Shown piece after piece: positions 1 to 64,000 of a stretch of DNA of 64,000 bases. Origin of the DNA: Lachnospiraceae bacterium YSB2008 (lineage in GTDB: Bacteria; Bacillota; Clostridia; Lachnospirales; Lachnospiraceae); contig JHWR01000016.1 of NCBI GenBank assembly GCA_000687655.1, positions 1-64,000 on the forward strand, read 5' to 3'. The notes beneath the pieces were generated by a model. It saw only the letters and a list, made by a program, of their open reading frames with translations. It did not search any database and was not told the origin of the DNA. Every line of letters begins with the position of its first letter. The first letter of the stretch is position 1. The position numbers were made by a program, and so were the translations under genes.

Positions 1-374
1 CTTACAGTGGCAACAAAATAAGATGGATTCCACAAATGTCCACCCCATAGCTGTTTTTTGATCTCAGGATGTTTAAGGAATAACCACCGGGCAGTATTGC
101 CTTTAAGAATTTTGATTGCATCCGACAGTCTGATCTGTGGTTTGCAATCTACAAGAAGATGAATATGATCAGGCATTATCTCCATTGCTAAAGGAACCAT
201 ATCCAAAGATTTAAGTGTTTCAAGAAGATACTTTCTAACATCCGTCTCGATTTCACCTATAAATATGGGCTTTCTATACTTGGTAACCCATACGATATGA
301 TACTGCAAAGAGTAAATATATCCACGACCATGTGTAACATCTTTAGGTAATGTAAAATAAACTTTTTTATCCAT
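1..374 (-). CDS. tnpA: IS200/IS605 family transposase TnpA (HUH Y1), 3' part outside window
   Basis: I translated this strand directly: an open frame of 124 codons runs from an ATG at 374 off the left edge. It contains YSLQYHIVWVTKYRKPIF near residues 21-39 and the HUH metal-binding motif His70-Ile-His72 within MPDHIHLLV, both hallmarks of the IS200/IS605 Y1 single-strand transposases. The catalytic tyrosine would lie beyond the window. The family excises and inserts transposons as single-stranded DNA by recognising subterminal hairpins; such a hairpin lies just upstream (417-454). The start is uncertain because the -10 box ends only six bases before this ATG, so the message may be leaderless. 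Confidence 0.9.
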   Translation of the reverse strand, partial: MDKKVYFTLPKDVTHGRGYIYSLQYHIVWVTKYRKPIFIGEIETDVRKYLLETLKSLDMVPLAMEIMPDHIHLLVDCKPQIRLSDAIKILKGNTARWLFLKHPEIKKQLWGGHLWNPSYFVATV

Positions 375-380
375 ATATTT

Positions 381-409
381 ATTATACCATATGTATAGGC
401 TAAACTCAA
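381..409 (-). promoter_or_regulatory. Promoter of tnpA
   Basis: On the minus strand a TTGAGT -35 box (409-404) and a perfect TATAAT -10 box (386-381) are separated by 17 bases. Transcription would begin close to the proposed tnpA ATG at 374, leaving almost no leader. Confidence 0.6.
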
Positions 410-416
410 GAAAATT

Positions 417-454
417 CCGCCTAACTCACGACTAAAGTCACGAGTGTGCGGCGG
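417..454 (-). repeat. Left-end subterminal hairpin of the IS200/IS605 element
   Basis: An imperfect palindrome with outer CCGCC/GGCGG arms and an inner GACTAAAGTC core. The same core is found at both ends of the tnpB element (13516-13552 and 11973-11993). IS200/IS605 transposases recognise such imperfect end hairpins, so this marks the upstream end of the element whose tnpA leaves the window. Confidence 0.65.
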
Positions 455-548
455 ATAATCATCAATGTTTTTCGGTTCATGATCAATTTCAGACTAAAAA
501 TCAAAAACTCATATTTTAGTTTACATAAAATTTCTATTGATTTATCAA

Positions 549-590
549 CAAAAATGCAGCAATCCATGGTATTTAACCATGAATTGCTGC
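549..590 (-). terminator. Rho-independent terminator of the tubulin-like operon
   Basis: The arms GCAGCAAT and ATTGCTGC, extended by CATGG/CCATG with a bulge, form a stem at 556-590. On the minus strand it is followed by a short T run (554-550). It lies about 55 bases downstream of the stop codon at 644. Confidence 0.75.
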
Positions 591-643
591 TTCTTAGTCA
601 CTGTTCTCTTTTATATCTTTCTAAACATCATGCCTGCGCAATG

Positions 644-3148
644 TTATCCAACCTTCCACTCATGCTGGGTATCTGCGTGAAGCACTCTGACTCCCTTCAT
701 ATGCTCGTATGATTCAAGCATTTCCTCATAACTCTCAAGTAGTGACGCCTGCATATCGAAGATGATATCATCCTCTGTTATGGAGAGTTCGCCCGGATTG
801 ATAGCTATGGAGTTCTCTTTCTCATTATATGGATCAGCTATCAGAAGATTCTTCACAACATTACTGAAGTGAGGCATACCTTCAGGAAGTGATATGTACT
901 TTCTGCTTCCGTGCTTATCATCAGCATTTTCTTTAACTGCGCAGAGACGTTTTCTGCTTATCTTCTCACGAGATCCCTGAACGAAAGCATTTGCTGCTTT
1001 TGAAAGAACCTCATCTCTCTTCTCACTGTCCTGAGCTACGAAAAGTGCATTCATTTCCTGAACAGTAGGTGTTTCAGGAGCAAATGACATATAGATGAAC
1101 TTCTCAGCCGCAAATACACCTATACCGGCGAAGAGATTCTTGTAAATCTTCTCCATGTATTCCTTAATCTGGAGCGGTCTGTCGTTCTCGATATTGGTCT
1201 TATTCTCATTAAACATCTTGATAAGAGAATTCTTAAAGTCTTTTATTCTCTCATCTGTTATATAGTCTACAGGAAGAAGTTCACTCTGCTTTGAATGCTT
1301 AAGCATGAAGCTGAGTATTCTTTTACTGTCTGTAGCAAGTCCTTCTACTGCATCCTTAAGATCCGCAGAGAATGTGGAGTAAAGATCATCTATACGCTCG
1401 GCAACCTGTCTCAGCCATCTGACAGTATCACCAAGAACATCTGCTGTTTCAATACCTTCCATAAGGACATTTCTCTCAGCAGCAAGTGCTTCCTTCAGAC
1501 ATGCATCATAATATCCATTTTCCATTTCCTTTCTCTTAGCAGGAAATGTAAGGAAACCGAAGCTCTTTGATATCATCTCTTTGATAGAATCTATAGTTCT
1601 CTCAAACTCTCCGCTCGGAACATAATTCTTGGACTTTTCAGCCAGCTGCTGTACCTCTAATATAAGTCCCTTATCTTCCGGAATTCCGGCAAATCCCTTC
1701 GCACCTATAATATGGAGTACACCTATAGGTCCATATTTCTCTGTACAAAGTGCAACCATTTCATCTATGGATTTCCAGAGCTTAGTCTCAATATTCTTTG
1801 AAATACCGGAAATATTCGGCTTCATGTTTTCAACATCACGCTTGAGGCTGCTACGGAGTGTATCACGATTTTTCTTGATATCCTTATAGCTTGGATGCTG
1901 TGTAAATGTAGTGTTTATCAATCCATTTACTTTAAGATTTACTTCATCACCCGGCTTTCCTTCAATGAAAGTCTTGATTTCGCCTATTGCTTCGTCAATA
2001 TAGCCCTGAACCGTAGGCTCTTCAAGAGGTGACTTGATAAACTCCTCATAAACCTTTACGAATATCTCATACTCACTCAGGTTCTCTATTTCCCTTATAG
2101 GAATCTTATAGTCGGTCTCACTTATACTCTTAAATGGACCGTTATCATTCTTTCTGAAGAATATATCTCTCAGATTCTTATGACCGCCGCCGAATTCCTC
2201 GCCGCCGATATACTTGCTGGATGTAAGCTTATACATGAAATAAGCTATATCCATAAATATATTATTCTCAGGAACATATCCCTGATCATCTTTTCTTCCT
2301 GATACAAGCATACAGGAATCAAAGATATCCTCTTTCATAGCAAGTCTGTGAGTTGTGCTTTCAAACACATATGGCTCATCCTTACTTGAAAGACTCATAT
2401 AGTATGACAGCTCCGAAAGTGTTGCAGCTGCATTTGCTTTCATAAGATCCTTCATACCGCCTGATATCTTAGCATTTGCAAAAAGAACATCAGGTGTCAT
2501 AAGTATGGCTCCGAGGCGGAAGTTATTCATCTTCTGAGATCTGGCATATGCTCTGATATTATATGCAAGATCTGCAAGCATACCGCTTCCTGTTCCTCCA
2601 CCCAGACTTGATACAAGTATTACGTCAAGCCTTCTTGAGGCTGACTTTCTATACATTTCATTCAGTTTTTCAAAAAGAAGTATTCTTACATCCTCATATG
2701 CATTTGAGAACATAAGTCGACCAACCTGACGATTGCCGCCGGCACCTATGGTTCCAATAACCTCAGGTGCAAGATCAGGGCTCATCCATTTAGCAAGATT
2801 AGTTACTGCTTCTGCTCTCTGAGTTTCGTCAAGAAGCATATTCTCAAGGTTTGGTCTGTAAACACTGATAACTTCAGTTGCATTGAACCCAAGTCCTTCC
2901 TTACTGTCGTTGATAGTCTGCTCCATAGCAGGAATATCAGAGTCAAACATAAGGAATTCTATGTTATCCTCGGGAGTCTTTTCATTTATGAGCATACCCT
3001 TCAGATTGAGCACAGCATGACTTCCTGCTCCGCCCAGACCAACAACCAGAAGATGTCCGTTCAGCTTCTGATCATCTTCGTTCTTATCGAAAATACGTAT
3101 CTCTCTAAGTCGGTTAAATTCCTTCTTTTGAGTGTCAATGAGAATCAT
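644..3148 (-). CDS. Tubulin/FtsZ-superfamily GTPase-like protein (Tubulin_2 type), 834 aa
   Basis: The N-terminal third carries the tubulin/FtsZ nucleotide-binding signatures: GLGGAGSH at residues 37-44, IGAGGNRQVGR at 134-144, and the T4 loop GGGTGSG at 183-189. The rest, to residue 834, is a long mostly helical region with no family I can name; FtsZ is about 350-400 residues, so this belongs to the large bacterial tubulin-like proteins, not the division FtsZ. Members of the superfamily bind GTP and polymerise; polymerisation here is inferred only. The start follows a GGGGGA ribosome site eight bases upstream. It is the last gene of an operon behind a PurF-like and a LURP-one-like gene, with a 22-base gap to the latter and a terminator downstream. 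Confidence 0.85.
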   Translation of the reverse strand: MILIDTQKKEFNRLREIRIFDKNEDDQKLNGHLLVVGLGGAGSHAVLNLKGMLINEKTPEDNIEFLMFDSDIPAMEQTINDSKEGLGFNATEVISVYRPNLENMLLDETQRAEAVTNLAKWMSPDLAPEVIGTIGAGGNRQVGRLMFSNAYEDVRILLFEKLNEMYRKSASRRLDVILVSSLGGGTGSGMLADLAYNIRAYARSQKMNNFRLGAILMTPDVLFANAKISGGMKDLMKANAAATLSELSYYMSLSSKDEPYVFESTTHRLAMKEDIFDSCMLVSGRKDDQGYVPENNIFMDIAYFMYKLTSSKYIGGEEFGGGHKNLRDIFFRKNDNGPFKSISETDYKIPIREIENLSEYEIFVKVYEEFIKSPLEEPTVQGYIDEAIGEIKTFIEGKPGDEVNLKVNGLINTTFTQHPSYKDIKKNRDTLRSSLKRDVENMKPNISGISKNIETKLWKSIDEMVALCTEKYGPIGVLHIIGAKGFAGIPEDKGLILEVQQLAEKSKNYVPSGEFERTIDSIKEMISKSFGFLTFPAKRKEMENGYYDACLKEALAAERNVLMEGIETADVLGDTVRWLRQVAERIDDLYSTFSADLKDAVEGLATDSKRILSFMLKHSKQSELLPVDYITDERIKDFKNSLIKMFNENKTNIENDRPLQIKEYMEKIYKNLFAGIGVFAAEKFIYMSFAPETPTVQEMNALFVAQDSEKRDEVLSKAANAFVQGSREKISRKRLCAVKENADDKHGSRKYISLPEGMPHFSNVVKNLLIADPYNEKENSIAINPGELSITEDDIIFDMQASLLESYEEMLESYEHMKGVRVLHADTQHEWKVG

Positions 3149-3170
3149 TCTATCTTTCCCCCAAGATTAA

Positions 3171-3668
3171 TTAATACCTATATTTGTTAGATGCGTATAT
3201 CGCAAGTGCAAACGCTATAGATATAAGTGCATCAGGATCATTATCAACCTGAATAATATATGTATCAGTAATATTCAGTGCCTGACCAGGAATAAGGTAT
3301 GGCTGGTTACGAACACTCATTACTTTGAGACGTCCCTTCCAGATATTATAATTCCAGGCGAAGCCTTCACCTTCTATAAGCCAGTCATTGAAATCTATAT
3401 CATATTCAGGCCTTCCGAAACGATCATCTCTTTCTACTGTTCCAAAGAGATCTCCTCTGGCGCAGAACTCAAACTTATTTCTGAAAAGTCCTGCCTTCTC
3501 CTGAACGTAAGCAACTTCATTTATGGTATCTGTAAGAAATATCTTAATTCTGTGTCCTGCAGGAAGGAAATCATCTTTTGTATAGTAAACAGGCTTTCCG
3601 CTGCTGTTAAATACCTGGAATGAATCCTTCTCCTCAACGTCGCTTGCCTTAATAAAAAATCTCTGCAT
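3171..3668 (-). CDS. LURP-one-related / YxjI-like protein, 165 aa
   Basis: The protein has the layout of the LURP-one-related (tubby-like C-terminal fold) family. An opening strand (RFFIKAS) leads into a segment on lipid- or ligand-like phrasing (AGHRIKIFLTD, AYVQEKAGLFRNKFEF), then a central YDIDFNDWLIEG and a closing TDTYIIQVDN with a hydrophobic last helix. Bacterial members such as B. subtilis YxjI have no firmly known role; a membrane or phospholipid-related function is often suspected. No signal peptide or transmembrane segment is seen. It starts after an AGGGGGA site and sits between the PurF-like gene (35-base gap) and the tubulin-like gene (22-base gap), so the three are probably co-transcribed and may work together. 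Confidence 0.75.
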   Translation of the reverse strand: MQRFFIKASDVEEKDSFQVFNSSGKPVYYTKDDFLPAGHRIKIFLTDTINEVAYVQEKAGLFRNKFEFCARGDLFGTVERDDRFGRPEYDIDFNDWLIEGEGFAWNYNIWKGRLKVMSVRNQPYLIPGQALNITDTYIIQVDNDPDALISIAFALAIYASNKYRY

Positions 3669-3703
3669 ATTATATCCCCCTAGAAAACATTATATAAAAA
3701 ACC

Positions 3704-5119
3704 TTACTCTCTGCCGTCCCAGCAATATGTACAGAGCTTATCTCTGTCTATGCCGACAGCTTCTATCATATCATCGATACGGTTAAAGCTGAGAGATGTG
3801 AATCCCATTCTTTCACATATCCTGTCCAGCATGGTGTGATATCTGTCAGAATCAGGATTAGCATAGTCGTCAAGAACTGTTCTCTCGACATTTTCTCCCT
3901 CTTCCTCACATATTACCTGTCTTGCAATGAGCTCCATTTCCGAAGTAGATCTGGAGAAGTTTATATATTTACATCCGAACAGAAGCGGCGGACATGCAGG
4001 TCTGATATGAACCTCTTTTGCACCACTCTCATATAAGAATTCAGCAGTTTCTCTGAGCTGTGTACCCCTTACTATAGAGTCATCTATCATAAGAAGACTC
4101 TTCCCTTCGATAAGCTCATGTATAGGAACCAGCTTCATCTTAGCTATAAGATTTCTCTTTTCCTGAATCGTAGGCATGAAGCTACGAGGCCAGGTCGGCG
4201 TATACTTTACAAAAGGTCTTGCAAATGGAACGCCCGATTCATTTGAATATCCTATAGCATGTGCTGTACCCGAATCAGGAACAGGACATACATTATCTAT
4301 CTTGTCATAATTATCTTTATCACGCTTAGCTATAAGACGTCCGCAGTCATTTCTCATCTGCTCTACAGACTTACCTTCATAAACTGATGAAGGATATCCA
4401 TAATAAACCCAGAGGAAAGTACATATACGCATCTTTGTTCCGGGCTTTACAAGAGTTGTAACTGCTTCAGGTGTTATAACTGCTATCTCCCCGGGACCGA
4501 GGTCTCTGAATGGTTCATATCCAAGCTTAAGTGCTGCAAATGATTCAAATGTAGCACAATAACCTTCTTCCTTACGTCCGAGTATGATAGGAGTTCTTCC
4601 CAGCTTGTCTCTTGCGACATAGATGCCCTTCGGTGTAAGAAGCATTATAGACATTGAACCTTCTATAAGCTCCTGTGCATACTGAATACCTTCAACCAGA
4701 TTATCCTTCTGATTGATAATAGCTGCTACAAGCTCTGTGGCATTGATATCCCCACCACTCATCTCAAGGAAATGAGTCTGTGTGTTCTGGAATATCATAT
4801 CCACAATCTGCTCTGTATTATTTACTTTACCTACTGTAGTTATAGCGTATGTTCCGTGATGAGAACGCACTATAAGAGGCTGTGGCTCATAATCAGAGAT
4901 ACAGCCTATACCCATATGTCCTTCCATACGGGATAATTCTTTCTCGAATTTGGTTCTAAATGGAGAGTTCTCGATATTATGGATAGCTCTGTTGAAACCA
5001 TCCTTACCATAGGCTACCATACCGCCTCTTCTGGTACCAAGATGTGAGTGATAATCTACTCCGAAGAAAAGATCGAATACGCAATCTTCTTTAGACGCTG
5101 CTGCAAAAAATCCGCCCAT
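3704..5119 (-). CDS. Amidophosphoribosyltransferase (PurF) paralogue lacking the glutaminase cysteine
   Basis: The 471-residue protein follows the PurF layout: an N-terminal class II glutamine amidotransferase-like domain, then a type I phosphoribosyltransferase domain with the PRPP loop IDDSIVRGT at about 345-353. Cysteines matching the iron-sulfur ligands of Bacillus-type PurF are kept (C233, C383, C463 and C466). PurF needs Cys as the first residue after Met to release ammonia from glutamine; here the protein begins Met-Gly-Gly-Phe, so that nucleophile is absent. The ATG at 5119 is chosen because AAGGAAGT lies upstream; the reading frame extends 21 codons further without a ribosome site. 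It heads the operon with the LURP-one-like and tubulin-like genes. Function is therefore unlikely to be ordinary purine synthesis from glutamine. Confidence 0.85.
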   Translation of the reverse strand: MGGFFAAASKEDCVFDLFFGVDYHSHLGTRRGGMVAYGKDGFNRAIHNIENSPFRTKFEKELSRMEGHMGIGCISDYEPQPLIVRSHHGTYAITTVGKVNNTEQIVDMIFQNTQTHFLEMSGGDINATELVAAIINQKDNLVEGIQYAQELIEGSMSIMLLTPKGIYVARDKLGRTPIILGRKEEGYCATFESFAALKLGYEPFRDLGPGEIAVITPEAVTTLVKPGTKMRICTFLWVYYGYPSSVYEGKSVEQMRNDCGRLIAKRDKDNYDKIDNVCPVPDSGTAHAIGYSNESGVPFARPFVKYTPTWPRSFMPTIQEKRNLIAKMKLVPIHELIEGKSLLMIDDSIVRGTQLRETAEFLYESGAKEVHIRPACPPLLFGCKYINFSRSTSEMELIARQVICEEEGENVERTVLDDYANPDSDRYHTMLDRICERMGFTSLSFNRIDDMIEAVGIDRDKLCTYCWDGRE

Positions 5120-5188
5120 AAAAGTACTTCCTTTACTATAAATAATATCCCCACATATCTGCTTTCCCACAAAAACAAACACACAGTA

Positions 5189-5217
5189 AGTATATACTAA
5201 TCAGGGACAGAACACAA
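5189..5217 (-). promoter_or_regulatory. Promoter of the PurF-like/LOR/tubulin-like operon
   Basis: The minus strand shows TTGTGT (5217-5212), a 17-base spacer and TATACT (5194-5189), giving a leader of roughly 60 bases before the ATG at 5119. The site lies downstream of the terminator of the preceding gene, which supports a separate transcript. Confidence 0.6.
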
Positions 5218-5251
5218 GGTTTTTCAAAATAAACAAATTGGCAGAAAAATG

Positions 5252-5283
5252 AAGAGAGAGCGTCCTGAGACACCCTCTCTCAT
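5252..5283 (-). terminator. Terminator of the tandem kinase-like gene
   Basis: On the minus strand a stem with GAGAGAG and CTCTCTC arms is followed by TTCATTTTTC. It is about 40 bases beyond the stop codon at 5323. Confidence 0.7.
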
Positions 5284-5322
5284 ATCTTGATTATTTAGTG
5301 AAATATCTACAGTTGTTGTTGA

Positions 5323-8300
5323 TTAATGATTGTTCATCTGCTGTGGCTTAGCTTCATTTTTCTTCTGATTAGCCACATTCTTGTACTTACCCTGCTCCTT
5401 CTGTTTATGTGTAGCTATCTGCTTAACATATTCAGTGAAAAGTGGCTGACCGTTGAAGCGCTGAGCATACGCAAGCATCTTTTCCTTAGAATTGCTGATC
5501 ATCATCTTTTTGAAATCAGGAGATTTCATGATTTCCTTAGCATTCTTTTCTATGACCTCATCGGAAAGTGCTGTAGCAATCTTGTTGGCATCCCTTATCT
5601 TGTCAACATTCTTTAATATTCCGCTGGCATATATAAGAGATGCAATGCCCATGCGGTAATCGGTTTCTTCAACATGATTTTCCGCAAGCTTTTTCTGGAT
5701 TTCCTGTATCTTTTCAGTTATACCTGCCTCTGAATTATCATATCTATGTTCTTCCTTAAGGCCTTTCTGAATAGCCTTTGACATAGATTCTCCGACTGTT
5801 TTGATATTCTCAGCAGTCTGAAGACGAAGTCCTTCAACTCTGGTGTAGTTCCTTTTTTCTATCTTTACCTGTCTGTTCTTATAATCTGTATAGCTGTCCG
5901 CAAGAATACCAATATGCTTCATTCCCTGCATGATAGCTTTAAGATCACCATCTATTGGGTTTCTGCCTTCCTTGATTTCCTTCTGTATATTCTTTACGTA
6001 CTGATTGAGATTCTTTACCTCGCTCTTCATATTCTTAAATTCAGGTGAAGATTTAAAGAATACACTGTCTGATGTTTTAAGGTTACCCTCCAGTATTTTC
6101 AGATATTCAGCAGACTTATTGATATATGAATTTCTGTCTATCTCCTTATCTTCAGGAAGTGCATCCACTACATCGGATATAGATTTAACGAAATCATAAT
6201 CTGCTTCTTTCTCCATATCTCGGAGTTCAGTCGCAGCCTTAACTTCATCTGTAAAGTCATCAACTACATTTCCCTTTGCATATTCGGTATCTTTAATTTC
6301 ATTCCCGTCTTCTACATATGTTTTGACCAACGGAATTACATTTTCTATTACATTTTTGAATATGTTTTCTTTGTTACCGGCAAGATCGGATAATGTATGC
6401 TTATCCCAGTCAGCATCCTTAATGACACTGATCTCACCCTTTTCAAGTTTATCCTGAACATTGAAGAAACGGGTCACCGCCGCATCTATCTCCGCCTGGG
6501 AAAGTTCCTGTCCGGAGAGTGTCTTTCTGAGTGCATCAGGATCCATATTCCTGATTCTTTCAGCCATCTTTTCAGACATAACTGTGATGTCACTCAGAAA
6601 TGTTTGGGTCATTATCCTTTGGTCGCCATCATAGGTTCCAAAAGAAAGGTCATTGTCTATTCCGACGACACCTATACATTTACCTTCAGGACTGTATACA
6701 AATGAAAAGTTACCTCTGTTTCTGTCAACATTCTGACAGATATAATCAAGTATCTCTATATCAGCGAGATCCCTAAGAGCACTTCCGGTGAAATCTGCTT
6801 CCTTCATACCTGCTTCAGGTGTACCCGGACGTATCTTTTCCATTGTCACACCCTTGGCGGTTTCCATGAATGTACCGGTCGTTATCTTACCCTCTGACTC
6901 CATTTCGATATTTGTAGTATACGGAATGACATTGGTACCAAGAAGCTCACTCATTTTATAAAAAGCCACATTTCTTTTATCTATAGTACCCTGCTTATCT
7001 GCACCTATACCAATTCTATTACCATACTGGTCTTCTATATCATTGTATGCCTGTGATAGTGCACTGACAAATACTCTGATTCTTCTAAACGCTTGTCCGT
7101 CACTGGCCAAAGACTCTGCTGTTGTCCTATTAAGCCCAAGCCTCATCAGGGTTTCAGGTTTCTGGTACATTTTATTATCTAGATACATGTCGAACATATC
7201 AGGATTATGTTTCAATGTTTCATATAATGATCTGTAGACAGCCAGCTCATTCTCAGCCACGCCCTTCTTCCTTGCGGATGCTATAAGATCCTCAGCTTTG
7301 ACCCTCATTTTTTCCTTACCATCCATATATATGGATGCAGTAAAGAAACCGGCCTTTCCTTTTCCATCCGGTGCATCATAAGATATAGGAAGACGGCTGT
7401 TACTTGCGCCTCCTATATTGGCAACCTTAATTATCTCCTCACCAGGAACCTTAACCCTTATAAGATCAGGGTTCTCAACGCCTGTCTTAATGAAGGCATT
7501 TTCAGCCGCCTGTAAGCCTTCTCCTACTACAGTAGTCTTATGAAATTCAAAAGGCTTCTTCTCTGCAGGCTCAATACCATAGATTTCCCTGTTGACCTTA
7601 GTCTCGTATTCTTTTGTCTTGTTTGCGTCATCCTTGTCTTTGATCCATTTCTTTCGCTTTTCAGGCATTTGTGACAGAACTTTAAACTGATTTTCTTCTT
7701 TACTCAGTTCGGCAAGCTTGTAATTCTGCCATTCATCTTTCTTTACAACTCTGATGAAGCCCTTATCTATTTTGCCGACTTCGACATCTTTATAGTGATC
7801 CTGACCTTTTCTGATCTCATCCTGGAAATGCTGAGTACGTTCCCATGCTGAATCAATCTCAGCTTTAGAAAGTCCATGTCCACGGAGCATGAGATTGAGT
7901 TTTGCCTTATCAAGCTCAAGAATCTTTGCAGCAACCTCTTCACCGATAACACCCATATTTTCAGGTCTGATGAAGATGTTACCTATTTTTGTAGATTTAT
8001 TGTCCGGAGAAATGATTCCCCAGGACATGTCGTTATCTATTCCTGTAACGCCGGAAATAACCTTCTTTCCATTTACATCTTTAAATGTAAAGAAGAAGTT
8101 ACCTTCATGTCTGTCTATGTTTCCGCATATATAATCAAGTGCCTGGATAGCAGCAATATCATCAAACACTTCAGGATTATCATATATAGATGCATCCTCA
8201 CCGGACATAGGATTCTCAGGATCAAGATTACTTATTTCCCAGCCATCGGATTTCTTCATAAATGTTCCTGCTGTAGGAACTCCATTACTAACAACAATAA

Positions 8301-9315
8301 CAGGCTCTGCCTCAGCTATAAGTCCCTTCTTACCAAGAAGTGCAGACATAGTTGACATAGCCGCATTTCTCTTATCGATATTTGCTCCCTCTTCGATACT
8401 GAGTCCATCCGGGTTATCCTTTGTATACATTTCCCACTCAGTTATAAGAGCGCCCATCTCTTTACTGAATTCAAGCATACAAGGAACAAAATCAGGATTC
8501 TGGAATGCCGCATTTAAATCTTCTTTCTTTATATACGAAGCCGACATTGTTTCGTAGTACTTCTTGGCAACAGCTTCCATTCCGGCCTTATCCTCCGGAA
8601 GATCCGGTTTACGGCTGAGCTGTGAACCAAGCTGGAACAGAAGATCTATGTTTTTTACACATATAGAACCTGTTTTGTCAGGACCAGCCTCTTTAAGAAT
8701 ATCAATAAAATTCTTCATATCAGGATACTTCTTTGAGAGTCTGTCATACAGATTGTCCATCTTCTCAAGAGGATTTGCCAATGTATTCTTTGTAAAGAAA
8801 CCGTCACCCAGTCCTTCGATATTAAGAGGTATTCTGGCACTCATAAGTCCGGAAGATGCCTGTATCGGTTCATTTCCTGCATCAACAGTTTTAGACCTGC
8901 CGAGTTCTATAATCTCGCCAAGTGTATAATCAGTTTCACTGTTAACTATTGCAGTTTCAAGGGCAACATTGTCCTTATTGAGAAGTGTCTTGATCTCTGT
9001 AGCAAACTCAGTCATTTCCTGAGTCTGACCTTCAGCCTTAAGAACATCCTCGCAGGCCTTCAATGCTCCTTTATATAATTTGGAAAGCGTATCAAGTGAT
9101 GGATTATCAACCACAGGGTACTTACCGTCATTACCCTTCTTGTAGAACTGATCTGATATTTCATAGATATTATCAAGATACATCTTAAGATTTGCGAGGC
9201 TTTCCTGAGCCTGTACATTTTCAGGAAAGGCCTTGAAACGTCTGGAAAGACTCTCATACCTTCTTCTTATCTCAGTAATATTGCCTCTTCTGTCCTGACC
9301 TTCATTCTTTGGCAT
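5323..9315 (-). CDS. Large protein with two tandem PI3K/actin-fragmin-type kinase-like domains, 1330 aa
   Basis: I do not recognise a named family, but the protein holds an internal duplication. Each half has S-x-R-(I/L)-P followed by GFFT (residues 159-175 and 639-659), IDKRNxAxxxMSxLLG (313-328 and 778-793) and GTFM (350-353 and 814-817). Each then has a catalytic-loop-like NxDRxxGN (399-406 and 862-869) and a metal-site-like GIDND (425-429 and 885-889). DRxxxN followed by ID resembles the catalytic and metal-binding loops of PI3/4-kinase-like and related atypical kinases, so both halves may be kinase folds. The spacing between copies is about 460-465 residues. The remaining C-terminal 330 residues are helical and end in a Lys/Gln/Asn-rich tail. 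No signal peptide or membrane segment is visible. The gene has its own promoter and terminator, upstream of the tubulin-like operon. Substrate unknown. Confidence 0.8.
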   Translation of the reverse strand: MPKNEGQDRRGNITEIRRRYESLSRRFKAFPENVQAQESLANLKMYLDNIYEISDQFYKKGNDGKYPVVDNPSLDTLSKLYKGALKACEDVLKAEGQTQEMTEFATEIKTLLNKDNVALETAIVNSETDYTLGEIIELGRSKTVDAGNEPIQASSGLMSARIPLNIEGLGDGFFTKNTLANPLEKMDNLYDRLSKKYPDMKNFIDILKEAGPDKTGSICVKNIDLLFQLGSQLSRKPDLPEDKAGMEAVAKKYYETMSASYIKKEDLNAAFQNPDFVPCMLEFSKEMGALITEWEMYTKDNPDGLSIEEGANIDKRNAAMSTMSALLGKKGLIAEAEPVIVVSNGVPTAGTFMKKSDGWEISNLDPENPMSGEDASIYDNPEVFDDIAAIQALDYICGNIDRHEGNFFFTFKDVNGKKVISGVTGIDNDMSWGIISPDNKSTKIGNIFIRPENMGVIGEEVAAKILELDKAKLNLMLRGHGLSKAEIDSAWERTQHFQDEIRKGQDHYKDVEVGKIDKGFIRVVKKDEWQNYKLAELSKEENQFKVLSQMPEKRKKWIKDKDDANKTKEYETKVNREIYGIEPAEKKPFEFHKTTVVGEGLQAAENAFIKTGVENPDLIRVKVPGEEIIKVANIGGASNSRLPISYDAPDGKGKAGFFTASIYMDGKEKMRVKAEDLIASARKKGVAENELAVYRSLYETLKHNPDMFDMYLDNKMYQKPETLMRLGLNRTTAESLASDGQAFRRIRVFVSALSQAYNDIEDQYGNRIGIGADKQGTIDKRNVAFYKMSELLGTNVIPYTTNIEMESEGKITTGTFMETAKGVTMEKIRPGTPEAGMKEADFTGSALRDLADIEILDYICQNVDRNRGNFSFVYSPEGKCIGVVGIDNDLSFGTYDGDQRIMTQTFLSDITVMSEKMAERIRNMDPDALRKTLSGQELSQAEIDAAVTRFFNVQDKLEKGEISVIKDADWDKHTLSDLAGNKENIFKNVIENVIPLVKTYVEDGNEIKDTEYAKGNVVDDFTDEVKAATELRDMEKEADYDFVKSISDVVDALPEDKEIDRNSYINKSAEYLKILEGNLKTSDSVFFKSSPEFKNMKSEVKNLNQYVKNIQKEIKEGRNPIDGDLKAIMQGMKHIGILADSYTDYKNRQVKIEKRNYTRVEGLRLQTAENIKTVGESMSKAIQKGLKEEHRYDNSEAGITEKIQEIQKKLAENHVEETDYRMGIASLIYASGILKNVDKIRDANKIATALSDEVIEKNAKEIMKSPDFKKMMISNSKEKMLAYAQRFNGQPLFTEYVKQIATHKQKEQGKYKNVANQKKNEAKPQQMNNH

Positions 9316-9368
9316 TTTTTATCTCCTTTATTTATAAAAACGTACAATAAATCTAATTTACAACGTTG

Positions 9369-9377
9369 ATTATATCA
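9369..9377 (-). promoter_or_regulatory. Extended -10 promoter of the tandem kinase-like gene
   Basis: A TGATATAAT sequence on the minus strand forms an extended -10 element about 55 bases before the ATG at 9315. No good -35 box is visible at the right distance. An AAAGGAG ribosome site precedes the start codon. Confidence 0.5.
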
Positions 9378-9457
9378 CATAAAATATAACAAAAGCGCAA
9401 CAATTTAATTCTAACAAAAACGGTATTCTTTGGTTTTTCCATAGACAGGTGGTATAA

Positions 9458-10195
9458 ATGGGTAACGCTGTTCAAAACACTTCTGAATATAATAAAACTC
9501 CCCTCGGAGCCAGGCTCGGCGAGGGGATATTCTGCATTATATATCTTGTCTTTATGGTCGTTTTGATATTCCTTATGAATACCAGGTACGAATCTGCCAA
9601 AGCATCAGAAAACCTCATCGATATCTACAGATTTGGTATGGGTACTCTTCTTGTCGCTCTTCTTGTCGGTGGCGATGCATTTCATCTTATCCCAAGGATA
9701 ATCATAGATTTCCGTGGAAGTATGCCTAAGCAGGATTTCTTTCTTGGTCTCGGCAGCATGATATCATCCCTGACAATGACGATCTTCTACAATATTCTCA
9801 TAACCATGGGCGATTCCATGGAGTATAACCCTGATATGTACAATTACGATATAGAAAACACCATTCTGGTACTCACAGGAATCAGAATCCTGCTCGTAAT
9901 CCTTCCGCAGAACAAGTGGTTTGAGAATAAGCCAAACCGCAAGTGGGCAAAAATAAGAAATGTACCGTTTGCCCTTATCGGGCTCCTGACAGTATTCGGC
10001 CTGATCAACGTCATCCATCACGCTGTAAACTACCCGGCTTCATTTTACGTTATCATAATGATAACTGTAATCCTGAGCTTTCTCTTCTACCTGCCTGTGG
10101 CAATACTCAGCAAAGAAAAGCCAAAGCTCGGCATGCTTATGATACCAAAGACCATATGTTACATGGTCATGCTGGGCGTGATATGTTTCTACTAA
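9458..10195 (+). CDS. Polytopic membrane protein of unknown function, 245 aa
   Basis: The protein consists mostly of hydrophobic helices, at about residues 24-40, 58-75, 95-116, 135-149, 168-186, 197-217 and 228-244. A conserved-looking GGDAFHLIPRI segment follows the second helix. No family is recognised. It starts after AGGTGG five bases upstream, is divergent from the kinase-like gene and convergent with the next gene, and is followed by a bidirectional terminator, so it is probably a single-gene transcript. Confidence 0.75.
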   Translation: MGNAVQNTSEYNKTPLGARLGEGIFCIIYLVFMVVLIFLMNTRYESAKASENLIDIYRFGMGTLLVALLVGGDAFHLIPRIIIDFRGSMPKQDFFLGLGSMISSLTMTIFYNILITMGDSMEYNPDMYNYDIENTILVLTGIRILLVILPQNKWFENKPNRKWAKIRNVPFALIGLLTVFGLINVIHHAVNYPASFYVIIMITVILSFLFYLPVAILSKEKPKLGMLMIPKTICYMVMLGVICFY

Positions 10196-10230
10196 AATAA
10201 CCAACGGGCAAAACTACCCATTGGTTATTT
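10195..10230. terminator. Bidirectional terminator between convergent genes
   Basis: AAATAACCAA and TTGGTTATTT arms, extended by GGG/CCC, form a stem with A and T runs on its two sides. It serves the membrane protein gene on the plus strand and the 98-residue gene on the minus strand. Confidence 0.75.
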
Positions 10231-10233
10231 ATC

Positions 10234-10530
10234 TTACTCATCGTGAAATCCATAATACAGCATTTCATTATATTTTGCATTTGCCTCAAGGCTCTGCTTT
10301 TTATTCTTCCAGGTCTCAATATTACTCATTATTGCAAGCATTTCATCTACAACCAGTTCAGCTGTATTCGGTCTGGCATTAAGTAGATACGATGTCATCC
10401 TGTCCATAGCCTGCGGGCTGCCAAGATTCTTGACAATCGCATCACCAAGAGATTCCGGAAAGCCCAACTGTTTAATAGCTTTCATGAGATTATCACGCGA
10501 ATATATCCATTTTTTTCTATTATCATCCAT
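10234..10530 (-). CDS. Small conserved helical protein of unknown function, 98 aa
   Basis: The sequence is helical and polar, with GFPESLGDAIVKNLGSP near residues 23-39 and a NxKYNEML segment near the C-terminus. No domain is assigned. The open frame extends 27 codons upstream into the DUF2804 gene, but MDDNRKK at 10530 is preferred because it lies 16 bases past that gene's stop codon. The gene is thus the last member of an operon with the DUF2804 gene and the split gene upstream. Confidence 0.7.
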   Translation of the reverse strand: MDDNRKKWIYSRDNLMKAIKQLGFPESLGDAIVKNLGSPQAMDRMTSYLLNARPNTAELVVDEMLAIMSNIETWKNKKQSLEANAKYNEMLYYGFHDE

Positions 10531-10546
10531 TAGTTTAACACACCAC

Positions 10547-11572
10547 TTAATACTTATTATGCACCTTCTCGGCGAAGCACATAATATCGCTGAATTCGAC
10601 TGTCTTTCCATCGTCCAGAACAGCCTTTCCGCTCATCCTTCCGAAAACCTGATGCTGATCGGATACGATAATCTTATAATCAAGACATGCAGCTCTGTCC
10701 AGAACCGGGCTGAATGTTGCTTCAAATCTTCCGTCAGATGAAGTGAAGGTCCACTCCTTCATATAGTCATCTCCCGGAATATGAAATGTAACGTCATCCA
10801 GCTTATGAACCTTTCCGTTATAGAATATTACATTCTCTGTTGCCGCACTTGTATTACCAAAACCGTAACCCAGATTGAACCCGAAGCGGTTCCCATCTAT
10901 ATCAGCATTTCCCGAACTCCATAGCCAGGTATTATCATAAGTCCAGACTCCACGTCCCCAGTCAAGCGTACCGAAATCCGTCTTCGGATTAAACTCATAA
11001 GTCTTTCCATCAAATTTCATATATCCGCTTGCACGCATAGTATTGATCTTCTGATTGTAATAAAATGCATGCTTACTGTCCCAAGGAGTTGCTATGACCA
11101 TTGACTCCATTTCCGGCTGTCTGAGCCTGATATCACATTCGAAAGGCTTACCCTCGAAGAAATTATCAAACTTACATCTAATCCTTCTATAGCCTTGTCC
11201 AACATCAAACTTCATTCTGAGCCGTTTATCCATGTATTTGGTCGGACCAACGGATGAACTCTCAGGAAGTCCTATCCTTCCGAGCGGAAGTGCATTAAGA
11301 ACTGTCTCAGTATGTTCCCATGGGTTATCGCCGAACTCCAGAAGAGATACCGACTGAAGTCCTATATATCCATCATCCGATATAGTAAATGCACCTGCAA
11401 ATGTATCGCTCATGACAAGATAATAGTCCCATTCCTTGATTCGGAACTTTGGTGCCTTGACCATCTTCCTGACATACTTCTGTATCGGCCACCTCGACCA
11501 ACCGGGTTCCCGAAGCTCACCCATATCATTCAGAAGAAGCTGTTCATTTATAACTTCATGATTTCTCCCCAT
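10547..11572 (-). CDS. DUF2804 family protein, about 341 aa
   Basis: The protein carries the DUF2804 signature FGTLDWGRGVWTYDNTW about two thirds along, together with a following GFNLGYGFGN. It is rich in predicted beta strands and aromatic residues, as in that family, whose biochemical role is unknown. The ATG at 11572 is preferred over an in-frame ATG five codons earlier because GGGGG lies eight bases upstream of it. It follows the interrupted gene by 44 bases and precedes the 98-residue gene by 16, so the three originally formed one operon. Confidence 0.8.
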   Translation of the reverse strand: MGRNHEVINEQLLLNDMGELREPGWSRWPIQKYVRKMVKAPKFRIKEWDYYLVMSDTFAGAFTISDDGYIGLQSVSLLEFGDNPWEHTETVLNALPLGRIGLPESSSVGPTKYMDKRLRMKFDVGQGYRRIRCKFDNFFEGKPFECDIRLRQPEMESMVIATPWDSKHAFYYNQKINTMRASGYMKFDGKTYEFNPKTDFGTLDWGRGVWTYDNTWLWSSGNADIDGNRFGFNLGYGFGNTSAATENVIFYNGKVHKLDDVTFHIPGDDYMKEWTFTSSDGRFEATFSPVLDRAACLDYKIIVSDQHQVFGRMSGKAVLDDGKTVEFSDIMCFAEKVHNKY

Positions 11573-11616
11573 AGTAATATCCCCCATTCTCCAAAAGAAA
11601 CATATACTTCTATCTA

Positions 11617-11965
11617 CTACTTTTTGCCGGCCGCTTTGCCCTTTTTGACATTCTTAACCTTTCTGAGAGGCACCTCATTTGCCTTTTGAAAATCTTTAAT
11701 ATTCTTTATTATAGCATCTTCTATACCTTTTTTACGTTCAGGATGAAGCTTAATAGTTGCCTTTCCATAATAGTCGATCAGATTATTTACCATGTTTTCA
11801 TTCGGAATACCTATTCCGGCCTTGTACGGATTTAATGTTCCATCGATATAAGTCTTATGCTTGGTAAAAAACTCTTTAAACTCATCTGTTTTCATAAGAT
11901 CTTCAACTGCAGTCTTTGGATTATCGAGTTTAATATCGTCCAGATAAAGGAGTCTGTTTTTATCG
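11617..11965 (-). pseudogene. 3' portion of a gene split by the tnpB element
   Basis: This stretch encodes DKNRLLYLDDIKLD and about 100 further residues ending in a Lys-rich tail. A GTG inside the transposon end would give it an apparent start, but no ribosome site accompanies that GTG. Joining base 13556 to base 11965 on the minus strand restores one reading frame of 183 codons (VVT-DKNRLL), which argues that this is the C-terminal part of the gene starting near 13758. The product is lysine-rich and contains TDEFKEFFTKHKTYIDG; no family is recognised. Confidence 0.7.
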
Positions 11966-12086
11966 TGAAGCCTCACACGACTAAAGTCGCGTGCTTCCCA
12001 TAAATGTACAAAATTATATAGTGTACACGTAGTCTCTTTAGGAGACGGAAATACGTTACTACAGATACGACCTAAATTCAGATACC
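11966..12086 (-). ncRNA. Predicted omega-RNA (reRNA) scaffold of the TnpB element
   Basis: In TnpB systems a guide RNA is made from the 3' end of tnpB through the right end, with the guide taken from flanking host DNA. Here the region from the tnpB stop to the right end holds a GTCTCC/AGAGAC hairpin and the terminal GACTAAAGTC hairpin. The predicted guide would begin at 11965 in the split gene, and the target-adjacent motif would match the left flank TTAC. This is inferred from position only. Confidence 0.4.
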
Positions 12087-13421
12087 TTACGCTACAAGAG
12101 GCGAAAGTTCCGCATTTAGGTTAATTAGTGTAGACAACGTGCAGGTGCTTCTCTTAGCAACCTGAGGAACTTTTGCCTCAAGTGCTAACCTCTCCCTCAC
12201 GGGCAAGGATTTTAGTATTTCACGTACAAAGTATCTGCTGCCTATATTATATGAAGCTGATAGGTCACAATTATATACTTTGCCGTTCTGGAATCTGCAT
12301 AAGCTGTAACATTTCAGTTCTGCTTCTTTACCTCGGAGAACTCGATTACTTCCATCATATGCTAAACGACTCGTTCCCCAAGCGCAGATATGACTTATGC
12401 GCATACCTAATCTGTGAGCCTTATCCGTGACCATAGACTGAACGTACTGACTCCTCCACATATGGAGTTTCTGTTTCTTAGATCCGCGTTTCTTACCCGT
12501 ACGGTCAAGGTGCTCAAAAACAATAGTATCCGCATTGTAGAGAACCGCTTTATCTATTATGAAGTTGGCAGTCTTTACAGAAATGTCGTCATTGATACCT
12601 TTAGCTTTAGCCCAGAGCTTCGGGGTCTTATAGTTACCATTCTGCTGTACTTTTTTTACGCGGTTAATTGAATGTTTCAGAGAGTCGTATTCTTTAGGCA
12701 GCTTAAGAAAATGTCTGCCTAAGATCGTGCCATCTGACTGCATTACTGAGACCGTTGCAGCACTGTTAAGACCTAGATCGACAGCAAGGACTGTCTGGCT
12801 ACGGATGTCTGTATCAGTTAGCTTGATTTCTTCTTCAAATGGAAAATCCAAGAACCACTCCCTGCCTCTTTTCTGAAGAGTGGGAGCGCATTGTTTACGA
12901 GTTGAACATTTTCGGTTTATATAATCCACATCAGACTTACGAAGCTGAACGGTTATCCAGTCCCATGTATTACGGATGAACACTTTAATCCTTGCCTCGT
13001 AAGTTCCCGAAGGTTTATACATATCTGTCCTATACATACAAGGATACACATAACCCGCTTTTGGATATGATGGTTTTTGACCTCTGATTTTCAGATCAGT
13101 AGTTTCCCAGTTAGAAAGATTACTCATATATGATGAAACTTTTCCAATAGCTTCGTTAATAGCCCCACGTCTTAAATAACAAGGAAACTTATAGAATTTA
13201 TGATCAAAATCATATCTAATATTTGGGTGGGCAGATGTTCTATGTGTAAGAGCCTCAACATAAAAAAGTCTGTTGTGCCCAATAAGCGTATCAATTACAG
13301 CCCATTCAAGGTAACAAACATCAATATAAAAATCTACCGCTTCACGATAGAGTTTTATAGTCTCTGCAAAAATATGATTATAATGTTTGATTTTGGTACT
13401 GTATGTAGAAATTATTTTCAT
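12087..13421 (-). CDS. tnpB: TnpB RNA-guided nuclease homologue, 444 aa
   Basis: The three RuvC motifs are present: VDLGLN with Asp215, VFEHLD with Glu303 and CDLSASYNIG with Asp386, so the nuclease site looks intact. The zinc ribbon between motifs II and III is unusual: the first CxxC of standard TnpB is replaced by GTSRLAYDGSN, and only a CYSLC pair remains. TnpB proteins are ancestors of Cas12 and cut DNA under guide of an RNA from the element end. The ATG at 13421 is chosen because GGGAGA precedes it; the frame stays open upstream through the transposon end. It is transcribed in the same direction as the gene it interrupts. Confidence 0.9.
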   Translation of the reverse strand: MKIISTYSTKIKHYNHIFAETIKLYREAVDFYIDVCYLEWAVIDTLIGHNRLFYVEALTHRTSAHPNIRYDFDHKFYKFPCYLRRGAINEAIGKVSSYMSNLSNWETTDLKIRGQKPSYPKAGYVYPCMYRTDMYKPSGTYEARIKVFIRNTWDWITVQLRKSDVDYINRKCSTRKQCAPTLQKRGREWFLDFPFEEEIKLTDTDIRSQTVLAVDLGLNSAATVSVMQSDGTILGRHFLKLPKEYDSLKHSINRVKKVQQNGNYKTPKLWAKAKGINDDISVKTANFIIDKAVLYNADTIVFEHLDRTGKKRGSKKQKLHMWRSQYVQSMVTDKAHRLGMRISHICAWGTSRLAYDGSNRVLRGKEAELKCYSLCRFQNGKVYNCDLSASYNIGSRYFVREILKSLPVRERLALEAKVPQVAKRSTCTLSTLINLNAELSPLVA

Positions 13422-13445
13422 TTCAAATATCTCCCATCCATATAA

Positions 13446-13474
13446 ATTATACCATAAAAAACAATTATAATCAA
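13446..13474 (-). promoter_or_regulatory. Promoter of tnpB
   Basis: TTGATT (13474-13469) and a perfect TATAAT (13451-13446) on the minus strand are separated by 17 bases, about 25 bases ahead of the tnpB start. Read-through could also feed the downstream DUF2804 operon. Confidence 0.65.
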
Positions 13475-13555
13475 ACATATGTTCGCGTATCGTGCGATAA
13501 TATACACCTGTTATGGCGGCTAACCCATGACTAAAGTCACGGGCGTGCGCCGTTA

Positions 13556-13758
13556 GTAACAACTTTGGTAACGTCAATCTTCGCACCAAGGTATTCAAAC
13601 TGAAGTTCATATATCTCATATTCGCACCTGCTCATATGAGTCCTGTAAAGGTTTTCGCTTCTTCTTTCATTATGCTGAGCATTATTAGCACTGACTTTTA
13701 AGCACAGTTCATCATTCTTTTGATAAAGATCCTCCATTTTTCCCGTATGGACATGCAC
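13556..13758 (-). pseudogene. 5' portion of a gene split by the tnpB element
   Basis: This encodes about 68 residues, including KMEDLYQKNDELCLKVSA and CEYEIYELQFEYLG, before running into the transposon left end. The start is a GTG at 13758 or, more likely, the ATG at 13737 (MEDLYQ) with GGGA just upstream. Together with 11617-11965 it makes a 176-183 residue polar, helical protein of unknown function. It is probably inactive now. The repeat cluster at 13785-13948 lies directly upstream. Confidence 0.65.
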
Positions 13759-13784
13759 TTATATTTTTTGCTATTTTGTTTTAG

Positions 13785-13948
13785 GTCTCATATAGAGATT
13801 TTATAACTAAGTCTCACAAAGTCTCATTTACATATGAGACTCAGTGAGACTATGGTGAGACTGCAATGAGACTTTCCTATATAAATCCCACCATTTCAGC
13901 AATTTTCAATTAATTCACAGTCTCATTTTGATGAGACCTATATGAGAC
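13785..13948. repeat. Cluster of nine GTCTCA/TGAGAC motifs
   Basis: The hexamer or its complement occurs at 13785, 13811, 13821, 13835, 13845, 13856, 13867, 13920, 13932 and 13943, ten sites in 164 bases. Some pair as inverted repeats, for example AGTCTCAT at 13820 with ATGAGACT at 13834, and GTCTCAT at 13920 with ATGAGAC at 13931. It occupies the space between the ppdK terminator and the split gene, so it may be an operator array for the operon downstream. It does not resemble CRISPR repeats. Confidence 0.8.
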
Positions 13949-14000
13949 TCAGTATTATAATTTCCACACAGATTCATTTTTATCATAATTATTTTTGTAT

Positions 14001-14036
14001 AAAAAAATATAGGGAGCCATAAATGACTCCCTATAT
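14001..14036 (-). terminator. Terminator of ppdK
   Basis: ATAGGGAG and CTCCCTAT arms with a short loop, followed on the minus strand by a run of seven T residues (14007-14001). Confidence 0.85.
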
Positions 14037-14066
14037 CGGTAAAGCTTACTTTAAAAGCTTATTTGA

Positions 14067-16703
14067 TTACATCTCAGCGATTGCTGCCTGAGCTGCTGCA
14101 AGTCTTGCAACAGGTACACGGAATGGTGAACATGATACATAATCAAGACCAATCTTATGGCAGAACTCAACAGATGAAGGATCTCCACCGTGCTCGCCGC
14201 AGATACCTACGTGAAGCTTAGGATTAACCGGCTTACCAAGCTTGATAGCCATCTCCATGAGCTTACCAACACCTGTCTGGTCAAGCTTAGCAAATGGATC
14301 GTTCTCGAAGATCTTTGTATCATAGTAAGCATCAAGGAACTTACCTGCATCATCTCTTGAGAAACCGAATGTCATCTGTGTAAGATCGTTAGTACCGAAG
14401 CAGAAGAAATCAGCTTCCTTAGCGATCTCATCAGCTGTAAGTGCAGCACGTGGGATCTCGATCATTGTACCAACTTCATACTCAAGCTTAGCACCTGCTG
14501 CTGCGATTTCAGCATCAGCTGTCTCAACTACTATCTTCTTAACATACTTTAATTCCTTAACTTCGCATGTAAGAGGAATCATGATCTCAGGCTTAACATT
14601 CCAATCCGGATGTGCCTTCTGAACCTCTATAGCAGCTCTGATAACAGCCTTTGTCTGCATCTTAGCGATTTCAGGATATGTAACTGCAAGACGGCATCCT
14701 CTGTGACCCATCATCGGATTGAATTCCTTAAGGCCTTCAACGATAGCCTTAACTTCATCAAGTGACTTACCAAGAGCCTCAGCGAGCTTGATCTGCTCAG
14801 CTTCCTCATGAGGAACAAACTCATGAAGTGGTGGATCAAGGAATCTGATAGTAACAGGATTACCCTCAAGTGCCTCATAGAGAGCCTTGAAGTCGCCCTG
14901 CTGATATGGAAGGATCTTATCGAGTGCCTTCTCTCTTGCTTCTACTGTATCTGCACAGATCATCTCTCTGAATGCTGCAATTCTGTCCTCTTCGAAGAAC
15001 ATATGCTCTGTACGGCAGAGACCGATACCTTCAGCACCGAGCTCACGAGCCTTCTTAGCATCAGCAGGAGTATCTGCATTTGTACGTACCTTAAGCTTTC
15101 TGTACTTGTCAGCCCAAGCCATGATACGTCCGAACTCACCGGCGATCTTAGCATCTACTGTAGGAATAAGACCAGCGTAGATATTACCTGTAGAACCGTC
15201 GATTGAGATTGGGTCACCTTCATTAAATGTCTGACCTGCGAGTGTGAACTTCTTGTTCTCCTCATCCATAACGATGTCGCCGCATCCAGATACACAGCAT
15301 GTACCCATACCACGAGCAACAACGGCAGCGTGTGATGTCATACCACCACGAACTGTAAGGATACCCTGAGCACTCTTCATACCTGTGATATCCTCAGGTG
15401 ATGTCTCAAGTCTTACAAGAACAACCTTCTCTCCCTTAGCAGCCCATTCAACTGCATCATCAGCTGTAAATACAACCTTACCACAAGCAGCACCAGGTGA
15501 AGCACCAAGTCCCTTTCCAAGTGGTGTTGCAGCCTTAAGTGCAGCAGCATCGAACTGTGGGTGAAGAAGTGTATCAAGGTTACGAGGATCGATCATTGCA
15601 ACTGCTTCTGCTTCTGTCTTATGTCCTTCATCAACAAGGTCACAAGCAATCTTGAGAGCTGCAGGAGCTGTTCTCTTACCATTACGGCACTGAAGCATAT
15701 AGAGCTTTCTGTTCTCGACTGTGAACTCCATATCCTGCATATCATGATAATGATTCTCGAGTGTCTCACAAACCTTAAGGAATTCAGCATAAGCCTCTGG
15801 GAATTCCTGCTCCATCTGAGCTATAGGCATTGGTGTACGAACACCGGCAACAACATCTTCGCCCTGTGCATTGATGAGGAACTCACCCATGAGCTTGTTC
15901 TCACCTGTAGCAGGATCTCTTGTGAATGCAACACCTGTACCTGACTGATTGTTAAGGTTACCAAATACCATAGGCATTACATTTACAGCTGTACCCCATG
16001 AATAAGGGATATCATTGTCACGACGGTATACGTTAGCACGTGGGTTATCCCATGAACGGAATACTGCCTCGATAGCAAGCTTAAGCTGCTCTACTGGATC
16101 TGAAGGGAAGTCTGTTCCGAGCTGATTCTTGTACTCAGCCTTGAACTGCTCTGCAAGAGTCTTAAGATCCTGTGCTGTAAGATCAACATCATACTTAACA
16201 CCCTTCTCTTCCTTCATCTTGTCGATAAGCTGTTCGAAATACTTCTTACCAACTTCCATAACTACGTCTGAGAACATCTGAATGAAACGTCTATATGAAT
16301 CATATACGAATCTTTCGAAAGCAGGATCCGGATTACCCTTGATCATAGCTGCAACAACGTCATCATTAAGACCAAGGTTAAGGATTGTATCCATCATACC
16401 AGGCATTGAAGCTCTGGCACCTGAACGAACTGAAACGAGAAGCGGATTCTCTAAATCACCGAACTTCTTTCCGTTTACTTTTTCCATCCAAGCTACACCT
16501 TCCATAGCCTGAGCCATAATCTCGTCATTAATCTTACGACCATCCTCATAGTACTGAGTACAAGCCTCTGTTGTGATGGTGAAGCCCTGTGGTACAGGAA
16601 GTCCGATCTCTGTCATCTCTGCGAGATTAGCACCCTTACCACCAAGCAGGTTACGCATAGACATATTACCTTCTTTGAAGGTGTACACCCATTTGTTTGC
16701 CAT
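14067..16703 (-). CDS. ppdK: Pyruvate, phosphate dikinase, 878 aa
   Basis: The enzyme interconverts pyruvate, ATP and phosphate with phosphoenolpyruvate, AMP and pyrophosphate, and in anaerobes often works in glycolysis. The N-terminal ATP-grasp part begins NLLGGKGANLAEM. The central swivelling domain has the phospho-histidine signature GGMTSHAAVVARGMG, and the C-terminal TIM barrel has GLCRTEHMF and the catalytic-cysteine segment VGICGEHGG. The length matches the bacterial family. An AGGAGG site lies 12 bases upstream of the ATG. It is a single-gene transcript with its own promoter, a roughly 120-base leader and a terminator. Confidence 0.97.
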   Translation of the reverse strand: MANKWVYTFKEGNMSMRNLLGGKGANLAEMTEIGLPVPQGFTITTEACTQYYEDGRKINDEIMAQAMEGVAWMEKVNGKKFGDLENPLLVSVRSGARASMPGMMDTILNLGLNDDVVAAMIKGNPDPAFERFVYDSYRRFIQMFSDVVMEVGKKYFEQLIDKMKEEKGVKYDVDLTAQDLKTLAEQFKAEYKNQLGTDFPSDPVEQLKLAIEAVFRSWDNPRANVYRRDNDIPYSWGTAVNVMPMVFGNLNNQSGTGVAFTRDPATGENKLMGEFLINAQGEDVVAGVRTPMPIAQMEQEFPEAYAEFLKVCETLENHYHDMQDMEFTVENRKLYMLQCRNGKRTAPAALKIACDLVDEGHKTEAEAVAMIDPRNLDTLLHPQFDAAALKAATPLGKGLGASPGAACGKVVFTADDAVEWAAKGEKVVLVRLETSPEDITGMKSAQGILTVRGGMTSHAAVVARGMGTCCVSGCGDIVMDEENKKFTLAGQTFNEGDPISIDGSTGNIYAGLIPTVDAKIAGEFGRIMAWADKYRKLKVRTNADTPADAKKARELGAEGIGLCRTEHMFFEEDRIAAFREMICADTVEAREKALDKILPYQQGDFKALYEALEGNPVTIRFLDPPLHEFVPHEEAEQIKLAEALGKSLDEVKAIVEGLKEFNPMMGHRGCRLAVTYPEIAKMQTKAVIRAAIEVQKAHPDWNVKPEIMIPLTCEVKELKYVKKIVVETADAEIAAAGAKLEYEVGTMIEIPRAALTADEIAKEADFFCFGTNDLTQMTFGFSRDDAGKFLDAYYDTKIFENDPFAKLDQTGVGKLMEMAIKLGKPVNPKLHVGICGEHGGDPSSVEFCHKIGLDYVSCSPFRVPVARLAAAQAAIAEM

Positions 16704-16822
16704 TTTGTTTCTTACCTCCTAAAATGAATTATTTACTTTTAACCCTTAATGCCGCACTAAAAACAGGAAACTTAGCTTCCTATTTTGCGCACAACAAAGT
16801 AAGGGCTAGTTAGCTAAAGTCG

Positions 16823-16850
16823 ATTATAGCATAACTCATGCTATAAAAAA
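16823..16850 (-). promoter_or_regulatory. ppdK promoter with overlapping palindrome
   Basis: A TATAAT -10 box on the minus strand (16828-16823) overlaps the inverted repeat TATAGCAT/ATGCTATA at 16825-16845, a plausible operator. The leader that follows holds two nested inverted repeats (AGGAA/TTCCT within CCCTTA/TAAGGG), the inner one trailed by GTTTTTAG, which could act as an attenuator. No trans-acting factor is known from the sequence. Confidence 0.5.
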
Positions 16851-16866
16851 AGCAGAAATAAAAGCA

Positions 16867-16904
16867 AAATGTGCCAAATTAAAACAGTCTTAATTTGGCA
16901 CATT
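16867..16904 (-). terminator. Terminator of the glyQS operon
   Basis: Nearly perfect 16-base arms (AAATGTGCCAAATTAA and its complement) form a hairpin right after the glyQS stop codon at 16916, followed by T-rich sequence on the minus strand. Confidence 0.75.
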
Positions 16905-16915
16905 TATATAATCTT

Positions 16916-18313
16916 TTAGTATTCGAATTTCTTCTCAAAATAAGCCTTGAGATCTTCTATCTTGATTCTCTCCTGCTCCATTGAATCACGGTCACGAACT
17001 GTAACAGCACCGTCAGTTTCCGAATCAAAATCGTATGTTACACAGAATGGAGTTCCGATCTCATCCTGACGTCTGTATCTCTTACCGATAGCTCCTCTGT
17101 CATCATACTCACAGTTATAATACTTACAAAGCTCTGTATAAATCTTCTCAGCACCTTCACCAAGCTTCTTTGAAAGAGGAAGTACACCGATCTTTACAGG
17201 TGCTATAGCCGGATGGAAATGAAGTACTGTACGTACATCATTCTTCTCAGCGTCAAGAACTTCTTCATCATAAGCTTCACAAAGGAATGCAAGCGTAACT
17301 CTGTCTGCACCAAGTGATGGCTCGATAACGTATGGAACATACTTCTCTTTTGTCTCATCATCGAAGTACTCCATAGGCTCACCTGAAACATTCTGATGCT
17401 GAGTAAGGTCATAGTCTGTTCTGTCAGCTATTCCCCAGAGCTCGCCCCAGTCAGTGAATGGGAATGCATACTCAATATCTGTTGTAGCATTACTGTAGAA
17501 TGAAAGCTCTTCTTTATCATGATCACGAAGACGGAGATTCTCATCTTTGATACCAAGTTCAAGAAGCCAGTTATAGCAGAAGTTTCTCCAGTACTCGAAC
17601 CACTCAAGGTCTGTACCAGGCTTGCAGAAGAACTCAAGCTCCATCTGCTCAAACTCTCTGGTTCTGAAAGTGAAGTTACCAGGTGTGATCTCATTTCTGA
17701 ATGACTTACCGATCTGACCTATACCGAAAGGAACCTTCTTACGTGATGTACGCTGAACGTTCTTGAAATTAACGAATATACCCTGTGCAGTCTCCGGACG
17801 AAGATAAACTACATCCTTGGCATCCTCAGTAACACCCTGGAAAGTCTTGAACATGAGGTTGAACTGCCTGATGTTTGTGAAGTTATGCTTGCCGCAGACA
17901 GGACATGGCACTCCATTTTCCTCTATGAAGCCTTCCATTTTCTCATTGTCCCATCCATCTACAGAACCATCAAGAGTGATACCCTTCTCAAGAGCAAAAT
18001 CCTCGATAAGCTTATCAGCTCTGTGTCTTGAATGGCACTCCTTACAATCCATAAGAGGATCTGAGAAGCTTCCAAGATGTCCTGAAGCAACCCATGTCTG
18101 TGGGTTCATAAGAATCGCTGAATCAAGTCCTACATTAAGTGGATTCTCCTGGATGAATTTCTTCCACCATGCCTTCTTAACATTATTCTTAAGCTCAACA
18201 CCAATATTACCATAGTCCCATGTATTCGCGAGTCCGCCGTAAATCTCTGAACCCGGGAATATGAAACCTCTTGACTTGGCAAGAGCTACAATCTTATCCA
18301 TGTTCTTTTCCAT
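16916..18313 (-). CDS. glyQS: Glycyl-tRNA synthetase, homodimeric type, 465 aa
   Basis: A class II aminoacyl-tRNA synthetase of the alpha2 type that charges tRNA-Gly. It opens with [20 protein letters not shown], has a zinc-binding insertion with CKEC and CPVC, motif 2 around [10 protein letters not shown], motif 3 around [10 protein letters not shown] near residue 315, and the C-terminal anticodon-binding domain from about 350. An AAAGGAG site lies seven bases ahead of the ATG. It is the last gene of the run dacA-M16 peptidase-era-recO-lipoprotein-glyQS; no T-box leader is seen, as expected for an internal operon gene. Confidence 0.97.
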
Positions 18314-18359
18314 GCTGTTTCTCCTTTAATATTTAATAGTGACAGAATAATCCGTCATC

Positions 18360-19172
18360 TTAATAATTCATCTTAAATACTACGATGGCAGTACCTTCGC
18401 CATCAGTTGACATCACACCATCCTCAGAAAGTACAGCGTGATTATTATAATACAGGAACTTACCTCCATCGAGCTTTATATCGATAGCGTTCGGAACTGT
18501 AAACATCATGATGCTTCCATCTGTTATCTCAGATGAATCTACAGTCTCCTTTGATGACGCATCTGTAAATGTAGCGGTAACTACATCAGGCGCCTTGCCT
18601 TCAGCCTGTTCCTGCTGCTGTTCTGCTTTACGCTTCTCATACTCATCTCTTGTAAGTCCGGCTTCTGCGAGCTGATCATCGGAGATTTCTTCATCCTCAT
18701 CAGAAATGTCTGTGGACACAGCAACTGCCGCATGTGTCTTTGCAAATTCTTCATTTGCTATACTGTCACAGTATTCTGCATTATAAAGTGAAAATGTAAC
18801 GTTCATGTTATTGAACTCATTATAAGAATCAAAATCGTTATAAAGAAGTGCTGACTTTACGATTCCATCCTTCTCACCATACTGAAGGAAGCTGATTTTT
18901 TCGCCGCCGACCTTCTTGTTGTATGCCTCAACTTCTGACTTGATATAATCAACAAGCTGAGAATAATCAAATGAAACGCCGTTATAATCGTCAACTGAGA
19001 TTTCAAGTATATCTCCGCTCGTGTTCATTATGATCGTATTCTTATCATATGACGATATGTAATCATCTTTAACAGCACTGTATTCATTCTTCTTTCCGCA
19101 GCCTGCTGCAGATACCAGTAAAATCAATGTAATCAGGATTACACAGAGCTTTTTACATTTCATACTTTTCAT
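18360..19172 (-). CDS. Predicted lipoprotein of unknown function, about 270 aa
   Basis: A basic N-terminus and hydrophobic stretch lead into the lipobox VSAAGC, so the mature protein is likely anchored to the outer face of the membrane by a lipidated cysteine. The mature part is acidic, contains a Glu/Gln-rich low-complexity stretch near its middle (EKRKAEQQQEQAEG), and two beta-rich segments. No family is recognised. Two adjacent ATG codons exist; the one at 19172 has AGAAGG seven bases upstream. It sits between recO and glyQS, an association that need not be functional. Confidence 0.75.
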   Translation of the reverse strand: MKSMKCKKLCVILITLILLVSAAGCGKKNEYSAVKDDYISSYDKNTIIMNTSGDILEISVDDYNGVSFDYSQLVDYIKSEVEAYNKKVGGEKISFLQYGEKDGIVKSALLYNDFDSYNEFNNMNVTFSLYNAEYCDSIANEEFAKTHAAVAVSTDISDEDEEISDDQLAEAGLTRDEYEKRKAEQQQEQAEGKAPDVVTATFTDASSKETVDSSEITDGSIMMFTVPNAIDIKLDGGKFLYYNNHAVLSEDGVMSTDGEGTAIVVFKMNY

Positions 19173-19234
19173 CATTCTGCCTTCTTTTCTATATTTACAC
19201 GCTCGCAATATTTTACATTCATTTAGTCAGTTTT

Positions 19235-19900
19235 TCAATACAAAGTATTAAGAATTTCCAGGGATTTGAATTCTTTATCCACATACTTCTTTTTATACTT
19301 ATCAACGAATCCTATAAGAGCATTTCTCTTCTCAGAAGAAACCTGCATATCATACAGTCTGGTCAGAGGAGCTTTTTCTATATACTGAAGACAGTCAGCG
19401 ATATGCTCTACCCTGTCAGCTTTACCATTTCTGAGATATACATCCAGATTAGGTCCTTCGCCTTCAATATGCATGAGTCTGAGTTCATACAGAGCCTTGG
19501 CGAAAAGCATGTCCGGTTCATCCTTAAGGAGATTCTTAAATGAAACGTAGAGAAGATTCAGTTCATCCTTAGCCGTTACATTTTCTCTGGTATAATACCC
19601 GGCGAATTCACACATATATGATGCGTAGCAGAACTTATCCATATCGACTGAAAGCCCGTCAAAGGTTTCTATGATTTCAGCAGATACAAGGCTGTATGCT
19701 GTTCTGCCCTGTCTCACCGTATAGTCTCCCATAGAGAAAGCACGTGCCGCTGCAGCAAGCGGACTCTTTGGTCTTCGCGCTCCATTTGCAAATATTGTTA
19801 TCTTTCCGAGTTCAGAGGACAGGAAAGTAAGTCGCCGGTCAGATTCTCCCTGAGGCGATACCGCCAGCACTATGCCCTTTATCTTAATATCCTGTTCCAT
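19235..19900 (-). CDS. recO: DNA repair protein RecO, 221 aa
   Basis: RecO helps load RecA on gaps during recombinational repair. The N-terminal OB fold is recognisable (KIKGIVLAVSPQGESDRRLTFLSSELGKI), followed by the helical region with FCYASYMCEFAGYYT. Firmicute RecO is usually near 250 residues with a four-cysteine zinc module in its C-terminal half; here that module is missing and the protein is shorter. It lies 26 bases after era, the usual clostridial order. Confidence 0.93.
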   Translation of the reverse strand: MEQDIKIKGIVLAVSPQGESDRRLTFLSSELGKITIFANGARRPKSPLAAAARAFSMGDYTVRQGRTAYSLVSAEIIETFDGLSVDMDKFCYASYMCEFAGYYTRENVTAKDELNLLYVSFKNLLKDEPDMLFAKALYELRLMHIEGEGPNLDVYLRNGKADRVEHIADCLQYIEKAPLTRLYDMQVSSEKRNALIGFVDKYKKKYVDKEFKSLEILNTLY

Positions 19901-19926
19901 ATCTGTCTCTCACTCAATTTATCCGG

Positions 19927-20829
19927 CTACTTCCTGGAATATCCATAATCCTTCAGATCACCCAGATTCTCGCGCCAGTCACGTCTGACTTTTACGAAAA
20001 GTTTCAGATTCACTTTCATATCCAGAAGCTTCTCCATTTCTATACGGGCACCGGTTCCGATATTCTTCAGCATGGAGCCGCCCTTACCTATGATTATTCC
20101 CTTATGGGAATCTCTCTCACATATGATGGTAGCCTCTATATCAACTATCCTTCCGTCAGGACGTACCTTCATGGAATCTACAACGACTGCTATTCCGTGA
20201 GGAACCTCCTTGTCAAGCTTGTGAAGAGCCGCCTCGCGGATAAGCTCCTTCACTATCTCCCTCTCGGTTTCATCAGTGACTGTATCAGGGTCATAATACA
20301 TAGGTCCCGCCGGGAGATGCTGCATGATCATATCTATCAAAAGCTCTCTGTTCTTATTCCTGAGAGCAGATACCGGAACTATCTCTGCAAAATCACATAT
20401 GTCTTTATATGCATCTATAGCCTTAGCCAGATCCTCAGGAGTAAATGCATCTATCTTATTAATAACAAGTATAACAGGTACTTTTGCTTTTCTGAGCTTT
20501 TCGGCAATGGATTGCTCACCCTTACCTATATATGTCGTAGGCTCAACCAGCCAGAGTATAACATCAGCCTCATCCATTGAGCTCAGAGATTCCTCAAGCA
20601 TAAAGTCACCGAGCTTATTCTTGGCTTTATTGATACCCGGTGTATCAAGGAATACTATCTGTCCCCTGTCGTCCTCAGTATATACAGTTTTTATCTTATT
20701 TCTGGTTGTCTGCGCTTTACCGCTCATGATAGCTATCTTCTGACCTATGATCAGATTCATGAGTGTGGACTTTCCGACATTTGGACGTCCTACTATCGAG
20801 ACAAAACCTGATTTGAAGTTATCGCTCAT
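19927..20829 (-). CDS. era: GTPase Era, 300 aa
   Basis: Era is a GTPase that helps mature the 30S ribosomal subunit. It has the G1 motif GRPNVGKST (residues 14-22), G3 DTPG, G4 NKID and a C-terminal KH domain with GKGGSMLKNIG. The length is typical. The start codon follows the M16 peptidase stop by a single base and has no ribosome site of its own, which suggests translational coupling. Confidence 0.97.
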   Translation of the reverse strand: MSDNFKSGFVSIVGRPNVGKSTLMNLIIGQKIAIMSGKAQTTRNKIKTVYTEDDRGQIVFLDTPGINKAKNKLGDFMLEESLSSMDEADVILWLVEPTTYIGKGEQSIAEKLRKAKVPVILVINKIDAFTPEDLAKAIDAYKDICDFAEIVPVSALRNKNRELLIDMIMQHLPAGPMYYDPDTVTDETEREIVKELIREAALHKLDKEVPHGIAVVVDSMKVRPDGRIVDIEATIICERDSHKGIIIGKGGSMLKNIGTGARIEMEKLLDMKVNLKLFVKVRRDWRENLGDLKDYGYSRK

Positions 20830-20830
20830 A

Positions 20831-23746
20831 TTAATACAGATTATCTACCTTTCCGAACATATCCTTCGCAGCATCGACTGCTTCCTCGCCACCAACAACG
20901 CAGATTATATCTGAATCAGTGATTGCCTTAATAAGCGGTGCAAGATCACGAATCTTAGAAGGTGTAGTACTGAGCACCTCATCTCTCTCCTTCTGTGTCA
21001 TTTCATCAGTTATACCTGCAAGATAGTAAATGAAAGACATATCACCCTCTGCAGACGGACCAAGCGGTGTATCCAGCTTACTTATAGTTCCGATGATGTA
21101 CTTAAGCATATCTCTGTCACTGACATCGAAATTCTCTACATATTTGTAAGCATTCTTATATACCTCATAGGTATTGGCAAGGTTTGGATCTCTGTATGAA
21201 GTGAAATATCCCATACCGCTTCTGCTGAATCCACACATTGAACCATATGCTCCACCCTGAACTCTTACATTTATCCAGAGATAATCATATGAGAATATAA
21301 TCTGAAGCACTGAAAGGTAACCCGAATAATCGAAACCTGCCTTCTTATAATTACCCGCTGTAGCTACATACTGAACCTGTGAAGAAGCTCTGAAGCCTTC
21401 ATTTTCTACTCCGAGAACAAATTCGTTGTAAGCCCCCGGAACATTATCATTCAGATGAGATGCAAATTCTCTGATCTCATCTCCCATTTCATTTACAGGA
21501 TTTTTACCTGATGTAACTGAAACTATAAGTCCTGCTCTTCTGGCAAGCTTACTAAAGACAGCTTGAATATCCCTTGCGAGATCTTCATATACATCATCGA
21601 AATTCTTATCGAGCCTGTCGATAAATCTGTAATACTCTATTCCTTCTGTGTATTCCTTCTTAGCAAATCCAGGGCTGATGTAACTCTCGGCACGCTGTGA
21701 TGAAGTCAGATGTCCTGTTTCAAGTAGCTCAGCCTTCATACCGGCTTTGCTCTCAGCTATGATCTCCTTCAGTCTCTTCCTGTCTGTTATATGAGATCTG
21801 AAGAATATCTCTTCTATGAGCTTAAAGGCATCCTTTACATTTTCATCAAAGCATTTGAATTTAATGCTGAAGCCTGATATGAATCCGTCGTTCTTGAGAG
21901 ACTTATATGTACCGGTTCCATATGCCGAACCGCCCATAGCTATATCGACTTCACTTGCAAGATCGCTGTATTTGAAATTATCTGTATCGACATACTCAAA
22001 GAGTTCAGTGAGAAGTGAAACTGTCGAAAGCTCTTCTTTCGTAAAATCACTTATGTCGAAAAACAGCTTAACGTAGCTTATGCCGTTCGTAAATATATCG
22101 TGATGTATGAGCGGGATTTCATCTACATCATATTCAGTATTCTTATTCCTGCGTGCTTCTTTTCCTATATCAGAAAGTTCAAGCAATGGAAGACGTGCAA
22201 GATCCTCATCAGATGACGGTTCTTCCTGATAAGCCTTAAGATGAACAGTATCCGCGATTATCTTATCGAGCTCTTCATCAGAAAGCGTCTGCTTATATTC
22301 AGCAAGCTTAGCATTAAGCACATCATCCTTCTTCTTGTTAAGACCATATTCAGGAACAAATGTAACGAAAGCCTTATGAGGGTTATCAAGTATCAGAGTT
22401 CTTATTAGGTTTTCAAAATAGTCTGTCTCGACAAGTTCCTTAAGCTCGGTATAAAGATGATTCCTGGAGAATATATCCAGCGCACGCTCATCATCATAAA
22501 GCCAGTCACCGAGTGCACCAAGTCCGAGCAGAAGTCCCTTAGGGAAACGTCCTGCATTTGCTTCCTTATGTTTAAATTCAAAGTGTGATATAGCAGCCTT
22601 AAGAGATTTCTTATTGATTCCCTCATCAGCTATCTTTCTAAGTGTATCTTCTATTATGCTGTTAAACTTATCCTTATCCTCTTTGTTGGAATTTCTTGCA
22701 ACGATCGAGAAGAAAGGATCGAGCAGTTCATTTTCAAATGAACCGTCTACGTCCTGACAGATTCCTGACTCAATGATAGCTTCCTTGAGAGGAGCTCCCG
22801 GTATCTCCAGAAGAACATATGTGAGGATGTTCATAGCAAGAGAAACCTTATTATCCTCAGCTGCCTTAGTAACAACATTGTAAGATAAAAATGTATTGTC
22901 CTCGAGACTTTCTGAATCTGAAAGTGAATATGTATCGACTGCGTCAACAGGCTCTTTAAACTCTTCAACAGGCTTGATCTCTGAAGGGACATATAGATAA
23001 TCGTAGCCTGAAAGATATTCAGAATCTATAAAGAGCAGTTCATCTGCAAAATCCTTGTCACCGTACAGATAGATATAGCTGTTTGACGGATGATAATAAT
23101 TTGCATGATAATCCAGATATTCTTCCCTTGTAAGTGTAGGAATAATCTCCGGATCTCCGCCTGAATCAAGGCTGTAAACAGAGTTCGGATAAAGATGCTC
23201 TGTGACTGCTCTTGCAAGACATGATTCAGGAGATGAATAAACTCCTCTCATTTCATTGTAAACAACACCATTTATTGTAAGCGGCGCCTCCTTATCAGTC
23301 AGTTCATAATGCCAGCCTTCCTGCTTGAATATCTCCTCGTACTTGTAGATATTAGGATGAAATACCGCATCCAGATAAACCTCCATAAGGTTACGGAAAT
23401 CCTTAACATTGCAGCTTGCTACAGGATAGACAGTTTTATCAGGATATGTCATTGCATTTAAAAATGTATTCAGACTGCCCTTTGCAAGCTCTACAAAAGG
23501 ATCCTTTACAGGATACTTGTCAGAACCGCAGAGTACTGTGTGTTCAACTATATGCTGAATTCCCTTACTGTTAGTAGGTGGAGTTCTGAAGCCTATACTG
23601 AAGACTTTGTTATTGTCATCATTTTCAATAACACATATACGTGCCTTGGTTTTATTGTGAGAAAGTATATAGCCCTTTCCATTTACTTCCGGAAGGTTCT
23701 CTTCCTTTGTTACTGTGTATATACCTGATAATCTTTCTATATCCAT
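20831..23746 (-). CDS. M16C zinc metallopeptidase (PreP/HypA-like), 971 aa
   Basis: The inverted zinc motif HxxEH occurs in HIVEHTVLCGS near residue 66, with the downstream glutamate in VVYNEMRGVYSS. The length and the two-lobed organisation with a degenerate second half match the PreP family, which degrades oligopeptides in a closed chamber. No signal peptide is seen, so it should be cytoplasmic. It is translationally coupled to era and follows dacA by 53 bases. Confidence 0.92.
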   Translation of the reverse strand: MDIERLSGIYTVTKEENLPEVNGKGYILSHNKTKARICVIENDDNNKVFSIGFRTPPTNSKGIQHIVEHTVLCGSDKYPVKDPFVELAKGSLNTFLNAMTYPDKTVYPVASCNVKDFRNLMEVYLDAVFHPNIYKYEEIFKQEGWHYELTDKEAPLTINGVVYNEMRGVYSSPESCLARAVTEHLYPNSVYSLDSGGDPEIIPTLTREEYLDYHANYYHPSNSYIYLYGDKDFADELLFIDSEYLSGYDYLYVPSEIKPVEEFKEPVDAVDTYSLSDSESLEDNTFLSYNVVTKAAEDNKVSLAMNILTYVLLEIPGAPLKEAIIESGICQDVDGSFENELLDPFFSIVARNSNKEDKDKFNSIIEDTLRKIADEGINKKSLKAAISHFEFKHKEANAGRFPKGLLLGLGALGDWLYDDERALDIFSRNHLYTELKELVETDYFENLIRTLILDNPHKAFVTFVPEYGLNKKKDDVLNAKLAEYKQTLSDEELDKIIADTVHLKAYQEEPSSDEDLARLPLLELSDIGKEARRNKNTEYDVDEIPLIHHDIFTNGISYVKLFFDISDFTKEELSTVSLLTELFEYVDTDNFKYSDLASEVDIAMGGSAYGTGTYKSLKNDGFISGFSIKFKCFDENVKDAFKLIEEIFFRSHITDRKRLKEIIAESKAGMKAELLETGHLTSSQRAESYISPGFAKKEYTEGIEYYRFIDRLDKNFDDVYEDLARDIQAVFSKLARRAGLIVSVTSGKNPVNEMGDEIREFASHLNDNVPGAYNEFVLGVENEGFRASSQVQYVATAGNYKKAGFDYSGYLSVLQIIFSYDYLWINVRVQGGAYGSMCGFSRSGMGYFTSYRDPNLANTYEVYKNAYKYVENFDVSDRDMLKYIIGTISKLDTPLGPSAEGDMSFIYYLAGITDEMTQKERDEVLSTTPSKIRDLAPLIKAITDSDIICVVGGEEAVDAAKDMFGKVDNLY

Positions 23747-23799
23747 TAATTAATCCCCTATCTATGTTTATGAAAATACAGATAACCTGCGTAAACAAC

Positions 23800-25095
23800 T
23801 TACTTTGTATATGCTTTATAAACGCCTACGTGATCAAACACTGCTCTCCAGGATGAATGTGCATTTGCTGTTACGCATATATAATGCTTGCCGCTCTTCG
23901 ACATAAGATAGCTTGCACAGCAGTTTCCTGATTGAGGAACAAAACCTGTCTTGGCGCATTTTACCTTTCCATTTGTGCTGTAATCCTTGATACGGCGAAG
24001 GAACCAGTTATTGATCTCTATTCCGTAATCAAGCTGAGTATTTACGCCGTCCTCAGACGCTGTATCATATTTCTCTTCAAAAGTCTTATGGAAGTTTTGC
24101 ATATATTCCGCATCAGAGCTTGTTGCGACTATATCTGTCCATGTAGACATTGCTTTAACACATGTATCATTCTGAATAGCAACACTGAGAAGAAGTGCCA
24201 TATCCTTGACAGTACAATGAAGATCATCGTCATAGATTCCTACAGGATTGGTAAAATGAGAATTATCGGACATACCTATCTCTTTTGCCTTCTCATTCAT
24301 CAGTTCAACGAAAGCCTCTTCGCTTCCTGCAGTGTATATTGCAAGTGCAAGAGCCGCATCAGCACCGGAGCAGATCATGGTACCCTGGAAGAGTTCTCTG
24401 ACTGTCGCAGTATCTCCCACCTTATATCCTACAGCACTGCATTCATGTATAAATACATAATCAACTATATCCTGAGTTATGACAAATGTATCGTCCAGGT
24501 CCTGAACATAATCAGAAGCCGTAAGTACCGTAAGAATCTTGGTCATTGATGCAGGGTATATAACCTTATCGGCGTCTCTTTCTGCTATTATCTCATCCGT
24601 ATCAAGATCAACAAGTACCATATATGTACTTCCGAGAATGTGAGTCCTTTCAAACTGATCATCAGCAGTAGGTGGATCTGCCGCATCATCAAAAGGTGTG
24701 AGTTCCAGTGAATAATCAACTGTAAATGTCTCGCCCTTCTCTTCTGCTTCAGATGTCTTCTCAGCTATCTGCTCAGCTGTCAGAATATTAGCCGCAGGAA
24801 GAACTACTGTATTATCAGTTTCCTTAAAGTCATGTGTCGTATATGTCTTCGTGGCATATGGTCCACGCTTATCATCCTTTGCGGGTTCCTCAGTATCCGT
24901 TTCAGTAGCAGTGGAAGCTGTAGTTTCCTCTGTTATTTCAGTCGTATCAGACGTTGTTATTTCTTTCTTCGCCTTATATTTATTTGCATCTGCAACCTTC
25001 CAGATAACGAAGCCTATAATAGCCAGAAATACTACTCCAATTCCAAGCTCAAGTCTGAGCAGATATCTCATTCTCTGTTTTCTTCTATCACTCAT
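23800..25095 (-). CDS. D-alanyl-D-alanine carboxypeptidase-like serine peptidase (S11), 431 aa
   Basis: After a short basic cytoplasmic start there is one membrane segment (about residues 13-33), a Thr/Glu-rich linker and an S11 penicillin-binding-protein domain. The active-site motifs are SMTK (PASMTKIL) and KTG (CAKTGFVP). The middle motif, normally SxN, reads SGA in CSGADAALAL, so the asparagine is replaced. The family trims the terminal D-Ala of peptidoglycan pentapeptides outside the membrane. AGAGAGGG precedes the ATG. It probably heads the transcript that continues into the M16 peptidase and era. Confidence 0.88.
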   Translation of the reverse strand: MSDRRKQRMRYLLRLELGIGVVFLAIIGFVIWKVADANKYKAKKEITTSDTTEITEETTASTATETDTEEPAKDDKRGPYATKTYTTHDFKETDNTVVLPAANILTAEQIAEKTSEAEEKGETFTVDYSLELTPFDDAADPPTADDQFERTHILGSTYMVLVDLDTDEIIAERDADKVIYPASMTKILTVLTASDYVQDLDDTFVITQDIVDYVFIHECSAVGYKVGDTATVRELFQGTMICSGADAALALAIYTAGSEEAFVELMNEKAKEIGMSDNSHFTNPVGIYDDDLHCTVKDMALLLSVAIQNDTCVKAMSTWTDIVATSSDAEYMQNFHKTFEEKYDTASEDGVNTQLDYGIEINNWFLRRIKDYSTNGKVKCAKTGFVPQSGNCCASYLMSKSGKHYICVTANAHSSWRAVFDHVGVYKAYTK

Positions 25096-25130
25096 GGTTA
25101 ACCCTCTCTAAAACACAACATACGCAATAT

Positions 25131-25160
25131 ATTTTAACACCATTACTATATGTAGTGCAA
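25131..25160 (-). promoter_or_regulatory. Promoter of the dacA-like gene
   Basis: TTGCAC (25160-25155), an 18-base spacer and TAAAAT (25136-25131) on the minus strand, 35 bases upstream of the start codon and just downstream of the palindrome array. Confidence 0.5.
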
Positions 25161-25170
25161 CAAAAACAAA

Positions 25171-25515
25171 GGCGGTTCCCTTTGGTTTTTACCAAATGAG
25201 AACCGTCCGCCTTCGGCGTATGCCGTCGCTCCGCGACTTATGGCCATCGTTACAGGGTTGCACATCGTGTCCCACTGAGCAATTGTAGTCGCTGGTCCAT
25301 CCGCCTTCGGCGTATGCCGCGGCTTCGCCGCTTCTGACCAGCGCACCTGAGCAATTGTAGACGCCAATCCGTCCCGCGTTGCGGTCCGTCGTCGCTTCGC
25401 GACTAACGATTGGCGTTACAGATGCTTCGCATCTTCCACCGACGAAAAGAGGGAGCCCCTCTGGCAAATAAATTTGCCGAAGGGGCTCCCTCTTTTCGTC
25501 GCTACAATTGCTCAG
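25171..25515. repeat. GC-rich array of nested palindromes between groEL and dacA
   Basis: Three copies of the 14-mer CTGAGCAATTGTAG lie at 25275, 25347 and, inverted, at 25502. Between them are long stems: CGCTGGTC/GACCAGCG, CGCCAATC/GATTGGCG, and 21-base arms at 25440-25501. Each of the first two encloses smaller hairpins. A 20-base direct repeat (TCCGCCTTCGGCGTATGCCG) occurs at 25206 and 25300. Many small hairpins close with C(GAA)G or C(GGA)G. Open frames here are short and repeat-derived; I see no gene. Confidence 0.8.
25440..25501. terminator. Long hairpin acting as groEL terminator
   Basis: Perfect 21-base arms ending in AAAAGAGGGAGCCCC and GGGGCTCCCTCTTTT form a strong bidirectional stem with an inner GGCAAAT/ATTTGCC hairpin. 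It starts 17 bases after the groEL stop codon and is part of the palindrome array. Confidence 0.65.
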
Positions 25516-25517
25516 GT

Positions 25518-27454
<1,937 letters not shown>

Positions 27455-27507
27455 TTCTGTTTCCTCCTATCTGTAGAACCTTTTGTTCGGTTCTTTAGTC
27501 TTAGTCT

Positions 27508-27534
27508 TTAGCACTCACCACATCAGAGTGCTAA
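27508..27534 (-). promoter_or_regulatory. CIRCE operator (HrcA binding site)
   Basis: A perfect TTAGCACTC-N9-GAGTGCTAA inverted repeat lies between the promoter and groES. This is the consensus target of the heat-shock repressor HrcA; hrcA itself is not in the window. Confidence 0.97.
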
Positions 27535-27546
27535 CACATAAATCAT

Positions 27547-27574
27547 ATTGTAATCGTTTTAAAATAAAAATCAA
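27547..27574 (-). promoter_or_regulatory. groESL promoter
   Basis: TTGATT (27574-27569), a 16-base spacer and TACAAT (27552-27547) on the minus strand, immediately upstream of CIRCE. Confidence 0.7.
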
Positions 27575-27598
27575 GTCCTTTTTTGTTCTTTTTCAGCA

Positions 27599-30271
27599 TT
27601 ATCCTCTGAACCTTACAAATGAGATTCCGAATGAACCCGGACCAAATGAAGCCGCAACTGACGGGCTCGTTTCAACCATGAATGTCGCATTGAATTTGTG
27701 ATGTTTCTCTACTTCTTCCTTTATCCAGTCAAGGTCATTCTTACTGATTCCGGCATAGCTTATAAATACAACCGTACTGTCCGGTTTATATCCTCTGAAC
27801 GTAAAATCTATAAACTTTCTCCAGACTCTCTTCTGTGAGCCCATGAGCATTCCTTTAAGAGTTATAGAACCATTCTTTGTTGTCGTTATAGGTCTCAGCA
27901 TGAGAGTGCTCAGGACATTCGCATATGTAGCATTCACGGCACCGTCTCTTGCGAGATAGGACATATTATCTATCATATAAGTAGCTCTTACATAAGGAAT
28001 CAGATAACCCATCCTCATCTTGATTTCATCCACGCCCATACCGGCTTCGGCCATACGACAGGCCATAAGTGCAGCGATACCCTGTCCTGTAGAGAAATTC
28101 AGGCTGTCCACTATGGTAACATTATCAAATGAGTCAGCTGCCGCCTTTGCTATTTCATAAGAACTGCCTTCTTCAGCACTTGTTGTAGCTATATGTACAA
28201 CATTATTTGCAGAAAGAAGCTGCTTTGCGAAGAATTTCTCATACTCTTCAACAGTAGGCTTTTCGACCTTTGCTGTATTGTCAGAGTCTTCCATATAATG
28301 AAGAAGTCCTTTTGTACTTATCTCTTCTCCTTCTATAAAGGAGCCTTCATTTGTTCTGACTCTCTGTGAGAAAGTTCTGATATCATATTTCTGACAGAGG
28401 TCCTTAGGAATATCTGCAGATGCTTCTGCTGTGATGACTGTTCTCTTCTTCCTTTCATTTTCCTTGATCCAGGAAACTGTATCTTCATCTATAGAATCAT
28501 CACCGACTATATTGATAAGCGTCTTTGGAAGCTGTCTGTAAACCTCGTCCTCAAGATCATTTCCCGTTACAGGCTTAACCAGATATCCATTGAATCCCTC
28601 TCTGGCGTAAAGACTCCTGTTCTCCTCTCCTGCATTTGCAGTAAGGATAACTATTCTTGTCTCGCGATTCTTACCGCCGGCCTGGGTTCTTATAGCTCTG
28701 AAGCACTCGATTCCATCCATTTCAGGCATCAGGTGATCCATAAATATAAGGTTATACTGGTTATCCAGAGTAAGCTTAAGTGCTTCAACACCATTCTTTG
28801 CAGTATCTATCTGAATCTTCGTTTCACGAAGAAGCTTGGTAACAACAAGAAGGTTAGATGCATTGTCATCGACAACGAGAAGCCTTGCTTCCGGTGCTTC
28901 AAATCTATGCTTATAACCTGATCTTCTTCCAAGCTTGTTACCTTTATTATAATTATATTCACCTATAACCTCATCCGTAGCTGCCTTCTGAGGTATTTCA
29001 ATAATAAATGTAGAGCCCTTGGTATATACACTGTTAACTGTAACCTTGCCACCCATGAGGTCAAGGAACTGTTTTACTATGGAAAGACCGAGTCCCGTTC
29101 CTTCAATATGCTTTGTATTACCCTCATCAACTCTCTTGAATGCAGTAAACAGATAAGGAATATCCTCTTTCTTGATACCCATACCGGTATCTTCAACGGT
29201 ATATATCATATTGATCATTCCGTCTTCCAGTTTCTCACACTGTACGGAAAGTGATACCGATCCTTCTTTAGTATACTTGATGGCATTATTAAGAATATTC
29301 ATGAGTATCTGCTTTATCCTGACTTCATCGCCACGGAGCTCAGAAGGGATATCAGGCGATACATTTATATGAAACTCAAGATTCTTTTCCTTTGCTCTAA
29401 GCCAGAGCATTCCAACCAAGTCTGACATCATATCACCGGTCTTATAATTCTCTATAAGAAGCTTCATATCTCCGGCCTGGAATTTGGACATATCAAGAAT
29501 ATCATTGATGGTATTAAGAAGCATCTTTCCGGCTGAGCGGATATTGATGGCATTTTCAGCTATGTCGTCATTAATATCCTCACGGAGTATCATTTCATTT
29601 AAACCTATAATTGTATTGATAGGTGTCCTGATCTCGTGACTCATGCTTGAGAAGAAACGATTCTGTGAAGCAATAAGCTCTTCTATCTCTTTCTTCTGCT
29701 TTTCGCTTTTGGCTTTCTGTCTTGCATAAAGCTTATTCTCAAAACCAATAAGTACAGCTATGGATATAGTAATAAAGAGTATTGCGATAAATGAAAAGAT
29801 ATATACCGCAACACCTGTCATTTCAGGCACTACATCCGGATGTGTATATGCAAGGATATAACATACAAGTCCGATAATCTCTTCAAATACAGATATAATG
29901 ATACGAAGTTTTCCTGTAAGTACGATGTAGTTAAATACTATATTGAAGATGAACCATGCAGGTCCCGGTCCTTTTAAAGCGCCACCGAAAATGAATGTAG
30001 CCGGAAACAGGAAAAAATTAAGAATTACAGATATTACTATAGATCCGACATTCACCTTATCAGTATTGACAAATATCACGCCCATTGCGCCTATAGCCAG
30101 CATCATAAAGATCATTGTCACGAACTGTGCAGGATTAGATTCGGTAAAGAACATCGCAATGGTAGATATAAGAAGGACTCCTATTATGGTGCAGATACTG
30201 AGTACAAACAGTCTGTCCTTAATATCTCTGTCATCATCATATATATAATCATTTAGCTTTTTAAAAATCAT
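27599..30271 (-). CDS. Membrane hybrid histidine kinase with receiver and C-terminal DegV domain, 890 aa
   Basis: Domains in order: about six membrane helices (residues 20-178); a kinase core with H-box His212 in SHEIRTP, N-box NILNNAIKYT, G1 DTGMGI (361-366) and G2 GTGLGL (391-396); a receiver with phospho-acceptor Asp512 in IFMDHLMPEMDG and Lys566; then residues 611-890 resembling DegV/EDD fatty-acid-binding proteins. In the last part TVIVDSLNFSTGQG-like wording (TIVDSLNFSTGQG, 719-731), MSYLARDGAVN (770-780) and a closing FGPGSFGISF match the DegV pattern. DegV proteins bind fatty acyl chains, so the kinase may respond to or act with a lipid ligand; this is inference. It is the last gene of a three-gene signalling operon. 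Confidence 0.88.
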   Translation of the reverse strand: MIFKKLNDYIYDDDRDIKDRLFVLSICTIIGVLLISTIAMFFTESNPAQFVTMIFMMLAIGAMGVIFVNTDKVNVGSIVISVILNFFLFPATFIFGGALKGPGPAWFIFNIVFNYIVLTGKLRIIISVFEEIIGLVCYILAYTHPDVVPEMTGVAVYIFSFIAILFITISIAVLIGFENKLYARQKAKSEKQKKEIEELIASQNRFFSSMSHEIRTPINTIIGLNEMILREDINDDIAENAINIRSAGKMLLNTINDILDMSKFQAGDMKLLIENYKTGDMMSDLVGMLWLRAKEKNLEFHINVSPDIPSELRGDEVRIKQILMNILNNAIKYTKEGSVSLSVQCEKLEDGMINMIYTVEDTGMGIKKEDIPYLFTAFKRVDEGNTKHIEGTGLGLSIVKQFLDLMGGKVTVNSVYTKGSTFIIEIPQKAATDEVIGEYNYNKGNKLGRRSGYKHRFEAPEARLLVVDDNASNLLVVTKLLRETKIQIDTAKNGVEALKLTLDNQYNLIFMDHLMPEMDGIECFRAIRTQAGGKNRETRIVILTANAGEENRSLYAREGFNGYLVKPVTGNDLEDEVYRQLPKTLINIVGDDSIDEDTVSWIKENERKKRTVITAEASADIPKDLCQKYDIRTFSQRVRTNEGSFIEGEEISTKGLLHYMEDSDNTAKVEKPTVEEYEKFFAKQLLSANNVVHIATTSAEEGSSYEIAKAAADSFDNVTIVDSLNFSTGQGIAALMACRMAEAGMGVDEIKMRMGYLIPYVRATYMIDNMSYLARDGAVNATYANVLSTLMLRPITTTKNGSITLKGMLMGSQKRVWRKFIDFTFRGYKPDSTVVFISYAGISKNDLDWIKEEVEKHHKFNATFMVETSPSVAASFGPGSFGISFVRFRG

Positions 30272-30286
30272 AGACTGTTAATCCTC

Positions 30287-32965
30287 CTACTGCGGATCAA
30301 ACTCAAGCACCTCATCATCTGAGTCTGGCGAAAACTCAAGAACATCATCAGACTCAGCTGAAAACTCCAAAACTTCATCATCCTGAACAGTACCGTTTCC
30401 TGAAGTCTTTCCGAAGCAGCCAAGTATATAATCTCCTATTGTTTTGCATTCTTTCATACATTTCAGATGATTATCATAGATATAATCAGGATTTCCATCT
30501 GTCGCTGCTTCTTCAAGCATTCTTGCCTTCTCCGAAAGGTCAATAGCACCTATCATCTTTGAAGCGCTCTTAGTGGCATGAATTATGATTTCATAATTCT
30601 TCCAGTCCTTATCGGCAAAGAAGCAGTTCAGCTTATCTATTCTCTGATCCATCTCTCCGGCAAACTGAAGTATAACCTCTGTATAAAGATCCGGATCATT
30701 TCCTGTGAAGCCGAGTCCTGTTTCAACATCTATTCCTTCTTTTTCCAGGTCAGCCTTGATCTTTTCAAACTGAATTAACTGCTCATTTGATGTTTCTGCT
30801 GAATATTCCAAAACAGTATCAGGTTCAAACTCTATAGCATCTGAAGCTGATGCATCCTCTTCATGAAGATCATCTGACTGAACAGGAATATACTCATCAT
30901 TATGAACATATGTTATAGCATTCTTTGGAAGTATCTTCTTCAGAACTCTCTCAAGTTCTTCAATCTCTATAGGCTTGGAAACGAAGCCGTCGAAGCCTTC
31001 TGAAATAAACATCTGTTTTGCAGAACTCATGGCATTTGCAGTAAGAGCAATAACAGGTGTCTCCCGGTTCTTGCCTTTGACGTCACCACGAATCTTTTTC
31101 ATAGCTTCAACGCCGTCCATACCGCTCATCATATGATCCATGAAAATAAGATCATATACATTTTCCTTACACGTATCTATGGACTGCTGTCCGGATATGG
31201 CAGTAGATATAACCATTCCGTATTTTTTGAAAATACTCTTTGCAACAACAAGATTCATAGGTTCGTCATCTACTACAAGAGCTCTTATTCCGGTCATCAT
31301 CATATGTGTATCTGACATATCGTCAGCTTCACCAGGTCTTCGAACAGTATTGAGGATTGAAACAAGAGGAAATGCATAGAACGGCTTTTCAAGGAGTCTT
31401 ATACCACGCATTCTTTCAGGTTCACTTCCGGGTTCGGTAACTATGATAACCTGTGTTGCTTTAGCTATATCGTCAATAAGCTTTCTGTTTTCTCTGTATT
31501 CTTTTTCTCCGACAAGAAGATGGGAAAGATGATTGGAATCAGTAAGTTTCTTAAGTCCCTCTGAATTGGTTGCTCTGTGCATCTCAAGATTAAGAGACCT
31601 TGCCATAACAAAGGACTGTTTATCATAGAATTCCCTAACCATAGGGTTCTTGAAGCTGCCTAGGTCAAGAAAAGCACAAAGTGCGAGACCCTTTGGATCA
31701 GTAACAGATATACATCTGTTATCATCAACTACTGTCTGAGGAATACTTATCTTAACTGTAGTTCCCTCTCCGACAGTACTTGTTATATTCATGAATCCAC
31801 CCATAAGGCTGACAAATCCTGAAACAATGCCAAGACCAAGGCCAAGTCCGCTTGCAGCTCTTGATCTTCCTGAATCAGACTGGTAGAATCTCTCAAATAC
31901 TCTCTCAATCTCCTCCTGAGTCATGCCAACACCCGTATCGGAAACCTCTATACAGAGATTGATACCATATTCACGTCTGTCGGACTCAAGCTTCAGATAT
32001 ACTCCGCCTTCATTTGTAAACTTAAATCCATTTGATATAAGAGATCTGATGATTTTCTTGAGCTTTGTAACATCACCGTGAAGAACTGCCGGAATATCCG
32101 GATCAACGTCTATAACAAGTTCTATTCCTTCCTTCATGAGCACACGAAAATCATTGGCAAGATCGTTCATCATGGATGAGACCATATAGTCCTCATCATT
32201 CCTGACAAGCCTGCCTCTGTCTATCTCTGAAAAGTCGAGTATATCTCCAATCTGTTCAGCTATCTTATGTCCGGCCGTACTGACTTCCATAAGATTCTGC
32301 TTCATTTCCGAATTGTCTTCATTCTCAATGCATATTCCTGAAAGGCCTATGATGGCATTAACAGGAGTACGTATCTCGTGCGATACATTTGCGAGGAAAT
32401 CATTAAGTCTTTCAGTAGAGTCGGTAAGTGTATCTATCTCCGACTGAGAAGCTTTCATGATATTTTCCCATTTACTTATGGTCAGCTTTGCAAAATAACC
32501 CAGCATTGTAACGACAGAATAATTCATTACAATCCTGCATATATTAACCATGTCGAATTCAAATCCACCTCGTGCAAGCTGGAAAAGATCATATGTATAT
32601 GTAATATAGAATGTTATCTCGCATAATGTGATGAGTCCCTTCATCCTTACAAGGATAAAGAACATCATAAGAGATGCCATAACGATAGCATTATCAAATG
32701 TGCTAGTAGTATGAGTGCCATAGATAAAATAGGTACACATCATAAATGAAGCTATAAGCCACAGCCTCTGATTAGTTTTAAACAGGCCGAATATATGCAT
32801 GCCCCAGCTGGCAGCAACTCCTGCCAGTATGAGTATAAGTATCCACTTCTCCCATCCAAGGAGAAATGTAATGATAATATGCATGCATACAAATATGGTA
32901 TAGCCTATAAGAAGTATCAGATGTGATGACTGGCTAAAGTCTTTTGATTCTCTCTCTAGATCCAT
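30287..32965 (-). CDS. Membrane hybrid histidine kinase with receiver and HPt domains, 892 aa
   Basis: About five to six membrane helices (15-160) precede the kinase core: H-box His196 in SHEIRTP, G1 DTGVGM and G2 GLGLGLG (373-379). A region at 425-545 resembles a degenerate receiver. A full receiver follows at 560-680, with Asp610 in IFMDHMMSGMDG, then an HPt domain with His796 in HATKSASKMIG. The tail has repeated acidic units of the type VLEFSxxSDD. The layout supports a complete phosphorelay His-Asp-His in one protein. A GGGGGA site precedes the ATG. It is 17 bases from the next gene on each side, so the three are co-transcribed. Confidence 0.92.
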   Translation of the reverse strand: MDLERESKDFSQSSHLILLIGYTIFVCMHIIITFLLGWEKWILILILAGVAASWGMHIFGLFKTNQRLWLIASFMMCTYFIYGTHTTSTFDNAIVMASLMMFFILVRMKGLITLCEITFYITYTYDLFQLARGGFEFDMVNICRIVMNYSVVTMLGYFAKLTISKWENIMKASQSEIDTLTDSTERLNDFLANVSHEIRTPVNAIIGLSGICIENEDNSEMKQNLMEVSTAGHKIAEQIGDILDFSEIDRGRLVRNDEDYMVSSMMNDLANDFRVLMKEGIELVIDVDPDIPAVLHGDVTKLKKIIRSLISNGFKFTNEGGVYLKLESDRREYGINLCIEVSDTGVGMTQEEIERVFERFYQSDSGRSRAASGLGLGLGIVSGFVSLMGGFMNITSTVGEGTTVKISIPQTVVDDNRCISVTDPKGLALCAFLDLGSFKNPMVREFYDKQSFVMARSLNLEMHRATNSEGLKKLTDSNHLSHLLVGEKEYRENRKLIDDIAKATQVIIVTEPGSEPERMRGIRLLEKPFYAFPLVSILNTVRRPGEADDMSDTHMMMTGIRALVVDDEPMNLVVAKSIFKKYGMVISTAISGQQSIDTCKENVYDLIFMDHMMSGMDGVEAMKKIRGDVKGKNRETPVIALTANAMSSAKQMFISEGFDGFVSKPIEIEELERVLKKILPKNAITYVHNDEYIPVQSDDLHEEDASASDAIEFEPDTVLEYSAETSNEQLIQFEKIKADLEKEGIDVETGLGFTGNDPDLYTEVILQFAGEMDQRIDKLNCFFADKDWKNYEIIIHATKSASKMIGAIDLSEKARMLEEAATDGNPDYIYDNHLKCMKECKTIGDYILGCFGKTSGNGTVQDDEVLEFSAESDDVLEFSPDSDDEVLEFDPQ

Positions 32966-32982
32966 GTATATCCCCCGGAATC

Positions 32983-34752
32983 TTACTTAATGCTCTTGCG
33001 ATATTTCCTTCGAAGTATAACCAGCTCAAGTATATGATTTACTCTTACCTTAAGTATATTCGGTGCAAACGGCTTTCTTATGAAGTCCATGGCTCCACTG
33101 TCAAGTGCCGCAATCTCTTCCTCTTCGGAAGATTCTCCTGTAAGCAGGATTATAGGAACTCTTGAAAGATCTCCACCTGCTTCATTTATTCTCTTCATAA
33201 CTTCGAAGCCATCCATTCCTGACATCTTTACATCAAGAAGGATAAGATCAGGAAGTTTTTCAGCAGAATCGGCATATTCAAGGAAATCCTCTCCACTGTT
33301 AAATGGAATGATATTGATTCCATGTCTGTTCAATATACTTCTTGCGTAATCGATATTGATAGGATCATCATCTATCATTACAACATCAGACTTGATCTCA
33401 TCGCCGCTTATACCTATGTCATTCCTGATGTACTCAGTCTCATATGAAATCTCAAGAACCTTGCCATATCCTATGTTCCAGTTCTCTACAATCTGATCCA
33501 TGACTCTGCCCACAAATTCTTCTCGTACATCAGTAATAAGAACATAGTACTGATTGTATCTGCTTCTTGTGAGTATATCGGATTTTCTGAGAGACTCTCT
33601 GACATGATTTCCGAATTCATCTGCATAATTTCTGAAATCAATATCATCCTGTCCTTCAACCTTTTCCAAGGTGAAAAGTATCTTACTTGCATTTATGTTG
33701 TTTCTCATGAAATATCTGATTGCATAACGATATACGTATGAGAAAGCCTCCATATCAAGCTGAAGAGCGACATTAGGGACATTTCTTTCACCAAGTATCT
33801 CGGAAAGACTCTTTATATCCATTCCAACAGAATTAGTCTCATCCTCTTCCAGAACTTCTGATGAGTATATTGCGTAGCCATGCTTGCCATTCTTCTTAAC
33901 CTTATAAAGGCACTTGTCTGCAAGCTTGAGCAGCGATGAATAATCATTTCCAAATATAGGGACCATGATTGCGCCAACAGAGACTCCGAGTGGAATACTC
34001 ATATCGTCACCCATTAATTCTTTTGCTGACTGAAGAAGCGTTTCATTCAGATTCATGGAAACTGTTGCAACATCACTTTCGTCAGTAATACCATCAGAAA
34101 ACGCAACAAATTCATCACCGCCGATACGGCCAAAGTATCCCTTCGACGGAACTTCCTTCTTTATTATCTCTGCAAATGTAATGAGAACCTTGTCTCCCAT
34201 CTCGTGACCATAGAGATCGTTAACAAGTTTAAATGAATCGAGATCGATCATCAGAAGACAGCCCTTCTTTTCAAGACAGAGCTTAGAGAACTGAGCAGTC
34301 GTAGCTGCTTTATTCAGAAGACCGGTAAGCTTATCTATGGTCGCATCATTCTTAAGATTGATCATCTCATTCTGGACTGACAATACATTTTCAATACGCC
34401 TTATGAGAACATCCGGGTTGAAAGGCTTTCTTATATAGTCAGAAACACCCATCTCAAAGCCCTTGGTCTCGGAACCTGTATTACCGTCTGCAGTCAGGAA
34501 TATGACAGGAGTCTCTCTTATCTCAAGCTTCTGCTCAAGGAGCCTCAGTTCATCATATGCCTCAAAACCGTCCATCTCCGGCATCTTTATATCAAGAAGT
34601 ATAAGATCCGGTGCCCCATTCTTCTCAATATAATCAAGCATAGCTTTACCTGACTTAAGAGCTGTAACCTTCATGTTATTCTTGCTCAGAATAGTACCGG
34701 CCATCTTAAGATTAGCCATGTCATCGTCTACGACCATTATCCACTTAACCAT
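32983..34752 (-). CDS. REC-GGDEF-degenerate domain-REC response regulator, 589 aa
   Basis: An N-terminal receiver (Asp54 in LLDIKMPEMDG) is followed by a diguanylate cyclase domain with an intact RIGGDEF motif near residues 206-212, predicted to make cyclic di-GMP. A middle stretch (about 320-450) looks like a second, degenerate GGDEF-like fold without the motif. A C-terminal second receiver has LLDVKMSGMDG. Both receivers end with a KPF segment. It is the first gene of the operon with the two hybrid kinases, which are its likely phosphate donors. GGGAGG lies upstream of the ATG. Confidence 0.9.
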   Translation of the reverse strand: MVKWIMVVDDDMANLKMAGTILSKNNMKVTALKSGKAMLDYIEKNGAPDLILLDIKMPEMDGFEAYDELRLLEQKLEIRETPVIFLTADGNTGSETKGFEMGVSDYIRKPFNPDVLIRRIENVLSVQNEMINLKNDATIDKLTGLLNKAATTAQFSKLCLEKKGCLLMIDLDSFKLVNDLYGHEMGDKVLITFAEIIKKEVPSKGYFGRIGGDEFVAFSDGITDESDVATVSMNLNETLLQSAKELMGDDMSIPLGVSVGAIMVPIFGNDYSSLLKLADKCLYKVKKNGKHGYAIYSSEVLEEDETNSVGMDIKSLSEILGERNVPNVALQLDMEAFSYVYRYAIRYFMRNNINASKILFTLEKVEGQDDIDFRNYADEFGNHVRESLRKSDILTRSRYNQYYVLITDVREEFVGRVMDQIVENWNIGYGKVLEISYETEYIRNDIGISGDEIKSDVVMIDDDPINIDYARSILNRHGINIIPFNSGEDFLEYADSAEKLPDLILLDVKMSGMDGFEVMKRINEAGGDLSRVPIILLTGESSEEEEIAALDSGAMDFIRKPFAPNILKVRVNHILELVILRRKYRKSIK

Positions 34753-34767
34753 AGTTGTTACCTCCCA

Positions 34768-35649
34768 TTATATGGTTTTACTGTCTCTTGCATATATAAA
34801 AAGATACTGCTGTGCATAACCTGCATAAGGACCGAACAGATCCTTTGCATATTCTTCTATCTCATTTTTCGGAGTGTCCTTATGAAAATACATCTTCTCC
34901 ATGATTTTTTTCATCCAGACATCTACAGGAAATGCTTCCCTTCTCGACAGCCCGAACAGCAGTACACAATTTGCTACCTTCTCACCAACACCCTTTATAG
35001 TCATGAGACTTTCTCTTGCCTCATCAGTAGACATATCCTTAAGAGCATCTTCGTTTACAGAACCTGATGCAACCTTTTCGACTGCATCAAGTATGTATGG
35101 TGCTCTGAAACCTGCTTTACAGCTTCTGATTCCTTCATCCGTTGCAGACATAAGTTCCTGAAGACTTGGAAACAGATACTGCTCATAATGATTGCCACCC
35201 TTATCAAGACATTCCACTTTTGTTCCATAAAGCTTGGAAAGATTCCTGACAACCTGCTTTATCTGTGGAATCTGCTTGTTCTGAGATATGATAAAAGATA
35301 TAAGAGTTTCAAAGAAATCCTGATTAAGTATTCTTATACCTGCATTCTTTCTTATTATATCTTCCAGCCTCGGATCTGCCCGGGTAATACTATCTTTGAT
35401 TATCTCATAATTCCGCTCTAAATCAAAGTAATCTTTCCAAATACTCTGATATTCTTCCTCACTTGTATTATAGAAAAGGAGGGTATCTTTTTCCTGTCTG
35501 ATACGAAGTGCTTTTCCCTTGGCAACAACCTCATAAAACTTATCGCCTATTTCATTAAAATAAAAACACTGACCACAATTAAGGACCTCGTCAATATCGA
35601 AGTCCCTAACTCCGGTCAGTGTAAATGTATTTTCTGTATAATCAGTCAT
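34768..35649 (-). CDS. ogg: 8-oxoguanine DNA glycosylase (OGG1 type), 293 aa
   Basis: A base-excision repair enzyme that removes 8-oxoguanine. The N-terminal OGG-specific domain (residues 1-110, with NCGQCFYFNE) precedes the helix-hairpin-helix glycosylase domain. FIISQNKQIPQIKQ is followed by the hairpin TIKGVGEKVANCV with catalytic Lys224 and the catalytic Asp243 in FPVDVWMKK. The ribosome site is weak. It lies between the signalling operon and glnS on the same strand. Confidence 0.92.
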   Translation of the reverse strand: MTDYTENTFTLTGVRDFDIDEVLNCGQCFYFNEIGDKFYEVVAKGKALRIRQEKDTLLFYNTSEEEYQSIWKDYFDLERNYEIIKDSITRADPRLEDIIRKNAGIRILNQDFFETLISFIISQNKQIPQIKQVVRNLSKLYGTKVECLDKGGNHYEQYLFPSLQELMSATDEGIRSCKAGFRAPYILDAVEKVASGSVNEDALKDMSTDEARESLMTIKGVGEKVANCVLLFGLSRREAFPVDVWMKKIMEKMYFHKDTPKNEIEEYAKDLFGPYAGYAQQYLFIYARDSKTI

Positions 35650-35690
35650 ACATACATTTTACAACCACTTAGGGCAGTTTTCAAGCTGAC

Positions 35691-37352
35691 TTATTGTGGC
35701 TTGTAAGAACTCTTAAGTCCTACAACCCTGTTGAATACAGGATGCTCAGGTGTGCTGTCTTTTGAATCAACACAGAAATATCCATTTCGTATAAACTGGA
35801 ATGTATCGCCGGCTTTCGCATCCTTAAGATTTGATTCAAGCTTTGCATGAGGAAGAACTACCAGTGAATTAGGATTAAGATTAAGGCTTCCGTCTTCGTT
35901 CAGTTTACCTTTCTCTTCATCCACTATATTCTCATAGAGTCTTACTTCAGCATCTACGGCAGTTTTAGCATCTACCCAGTGGATAGTGCCCTTAACCTTT
36001 CTTCCCTCAAATCCGCTTCCTGAACGTGTCTCCGGATCATAAGTACAATGTATAACAGTCACATTGCCTTCATCATCCTTCTCAAAGCCTACACACTTGA
36101 TGAAGTAAGCTCCCTTGAATCTGACTTCATTTCCTGGGAAGAGTCTGAAATACTTCTTAGGAGGCTCTTCCATAAAGTCATCTCTCTCAACATAAAGCTC
36201 TCTTGAGAAAGTAACCTTTCTTGTACCTGCATCAGGATTGTCAGGATTGTTCTCAATCTCGAACTCTTCCGTCATATCCTCAGGATAATTATCAATGATA
36301 ACCTTAACAGGATCTATAACGCCCATAACTCTGTCAGCCTTAGGCTTAAGGTCCTCTCTTACACAGTATTCAAGCATAGCTGAATCAGAAGAACTGTTAG
36401 CCTTGGAAACACCTGAAAGCTCCATGAAAAGCTTGATAGCTTCAGGAGTATAACCTCTTCTTCTGAGTGCGGAAAGAGTTACAAGTCTTGGGTCATCCCA
36501 GCCGTCAACTATTCCATCATCTACAAGCTTCTTGATGTATCTCTTACCGGTTACGACATTCGTAAGATAAAGCTTGGCAAACTCAATCTGCTTAGGTGGA
36601 TGAACATACTCAAGTTCTCTTACTACCCAGTCATAGAGAGGTCTGTGATCCTCGAACTCAAGAGTACATATGGAGTGTGTTACTCCCTCTATAGCATCTT
36701 CTATAGGATGTGCAAAATCATACATAGGATAGATGCACCACTTGTCACCTGTATTATGATGAGTCATTCTGGCTATTCTGTATATGATAGGATCTCTCAT
36801 GTTGATGTTAGGAGATGCCATATCTATCTTTGCACGAAGAACCTTTGCTCCGTCTTCAAATTCACCATTCTTCATAGCTTCGAAAAGAGCGAGATTCTCT
36901 TCTACGCTTCTGTCTCTGTATGGGCTGTTCTTTCCTGGCTCAGTAAGTGTACCTCTGTACTCTCTTATCTCATCTGCAGAAAGGTCGCAGACATAAGCCT
37001 TGCCCTTCTTAATGAGGAATACTGCAGCTTCATACATCTTATCGAAATAATTGGAAGCAAAAAGAACGTCATTTCTGAAGTCAGCTCCGAGCCACTTAAC
37101 ATCTTCAACTATTGAATTAACAAACTCCTCTTTCTCTTTGGTCGGATTTGTATCATCAAATCTTAAGTTGAACTGACCGCCATACTTTACTGCAAGTCCA
37201 TAATTAAGAAGTATTGACTTTGCATGGCCAATATGAAGATATCCATTTGGCTCCGGCGGGAACCTTGTTATTATCTTCTCGTATTTTCCTTCCTCCAGAT
37301 CCTTATCGATGATCTGTTCTATAAAATTTCTTGAGATTACCTCTTCTGACAA
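35691..37352 (-). CDS. glnS: Glutaminyl-tRNA synthetase, 553 aa
   Basis: A class I synthetase that charges tRNA-Gln directly. It has the HIGH motif in [15 protein letters not shown] (residues 31-45), the GlnRS-specific [22 protein letters not shown] and two C-terminal anticodon-binding beta barrels. The usual KMSKS-like VMSKRK is replaced by VVTGKRY. The start is a TTG at 37352 with AGGAGG nine bases upstream; the only nearby ATG is out of frame. Many Gram-positives lack GlnRS and use GatCAB, so an ancient transfer of this gene is likely. Confidence 0.95.
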
Positions 37353-37404
37353 TTCTCATTTCCTCCTGGTTGTAACATTATCCATAAATGGACTGTATTA
37401 TAAT

Positions 37405-39183
37405 CTAGTCTTCATCATCCTCAAGTGACGGAAGCTCAAGCTTCGTTCCCTTGGATGTGGTAACTATTTTCTCTTCTTTCTTTTCTTTTTTAACTACAGG
37501 TTTTGCTTCCTCAACATTTTCAGCCTTGGCTGCAGTTTCTTCAACTGTTTGTTCAGTCTCAACTACAGGTTCTTCAGGCAGCACATCTCCCGGAACTACA
37601 TCAAAAGCAGAATCGATTCCATAAGGTCTTTCTTCCATGGCCTTTTTGAATTTATCCTGACGTTCTTCGTAAGTCTTAGGAAGCACACCTACATTTGCAT
37701 TATTGAGAAGAGCTTCCTCAACTATGATACCGCCTGTTTCTGTATTTACATCTGAGAAGAGTATCTTTGGTTTTGGTGTATCGTCCTTTTTCTCTTCTGC
37801 AGCCTTCTCTTCTGTACCAGTTTCTGTCTTCTCTTCTGTATTCCCTTCAGAAGCATTACCTTCTGGCTCACCTTGAACAGTTTCTTTATCAGACTGTTCA
37901 GCGTCCTGTTTCTTTACTTTTCTGTGAGAACCATGTTCTTCATCTGAATCCTCATATTCATCATCATAATAATCATAATAATCATTTGCTTTACCAAGCC
38001 TGAATATAAGGATTACAACTGCAATCGCGGCAATCGCAAATAGAATAATAAAGAGTATAAGAAGTCCCTTTAGTGTTCCATAGCTCACTATGTCCTCTTC
38101 ACCTATCGGCTTATCATCATCAAGAAGTGAAGTAGACGGTTCTGTTTTTTCAGTTGTAACTTCCTGTTCTGCATCTGCTTTAGTAGCAGAATCAACAGGG
38201 TTATAATAACGTACAAAGCTCTGGTCTTCAGGATCGAAGTAATAAAGGCCGGTGCCTTTTCCGAGTCGCGTTACATTTACAAGATATATATTCTCGCCGT
38301 TATCCTGTGTATATACAGGAATCTTTCCTTCGTCTACATTGTAAACCGATTCTTTATAACCTTCAGGAATCTCTGTATCATCAGAAACCGGTGAAATTAC
38401 AAATCTTGATTCTCCCTGCTCAAATTCATGATAAGGGACAAGTGCCTTTGTCGGTTCGTCATATACAAAGAAGCTCATCGCATTTGAGGAAGACTTAAGA
38501 CAAAGAATCGTCATCTCATCTTCACCGTATGAAAAACCTCTGATCAGGTCTCCGTCATAGCTTGACGGAACCGGTGAAAAGCCCTCAGGAATATTTGTAA
38601 TACTGTCATCATTTACAACAGTGTACTTCTCTCCATCTATCTCAACTTCTACATTTGCAAATATACCTGAATCGGATACTTCTGTTGTTTCGCCTTCTTC
38701 TGTATCCTTTTCCTCAGTCGTCTTCTCCTCTGTTGACGGGTCACCCTCGCCAACAACAAGTGTCATGCTGGAACTGCCTATAGTAAGATTCTCACCTTCA
38801 GCTGTAGAAGCACTTACACCTGATACCATTACTGTCATGGTACCTTCGCCTATAGCTGTGAAATCAAGATTAGGCTGAGTTCCGACTTTACCTGTTATGG
38901 TTATAAGACTTCCGTCTCTTGTAGCATCGCCGTTACGACAGGAATCAAACTGAAGTATCTTTGAATCATAAGAAACATTAATCTTATATGTTGAATTCTG
39001 AACTCCGGAAACGCTTATGCATATTGTTACCGCATCACCCTTCTTTGGCTTCATCGGAATAGCGTAGAGCGTTACATTTACACTTTCAGCTCTGGCATCT
39101 TTCTTTTCAAGAATGGTAACTGTTCCAGCCAGCATAAGCAGCGCCAGTATTATGGATAGTAATCTTTTGATTCTATATGACAT
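37405..39183 (-). CDS. Cohesin-domain-like secreted/membrane protein, about 592 aa
   Basis: A signal peptide ends near residue 30 (ALLMLAGTVTIL, then ARAES). Residues 35-145 resemble a cohesin-type beta sandwich (KKGDAVTICISVSG, YDSKILQF, GEGTMTVMVSG). A Thr/Glu-rich linker leads to a second beta-rich domain (175-335), one membrane helix (370-396) and a long acidic cytoplasmic tail with low-complexity Glu/Lys repeats. Cohesins bind dockerins in cellulosomes, but similar folds occur in unrelated surface proteins, so a cellulosome role is not claimed. The ATG at 39183 is preferred over a GTG three codons earlier because CGGAG lies eight bases upstream. Confidence 0.75.
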   Translation of the reverse strand: MSYRIKRLLSIILALLMLAGTVTILEKKDARAESVNVTLYAIPMKPKKGDAVTICISVSGVQNSTYKINVSYDSKILQFDSCRNGDATRDGSLITITGKVGTQPNLDFTAIGEGTMTVMVSGVSASTAEGENLTIGSSSMTLVVGEGDPSTEEKTTEEKDTEEGETTEVSDSGIFANVEVEIDGEKYTVVNDDSITNIPEGFSPVPSSYDGDLIRGFSYGEDEMTILCLKSSSNAMSFFVYDEPTKALVPYHEFEQGESRFVISPVSDDTEIPEGYKESVYNVDEGKIPVYTQDNGENIYLVNVTRLGKGTGLYYFDPEDQSFVRYYNPVDSATKADAEQEVTTEKTEPSTSLLDDDKPIGEEDIVSYGTLKGLLILFIILFAIAAIAVVILIFRLGKANDYYDYYDDEYEDSDEEHGSHRKVKKQDAEQSDKETVQGEPEGNASEGNTEEKTETGTEEKAAEEKKDDTPKPKILFSDVNTETGGIIVEEALLNNANVGVLPKTYEERQDKFKKAMEERPYGIDSAFDVVPGDVLPEEPVVETEQTVEETAAKAENVEEAKPVVKKEKKEEKIVTTSKGTKLELPSLEDDED

Positions 39184-39294
39184 ATCTAACACTCCGTATG
39201 ATATATTAATCTGCCACTAAAGCCTTTACTTTACGAGGCTTTGAAGCGTTCACACTAACTAACAAAGTATATCATAATTTTATATACAAAACAA

Positions 39295-39323
39295 TTGACA
39301 AAAGAAGCATTTTTTATTATCAT
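39295..39323 (+). promoter_or_regulatory. Promoter of tRNA-Thr
   Basis: A perfect TTGACA (39295-39300), a 17-base spacer and TATCAT (39318-39323), ending 15 bases before the tRNA. Confidence 0.8.
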
Positions 39324-39338
39324 TTCAAATGCTGACAT

Positions 39339-39411
39339 GCTGTTATAGCTCAGTAGGTAGAGCGCAACATCGGTAATGTTGAGGTCACGGGTTCGACTCC
39401 CGTTAGCAGCT
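39339..39411 (+). tRNA. tRNA-Thr (anticodon GGT)
   Basis: A complete cloverleaf: acceptor GCTGTTA/TAGCAGC, D-arm GCTC/GAGC, anticodon stem CAACA/TGTTG and T-arm ACGGG/CCCGT with loop TTCGACT. The anticodon loop reads TCGGTAA, giving GGT for threonine codons ACC and ACT. Position 33, almost always T, is C here. CCA is not encoded. Its own promoter and terminator flank it. Confidence 0.93.
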
Positions 39412-39418
39412 TTTCACT

Positions 39419-39448
39419 AAAAAGGCCGTTCAAATGAACGGCTTTTTC
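39419..39448. terminator. Bidirectional terminator after tRNA-Thr and the rib operon
   Basis: AAAGGCCGTTC and GAACGGCTTTT arms with a four-base loop, T run on the plus strand and A run before it. It ends the tRNA transcript and the convergent operon whose last stop codon is at 39449. Confidence 0.85.
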
Positions 39449-40261
39449 TTATCTTCTGAATAAATCGTTATCATCCTGTCCGTCCTGGTTGTCATTCAAT
39501 GAAACCAAGGATTTTCTGACATTTCTGTTCAAAATGAAAATTCCTATAAAAGAAAGAATTATAGGTGGAATTATATATCCCAAGGCCTGATTTACACCGA
39601 TTACAAGTATAGGAAGCGTATCAGCATAGAAACAGAGCATCAGCATGTCAAAGGTGTTCCTGCTCTGTCCTGCCATTTTTAACAGAAAAGAAAACGGCAA
39701 GCTGAAGATCAGGCAGACAAGCATATATTTGACACCAACAAATATGGTAGTAAAAACAAACTGAAAAACTATGGAAATATAAATGATAGGAATAATCTTT
39801 ACCAGACTGTCATTATCCATACCATCAGGTAATACTTCGCTGACCTTGAACCTGTACATCTCCTTCTTCATACCTGTCTGAACAAGGATTGAAGTATACT
39901 CTTCACTTCCGAAGGCAAAATACAGATCATTTGTTCCATCCAGCTTCTCCGGATCTATGGCAGTCTGTTCTGTATCAACATAGAAATGAACTCCTCCCAT
40001 ATTAAGGTCGAAGTTATCCGCCGAAGTGAGCTTTCCATTTTCAACCTTAAATGCAGGAATCCTTTCCGTGAAAAGGTTTTTGAAACCACCAAACGCTGCA
40101 ATTGCAGCTATATCCGGAATGAGTGCTGTCATCATGGAAACTATGATACATATAGTCACAATGTAAGCAATCTTTTTACTGAGGCTCTGCTCCAGCATTT
40201 CGAAATATTTCTTTGGGCTGATAATAGCGTTTTTTAACTGTTCTGCCAGATTCAAAATCAT
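39449..40261 (-). CDS. DUF1189-like membrane protein, 270 aa
   Basis: One membrane helix at about 30-50 and three to four helices in the second half (157-245) flank an external beta-rich segment containing PAFKVENGKLTS, a layout typical of DUF1189 proteins. The C-terminus is polar and acidic. The function is unknown. The start codon lies four bases after the stop of the HAD gene with AGGTGA ahead of it, so it is translated as the last gene of the riboflavin operon; whether it has a part in flavin biology is an open question. Confidence 0.65.
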   Translation of the reverse strand: MILNLAEQLKNAIISPKKYFEMLEQSLSKKIAYIVTICIIVSMMTALIPDIAAIAAFGGFKNLFTERIPAFKVENGKLTSADNFDLNMGGVHFYVDTEQTAIDPEKLDGTNDLYFAFGSEEYTSILVQTGMKKEMYRFKVSEVLPDGMDNDSLVKIIPIIYISIVFQFVFTTIFVGVKYMLVCLIFSLPFSFLLKMAGQSRNTFDMLMLCFYADTLPILVIGVNQALGYIIPPIILSFIGIFILNRNVRKSLVSLNDNQDGQDDNDLFRR

Positions 40262-40265
40262 TCAC

Positions 40266-41057
40266 CTATATCAATTCAAAATGTTTCATGGCGTTCGTGA
40301 TACCGTCTCGTAGTATATCACTTGTAACATAATCTGCAACACTTTTTAGTGTCTCTGTTGCATTTCCCATAGCTATACCGGTCCCTGCGAAATCCAGCAT
40401 TTCTATATCATTATTGCTGTCTCCAAAGGCGTAAACATCTTCTCTGTCACATCCAAAATAGTCGAGTAGAAACTGCATACCTCTTGCCTTTGAAAAGCCT
40501 TTAGGCTGCATCTCGTAAAACGTACCCTCTTCCCTGATTATCAGGTCAAAATACTGCTTCGTACCTTCCTTAAACCTTTCGGTATCACTCGTATCATCAT
40601 ACCAGATAGAGAATTTATCGAAAATGAATTCAGGACTGTCTATATCTGTGACCATCCGACGTCCCATCTTTCGAAAGAAATCGATGAGGGGATTATCTGC
40701 CGTTTCAGGAAGGAATCCATCATAACAGCAATAATCCTTATACTCGAATAAGCCATACATATGACAATCTCTGCAGAGCATAGCAATATCGTAGCAGAGG
40801 TCTTTGTCGAGTCCTTTATAGAACAGTTCATTTCCTTCATATACTACATGAGTTCCGCATCCACATACAGCACCGCTGAAGCAGTCTCTCATTATATGAT
40901 CTTCAACATTACAGAACACTCTTCCAGTATTAATAAAGAGCTTATGGCCGTTATCCCTGGCTGCATATAGTGCTTCGAGTGTTCCCTCAGGATAGGCTCC
41001 TCCTTCAGGTATGAGTGTATCATCTATATCGAAGAATAATAGTTTGGTACTGCTCAT
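40266..41057 (-). CDS. Cof-type HAD phosphatase, candidate riboflavin-pathway phosphatase, 263 aa
   Basis: All four HAD motifs are present: DIDDT (Asp10, Asp12), NTGR (Thr44), FSKARG (Lys190) and GDSNND (Asp213, Asp217), with a type IIB cap between motifs II and III. Such enzymes remove phosphate from small molecules. In B. subtilis the dephosphorylation of 5-amino-6-(5-phosphoribitylamino)uracil is done by Cof-type HADs (YcsE, YwtE, YitU), encoded outside the rib operon. Here the gene begins three bases after ribH in an FMN-riboswitch operon, so the same role is the most likely one, by inference from context. Confidence 0.9.
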   Translation of the reverse strand: MSSTKLLFFDIDDTLIPEGGAYPEGTLEALYAARDNGHKLFINTGRVFCNVEDHIMRDCFSGAVCGCGTHVVYEGNELFYKGLDKDLCYDIAMLCRDCHMYGLFEYKDYCCYDGFLPETADNPLIDFFRKMGRRMVTDIDSPEFIFDKFSIWYDDTSDTERFKEGTKQYFDLIIREEGTFYEMQPKGFSKARGMQFLLDYFGCDREDVYAFGDSNNDIEMLDFAGTGIAMGNATETLKSVADYVTSDILRDGITNAMKHFELI

Positions 41058-41060
41058 GAC

Positions 41061-41522
41061 TTACATATTCCTGATAAGATTAACCATCTCGATAGCGCCG
41101 AGTGCACAGTCATAACCCTTGTTTCCGGCCTTTGTTCCTGCTCTCTCAACTGCCTGCTCAATATTGTCAGTAGTAACAACACCGAACATTACAGGTATCT
41201 CTGATTCAAGAGATACAGAAGCTATACCCTTTGAAACCTCATTACATACATAATCATAATGACTTGTTGCACCTCTTATAACAGCACCAAGGCAGATAAC
41301 TGCGTCATACTTACCTGACTTAGCCATCTTCTTTGCAATAAGCGGAATCTCAAATGCTCCCGGTACCCATGCGATATCAATGTCATCATCATTTACATCA
41401 TGTCTTACAAGTCCGTCAACAGCACCGCTTACAAGCTTTGATACTATGAATTCATTGAATCTTGCTGCAACTATGCCGACTCTGATACCTTCTGATACTA
41501 CTTTTCCTTCAATCTTGTTCAT
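41061..41522 (-). CDS. ribH: 6,7-dimethyl-8-ribityllumazine synthase, 153 aa
   Basis: The enzyme joins 5-amino-6-ribitylaminouracil with dihydroxybutanone phosphate. Recognisable segments are [24 protein letters not shown] and the catalytic-site [17 protein letters not shown]. The length is typical. It lies 55 bases after ribBA. Confidence 0.97.
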
Positions 41523-41577
41523 AATAAATCTCCTTCTGTTCTATTAAATCAATATATTACTTAAAATATTATTCTTA

Positions 41578-42774
41578 CTAAACTCTCTTTAACATATGTC
41601 CCATTTTGTCTTTCTTTGTCTTAAGATAAAATGCATCGTACACCGATGGTGCTATCTCAAGCGGAACTCTTTCAACAATCTCGAGATTGTATCCCTTAAG
41701 TCCATATATCTTGTCAGGATTATTTGTAAGAAGCTTCATCCTTCTTACGCCCATGTCTACAAGAATCTGAGTTCCGATAGTGTAATCTCTTGCATCCTCA
41801 GGAAATCCGAGCGCTACATTTGCTTCTACAGTATCCATTCCTGAATCCTGAAGTTTATATGCACGAATCTTATTGATAAGACCAATACCTCTTCCTTCCT
41901 GACGCATATAAAGAAGAACTCCTCTTCCTTCGGCTGCGATCATCTTCATGGCTGCATCAAGCTGCTCACCGCAGTCACACCTTGCGGAACCAAATGCATC
42001 ACCTGTAAGGCACTCAGAATGAACTCTTACAAGTACAGGTTCATTATCTGAGATATCACCCATGGTAAGCGCAACATGATGTTCGCCATTCAGCTTGTTG
42101 ATATAACCCCTGATCGTAAACTCACCGTATCTGGTTGGAAGCTTTGCACTCTCAACACATTCAACGAAAACTTCATGTTCTTTCCTGTACTGCACGAGTT
42201 TTTCTATGGTTGATATCAGGAGCCCATGTTCCTTTGCAAAAGCCTTAAGATCATCAAGCCTTGCCATAGTACCGTCATCATTCATTATCTCACAGCAGAG
42301 TCCGCATGGCTTAAGTCCGGCAATCCTCATAAGATCAACTGTTGCTTCTGTATGACCTCTTCTCTCAATTACTCCACCCTTCTTTGCCTCAAGCGGAAAC
42401 ATATGACCCGGTCTTCTGAAGTCTGATGGCTTTGCATCGTCACTCACGAATTTTCTGGCTGTCAGTCCTCTTTCCACAGCACTTATACCTGTAGTAGTCT
42501 CTATATGGTCTATTGAAACACTGAAGGCCGTTGCATGATTATCCGTATTTACGATACACATCTGGGGAAGATTAAGCTTATCAGAATAAGAAGCATCCAT
42601 AGGCATGCAGATAAGTCCTCGCGCATACTTCGCCATGAAGTTCACATTCTCTGTAGTTGCAAATTCAGCTGCAACTATAACATCACCCTCATTTTCCCTC
42701 GACTCATCATCAAGGATTACGACAGGTTTTCCTTTTCTCAGTTCTTCCAAAATCTCTTCAATTTCGTTCATCAT
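41578..42774 (-). CDS. ribBA: Bifunctional dihydroxybutanone-phosphate synthase / GTP cyclohydrolase II, 398 aa
   Basis: The N-terminal half (to about 200) is dihydroxybutanone-phosphate synthase with [10 protein letters not shown] and [11 protein letters not shown]. The C-terminal half is GTP cyclohydrolase II with the zinc cysteines in [15 protein letters not shown] and RQEGRGIGL. It supplies both precursors of riboflavin. A 125-base gap separates it from ribE, and its ribosome site is weak; two consecutive ATGs could serve as start. Confidence 0.97.
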
Positions 42775-42899
42775 TCTTTTTCTCTTTTCTTATTATCTAT
42801 TCTATTTATTATTCATTCTTATTAATTATACACTTAAGGCAATCACAGTTAGTTTACATAACTCAATACGTCCGGTTTGCATTGATTGCACGATTTAGT

Positions 42900-43568
42900 T
42901 TACATAAATCCGTTTGCGAATAGGGTCTCCTTGCTCAAACTGCTTGATTTACCACTATTCTTACCTGTACTATCGTCAGAATTAGTTGACATAAGTTTCT
43001 CAACATACTTCCCTACTATATCGTTCTCCAGATTAACCTTATCCCCAACCTTCTTTTTAGTAAGAATAGTCATATCTGATGTATGGGGAATAAGAGAAAC
43101 CTTAAAGCACCTGTCATCCACATAAGCAACAGTAAGGCTTACACCATCTATAGCTATACTCCCCTTCTCAACTATATACTTAAGAAGCTTAGGTTCAGCA
43201 TTCACGGTAACCCATATAGCATTCTCTTCTCTTTTAAATGAATCGATAACTCCTGTTCCATCTATATGTCCGGAAACTATATGTCCACCGAACCTTCCAT
43301 TCATAGGCATAGCTCTTTCAAGATTCACAAGACTTCCTGCTGTAAGTTCAGAAAGGCTGGATCTACGCATAGTCTCTGCCATAACATCAGCCGTAAAACT
43401 TGTTTTATTTACTGTTGTCGCAGTGAGACATACACCATTCACAGCAACACTGTCGCCGACCTTTACATCGCCCAGTATATTTTCTGCATGGATTGATATT
43501 GTTGCTGACTTTGTGCCTCTTTTTATGTATTCAATTTTACCTATTTCTTCAATAATACCTGTAAACAT
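42900..43568 (-). CDS. ribE: Riboflavin synthase alpha chain, 222 aa
   Basis: Catalyses dismutation of two lumazines to riboflavin and the pyrimidine. It starts MFTGIIEEIGKI and shows the two internal lumazine-binding repeats (DSVAVNGVCLT and GSIAIDGVSLT). The last 25 residues, a Ser/Asn-rich tail, extend beyond the usual end. It is 17 bases after ribD. Confidence 0.96.
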   Translation of the reverse strand: MFTGIIEEIGKIEYIKRGTKSATISIHAENILGDVKVGDSVAVNGVCLTATTVNKTSFTADVMAETMRRSSLSELTAGSLVNLERAMPMNGRFGGHIVSGHIDGTGVIDSFKREENAIWVTVNAEPKLLKYIVEKGSIAIDGVSLTVAYVDDRCFKVSLIPHTSDMTILTKKKVGDKVNLENDIVGKYVEKLMSTNSDDSTGKNSGKSSSLSKETLFANGFM

Positions 43569-43585
43569 GATATTCCCGTTTCCGC

Positions 43586-44695
43586 TTATTTTGACTCATC
43601 AGGAAGATAACGTACGTATATGTCATCCCCAACCTTTTCAAAACTATAAATCATGAGTTTCGGAGAATCCTCTACTTCACTCACTCCATCCCCACGTATA
43701 GGACCTGGTGCAGTATTTCCTCCAAAAAGCTTTGGAGCTATAAAGGTTCGCACTTCATTTACGTATCCGGCTCTGAGGATTGACCAGTTAAGAGTACCTC
43801 CACCTTCCAGAAGTATACTGTCTATATTCATCTCTCCCAGTCTTTTCATCAATTCATTTATAGATATCTCTCCATCTTCTTCAGGAAGAAACATGAGTTC
43901 GATGTCAGCAGTCAGAAGTGCATTCATCTTTCCTTTAGCTGTTTCCTTGCTCGATTCAAGAGTAGCAACAATAGTTCTGTATTTTCCGGAAGTAGCAACA
44001 ATCTCTGAATCAAGAGGTATACTGAGATGCGAATCACAAATGATCCTTATCGGATTTCTTCCACCCTCAATACGGCAGTTAAGGAGCGGATTATCAGCGA
44101 GAACCGTTCCTATACCACACATGATAGCTGTGAATTCATTTCTCCATGAATGCGTGAGCTTCCTGCTCTCCTCACAGGAAATCCATTTACTTTTCCCTTC
44201 TGAAGTAGCAATCTTTCCATCTGCCGTCATGGCATATTTCATAACAACGTAAGGAAGTCCTGTAGTAATGTAGTAAAAGAAAACCTGATTGAGTTTATCA
44301 CATTCATCCTTCATGAAGTGAGTAACAACTTCTATTCCTTTCTCTCTAAGTCTTGCATATCCCTTGCCCGATACAAGTGGATTAGGATCATCAGAACCAA
44401 CATAAACTCTCTTAATCTTATGCTCGATTATCGCATCCACACATGGCGGCTGCTTCCCAGTGTGACAGCATGGCTCAAGAGTTACATACATCTCAGCACC
44501 TTCTGCATCCTCAGTAAGATGCTCAAATGCATCCCTCTCCGCATGCAAGTCACCATACTTCCTATGGTATCCTTCCCCGATGACCCTGCCATCCTTTACT
44601 ATAACCGCCCCAACTAGTGGATTCGGGTTCACCGCCCCAATCCCCTTCTTAGCAAGTTCTATGGCTCTTTCCATATATTTTCTGTCAAATGACAT
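43586..44695 (-). CDS. ribD: Bifunctional diaminohydroxyphosphoribosylaminopyrimidine deaminase / reductase, 369 aa
   Basis: The N-terminal deaminase domain holds the zinc site HAERDAFEH and PCCHTGKQPPC, and the C-terminal reductase domain starts near residue 150 (YVVMKYAMTADGKIA) and has SILLEGGGTLNWSI. It performs the second and third steps from GTP. GAGGG lies upstream of the ATG. It is the first gene of the operon, preceded by a palindromic element, a terminator and an FMN riboswitch. Confidence 0.97.
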   Translation of the reverse strand: MSFDRKYMERAIELAKKGIGAVNPNPLVGAVIVKDGRVIGEGYHRKYGDLHAERDAFEHLTEDAEGAEMYVTLEPCCHTGKQPPCVDAIIEHKIKRVYVGSDDPNPLVSGKGYARLREKGIEVVTHFMKDECDKLNQVFFYYITTGLPYVVMKYAMTADGKIATSEGKSKWISCEESRKLTHSWRNEFTAIMCGIGTVLADNPLLNCRIEGGRNPIRIICDSHLSIPLDSEIVATSGKYRTIVATLESSKETAKGKMNALLTADIELMFLPEEDGEISINELMKRLGEMNIDSILLEGGGTLNWSILRAGYVNEVRTFIAPKLFGGNTAPGPIRGDGVSEVEDSPKLMIYSFEKVGDDIYVRYLPDESK

Positions 44696-44797
44696 ATATC
44701 TGCCCTCTTCAATTCAGAAGTGTTTCTATATTTTGATTACAGTTGAATTATACATATACCCTGAAAAGCACTAATAAGCCAAGGTTATTTATTTACA

Positions 44798-45030
44798 GAA
44801 TGATTATGCATTCATTAACTCGAGAAAACCCTCTGAGGCCGTCGGTGCTTAACGAATAGACACAAAGTGTCTATGAGTTTAGCATCCGCTATGTGCAGTT
44901 GCACCGAACGAAGTGAGGTGGACTAACCGCACAGCGCATCGCACGGAGTGCGATTCTATATGCGCGAAGCGTCCTTATAGCGGAGCCGAGAGGCGTGTTT
45001 TCGAGGGTTAAATGAAATGCATACTCATTC
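44798..45030. repeat. Palindromic structured element, copy A
   Basis: A 233-base imperfect palindrome: outer arms 44798-44825 and 45002-45030 are complementary with a few bulges. Inside are a long hairpin (GGTGCT at 44844 with AGCATC at 44881, ATAGACAC at 44856 with GTGTCTAT at 44867), GTGCA/TGCAC at 44893, and a multi-hairpin core with CGCACGGAGTGCG. The core matches copy B at 55224-55462 closely, while the outer arms differ in sequence but still pair. It lies between the riboswitch terminator and ribD and contains no credible gene. Confidence 0.85.
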
Positions 45031-45031
45031 G

Positions 45032-45066
45032 TTAAAAAATCAAAAGCCCTGGAATAAATCCAGGGC
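45032..45066 (-). terminator. Riboswitch-controlled terminator of the rib operon leader
   Basis: GCCCTGG and CCAGGGC arms (45066-45046 on the minus strand) followed by TTTTGATTTTTT. It lies about 35 bases downstream of the FMN aptamer and is the likely off-state terminator. Confidence 0.85.
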
Positions 45067-45099
45067 CATAATAAGCATACCAGCAGAAAATATATTCTG

Positions 45100-45209
45100 C
45101 CATCACTTCTCCCATCCAGACTTTACTGTCGGTTATGGAATCTCACCATATCAGCCGTTAGGCTCGCGGACTTTACCGCCGGTCGGGAATCTCACCCTGC
45201 CCTGAAGTA
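45100..45209 (-). promoter_or_regulatory. FMN riboswitch (RFN element)
   Basis: The minus strand carries the conserved RFN blocks in order: CTTCAGGGCAGGGTGAGATT, CCCGACCGGCGGTAAAGTCC, GCGAGCC, GGTGAGATTCC, ACCGACAGTAAAGTCTGGATG and GGAGAAG. It binds FMN and, with the terminator at 45032-45066, should switch off the rib operon when FMN is plentiful. Confidence 0.97.
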
Positions 45210-45231
45210 TATATTAAAATTTGTTTGATAA

Positions 45232-47946
45232 CTATTTATCACTCTTGCCGATTGAAAGGAATCCACCTTCATTTGCTTTAAGAAGAACTGAAAGACCGAT
45301 ATTCTTTCTGGACTCTTCTGTTGCAACGTAAATCTCACCGGTTTCAACAAGTGACTTAGCTATACTTGTTACCTCTTCCTTGAACTGCATCATCTGACGT
45401 CTGTCCTTAGATGAGAGCTTGAAGAGATACTGGTTCTTTGAGCTTATAAGAAGAATACTGAATGAATGTATTCCTTCCTTCTGCTCTCTCATACCCGAAC
45501 CGATCATACGGCTGTTTGCGATGATAATTTCAGCATTCTCATCAGGAAGATACTCTGAAAGGATCAGCTTATAAATCTTAAGGTAATCGTCCTCAGAATT
45601 AACAGCTATAGGAAGTTCAGCAACCGCAAATTCAATAACTGAATCCGCAAGCTTGATTGTACCTCCATCATCATCGATAGTCGCATTACATGACTTAGGA
45701 ACTATAATTCTGAAGAACTTATTCTCTATAACCTTCTGATCTATCGTAGGCTCCTTGATAACAAGATCAGGATATGCCTTCTCAAGCTTATTCATGGAGA
45801 TAACAGCTGAATCTTCACCTGTCTCGGCAGTCTCCATAAGTGTTGCATAAAGCTCTGCTATAGCAGGAGTCTGGTAACCAACCATCTCAACTACCTTATC
45901 AACGGCAGGTACATAAGACATTGCAGCGTTCTCTATATAGAGCTTGATCATCTCTTCCTTGGAAGCACCCTTCTTCTCTTTGTAACGGATTACCTTGAAG
46001 AGGTCCTTCTTATCGAAACCATCATAGTGCTGATCATAAGCTTTCTCAAAGAATTTGATACTCTTTCTGTCTTCTTCAGGAGTCTGTGCCTCAAACTCTT
46101 CTCTCTCATATATCTTAGCAAGCTCATATGATGCCTGAACTGCGCCAAGTCCGAGAGCTTCCTGGAAAGCTTTTTCTATCTCGTAATTGTTTGCGATATA
46201 GAATATCTGCTGCTGTTTCATAAGTGCAACCTTAAGTGCAGTAGCACCGGAACCGGCCTGAACAGCTCTGTCCCATTTCTCAACAGCCTGCTGGAGATCC
46301 TCACCGTGAAGATCCTCGATATCCTTGATATAAGCATCTGCTTCAGGTATACCATTCTGAGATGCTCTCTTGAAGTACGAAAGAGCTTTGATACCCTCTC
46401 TCTTCTGATGTATAAGACCATAGTAATAGAATCTTCCGAGATAGAATGGAACTCTCTTATGTCCAAGTCTCTCAGCATTCTCATACCAGTTAAGAGCCTT
46501 CATATAGTCCTTAAGCTGCTGGTCATAAATATTACCAATAAGGAATGCAAGATCAGGATCCTTCGTTGCTTCGAAGAGCTGCTTAGCATAACTTATAGTC
46601 TTCTCTATATCTCGATAAGGTGAATCCTCATCAAAGTAAAGATCGATAAGAAGGTAGCTGGCCTTGATGCTTCCAAGCTTAAGAGCCTGCTTAGCAGCTG
46701 TCATGGCACCTTCGTAATCCTCAAGGTAGTAACAATACAGTGCCTCACTGTAGTACTGATTGTCCTTCCTGTTAAGGCTGGCATCACTTACTCTGGTAGG
46801 ATTAACAAATGCAAATGAGTTTGCAGTTTCGAAAATGATCTCTTCGTACTGCTCTATGATCTCCATGGTAGCACACACGAATCTCATACATGCAAGACGA
46901 CGTCCCTGATAGAACGCAAATGTAACGATACCTTTATTCATCTCTTTATGATAGAAGGTTGTTACTATACCGTCTGCATACTCAGTAATATACGGTTTTA
47001 ACTGAAGCTCTTCATCGAAAGCTTCGTTGCAGTATCTAAGGTAATTCTCAAGTGTCTTCTTGGAATCCTTTGGAATACTGTCATAAGAAACATACATTTC
47101 AAAGTCTTTGTATGTCATGCTAGGAGCATAATACTCTTCGCCTGTTTCTTCATTTATAGTCTTTATCCAGTCTTTAGGGAGCTTATGTATATAACCATCA
47201 ACCTGGTTATGAACATATGTATACTGATACTGAAGACTTGCAGGGTCAATAACCTTGAATCGAGGTTCCTTACCCTTTTCTTTTCTCTTCTCGGATATCT
47301 CTGTATAGAGCTTATCCTTCTCTTCGAATTCTATACTGTCTGTATGCTGTGATGCGTACTCAACTCGGTCATAAGCGGTCATAGCGGTCTGATCACCGGT
47401 CTCTGCCAGCTTCTTGTACCACATCATGGCCTTCTCATAATCTACAGGTATGATGAGTTCGCTCTTATTACCAAACTGATCAACTCTTGAAAGTCCGTTC
47501 TCATATATAGAACCGAGATTCATATATGCTGACTTGATGCCTGCTGTTGCAGCCTTCTCAAAGAAAGCAACTGCCTTGGAGAAATTCTGATCTTCAAGGA
47601 ACAGCTTGGCAACCTTATATATCATTTCACCGTCATTTGTCTGTGTAGTATACTTCTCGTAGTATTTTGCGGCTTTGTTAAGATTCTTCTCTGTTGTGGC
47701 ATTCTTGTACTTTCCAGTCTCATAGAATTCGCCAAGTATCTTAAGAGAATCAGTACCGAAATCCTTATAAGTAGGATCCATAAGTCCTATATCGGCTATG
47801 CTCTCAAGTATCTCAACAGCTTCATCACCGTTGGCATTTTCCATGAGGTTCATAGCCTTCTCAAACTGTAATTCAGTTGTACTTTTTGTGGATTTCTTTT
47901 TACCAAATATAGGAAGTTTACTCTTCAGATTATCAAAAAATCCCAT
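45232..47946 (-). CDS. Large TPR/Sel1-repeat protein of unknown function, 904 aa
   Basis: Most of the protein is built of Sel1/TPR-like helical pairs, for example SKAVAFFEKAATAGIKSAYMNLGSIYENG (shown by its pattern around residues 120-150), YMKALNWYENAERLGHKRVPF and GIKALSYFKRASQNGIPEA. Two beta-rich insertions lie near residues 230-390 and 740-880 and resemble each other loosely (FFRIIVPK, EYLPDENAEI). The N-terminus is short, basic and aromatic (GFFDNLKSKLPIFGKKK), perhaps a membrane-binding helix. No signal peptide. It probably acts as a scaffold; partners are unknown. The stop codon lies 22 bases before the riboswitch. Confidence 0.75.
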   Translation of the reverse strand: MGFFDNLKSKLPIFGKKKSTKSTTELQFEKAMNLMENANGDEAVEILESIADIGLMDPTYKDFGTDSLKILGEFYETGKYKNATTEKNLNKAAKYYEKYTTQTNDGEMIYKVAKLFLEDQNFSKAVAFFEKAATAGIKSAYMNLGSIYENGLSRVDQFGNKSELIIPVDYEKAMMWYKKLAETGDQTAMTAYDRVEYASQHTDSIEFEEKDKLYTEISEKRKEKGKEPRFKVIDPASLQYQYTYVHNQVDGYIHKLPKDWIKTINEETGEEYYAPSMTYKDFEMYVSYDSIPKDSKKTLENYLRYCNEAFDEELQLKPYITEYADGIVTTFYHKEMNKGIVTFAFYQGRRLACMRFVCATMEIIEQYEEIIFETANSFAFVNPTRVSDASLNRKDNQYYSEALYCYYLEDYEGAMTAAKQALKLGSIKASYLLIDLYFDEDSPYRDIEKTISYAKQLFEATKDPDLAFLIGNIYDQQLKDYMKALNWYENAERLGHKRVPFYLGRFYYYGLIHQKREGIKALSYFKRASQNGIPEADAYIKDIEDLHGEDLQQAVEKWDRAVQAGSGATALKVALMKQQQIFYIANNYEIEKAFQEALGLGAVQASYELAKIYEREEFEAQTPEEDRKSIKFFEKAYDQHYDGFDKKDLFKVIRYKEKKGASKEEMIKLYIENAAMSYVPAVDKVVEMVGYQTPAIAELYATLMETAETGEDSAVISMNKLEKAYPDLVIKEPTIDQKVIENKFFRIIVPKSCNATIDDDGGTIKLADSVIEFAVAELPIAVNSEDDYLKIYKLILSEYLPDENAEIIIANSRMIGSGMREQKEGIHSFSILLISSKNQYLFKLSSKDRRQMMQFKEEVTSIAKSLVETGEIYVATEESRKNIGLSVLLKANEGGFLSIGKSDK

Positions 47947-48064
47947 ATAAGTTTCCTCCGGGTTTCACCTGATTAGAGATTTACCCATATAGTTTATCAC
48001 AATCAAATATGCTATGCAACGAAAACTAGCTGATAAACCACTATTTTTGTAGCATTTTCAGGCA

Positions 48065-48322
48065 TTAGTTCATTGAAGTCATGTATGCTACTATTTCTGA
48101 AGCAGCAGCTTCTTCATCAGAGCCTTCTGCCTCAACTGATATCTCCTCATCATTGCAGATTCCAAGGCTCATCATACCCATGATACTCTTGGCATTTACC
48201 TTCTTGTCACCTGATACAAGAAAGATACGGCTGTCAAATTTACTTGCAAGCTGTACAACTACTGCTACCGGTCTTGCTTCAGCAAACTCTTTTAATTTAA
48301 CAGTGAAATTCTTCGTAACCAT
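48065..48322 (-). CDS. crh: Crh-like HPr paralogue (Glu15, Ser46), 85 aa
   Basis: The fold is that of HPr, but the PTS phosphorylation residue His15 is replaced by Glu (FAEARP in place of LHARP), while the regulatory Ser46 is kept in [12 protein letters not shown]. In B. subtilis Crh, which has Gln15, only Ser46 is phosphorylated, by HprK, and the product serves as co-repressor for CcpA. HprK is encoded 4 kb upstream in the same locus, and the order whiA-crh matches B. subtilis. The ATG at 48322 has AGGAG eight bases upstream and gives residue numbers 15 and 46 exactly. A sugar-transport role is not possible without His15. Confidence 0.9.
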
Positions 48323-48366
48323 TAAAAACACTCCTCATTTTAATTAATATATATAAAAATGTATCG

Positions 48367-49263
48367 TTACATTTTCATTCGCATCTTATCTGCAATTTCA
48401 CGGATCCTTCTGATTCTGTGATTGACCCCCGACTTTCCGAGCGGAGGATTCATGGACTGTCCCAGATCTTTGAGAGAAAGGTAAGGGAACTGAAGTCTCA
48501 TCTCTGCAAGCTCTCTGAGTGTATCAGGAAGAACTGAAAGGCCTGCATTTTTCTCAATATATTCGATATCCTCAATATCCTTGGCTGCCGCATTTGCAAC
48601 CTTGTTCATATTGGCAGTATCACAATTGACCTCTCTGTTTACGGAGTTTCTGATCTCTTTCAGAATCCTTACATTTTCAAATGTCATGAGAGCGCTTCCG
48701 GCGCCCATAACACCCAGAGCATCAACTATTGAATCACTATCCTTGAGATAGACTATATATCCGTCCCTTCTTTTGGCGATTTTGCCCGGAAGAGACATAT
48801 CCTTCAGTATTCCGCCGAGAAATTCAGCTTTCCTGCTGTTACTCTGGCTGAATTCCAGGTGATAGCTCTTATTCGGATCAGTTACAGATCCGGCCGCAAG
48901 AAAGCAGCCTTTAAGAAATGCGCTTTTGCAACAGGTATTCTGAAGAACTATCCTGTCGAGATAGATACTTTCTTCTTCAAACCTGAGTTTAAGCTTCTCT
49001 GTTATCTTCTGAACGAGCAAGGCATCTGTTATCTTCTCTTTCCCTGAAGAAATATCCGATTCCTGATAATCTTCCTCAAAGAGCGATCTCATAAGTCTGA
49101 TATAAAGCTTCTGAAGAAGTTCGTCCTTTAGGCGTATTACAAGAGTATCGTCGGACATCGATCCATTTGTAAAAACAATTCCTGCAAGGAAAGCTATACG
49201 ACAATGTACGGCATGTGGAATACGTCCGCTTATCTCAAGTCTTATATCTGTTGAATAAGACAT
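48367..49263 (-). CDS. whiA: Sporulation/cell-cycle transcription regulator WhiA homologue, 298 aa
   Basis: The N-terminal part has the LAGLIDADG-like fold (CCKSAFLKGCFLAAGSVTDP) and the C-terminal part the helix-turn-helix ending LSLKDLGQSMNPPLGKSGVNHR. WhiA binds DNA and affects division and chromosome segregation in Gram-positives. The start codon overlaps the rapZ stop by one base. YvcK, which separates the two genes in Bacillus, is not present here. Confidence 0.95.
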   Translation of the reverse strand: MSYSTDIRLEISGRIPHAVHCRIAFLAGIVFTNGSMSDDTLVIRLKDELLQKLYIRLMRSLFEEDYQESDISSGKEKITDALLVQKITEKLKLRFEEESIYLDRIVLQNTCCKSAFLKGCFLAAGSVTDPNKSYHLEFSQSNSRKAEFLGGILKDMSLPGKIAKRRDGYIVYLKDSDSIVDALGVMGAGSALMTFENVRILKEIRNSVNREVNCDTANMNKVANAAAKDIEDIEYIEKNAGLSVLPDTLRELAEMRLQFPYLSLKDLGQSMNPPLGKSGVNHRIRRIREIADKMRMKM

Positions 49264-50147
49264 TATATCTCTCCCTTGACGTACTTATCATAGCTTATAT
49301 CTCTATGATATTTCCTAAATGAAAACGGCAGTTCAGAAAGCCTGTCATACATGATATTTGTGACAGCTACCGATCTGTGGCGTCCGCCCGTGCAGCCAAT
49401 AGCTATCGTAAGATGGTGCTTACCCTCTTTATCAACATATTCCGGAATAAGGAATTTGAGTAGATCATATAGTTTATCAATAAAAACATGCGATTCTTCG
49501 CTGTTCATAACGAACTCTTTGATATTGTCATCGTTCCCCGTAAATGGACGGAGCTGTTCATCATAATACGGATTCGGCATGAATCGCACATCAAATACTA
49601 TATCTGCATCTACAGGGATACCGAACTTATATCCAAATGAAACGAGAGATACAATAATATTCGAATAGCCTTCGCCTTTGACAAATATCTTGTTAATTTC
49701 TTTCTTAAGCTCTCTTGTAAGAAGCCCTGTTGTATCAATGATATAATCCGCAGAATCCTTAAGGAAAGCAACTCTGTCACGTTCCTTCCTTATGGCATCT
49801 TCTATCTCACCGGTTCCATTTGCAAGCGGATGCTCACGCCTTGTTTCTTTAAAACGTCTTATCAGATTCTCTGTACTTGCGTCGAGGAACAGTATCTCAT
49901 ACTCTATTCCACTGGACTTGATATTTGAAAGAACAACGCTCAGATTGTCGAGCTCTTTGCCACTTCTGATATCTATTCCGATGGCAACCTTATCGTAGGT
50001 AAAACTGCTGTCCTGTATCATATCTGCCAGCTTATCCAGAAGAAGCACAGGCAGGTTATCTACACAGAAGTAACCCAGATCTTCCATATTATTGAGTGCC
50101 GTTGATTTGCCGGCACCGCTCATCCCCGTAACAATTACAATTCTCAT
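49263..50147 (-). CDS. rapZ: RapZ/YvcJ-type P-loop nucleotide-binding protein, 294 aa
   Basis: The Walker A motif GMSGAGKST lies at residues 8-16, and the C-terminal domain has the signature IGCTGGRHRSVAV. The family hydrolyses nucleotides; in E. coli RapZ guides decay of a small RNA, in Bacillus the role is less clear. It overlaps whiA and follows murB by 53 bases. Confidence 0.96.
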   Translation of the reverse strand: MRIVIVTGMSGAGKSTALNNMEDLGYFCVDNLPVLLLDKLADMIQDSSFTYDKVAIGIDIRSGKELDNLSVVLSNIKSSGIEYEILFLDASTENLIRRFKETRREHPLANGTGEIEDAIRKERDRVAFLKDSADYIIDTTGLLTRELKKEINKIFVKGEGYSNIIVSLVSFGYKFGIPVDADIVFDVRFMPNPYYDEQLRPFTGNDDNIKEFVMNSEESHVFIDKLYDLLKFLIPEYVDKEGKHHLTIAIGCTGGRHRSVAVTNIMYDRLSELPFSFRKYHRDISYDKYVKGEI

Positions 50148-50200
50148 ATTCTAACCCCTAGACATTAAAGCCATCTGAACCAGATATTTATTCAACCTGA

Positions 50201-51070
50201 TTATTCAAATACACCCAGCATCTTCACCTCAGGTTCCAGCTTAACTCCGAACTTTTCAAATACTGTATCCTGAACATGAAGTATGAGTTCATATATATCC
50301 TTAGCTGTAGCATCTCCTGAATTGATTATGAATCCGGCATGTTTTTCAGAAACAGTTGCTCCTCCTATGCTATAGCCCTTAAGCTCTGCATCCATAATGA
50401 GCTTTCCTGCGAAGTATCCTTCAGGTCTCTTGAATGTGGATCCTGCAGAAGGAAACTCTACCGGTTGCTTTTCATTTCTCTTTGTCTTAAGCTCCTTCAT
50501 AAGATTCTCTATAGCGTCTTTGTTACCATGACTGAGTATCAGTTTGGCACCTGTAACTATATAATTCTTTTCAGGAACGATACTATGTCTGTATGAGAAA
50601 TCCATATCCTTACCGGATATCCTCTTCTCTCTTCCTCTGTCATCTATAACATCAACGTATTCGATGACATCCTTCATCTCTCCACCATATGCACCGGCGT
50701 TCATGGTAACTGCACCACCAAGCGTTCCCGGTATTCCCGAAGCAAACTCAAATCCTGTCATGGAATTATCTTTTGCTGCATTTGCTATAGTCGAGAGAAA
50801 TGCTCCGGCCTCTGCATAAAGTCCGTCAGCCATCACATCAATCCTGCTCATATTTTTAGAGATCTCGATAATCGAGCCTCTGAATCCATCATCGGAAACC
50901 AGGAGGTTACTTCCATTTCCGATTATGTAATAATCTGTATCTGTATCTTCACACATTTCGATAATCCTTACGATATCCTTTGAATTCTCAACAAGGTAAA
51001 GATCATCGGCATTTCCTCCGACACGGAAGGTTGTATGAAGCTTCATCGGTTCATTTGATAAATGTATCAT
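50201..51070 (-). CDS. murB: UDP-N-acetylenolpyruvoylglucosamine reductase, 289 aa
   Basis: An FAD enzyme that makes UDP-N-acetylmuramate for peptidoglycan. The FAD-binding part has TTFRVGGNADDL and GSNLLVSDDGF. GIPGTLGGAVTMNAGAYGGE precedes the catalytic Ser in SAGSTFKRP and the C-terminal Glu in LEPEVKMLG. The length is normal. It lies between glcK, whose terminator separates them, and rapZ. Confidence 0.96.
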   Translation of the reverse strand: MIHLSNEPMKLHTTFRVGGNADDLYLVENSKDIVRIIEMCEDTDTDYYIIGNGSNLLVSDDGFRGSIIEISKNMSRIDVMADGLYAEAGAFLSTIANAAKDNSMTGFEFASGIPGTLGGAVTMNAGAYGGEMKDVIEYVDVIDDRGREKRISGKDMDFSYRHSIVPEKNYIVTGAKLILSHGNKDAIENLMKELKTKRNEKQPVEFPSAGSTFKRPEGYFAGKLIMDAELKGYSIGGATVSEKHAGFIINSGDATAKDIYELILHVQDTVFEKFGVKLEPEVKMLGVFE

Positions 51071-51123
51071 TTTCCGTTAATTCCCCATAAGATAAAACTT
51101 AACAGTTGTAAACACTAACAAAA

Positions 51124-51162
51124 CAAAAAAATTCTACCGCATAATATACTACACGATAGAAT
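51124..51162 (-). terminator. Terminator after glcK
   Basis: ATTCTAtCG and CGgTAGAAT arms on the minus strand followed by seven T residues, 70 bases downstream of the glcK stop codon. Confidence 0.65.
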
Positions 51163-51233
51163 CTTTTTGTTCAATGAGACAAAGTAACGAACAATTTGCC
51201 AATTTGCAAACTTTTTTGTTGATTTGTAACATA

Positions 51234-52175
51234 TTACGAATTAAGCACTGCGCAAGCCCCGCCGTACATACCTGCATCATTTCCAAGAGTTGCAAGCTTA
51301 AAGAGTGTATCCCTGCATGCGTGGAATGCATACTCTTTGAAATACTTGGCTGTAACATCGAGAATGATCTCTCCTGCTCTGCTGACTCCGCCACCGATAA
51401 CGAATACTTCAGGATCAGCAACACATGAAACCTGTGCAAGCGCATATCCGAGCCACTTTCCAAAGTCTTCAACTACTGAAAGTGCAAGCGCATCCCCAGC
51501 CTTTGCAGCATCGAAAACATCCTTAGCTGTAACCTCATCGAGATCACGAAGTGTAGATGCATCACTTGTTCCAGCAAGTGCCTTCTTGGCAAGTCTTACA
51601 ACACCTGTTGCAGATGCATACTGCTCAAGACAGCCCTTCTTGCCACAACCGCAAGTAGCCTCTTCTGCCGGATTAACTGTGAAATGACCGATCTCTCCGC
51701 CTGCACCATTAGTACCTGCGATCATCTTTCCATTTACGATTATTCCGCCGCCTACGCCTGTTCCGAGAGTAACCATTACCTGGTTAAGATAGCCTTTACC
51801 GCCACCCATCCACATCTCGCCGAGGGCAGCCATATTAGCATCATTACCAACTTTTACAGGAACATCTGTAAGTCCTGAAAGCTCATCTGCTGCATTGAAG
51901 ATACCCCAGCCGAGGTTTACGCATTTGATGACAGTTCCATCTTCTCTTACAGGTCCCGGAACACCCATACCGATTCCGCGGATATCTTTTGTAGTAAGGC
52001 CTTTTTCATTCATTCTTACTTTAATTGAACCTGCTATATCACCGAGGATATGGCGTCCGCCTTCACTGGTTCTTGTTTCAATCTCCCACTTCTCAAGAAG
52101 TGTACCCTTTGTATCGAAGAGTCCGATCTTTACGGTTGTTCCACCTATATCAACACCAAATAAATAATCACTCAT
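51234..52175 (-). CDS. glcK: ROK-family glucokinase, 313 aa
   Basis: Phosphorylates glucose with ATP. It shows the N-terminal phosphate loop GVDIGGTTVKIGLFD, the sugar-binding GAGGEIGHFTV and the ROK zinc site CGCGKKGCLEQYAS, plus GTGVGGGII. Its place between hprK and murB suggests joint expression with the carbon-control kinase. Start ATG follows AAGGAG. Confidence 0.94.
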   Translation of the reverse strand: MSDYLFGVDIGGTTVKIGLFDTKGTLLEKWEIETRTSEGGRHILGDIAGSIKVRMNEKGLTTKDIRGIGMGVPGPVREDGTVIKCVNLGWGIFNAADELSGLTDVPVKVGNDANMAALGEMWMGGGKGYLNQVMVTLGTGVGGGIIVNGKMIAGTNGAGGEIGHFTVNPAEEATCGCGKKGCLEQYASATGVVRLAKKALAGTSDASTLRDLDEVTAKDVFDAAKAGDALALSVVEDFGKWLGYALAQVSCVADPEVFVIGGGVSRAGEIILDVTAKYFKEYAFHACRDTLFKLATLGNDAGMYGGACAVLNS

Positions 52176-52212
52176 GATTCATTTCTCCTTTTTAATTCTT
52201 AGTTATAGTATC

Positions 52213-52255
52213 ACTGAGCAGATTACGTCCATCAATCGCTGAACCATCTGCTCAG
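52213..52255 (-). other. Stem-loop overlapping the end of hprK
   Basis: Perfect ten-base arms CTGAGCAGAT and ATCTGCTCAG overlap the hprK stop codon at 52252. No T run follows, so it is either a weak terminator or a processing/stability hairpin between hprK and glcK. Confidence 0.45.
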
Positions 52256-53193
52256 TTACTCTTGTTAATCATGTTTTGAGTAACCCTGTTATAGAGTTCC
52301 TGAGCGGCATTATATCCCATCTTCTTCTGTCTGTGGTTGACAGCAGCCGACTCAACGATGATAGCCATATTACGTCCCGGTCTGATAGGGATATTATGAC
52401 TTGTAACCTTATTTCCGAGGAATTCTACATACGAATCCTCAAGGCCGAGTCTGTCATAGTTAGCATCCTTATCCCACTCCTCAAGCTTAAGCACCAGGTC
52501 GATCTGCTGACTTGTCTTAACACATTCAACACCGTACATGGTCTTAACATCTATGATACCTATACCACGAAGCTCTATGAAATGTCTCGTTATGGCAGGT
52601 GATGTACCTATAAGCTGTTCATCAGATATCTTCTTTATCTCAACAACATCATCTGCAACAAGTCTGTGACCTCTCTTGATAAGCTCAAGAGCAGCCTCAC
52701 TCTTTCCTATACCGCTGTCGCCCATGATAAGTACACCTTCACCGAATACATCCAGAAGAACCGCATGTACTGAAATTCTCGGTGCAAGCTCCTCATGCAG
52801 ATATCTAACAGTTTCATGAACGAAAGAACTTGTAGTCGACGCACTTGAAAGTATAGGAATACCATGCTTAAGTCCTGCTTCAATGATAAAATCATAAGGC
52901 TCTATATCCCTGCAGAAAACAAGACACGGTATCGGAAAACTGAAGAGCCTGTCGAATATTTCGATATTCTCTTCCCTGGTGTGCATATCAGCAAGATATG
53001 CATTCTCTACATTTCCACATATCTGAACTCTGGCCGTATCAAAATGCTCAAAGAAGCCCGCCAGCTGAAGCGCCGGTCTGTTGATATCGGGATCTGTAAT
53101 GAATATCTTATCCGTATCAATCTCCGGAGTATAATTCTTGAGATCCAGCTTCTTGATAAGATCAGTCAGGACAACATTATATTCGTCTGTCAA
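52252..53193 (-). CDS. hprK: HPr kinase/phosphorylase, 313 aa
   Basis: The sensor enzyme that phosphorylates or dephosphorylates Ser46 of HPr and Crh. The Walker A motif MGDSGIGKSE lies near residue 156, followed by LVADDVVEI and the HprK signature ELRGIGIIDV. The start is a TTG at 53193, with GGGGGTGA seven bases upstream. It heads the locus hprK-glcK-murB-rapZ-whiA-crh. Confidence 0.97.
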   Translation of the reverse strand: MTDEYNVVLTDLIKKLDLKNYTPEIDTDKIFITDPDINRPALQLAGFFEHFDTARVQICGNVENAYLADMHTREENIEIFDRLFSFPIPCLVFCRDIEPYDFIIEAGLKHGIPILSSASTTSSFVHETVRYLHEELAPRISVHAVLLDVFGEGVLIMGDSGIGKSEAALELIKRGHRLVADDVVEIKKISDEQLIGTSPAITRHFIELRGIGIIDVKTMYGVECVKTSQQIDLVLKLEEWDKDANYDRLGLEDSYVEFLGNKVTSHNIPIRPGRNMAIIVESAAVNHRQKKMGYNAAQELYNRVTQNMINKSN

Positions 53194-53288
53194 CCTCTAT
53201 CACCCCCATAAAATTATGCAATCATTCTATCACAGAGAGCCCATCTATACAAGCTATCCATAAGCACCAGTTGCATAAAAACCATTAT

Positions 53289-53317
53289 TTGATATATTGG
53301 TAACAATACTATACAAT
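53289..53317 (+). promoter_or_regulatory. Promoter of uvrC
   Basis: TTGATA (53289-53294), a 17-base spacer and TACAAT (53312-53317), about 50 bases before the ATG. Confidence 0.7.
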
Positions 53318-53369
53318 AAGGGCTAGATATTCAGACACTCTAACATTAAAGGCAATCACAGGAGTCAAA

Positions 53370-55190
53370 ATGTCCGAACTTTTCAACATTGAAGAAGAAC
53401 TTGATAAGCTTCCGAAGAAACCCGGTGTCTACATCATGCGAAATGAGACCGGGGGTATTCTTTACGTGGGCAAAGCGACTAACCTGCATAACAGAGTCCG
53501 TCAGTATTTTCGTTCAGGGCACGGACACAACAACTCTCCAAAGATCATTAAGATGGTATCTCAGATATCATACTTCGAATACATAATTACAAAATCTGAA
53601 ATCGAAGCTCTTGTTCTTGAGTGCAACCTTATAAAAGAGCATCGTCCGAAATATAACACCCTTATGACTGATGATAAGGGCTATCCATATATCCGTGTAA
53701 CCACCTACGAAGACTACCCTCGTATCATGATGAGTCATCAAATGAAACGTGATAAGTCTCTCTACTTCGGTCCTTTTACAGACAGAAAAGCCGTAAAGGA
53801 CATCATACTGCTTATAAGAAAACTTTTTCTTCTCCGTTCCTGCAGTATCGCACTTCCGGAAAAGATTGGTAAGGATCGTCCGTGTTTATATGCTCAGATT
53901 GGTCAGTGCTGCGCACCATGCAGCGGAAATGTATCGAAAGACGAATACATGTCCCGTGTAAATGATGCCATATCCTTCCTTAACGGCAACCACTCGGATA
54001 TAGCAAAGAAACTGAAGGAGTCCATGAACCGTGCTTCTGAAGAACTTGAATTTGAAGAAGCTGCTAAATACAGAGATCTTCTCACAAGTATAGAACACAT
54101 CATGGAAAAGCAGCGTGTTTCAAAAACCTCCGAAGAAGATCGTGATGTTATAGCTATCGCTCGAAATGACGAAGATATTGTTGTATCTATATTCTTCATC
54201 AGAGAAGGTAATCTTATCGGCCGTGAGAATCATCATATGAAAGCTGACAGCTCTGATTCTGATGGCGAGATAATTAATGAATTTATCAAGCAGTATTATA
54301 CAGGCACTCCTTATATACCTAAAGAAATCATAACGAAAGCTCCCGTGGCAGATTCGGAACTTCTGAGAGATTATCTTGCTGAAAAGTCCGGCGTATCGAT
54401 ACATTTTCTTGTACCGCAAAAGGGAGAAAAAGCCCACCTCCTAAAGCTGGCTGAAGATAATGCCAGACTCGTTCTTGCGCAGGATATAGAACGTATAAAG
54501 AGACTTGAAAAACGCACGAAGGGTGCATGTGACGAGATTGCTGAAATTCTCGGAATCGAGAAAGCTGACCGGATGGAAGCCTTCGATATTTCTAATATTT
54601 CAGGTTACCACAGCGTAGCTTCAATGGTAGTCTTCGAAGAAGGAAAACCAAAGAAAAACTCTTACAGAAAATTCAGGCTTCGTACAGTTGAAGGCCCGGA
54701 TGATTACGCTTCCATGAAAGAAGTTCTAACCAGGAGATACACTGATGAAAAACTCGGTCCGCTTCCTGATGTTCTGATGATGGACGGCGGTAAAGGACAG
54801 GTTAATATCGCCACAATGGTTCTTGACAGCCTCGGTATAGATATACCTGTCTGCGGAATGGTTAAGGATGATAACCATCGCACCCGCGGGCTTTATTACA
54901 ACAACAAAGAGGTAACATTCAAGCCCGGCAGCGAAGCCATCCACATGATCACTTCACTCCAGGATGAAACACACCGTTTCGCCATCACCTATCACAGAGA
55001 ACTTCGCAGCAAAGAACAAGTCCGTTCCATACTTGATGACATCCCCGGTGTCGGCCCGAAACGCCGCGCCGCCCTCCTCCTCCACTTCCGCGACATCGAA
55101 AGTATAAAGAGCGCAGATATCAATGCCCTCCTCGAGGTAGAAGGAATAACCGAACCCATTGCCAACTCAATATACGACTTCTTTCATTAA
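53370..55190 (+). CDS. uvrC: Excinuclease ABC subunit C, 606 aa
   Basis: Makes both incisions in nucleotide excision repair. Domains: GIY-YIG nuclease (KKPGVYIMRNETGGILYVGKA, shown near residues 17-37), a cysteine-rich iron-sulfur region (CLYAQIGQCCAPC), a UVR motif near 205, the RNase H-like nuclease (AFDISNISG, VLMMDGGKGQ) and a C-terminal double helix-hairpin-helix (DDIPGVGPKRRAALL). AGGAG lies five bases before the ATG. It is a single-gene plus-strand transcript. Confidence 0.98.
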   Translation: MSELFNIEEELDKLPKKPGVYIMRNETGGILYVGKATNLHNRVRQYFRSGHGHNNSPKIIKMVSQISYFEYIITKSEIEALVLECNLIKEHRPKYNTLMTDDKGYPYIRVTTYEDYPRIMMSHQMKRDKSLYFGPFTDRKAVKDIILLIRKLFLLRSCSIALPEKIGKDRPCLYAQIGQCCAPCSGNVSKDEYMSRVNDAISFLNGNHSDIAKKLKESMNRASEELEFEEAAKYRDLLTSIEHIMEKQRVSKTSEEDRDVIAIARNDEDIVVSIFFIREGNLIGRENHHMKADSSDSDGEIINEFIKQYYTGTPYIPKEIITKAPVADSELLRDYLAEKSGVSIHFLVPQKGEKAHLLKLAEDNARLVLAQDIERIKRLEKRTKGACDEIAEILGIEKADRMEAFDISNISGYHSVASMVVFEEGKPKKNSYRKFRLRTVEGPDDYASMKEVLTRRYTDEKLGPLPDVLMMDGGKGQVNIATMVLDSLGIDIPVCGMVKDDNHRTRGLYYNNKEVTFKPGSEAIHMITSLQDETHRFAITYHRELRSKEQVRSILDDIPGVGPKRRAALLLHFRDIESIKSADINALLEVEGITEPIANSIYDFFH

Positions 55191-55222
55191 TAACCAGTTG
55201 GAACCATTTCCAATTGGTTATT
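55191..55222 (+). terminator. Terminator of uvrC
   Basis: AATAACCAgTTGGAA and its complement form a stem with a four-base loop immediately after the stop codon, followed by TTCTTAGTTT. Confidence 0.7.
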
Positions 55223-55223
55223 C

Positions 55224-55462
55224 TTAGTTTACAGATTGAATACTGACATATACACGAGAAACCCTTGGAACACGTCAGTACTTAACGAGTAGACTTATTC
55301 TACGAGTTTAGTACTGTTACGTGCAGTTGCACCGAACGAAGTGAGGTGGACTAACCGCGTAGCGCATCGCACGAAGTGCGATTCTACATGCGCGAAGCGT
55401 CCTCAGAGCGGAGCCGAGAGGCGCGTTTTCGAGGCATATATACAATGCTAAATCGTAACTAA
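55224..55462. repeat. Palindromic structured element, copy B
   Basis: A 239-base imperfect palindrome with outer arms 55224-55261 and 55426-55462. Inner pairs are CAGTACT at 55276 with AGTACTG at 55310, and GTAGA at 55289 with TCTAC at 55299; then GTGCA/TGCAC at 55321 and GCGCAT/ATGCGC around CGCACGAAGTGCG. The core from 55321 to about 55434 is nearly the same as copy A (44893-45009), while the hairpins before it differ in sequence but keep pairing. It lies between two convergent terminators and holds no credible gene. Confidence 0.85.
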
Positions 55463-55474
55463 TCTCTATCAACG

Positions 55475-55508
55475 AAAAAAGTGCCAACTCATATTGAGTT
55501 GGCACTTT
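55475..55508 (-). terminator. Terminator of the 695-aa gene
   Basis: AAAGTGCCAACTCA and TGAGTTGGCACTTT arms with a four-base loop, followed on the minus strand by TTTTTTCG, 30 bases past the stop codon. Confidence 0.85.
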
Positions 55509-55537
55509 AGCTTTTGTTATTAACTTCTACAGGAGGG

Positions 55538-57625
55538 TTAAATGATATCTGCCCTCAGCTTCTTAAGAACCTGGAAACTCTTTGTTCTGAGCTCTTCAGC
55601 CTCGAACAGAGGTATCATTGTTTCAGAATCAAACTTAGCTCTCATAACATTATCAATCCAATCATTGACATAAGCTGTTACGTACTTAACGTTTTCTTCT
55701 GACTTATCCTTGAGTGAATTCTGGATATTGTTGATATTCTCAATAACAGTAGGTGTAGCCTGTCTGTTAGCTGATGGAGTCTGGCTTCCTTCATCACTGA
55801 GCTCGATAACCTTACCGGTCTTTGTGATGATAACTTTCTTGTTAGGAGCTGACTCAGCCTTCACTGCAGTACCACCCTTCTTGTCAAGGAGCTTCTCAAC
55901 AGCCTTGACAAGACAGATAACACTGTATGTAGCTTCCTGCTCTGTCTGAGCATCTGTTCCTTTGTCTTCATGCTGATGCCACAGCCACTCTGACTTAAGG
56001 AGCATCTCTTCAATCTTGCTGTCATCAAGAAGCTTTCTGAGATCCGGATCCATAGTTACGGCAGCCTTACGTCCGAAGAGTCCGCCACCGCCGCCCTGGC
56101 TGGTTTCTGCTTTCTTGTACTTAGCAGGAATAACAGTATCCTCATATGTCTTGATGAGATAACTCTCTGCTTTTCTAGGATCATAGTTGCTGTTTATAAT
56201 AGCAACTCTTCCACCATTCAGTCCATTTACAATCATGTCTTCTGCAGCCATGAATACAAGTGTCTTCTGACGATCATCGATCATCTGCTTGATCTCGTAA
56301 TTGGTCTTAGACTTCTCAATGATTGCATTCTTACGAACCTTAAATGCCTTAATCTTCTCCTTGATGCTGAAGAACATCTTAAGGAGTGAAGGATTTGCAT
56401 TAAGATAATCATTGATCCATGTAAGCTCTACATACTGATGCTCAATCTTGTTTGAAAGCTCATATACATTGTAACCATCAAATATAACATTGAGAGTTGT
56501 GAAGAGCTTCTCAAGTATCTCATACTTTTCTTCCCATGTTCTGGTAGAAATCTCTGAATTAACCATCTCCTTGATTCCACACTCATAGAATACGAGGTTG
56601 TATTCATAAAGTCCTTCGAAGATATTGGTCTTTCCTGTGAGCTGTGCACCGGCACCGAGAGTCTGAAGATTCCTCTTCATATCAGGCTCATTCTCAATAT
56701 AGAGATAAACCTTCTTTACAAAAGCAGATACTTCACTTATAAGAGTATCGATACGCTTGTTATAAATCTCCTGTTTGGAAATAGCTGTCAGAACATTTCT
56801 GCTGAGAACACTTGTATCCTGAGTAGTATTAACGTTTCTGATGAGTTCCTTGAATGACTCATAAACAGCCATGTTATCGATCGGTATGTACTCAGCATTA
56901 AGGCCATAGAATTCAAATGCTTTATTGTAATCTTTATTAGCAATAAATGTATTGAAAAGACCTATTGAAAGCTGTGTCTTGTAATCATTACCAACATGTG
57001 GATCTTCGACAACATAGTCATATAATACTTCAAGATTACTGAGATATGCTTCAGAATTTGCCATAGATGTAGGAAGTCCCATATCCATAACAACATTTAT
57101 AAGATCAAGGTATCCGAGAAGAGCCTTATCATAATTCTTAGGTCTCTCGTCATCCTCAAGGATCTGATAACTAACATTGATAAGAAGTGGTGCGATACAC
57201 TCACCTATAAGACGCATAGCATCGCCAAACTTCTCTCTCTGATAAAGGTATATAAGCCAGATACTGTATCTGTATATACCTGTAGTATTGATAGGAGCAT
57301 CGATATCTGATGGATCTATATTTCCATAAACGAAATTGAAAAGAGGCTCGATCCACTCATCAATCTCATATCTCTCCTTCGCTTTGATATTCTCTTCAAC
57401 GAATTCATTTAATTCGTAGAGTTTTGCGCACTGACCTTTAACATCATCCTCAACAGTCATGCCGTTAAGATCAAAATTCTTGTCCTTGAGATAATCGATA
57501 ACAAGCGCATAGAAGCCATCTTCTACCTGCTCGTTAAGGAATCTTATAAGGACACTTTTGTTGTTGGATGCAGCTATGGAAAGAACATTATCATTTCCTG
57601 CTGTAATGTTAGCTGGTAAAGCCAT
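55538..57625 (-). CDS. Large helical cytoplasmic protein of unknown function, 695 aa
   Basis: No family is recognised. The first 480 residues look like irregular helical repeats. A Gly-rich hinge (SQGGGGGLFGRK) near residue 525 leads to a short helical domain with SEWLWHQHED, then a polar linker and a final helical segment (YVTAYVNDWIDNVMRAKF). No signal peptide or membrane helix. It has its own promoter and terminator and a GGGGGA ribosome site like that of the tubulin-like operon genes. The general style resembles the 904-residue TPR/Sel1 protein in this window, but no sequence link is claimed. Confidence 0.75.
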   Translation of the reverse strand: MALPANITAGNDNVLSIAASNNKSVLIRFLNEQVEDGFYALVIDYLKDKNFDLNGMTVEDDVKGQCAKLYELNEFVEENIKAKERYEIDEWIEPLFNFVYGNIDPSDIDAPINTTGIYRYSIWLIYLYQREKFGDAMRLIGECIAPLLINVSYQILEDDERPKNYDKALLGYLDLINVVMDMGLPTSMANSEAYLSNLEVLYDYVVEDPHVGNDYKTQLSIGLFNTFIANKDYNKAFEFYGLNAEYIPIDNMAVYESFKELIRNVNTTQDTSVLSRNVLTAISKQEIYNKRIDTLISEVSAFVKKVYLYIENEPDMKRNLQTLGAGAQLTGKTNIFEGLYEYNLVFYECGIKEMVNSEISTRTWEEKYEILEKLFTTLNVIFDGYNVYELSNKIEHQYVELTWINDYLNANPSLLKMFFSIKEKIKAFKVRKNAIIEKSKTNYEIKQMIDDRQKTLVFMAAEDMIVNGLNGGRVAIINSNYDPRKAESYLIKTYEDTVIPAKYKKAETSQGGGGGLFGRKAAVTMDPDLRKLLDDSKIEEMLLKSEWLWHQHEDKGTDAQTEQEATYSVICLVKAVEKLLDKKGGTAVKAESAPNKKVIITKTGKVIELSDEGSQTPSANRQATPTVIENINNIQNSLKDKSEENVKYVTAYVNDWIDNVMRAKFDSETMIPLFEAEELRTKSFQVLKKLRADII

Positions 57626-57687
57626 CCCAATATTCCCCCTTTTTTAAAAAATAACAAAAAGCCTTAAAAAAGCCGAATTATGTAAAT

Positions 57688-57716
57688 ATTTTAACTAAAT
57701 CAGAACTAATCGTCAA
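57688..57716 (-). promoter_or_regulatory. Promoter of the 695-aa gene
   Basis: TTGACG (57716-57711), a 17-base spacer and TAAAAT (57693-57688) on the minus strand, 63 bases upstream of the ATG. Confidence 0.7.
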
Positions 57717-57776
57717 CGTCTTTTTGTACAATGTTTACAAATGATTTTGGTAATATTGCACAATTATCCGTTTTTG

Positions 57777-59615
57777 TCAGGATAAACCAGCCATCTTAAG
57801 CAGTGACATTGCATTTCTTGTAGTACATCTGCCGTCTTTTATCTTGTAATCAAACTTGATTTCATCATTCTCATAGTATTCTTCAAAGTGATGATTCGTA
57901 ACAGGTTTATCCTCAGCATCTTTAAGATCACAGAGTTCAAAATCATGTGTGGATACCATTACCAGGGCATTTCCTTCCGATAGCTTCTTGAGTGCATTTT
58001 CAGCTCCTACTATTCTGTCGGCAGAATTGGTACCCTTGAAAATCTCATCTATGAAACAGGCAGCCGGGAAGTCCTTCTCAGCTTTTGCATTTCTTGTGTA
58101 CTCTGCCATTTCTTTTATCCTGAGTATTTCAGCAAAGAAAGTTGATATTCCATTCAACGCATCGTCACTCACTCGCATAGAAGTAAATATCTTCATGTAG
58201 GAAAGTGAAAAGCTTTCTGCACATACATTCGCACCCATATACGCAAGTGCCATATTGAGAGCAACTGTACGTAAAAATGTAGTCTTACCCGACATATTTG
58301 AACCGGTAATGATAGTTACCTTATCCTGTACAGACGCAGAGTTTGATATAACCTTGTCCGGATCTATCAAAGGATGATAAATCTCCACTGCCTCTATCTT
58401 CGGTCTGTCTTCTTCGAAGAATACCGGTGAGACTGTCTTCCTTACGACAGAAAGAACTGAAAGGCTTGATAATTCTTCAAATGTTGCAATGATATTTACA
58501 GCCTTCTTCAGAAGATCCCTGTATTTCATATTCCATCCGGAAGCCAGATATGCAGTGATAAGACCGAAACCGAACAGTCCATCAAATAAGAAATGAAGCA
58601 CCGGATTGTATGCGAGATTCTGCATGCCACCAATAACCTTAAGGCTCTTCATTCCGGAAAGAATGCCTTCACTGCTGTTAATATCATCAGACATTGCCTT
58701 GAGTATATCTGCATCAAATCCTTCTTCAGATATAATTCCAAGAACCGACTCATACTCTTCAGCTCTGACACTGTAGCTATATATATTACTGGTAAGTCTT
58801 TCAATCTTTGTACTGAATGTTGAAGTTATAATATTACCAACAATTATAGTCGGGATCAGAATCCAAAGACTGAGGCCGAACAATCCGAGGGCACCAATTA
58901 TAAGGGCTGCAGCATTTATTAAGATAATAAGAACAGCCGACACAAGAAATGAACTTCTCCATGCACTGTATGCATTTCCTTTACTCTTCTCTTCAAGATC
59001 TTCGGTACCGTCTGTCATGGAAACAAGTTCAACAAGAGTATCCTTTGCCTTATGCTTTCCCATACGGATCAGAGAAGTCTCAAGCTTAATAAGAAATTCA
59101 ATCTTCTTTGAAAGTTCTGTTATAGCGGTATTTCTTGCTGAAATTGATTCAGGCTTTACATTCCTATCAGAAAGCTTATCGGCCAATGCCCGTCTTCCCT
59201 CAAGCGTATGGGCCATTGAGATCATCTGATAAAGCGAGCCGGGTCCCAAAAGGTCAAGATCCTTAACGACTGTATCCTCCTGCTTTATAAACTCAGAACC
59301 TGTATCTTCAAAATCAATCCATTTCCCTGTTATTCTGCTTATAAACCTGGTAACAACTTCATCCTTCGACTCAAGAGCCGATTTTCTCTCATCAATCTTA
59401 GAATGAAGAATAATACATACCACAAATGAAACGACAAGAAGCCCGGCAATAAGGAGTGCCGTCATATTCTTTCCGCTTATTCCAACATATGCACTGATAA
59501 CAAGTCCTAAAAAAAGAACAAGTCTGATATATGAGATTATATTGAACTTTTTGTTCTCCTTTTCTATCGCAAGAAGAATATCCTTCTTGATATCTAGCAG
59601 CTGCTCTACCGTCAT
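57777..59615 (-). CDS. Membrane-anchored MutS-like ATPase, 612 aa
   Basis: Only the MutS core and ATPase parts are present: the ATPase has Walker A TGSNMSGKTTFLRT (437-450), the Walker B segment ACFIDEIFKGTN and the H-loop VMVSTHDFEL. Instead of a mismatch-recognition domain, the protein has hydrophobic pairs at about 29-71 and 222-265. Such transmembrane MutS relatives occur in several bacterial groups and their role is unknown; mismatch repair is unlikely. AGGAGA precedes the ATG. It is not grouped with MutL. Confidence 0.88.
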   Translation of the reverse strand: MTVEQLLDIKKDILLAIEKENKKFNIISYIRLVLFLGLVISAYVGISGKNMTALLIAGLLVVSFVVCIILHSKIDERKSALESKDEVVTRFISRITGKWIDFEDTGSEFIKQEDTVVKDLDLLGPGSLYQMISMAHTLEGRRALADKLSDRNVKPESISARNTAITELSKKIEFLIKLETSLIRMGKHKAKDTLVELVSMTDGTEDLEEKSKGNAYSAWRSSFLVSAVLIILINAAALIIGALGLFGLSLWILIPTIIVGNIITSTFSTKIERLTSNIYSYSVRAEEYESVLGIISEEGFDADILKAMSDDINSSEGILSGMKSLKVIGGMQNLAYNPVLHFLFDGLFGFGLITAYLASGWNMKYRDLLKKAVNIIATFEELSSLSVLSVVRKTVSPVFFEEDRPKIEAVEIYHPLIDPDKVISNSASVQDKVTIITGSNMSGKTTFLRTVALNMALAYMGANVCAESFSLSYMKIFTSMRVSDDALNGISTFFAEILRIKEMAEYTRNAKAEKDFPAACFIDEIFKGTNSADRIVGAENALKKLSEGNALVMVSTHDFELCDLKDAEDKPVTNHHFEEYYENDEIKFDYKIKDGRCTTRNAMSLLKMAGLS

Positions 59616-59690
59616 TTTTTATCTCCTGTAACTTTCATTATAACTCCATCATAAACATGATAAAGACTTGTTAAAGTTTATCATAAATCC

Positions 59691-59719
59691 TTGCCTTTTT
59701 CCACTTCGGGTATTAAAAT
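59691..59719 (+). promoter_or_regulatory. Promoter of the YtxH-like gene
   Basis: TTGCCT (59691-59696), a 17-base spacer and TAAAAT (59714-59719), about 70 bases before the ATG at 59788. Confidence 0.6.
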
Positions 59720-59787
59720 AAATTAGTGTGATTGAGTAGCACGGGTAAAGCTATTCAAATACTATTTATGAAAAGGAGAAGAATATA

Positions 59788-60267
59788 ATGGCAAGACGTG
59801 GGTTATTTGGAAGTTTACTTACTGTTGGTGTTGCTGTAGGTGCAGCAGCAGGCATCGCATACCTCTTCAGGGATGAGATCAGAAACACAGAAAAGTATAA
59901 GCAGCTCAACGAAAAATACGACGTTGATACAAAGATCAGGCAGGCAGCTGACAAAGCTAAGGACACAGCTTATGATCTCAAGGATAAGGCAAAGGATACA
60001 GCTTTTGACCTTAAGGATATGGCTGTTGAGAAATGGAACGAAATCAAGGCAAAGGAAGAAGACATCATAGATGAAGACGAGCTCTTCTTCGAGGATGGCG
60101 ACGAAGATTCTGCTGAAAGAGATTACGTTACAATCAATCCTGACGAAATCAAGGAAGCCGTTGAAGACAAGGTTGAGGAAGTTAAAGATGCTGTTCAGGA
60201 TAAGGCTGAAGAGTTTGAAGATGCTGTCGAGAAAAAACTCGATGACGTTGATATCACACTTGAATGA
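59788..60267 (+). CDS. YtxH-like protein with LEA-type repeats, 159 aa
   Basis: A Gly/Ala-rich hydrophobic N-terminus (LLTVGVAVGAAAGIAYLF) anchors it in the membrane, as in YtxH proteins. It is followed by 11-residue amphipathic repeats (AKDTAYDLKDK, AKDTAFDLKDM) and an acidic helical tail with EAVEDKVEEVKDAVQDK. The pattern resembles LEA-like stress proteins; a protective role is inferred. AAAGGAG lies ten bases upstream. It is a single-gene plus-strand unit. Confidence 0.8.
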   Translation: MARRGLFGSLLTVGVAVGAAAGIAYLFRDEIRNTEKYKQLNEKYDVDTKIRQAADKAKDTAYDLKDKAKDTAFDLKDMAVEKWNEIKAKEEDIIDEDELFFEDGDEDSAERDYVTINPDEIKEAVEDKVEEVKDAVQDKAEEFEDAVEKKLDDVDITLE

Positions 60268-60280
60268 TAACACAAATAGT

Positions 60281-60318
60281 AAGGTGTACGGGAGTTATCC
60301 TGTACACCTTTTCTTTTT
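60281..60318 (+). terminator. Terminator of the YtxH-like gene
   Basis: AAGGTGTAC and GTACACCTT arms followed by TTCTTTTT, just downstream of the stop codon and convergent with the next gene. Confidence 0.8.
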
Positions 60319-60343
60319 ACAATATTCTATCTAAAACGATCTT

Positions 60344-61288
60344 TTATTTTTTATTATCCGACTCGTTCTCATCTCCACGTATGTGGCTCACCACCCTGTC
60401 GATGACATCTTCATTTGGAAAATCTATCTCATAATACATCTTACTGGTATTTGAAGCAGTCAGTGTATATACAACCTCTTTCCTGAAAGGAAATCTCTTT
60501 CTTTCCTCTCTGTGTTTCGTCATGTATCTTATCTCATCGAGCTTAATGACATCTATCCTTGAAGTATAAAGAGCAAGATAATAATTATCTGTGATATAGA
60601 TATTGTCCCATTTATATAGCAGCTTATCTTCAAGTTCTTCATCTATATCCTTTATAACATCTTTAACTCTTCCAAATCTCCCCAGACCTCGGGTTTCAAA
60701 ATTCAGTCTCGGGAATAAAAGAGCCAGTATCATATAAAGAACCATTACCGCAACAAGAACCAAAAGCACTCGGTACGCCACTCTGACAACCAGAAGCTTT
60801 GCATAAGGAAAATCTATTTCACTGAAAATGTATGGACTCCCTATACCTTCGAAGCTTTTCTTCTGAAGATCATAGCTTTCGATATAATTCCCTATCATAT
60901 ATTCAATATCAGATTCATCTTTAATGATAGTAAACCTTTTCTTTCCCTGAATTTCCTGTCCCTTATCGACCATGGATGCAGTCTTATTCGAAAGAAGAAA
61001 GAATTCCAGTTTCCCATCTTTGTATCTATAGTAATACTTTCCTAAAACACTGTCCCTGTCTTTAACTTCAAAGCCTGAAAACATAAGTCCGGACATGTCA
61101 GCCGCGACATTTCTGTATCCACTGACATAATACACCTCGGGATCACTGCCGTCTTTATAATCATAAACAAGATAATCGCTCTGATGAGACATCTGAAAGA
61201 ACGTAAAGAATACCGCTGCCAATGCAACTGCCAGCGGTAACATTACCAGTATTAAGTTTCTGCTCAGTATCTTTCTGAATTCACCCAT
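60344..61288 (-). CDS. Two-helix membrane protein of unknown function, 314 aa
   Basis: One membrane helix at about 12-32 and a second near 165-190 flank an external domain of some 130 residues (YLVYDYKDGSDPEVYYVSG). A cytoplasmic C-terminal domain of about 120 residues is rich in beta strands and charged residues (DNYYLALYTSRIDVIKLDEI, resembling a PH-like fold; not certain). No family is recognised. The start is 46 bases after the copper ATPase stop, on the same strand, so co-transcription is possible. Confidence 0.7.
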   Translation of the reverse strand: MGEFRKILSRNLILVMLPLAVALAAVFFTFFQMSHQSDYLVYDYKDGSDPEVYYVSGYRNVAADMSGLMFSGFEVKDRDSVLGKYYYRYKDGKLEFFLLSNKTASMVDKGQEIQGKKRFTIIKDESDIEYMIGNYIESYDLQKKSFEGIGSPYIFSEIDFPYAKLLVVRVAYRVLLVLVAVMVLYMILALLFPRLNFETRGLGRFGRVKDVIKDIDEELEDKLLYKWDNIYITDNYYLALYTSRIDVIKLDEIRYMTKHREERKRFPFRKEVVYTLTASNTSKMYYEIDFPNEDVIDRVVSHIRGDENESDNKK

Positions 61289-61333
61289 ATTAATTATTCA
61301 AAACTCCGGATGCTTTATTTTTAATCAACGGTA

Positions 61334-63997
61334 TTATGAGATAGAAACAACATTATAATCCTTTGCTTCTACTGCTTCTTTCAGAACCGAATCATCCACA
61401 TCCTTAGCAAGTTTTACAACTGCTTTATTATCAGTATGGCTGACAACGGCATCCTCTACACCGTCAATCGCAAGAAGAGCCTTCTTTACATTCATTTCAC
61501 AATGTCCGCACATCATACCTTCTATGTTCATAGTCTTTTCCATACATTTATCCTCTCTTTCGTTTGAGTTCTCGTCTGTGTTTTCCTTAGTATTAACTGC
61601 CTGGTCATGATGTATTTCAGTGCGCACGGATTTACCGGAAACAGAAGAAATGAGATTCAGTCTCAGAGCATTCATAACTACTGAAAAGCTCGAAAGACTC
61701 ATAGCCGCTGCACCTATCATAGGACTAAGCAGAAGTCCTGTGAGATTGTACCACACTCCGGCAGCAATAGGAATACCTATAATATTATAAATAAATGCCC
61801 AGAAGAGATTCTGATGTATATTCCTTATGGTCTTCCGGCTTATATGTATTGCTTCTGCAACATCCATAAGACTGTTCTTCATAAGTACTATATCCGCAGC
61901 ATCTATAGCAATGTCAGTTCCGGCACCGATAGCTATACCTATATCCGCCGATACCAGAGCAGGTGCATCATTTATGCCGTCACCTACCATGGCTACACTT
62001 CCATACTCTTCTTTGAGCTTGCTTATAACCTCAGCCTTACCATCGGGAAGAACTCCGGCAATAACGTCATCCACCCCTGCCTTTTCAGCTATTGCGTCAG
62101 CCGTTATCTTATTATCTCCCGTGAGCATAATAACCTTTATGCCCATATTTTTAAGGATACGTATTGCCTCCGGACTGTCTTCCTTAATCGTATCAGCTAC
62201 TGCAATACAACCTAGAAGTTTATCCTCTTTTGCAAAATACAGAAGAGTCTTTCCTTCTCCTCGGAGCTTCTCATTCTGTTCAAGTATCGCCTTCGGTAGT
62301 TTTTCAGAATCCTTATTATTACCGAACGCTATCTCCTCTATATACTCATACTTTCCGGCATAATACTTTTCATTTTCAATCACACCTGAAAGACCATTTC
62401 CCGGAGAATTCGTGAATCCAAGAACTTCTCTTTTCCCTATAATACTATCCGGATCTGGAAGGCCTGTATCATTTCCGTCTGATTTATACTGAGCATAAAC
62501 ACTTGATAAAGAATAATCACATACCGCCTTCGCAAGTGGATGTTCACTGAGCCTTTCAAGTGAATAAGCAACAGATATCAGTTCATCCTCTGTTATTCCA
62601 TCTTCCGGAATCACGTCTGTAACAACAGGAGTCCCTTTCGTAACAGTACCGGTTTTATCCAGAGCTATAGCTTTTATCTTACCGGCATTTTCAAGTGATG
62701 TCGCATTCTTAAAAAGAACCCCCCTCTTCGCTGCCACTCCATTTCCAACCATAATGGCAACAGGCGTTGCCAGACCAAGAGCACAAGGACAGCTTATGAC
62801 AAGCACAGAAATAGCTCTTGCCAGGGCAAAGCTTACATCCGCACCAGAAATCATCCAGACTGTAAATGTAATGATTGCGATTGTTATAACCACAGGAACA
62901 AAGAAACCCGAAACCTTATCAGCTATTCTTGCGATAGGCGCTTTACTTCCGGACGCATCCGAAACCATACGTATGATATTCGAAAGCGTGGTATCTTCTC
63001 CTACTCTGGTTGCCCGGTAAGTCACGGATCCCGATACATTTATAGTTGCAGCAGATACCGGATCGCCGACAGATTTATCTACAGGTATGCTTTCTCCGGT
63101 AAGCATGGATTCATCTATAGATGTGTTGCCCGTAACCACCTCACCGTCAACAGCAATCTTCTCTCCCGGTCTTACGATAAGCATGTCACCAACATTTACA
63201 TCCTGAATCGGAACTATGATCTCTTTTTCGCCACGAATTACTGTTGCCGTTTTCGGTGCCAGATTCATAAGTCCTTTAAGTGCATCAGTTGTACGTCCTT
63301 TTGAATATGCCTCGAGAGTCTTACCCACAGTGATCAGAACAAGTATCATGGCAGCAGACTCAAAATATAAATCACTTGAAAACTTATTATGCGTAGATGC
63401 ATTTGTCATGGAAAAGAGAACTATAATACTGTAGATATATGATACGCCGGAACCCATAGCAACAAGAGTGTCCATGTTCGGTGCACCGTGAAGTACACTC
63501 TTAATTCCGCTTATGAAAAACTGCCTGTTGATAAAAAGAATGATTGTCGACAGCATCAGTTGAACTATTGCTATCGCTATATAGTTATCATCGAAGAAAG
63601 CCGGCAGCGGCCAGTTCCACATAGTATGACCCATGGAAAAATACATGAGCACAAGAAGAAAGCCAAGGGATATAAGTAGACGTTTTAACAGTCTCGGAGT
63701 TTCCCTGTCTTTTAATGAATCCGCCGGATCATATACATCAGTCAAACTCTTTGCGCCACTCACATCAGAAGTATTTCCTGACTGCATCGTAACACCGGCA
63801 GTGTGAACAGTTGCGCCATATCCTGCATTCTGAACAGCAGAAATAACTGCGTCAGCTGACGCAGTGCCTTCTACCTGCATGGAGTTTGTGAGTAAACTCA
63901 CTGAACAACTATTAACTCCATCTAACTTAGATACAGCTTTTTCCACTCTCGCCTGGCATGCAGCACAACTCATGCCGGTAATGTCGTAACGTTCCAT
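61334..63997 (-). CDS. copA: Copper-exporting P1B-type ATPase with N- and C-terminal HMA domains, 887 aa
   Basis: An N-terminal heavy-metal domain (GMSCAAC at 8-14) is followed by eight membrane helices, the transport motif CPC at 403-405, the phosphorylation site DKTGT (Asp447), and [10 protein letters not shown]-terminal extension (819-887) is a complete second heavy-metal domain with GMMCGHC, which looks like a CopZ chaperone joined to the ATPase by a polar linker. It pumps Cu(I) out of the cytoplasm. The start at 63997 is only three bases from the window edge, so it may lie further upstream. Confidence 0.95.
61541..61556 (-). promoter_or_regulatory. Internal ribosome site and start for a possible free CopZ-like protein
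   Basis: Inside copA, AGAGG (61556-61552) lies eight bases ahead of an in-frame ATG (61543-61541). Translation from it would give a 69-residue protein starting [15 protein letters not shown], the size and sequence type of CopZ. It is not known whether the site is used. Confidence 0.5.
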
Positions 63998-64000
63998 TTG

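Follow-up and report, generated by a model that had tools for sequence, protein, structure and literature searches.

Introduction

REPINs are non-autonomous extragenic hairpins with conserved ends and a spacer of free sequence that stays paired through compensatory changes, and they occur in clusters, as described in the excerpted text of PMC3116915. Miniature inverted-repeat elements (MITEs) of the ERIC, RUP and Correia type are about 100–200 bp long, intergenic and without a protein product; a long stem forms by pairing of their 5′ and 3′ parts, and for most of them the transposase is unknown, according to a portion of PMC2229807. The same portion describes YPAL/RU-2 of Yersinia, whose target sites span or adjoin a dyad symmetry (PMC2229807).

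The element reported here, two copies of which lie in a window of 64,000 nucleotides from Lachnospiraceae bacterium YSB2008, can be compared with these systems. It resembles the REPIN/REP-RAYT system in its variable yet paired arms, its extragenic position and its clustering, and differs in possessing a conserved branched core with a GNRA hairpin and in having different ends. Like the ERIC/RUP/Correia type it is small, non-coding and intergenic with a long stem formed by 5′/3′ pairing; unlike them it lacks terminal inverted repeats of conserved sequence apart from the short tips, shows no target duplication by eye, is spread over 129 sampled genera of one family, and displays strong compensatory covariation. 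It recalls YPAL/RU-2 in that its phage copy occupies a position at which a small hairpin is present in some relatives (judged by eye), whereas the host group is another one and target duplications were not seen by eye.

The attC sites of integrons are folded single strands with conserved bulges and a variable stem sequence. The present element may likewise be described as a folded strand with bulges and a variable stem; in contrast, its copies are isolated and no cassette arrays were noticed. The best explanation for the element, to which we give slightly better than even chances, is that it belongs to a family of mobile DNA hairpins that are non-autonomous and behave in the manner of REPIN or ERIC.

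Two copies of the element in the window

Copy A (44795–45032, plus strand) is a long form bounded by the tips ACAG (44795–44798) and CGT (45030–45032), and consists of two arms, the core, and a 78-bp insert (44898–44975, plus strand) in the loop of the second core hairpin. Copy B (55231–55456, plus strand) is also a long form, with ACAG at 55231–55234, CGT at 55454–55456, poorly paired arms, the core, and a 78-bp insert at 55326–55403 of the plus strand. The first-pass annotation had placed two palindromic copies here, and the tips now fix their ends. The core model R2, a covariance model from 80 sequences, matches copy A at 44818–44932 (60.7 bits) and copy B at 55251–55355 (55.3 bits), and finds no further copies within the window. 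The folds of both copies beat 200 of 200 dinucleotide shuffles, with z of −7.15 (plus) and −6.92 (minus) for A, and −3.80 (plus) and −3.54 (minus) for B.

Copy A lies between an FMN riboswitch (45100–45213, minus strand, 116.1 bits) and the start of ribD (43586–44695, minus strand; TIGR00326, 338.9 bits, over the cut-off), on the strand opposite to both. Upstream of copy B is uvrC (53370–55190, plus strand; TIGR00194, 615.7 bits, over the cut-off).

Copies A and B have a common block of 112 bp with 94% identity. This agrees with the shared core of about 115 bases noticed at first, but the block is mostly the 78-bp insert, which has a constant length in the four long forms (A, B, L003 and L015) and is missing from all five short forms compared. 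The conserved core of the family is the hairpin pair flanking the insert, not the insert itself. The flanking hairpins quoted earlier as differing in sequence yet paired are present in both copies. Self-complementary outer arms had also been ascribed to both; the arms of A pair well (score 17), and those of B only partly (score 8), where the median with foreign arms is 5.

Inserts of several kinds occupy this one loop, namely the 78-bp insert of this genome and those of L116 and L123. Pieces of the 78-bp insert, which are mini-hairpins with GNA or TTC loops, were also seen outside the element near contig ends and in spacers beside tRNA-like sequence (L004 1501–1559, L005 1501–1559, and around 1501 in L011 and L014).

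Distribution of the family

A covariance model, R1, was built from nine copies, eight from the genome of the window and one from G016, with the insert removed from four. In this genome R1 gives 19 rows, two of which are opposite strands of a single copy, so that 18 places are represented. They comprise 12 full short forms, three long forms, two 88-nt forms that lack the inner hairpins, and one truncated form. R2 adds one place, C1:250009–250127, making at least 19. The covariance-model search of relatives, proposed in the first-pass annotation as the check, finds many carriers: R1 matches 30 of the 61 genomes of the genus (E 0.1), and R2 matches 143 of 397 Lachnospiraceae genomes in 129 of 334 genera (E 0.001). 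Since scoring stopped at nine candidates in each genome, the copy numbers are lower bounds. In a set of 391 genomes from the class, R2 matches eight, all of them Lachnospiraceae and the present genome included. A pattern scan of named genomes returned 99 stretches; the 80 that were listed all bear Lachnospiraceae or Eubacterium sp. in their titles. As far as tested, the family is restricted to Lachnospiraceae.

The element is mostly about 150–250 bp in size, and two or three copies in a single gene gap occur. In G059, three copies with similar-looking arms share one gap between parA-like and argS-like frames (L109 4888–7059). In G002, a full copy was seen by eye amid three deletion forms in one gap (L087 1240–1880); the deletion forms retain the arms and the GNRA hairpin, and have lost the inner hairpin. 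Minimal forms of 88 nt, with tips and arms and without both core hairpins, occur in L031 and in L033 (1501–1588). A separate short repeat in L054 (793–841) matches dozens of sites across four related genomes, and may be of the ATCCTGAACGAAGTGAAGGAT type found in L119.

The Rfam search returned riboswitches, one tRNA and sub-threshold matches, none of them on any element, in keeping with the initial view that the family is not a recognised one. Searches of plasmid and phage records with one family member each gave no match, and no published name was found in the literature searched. Thousands of candidate structured RNAs, some palindromic, have been predicted in human microbiomes according to the excerpted text of PMC8040213, and the present family may be among them, unnamed.

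Anatomy and covariation of the core

From the outside to the inside, the element comprises the ACAG/CGT tips, arms about 25 bp long, the short GRGAC/GTCTC helix, a two-part hairpin, and a small GNRA hairpin. The tips, 5′-ACAG…CGT-3′, carry a bulged A. Of 144 copies, 35 have the strict bulge C(A)G/CG (24 of the 100 from the genus and 11 of the 44 from outside it) and 109 lack it, while the next-commonest type of bulge is found nine times; these counts come from direct matching, which replaced a count by minimum-energy folds (21 of 146). The GRGAC/GTCTC helix often adjoins a tandem G.A. In our own reading of the alignments, the two-part hairpin contains a conserved CTTA/TTAG with a U.U mismatch, a tandem G.A and a two-base bulge. 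The loop of the small hairpin is GNRA in 68 of 80 rows; seven more are shifted in the alignment, four read GCCA and one AAGA.

Of 84 cores selected, the core alignment, A4, holds 80; length excluded L116 and both L062 cores, and L108 was left out by oversight. Several of the counts in this report omit duplicates, one match on the reverse strand, one copy that is truncated, and copies that run short of sequence at contig ends. Over 80 cores and 23 pairs, 89.6% of the cells are paired (72.6% when shuffled), and 339 cells are changed on both sides, compared with 120.6 in shuffled alignments and 22 to 112 in slid controls. The covariation score is 0.510 versus 0.220 shuffled, and further pair types number 50 versus 45.1, a value reached by eight of 500 shuffles. 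By helix, the paired cells amount to 56.3% (arm-proximal), 84.6%, 99.4%, 97.8% and 85.8%. These values are to be read with the structure partly derived from the same alignment and with model-found rows leaning towards it. The covariation lies far above both kinds of control, which supports the selection on structure suggested at the outset.

Wobble pairs in the core favor G.U over A.C (79 versus 23), driven by two pairs (27:0 and 34:1); three core pairs are reversed (0:9, 1:5 and 1:4). The plus-strand G.U at the two driving pairs, together with the strong core covariation, the GNRA loop and the conserved U.U and tandem G.A internal loops, would fit a multi-copy family of structured non-coding RNAs, whose individual copies would be transcribed and function as RNA, with pairing the only demand on the arms. 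Constraint at orthologous places and an orthologue with compensatory arm changes, both given below, point the same way. We regard such an RNA family as possible but improbable, and the arms and the gene context supply the evidence against it.

Arms of free sequence that keep pairing

In 129 of 144 copies the own 3′ arm outscores every one of 60 foreign 3′ arms drawn as a sample; the genus copies among the 144 had been found by a model that includes the arm pairs. For the 44 family copies the search used the core model, in which three arm-proximal pairs are included; in 32 of the 44 the own arm outscores all 43 others, with a median of 12 versus 5. Copies with arms that do not pair had been named beforehand as a sign against the proposal. 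Such copies exist (16 of 144 score below 10, copy B included), but most pair. In the six G052 copies the cores are 93% identical on average (least 85%), and the outer arms 56–58%, for a shuffled baseline of 49%. In the group L117/L119/L352 the core is nearly unchanged, and the arms of one genome are altered with pairing preserved.

The arms are nearly pure Watson–Crick: G.T pairs number 16 against 1506 matches, and seven against 528 in the 44 core-model copies. This scarcity of wobble speaks against the RNA family, and suggests that arm pairing may be kept or renewed at the DNA level, perhaps by hairpin-templated copying, more than by slow compensation of the RNA type. A strand bias of the arm wobbles (G.T:A.C 42:10, p 9e-6) shrinks as the stretch is trimmed, to 30:7 at 27 nt (p 0.0002) and 16:7 at 24 nt (p 0.09), and is 7:10 in the 44 core-model copies. 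We do not rely on it, since the initial sets were collected with a model in which G.U is permitted on that strand.

Copies in one genome thus have a common core and nearly unrelated Watson–Crick arms, and close orthologues mostly keep theirs (four of five pairs, by eye). This leads to a second alternative, a family-wide mobile element in which an RNA-like fold of single-stranded DNA would be the recognition unit and the arms would be rewritten by hairpin-templated copying whenever the element moves. We consider it rather doubtful; if true, the enzyme driving recombination would have to be something other than RAYT.

Position relative to genes

Among 103 copies, 39 lie between co-directional genes in the sense orientation (+E+) and 36 in antisense (−E−); 17 are in convergent gaps (+E−), five in divergent gaps (−E+), and six have a neighbor missing. 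The even orientation to the genes argues against an RNA family. Promoter-like sites (score at least 9) upstream of the element, in 33 of 99 cases versus 25, 18 and 26 in control stretches, show a small apparent excess. T-runs follow the 3′ end on the plus strand in nine of 99 copies and are equally frequent at the other end (nine of 99), so that the element lacks the T-run enrichment of intrinsic terminators.

The excess of convergent over divergent gaps raises the possibility of a 3′-UTR structure domesticated from a repeat, serving as a bidirectional terminator, a transcript stabilizer or a processing site. The element is within 30 bases of the stop codon in 45 of 73 co-directional gaps, and of the start in 26, with median distances of 18 bases to the stop and 43 to the start; small hairpins seen by eye at the equivalent place in several related phages also agree with this reading. 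However, the stop side is the nearer one in only 44 of the 73 gaps (29 of 36 antisense copies and 15 of 37 sense copies), and the notion that the element sits mostly right behind stop codons was rejected for this reason. The missing T-run, the fact that a terminator at copy A would silence ribD, and an elaborate core that is superfluous for a terminator further make a 3′-UTR role unlikely.

No neighbor recurs widely: the largest group of similar neighboring frames comprises five loci, and the others at most four, several of them orthologous gaps. Some distant genomes use one and the same gene gap for the element (L038/L065/L095, L084/L087/L101, L053/L083 and L060/L123), and in L038/L065/L095, L053/L083 and L060/L123 the forms differ although their orientation mostly agrees; the chance expectation was only guessed, and no conclusion is drawn.

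Probable mobility and conservation in place

Downstream of uvrC, 40 stretches from relatives (out of 54 other genomes with a match, one stretch being only 189 bases) contain one element by R2, behind another reading frame, and a conserved place at uvrC was therefore rejected. One gene gap holds the element in G017 and G008 and not in G055, where the empty site is too diverged for an exact junction. A phage contig carries a copy (L358 2467–2595) on the opposite strand from an HK97-type major capsid gene and directly behind it. It is the sole R2 match among 80 capsid-related stretches, although the other 79 may have lost it, and some of them break off shortly after the capsid gene. Several of 12 phage stretches inspected by eye carry a small hairpin behind the capsid gene. 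An origin of the arms from target palindromes was rejected, as the G055 site has no palindrome and the hairpins of the phage relatives are unlike the arms by eye.

Other copies stay in place. In five orthologous pairs the element is 89–99% identical, the 60 bases on its 5′ side 38–88% and those on its 3′ side 77–95%; examples are 95% versus 63% (5′) and 85% (3′), and 98% versus 75 and 77%. In L094/L265 the 3′ side (95%) is more conserved than the element (90%). Identity of the element exceeds that of the coding flanks in three of the five pairs. That some copies are more conserved than the adjacent intergenic DNA speaks for a function in place.

Judged against classical MITEs, the element is small, lacks coding capacity, is interspersed in many copies, and has filled and empty sites (G017/G008 versus G055, with the junction inexact, and one of 80 in the phages). 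Terminal inverted repeats of conserved sequence were not found, as the outer arms of the G052 copies are near the shuffled baseline and only ACAG/CGT recurs. The flanks of the 18 places in this genome, inspected by eye with an exact empty site lacking, contain no clear target-site duplication. No transposase or integrase was found with the element, the genome-wide search having covered Y1 only, and among the reading frames listed for seven regions with neighboring copies, inspected by eye for a transposase, none looked like a common mobility gene between copies.

A family of mobile, non-autonomous hairpins would account for the dispersal, the even orientation, the lineage-specific sets, the tips and the phage case. 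One strand folds as a unit with bulged-A tips, paired arms of free sequence and the conserved core; a recombinase or transposase acting in trans may recognize the tips and core of this strand in its folded, single-stranded state, inserting copies between genes in either orientation. The spread was probably aided by an enzyme, of which none was found here. Counted against mobile hairpins are the strict tip in a minority of copies, the conservation at orthologous places, and the GNRA loops and core G.U pairs, which fit RNA equally.

A REP/REPIN-type repeat moved by RAYT, the Y1 tyrosine transposase, shares the general logic of a hairpin, a variable spacer paired with compensatory changes, an extragenic position and clusters, as the excerpted PMC3116915 has it, but is very improbable. 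We do not class the element with REPIN, since neither test for a RAYT link supported one: Y1 (PF01797, E 1e-5) is present in seven of 12 element-rich genomes and without a match in five, two of which are given as 100% complete, and 21 Y1 stretches contain no R2 element (E 0.1).

Significance of the family

Lachnospiraceae are common gut and rumen bacteria, and 143 of the 397 genomes sampled carry an element that has neither an Rfam match nor a name in the literature searched. The 80 aligned cores, the core model, the polymorphic sites and the phage copy are material for finding the mobilizing enzyme. The element also opens the question of how a repeat keeps its palindrome while its sequence turns over.
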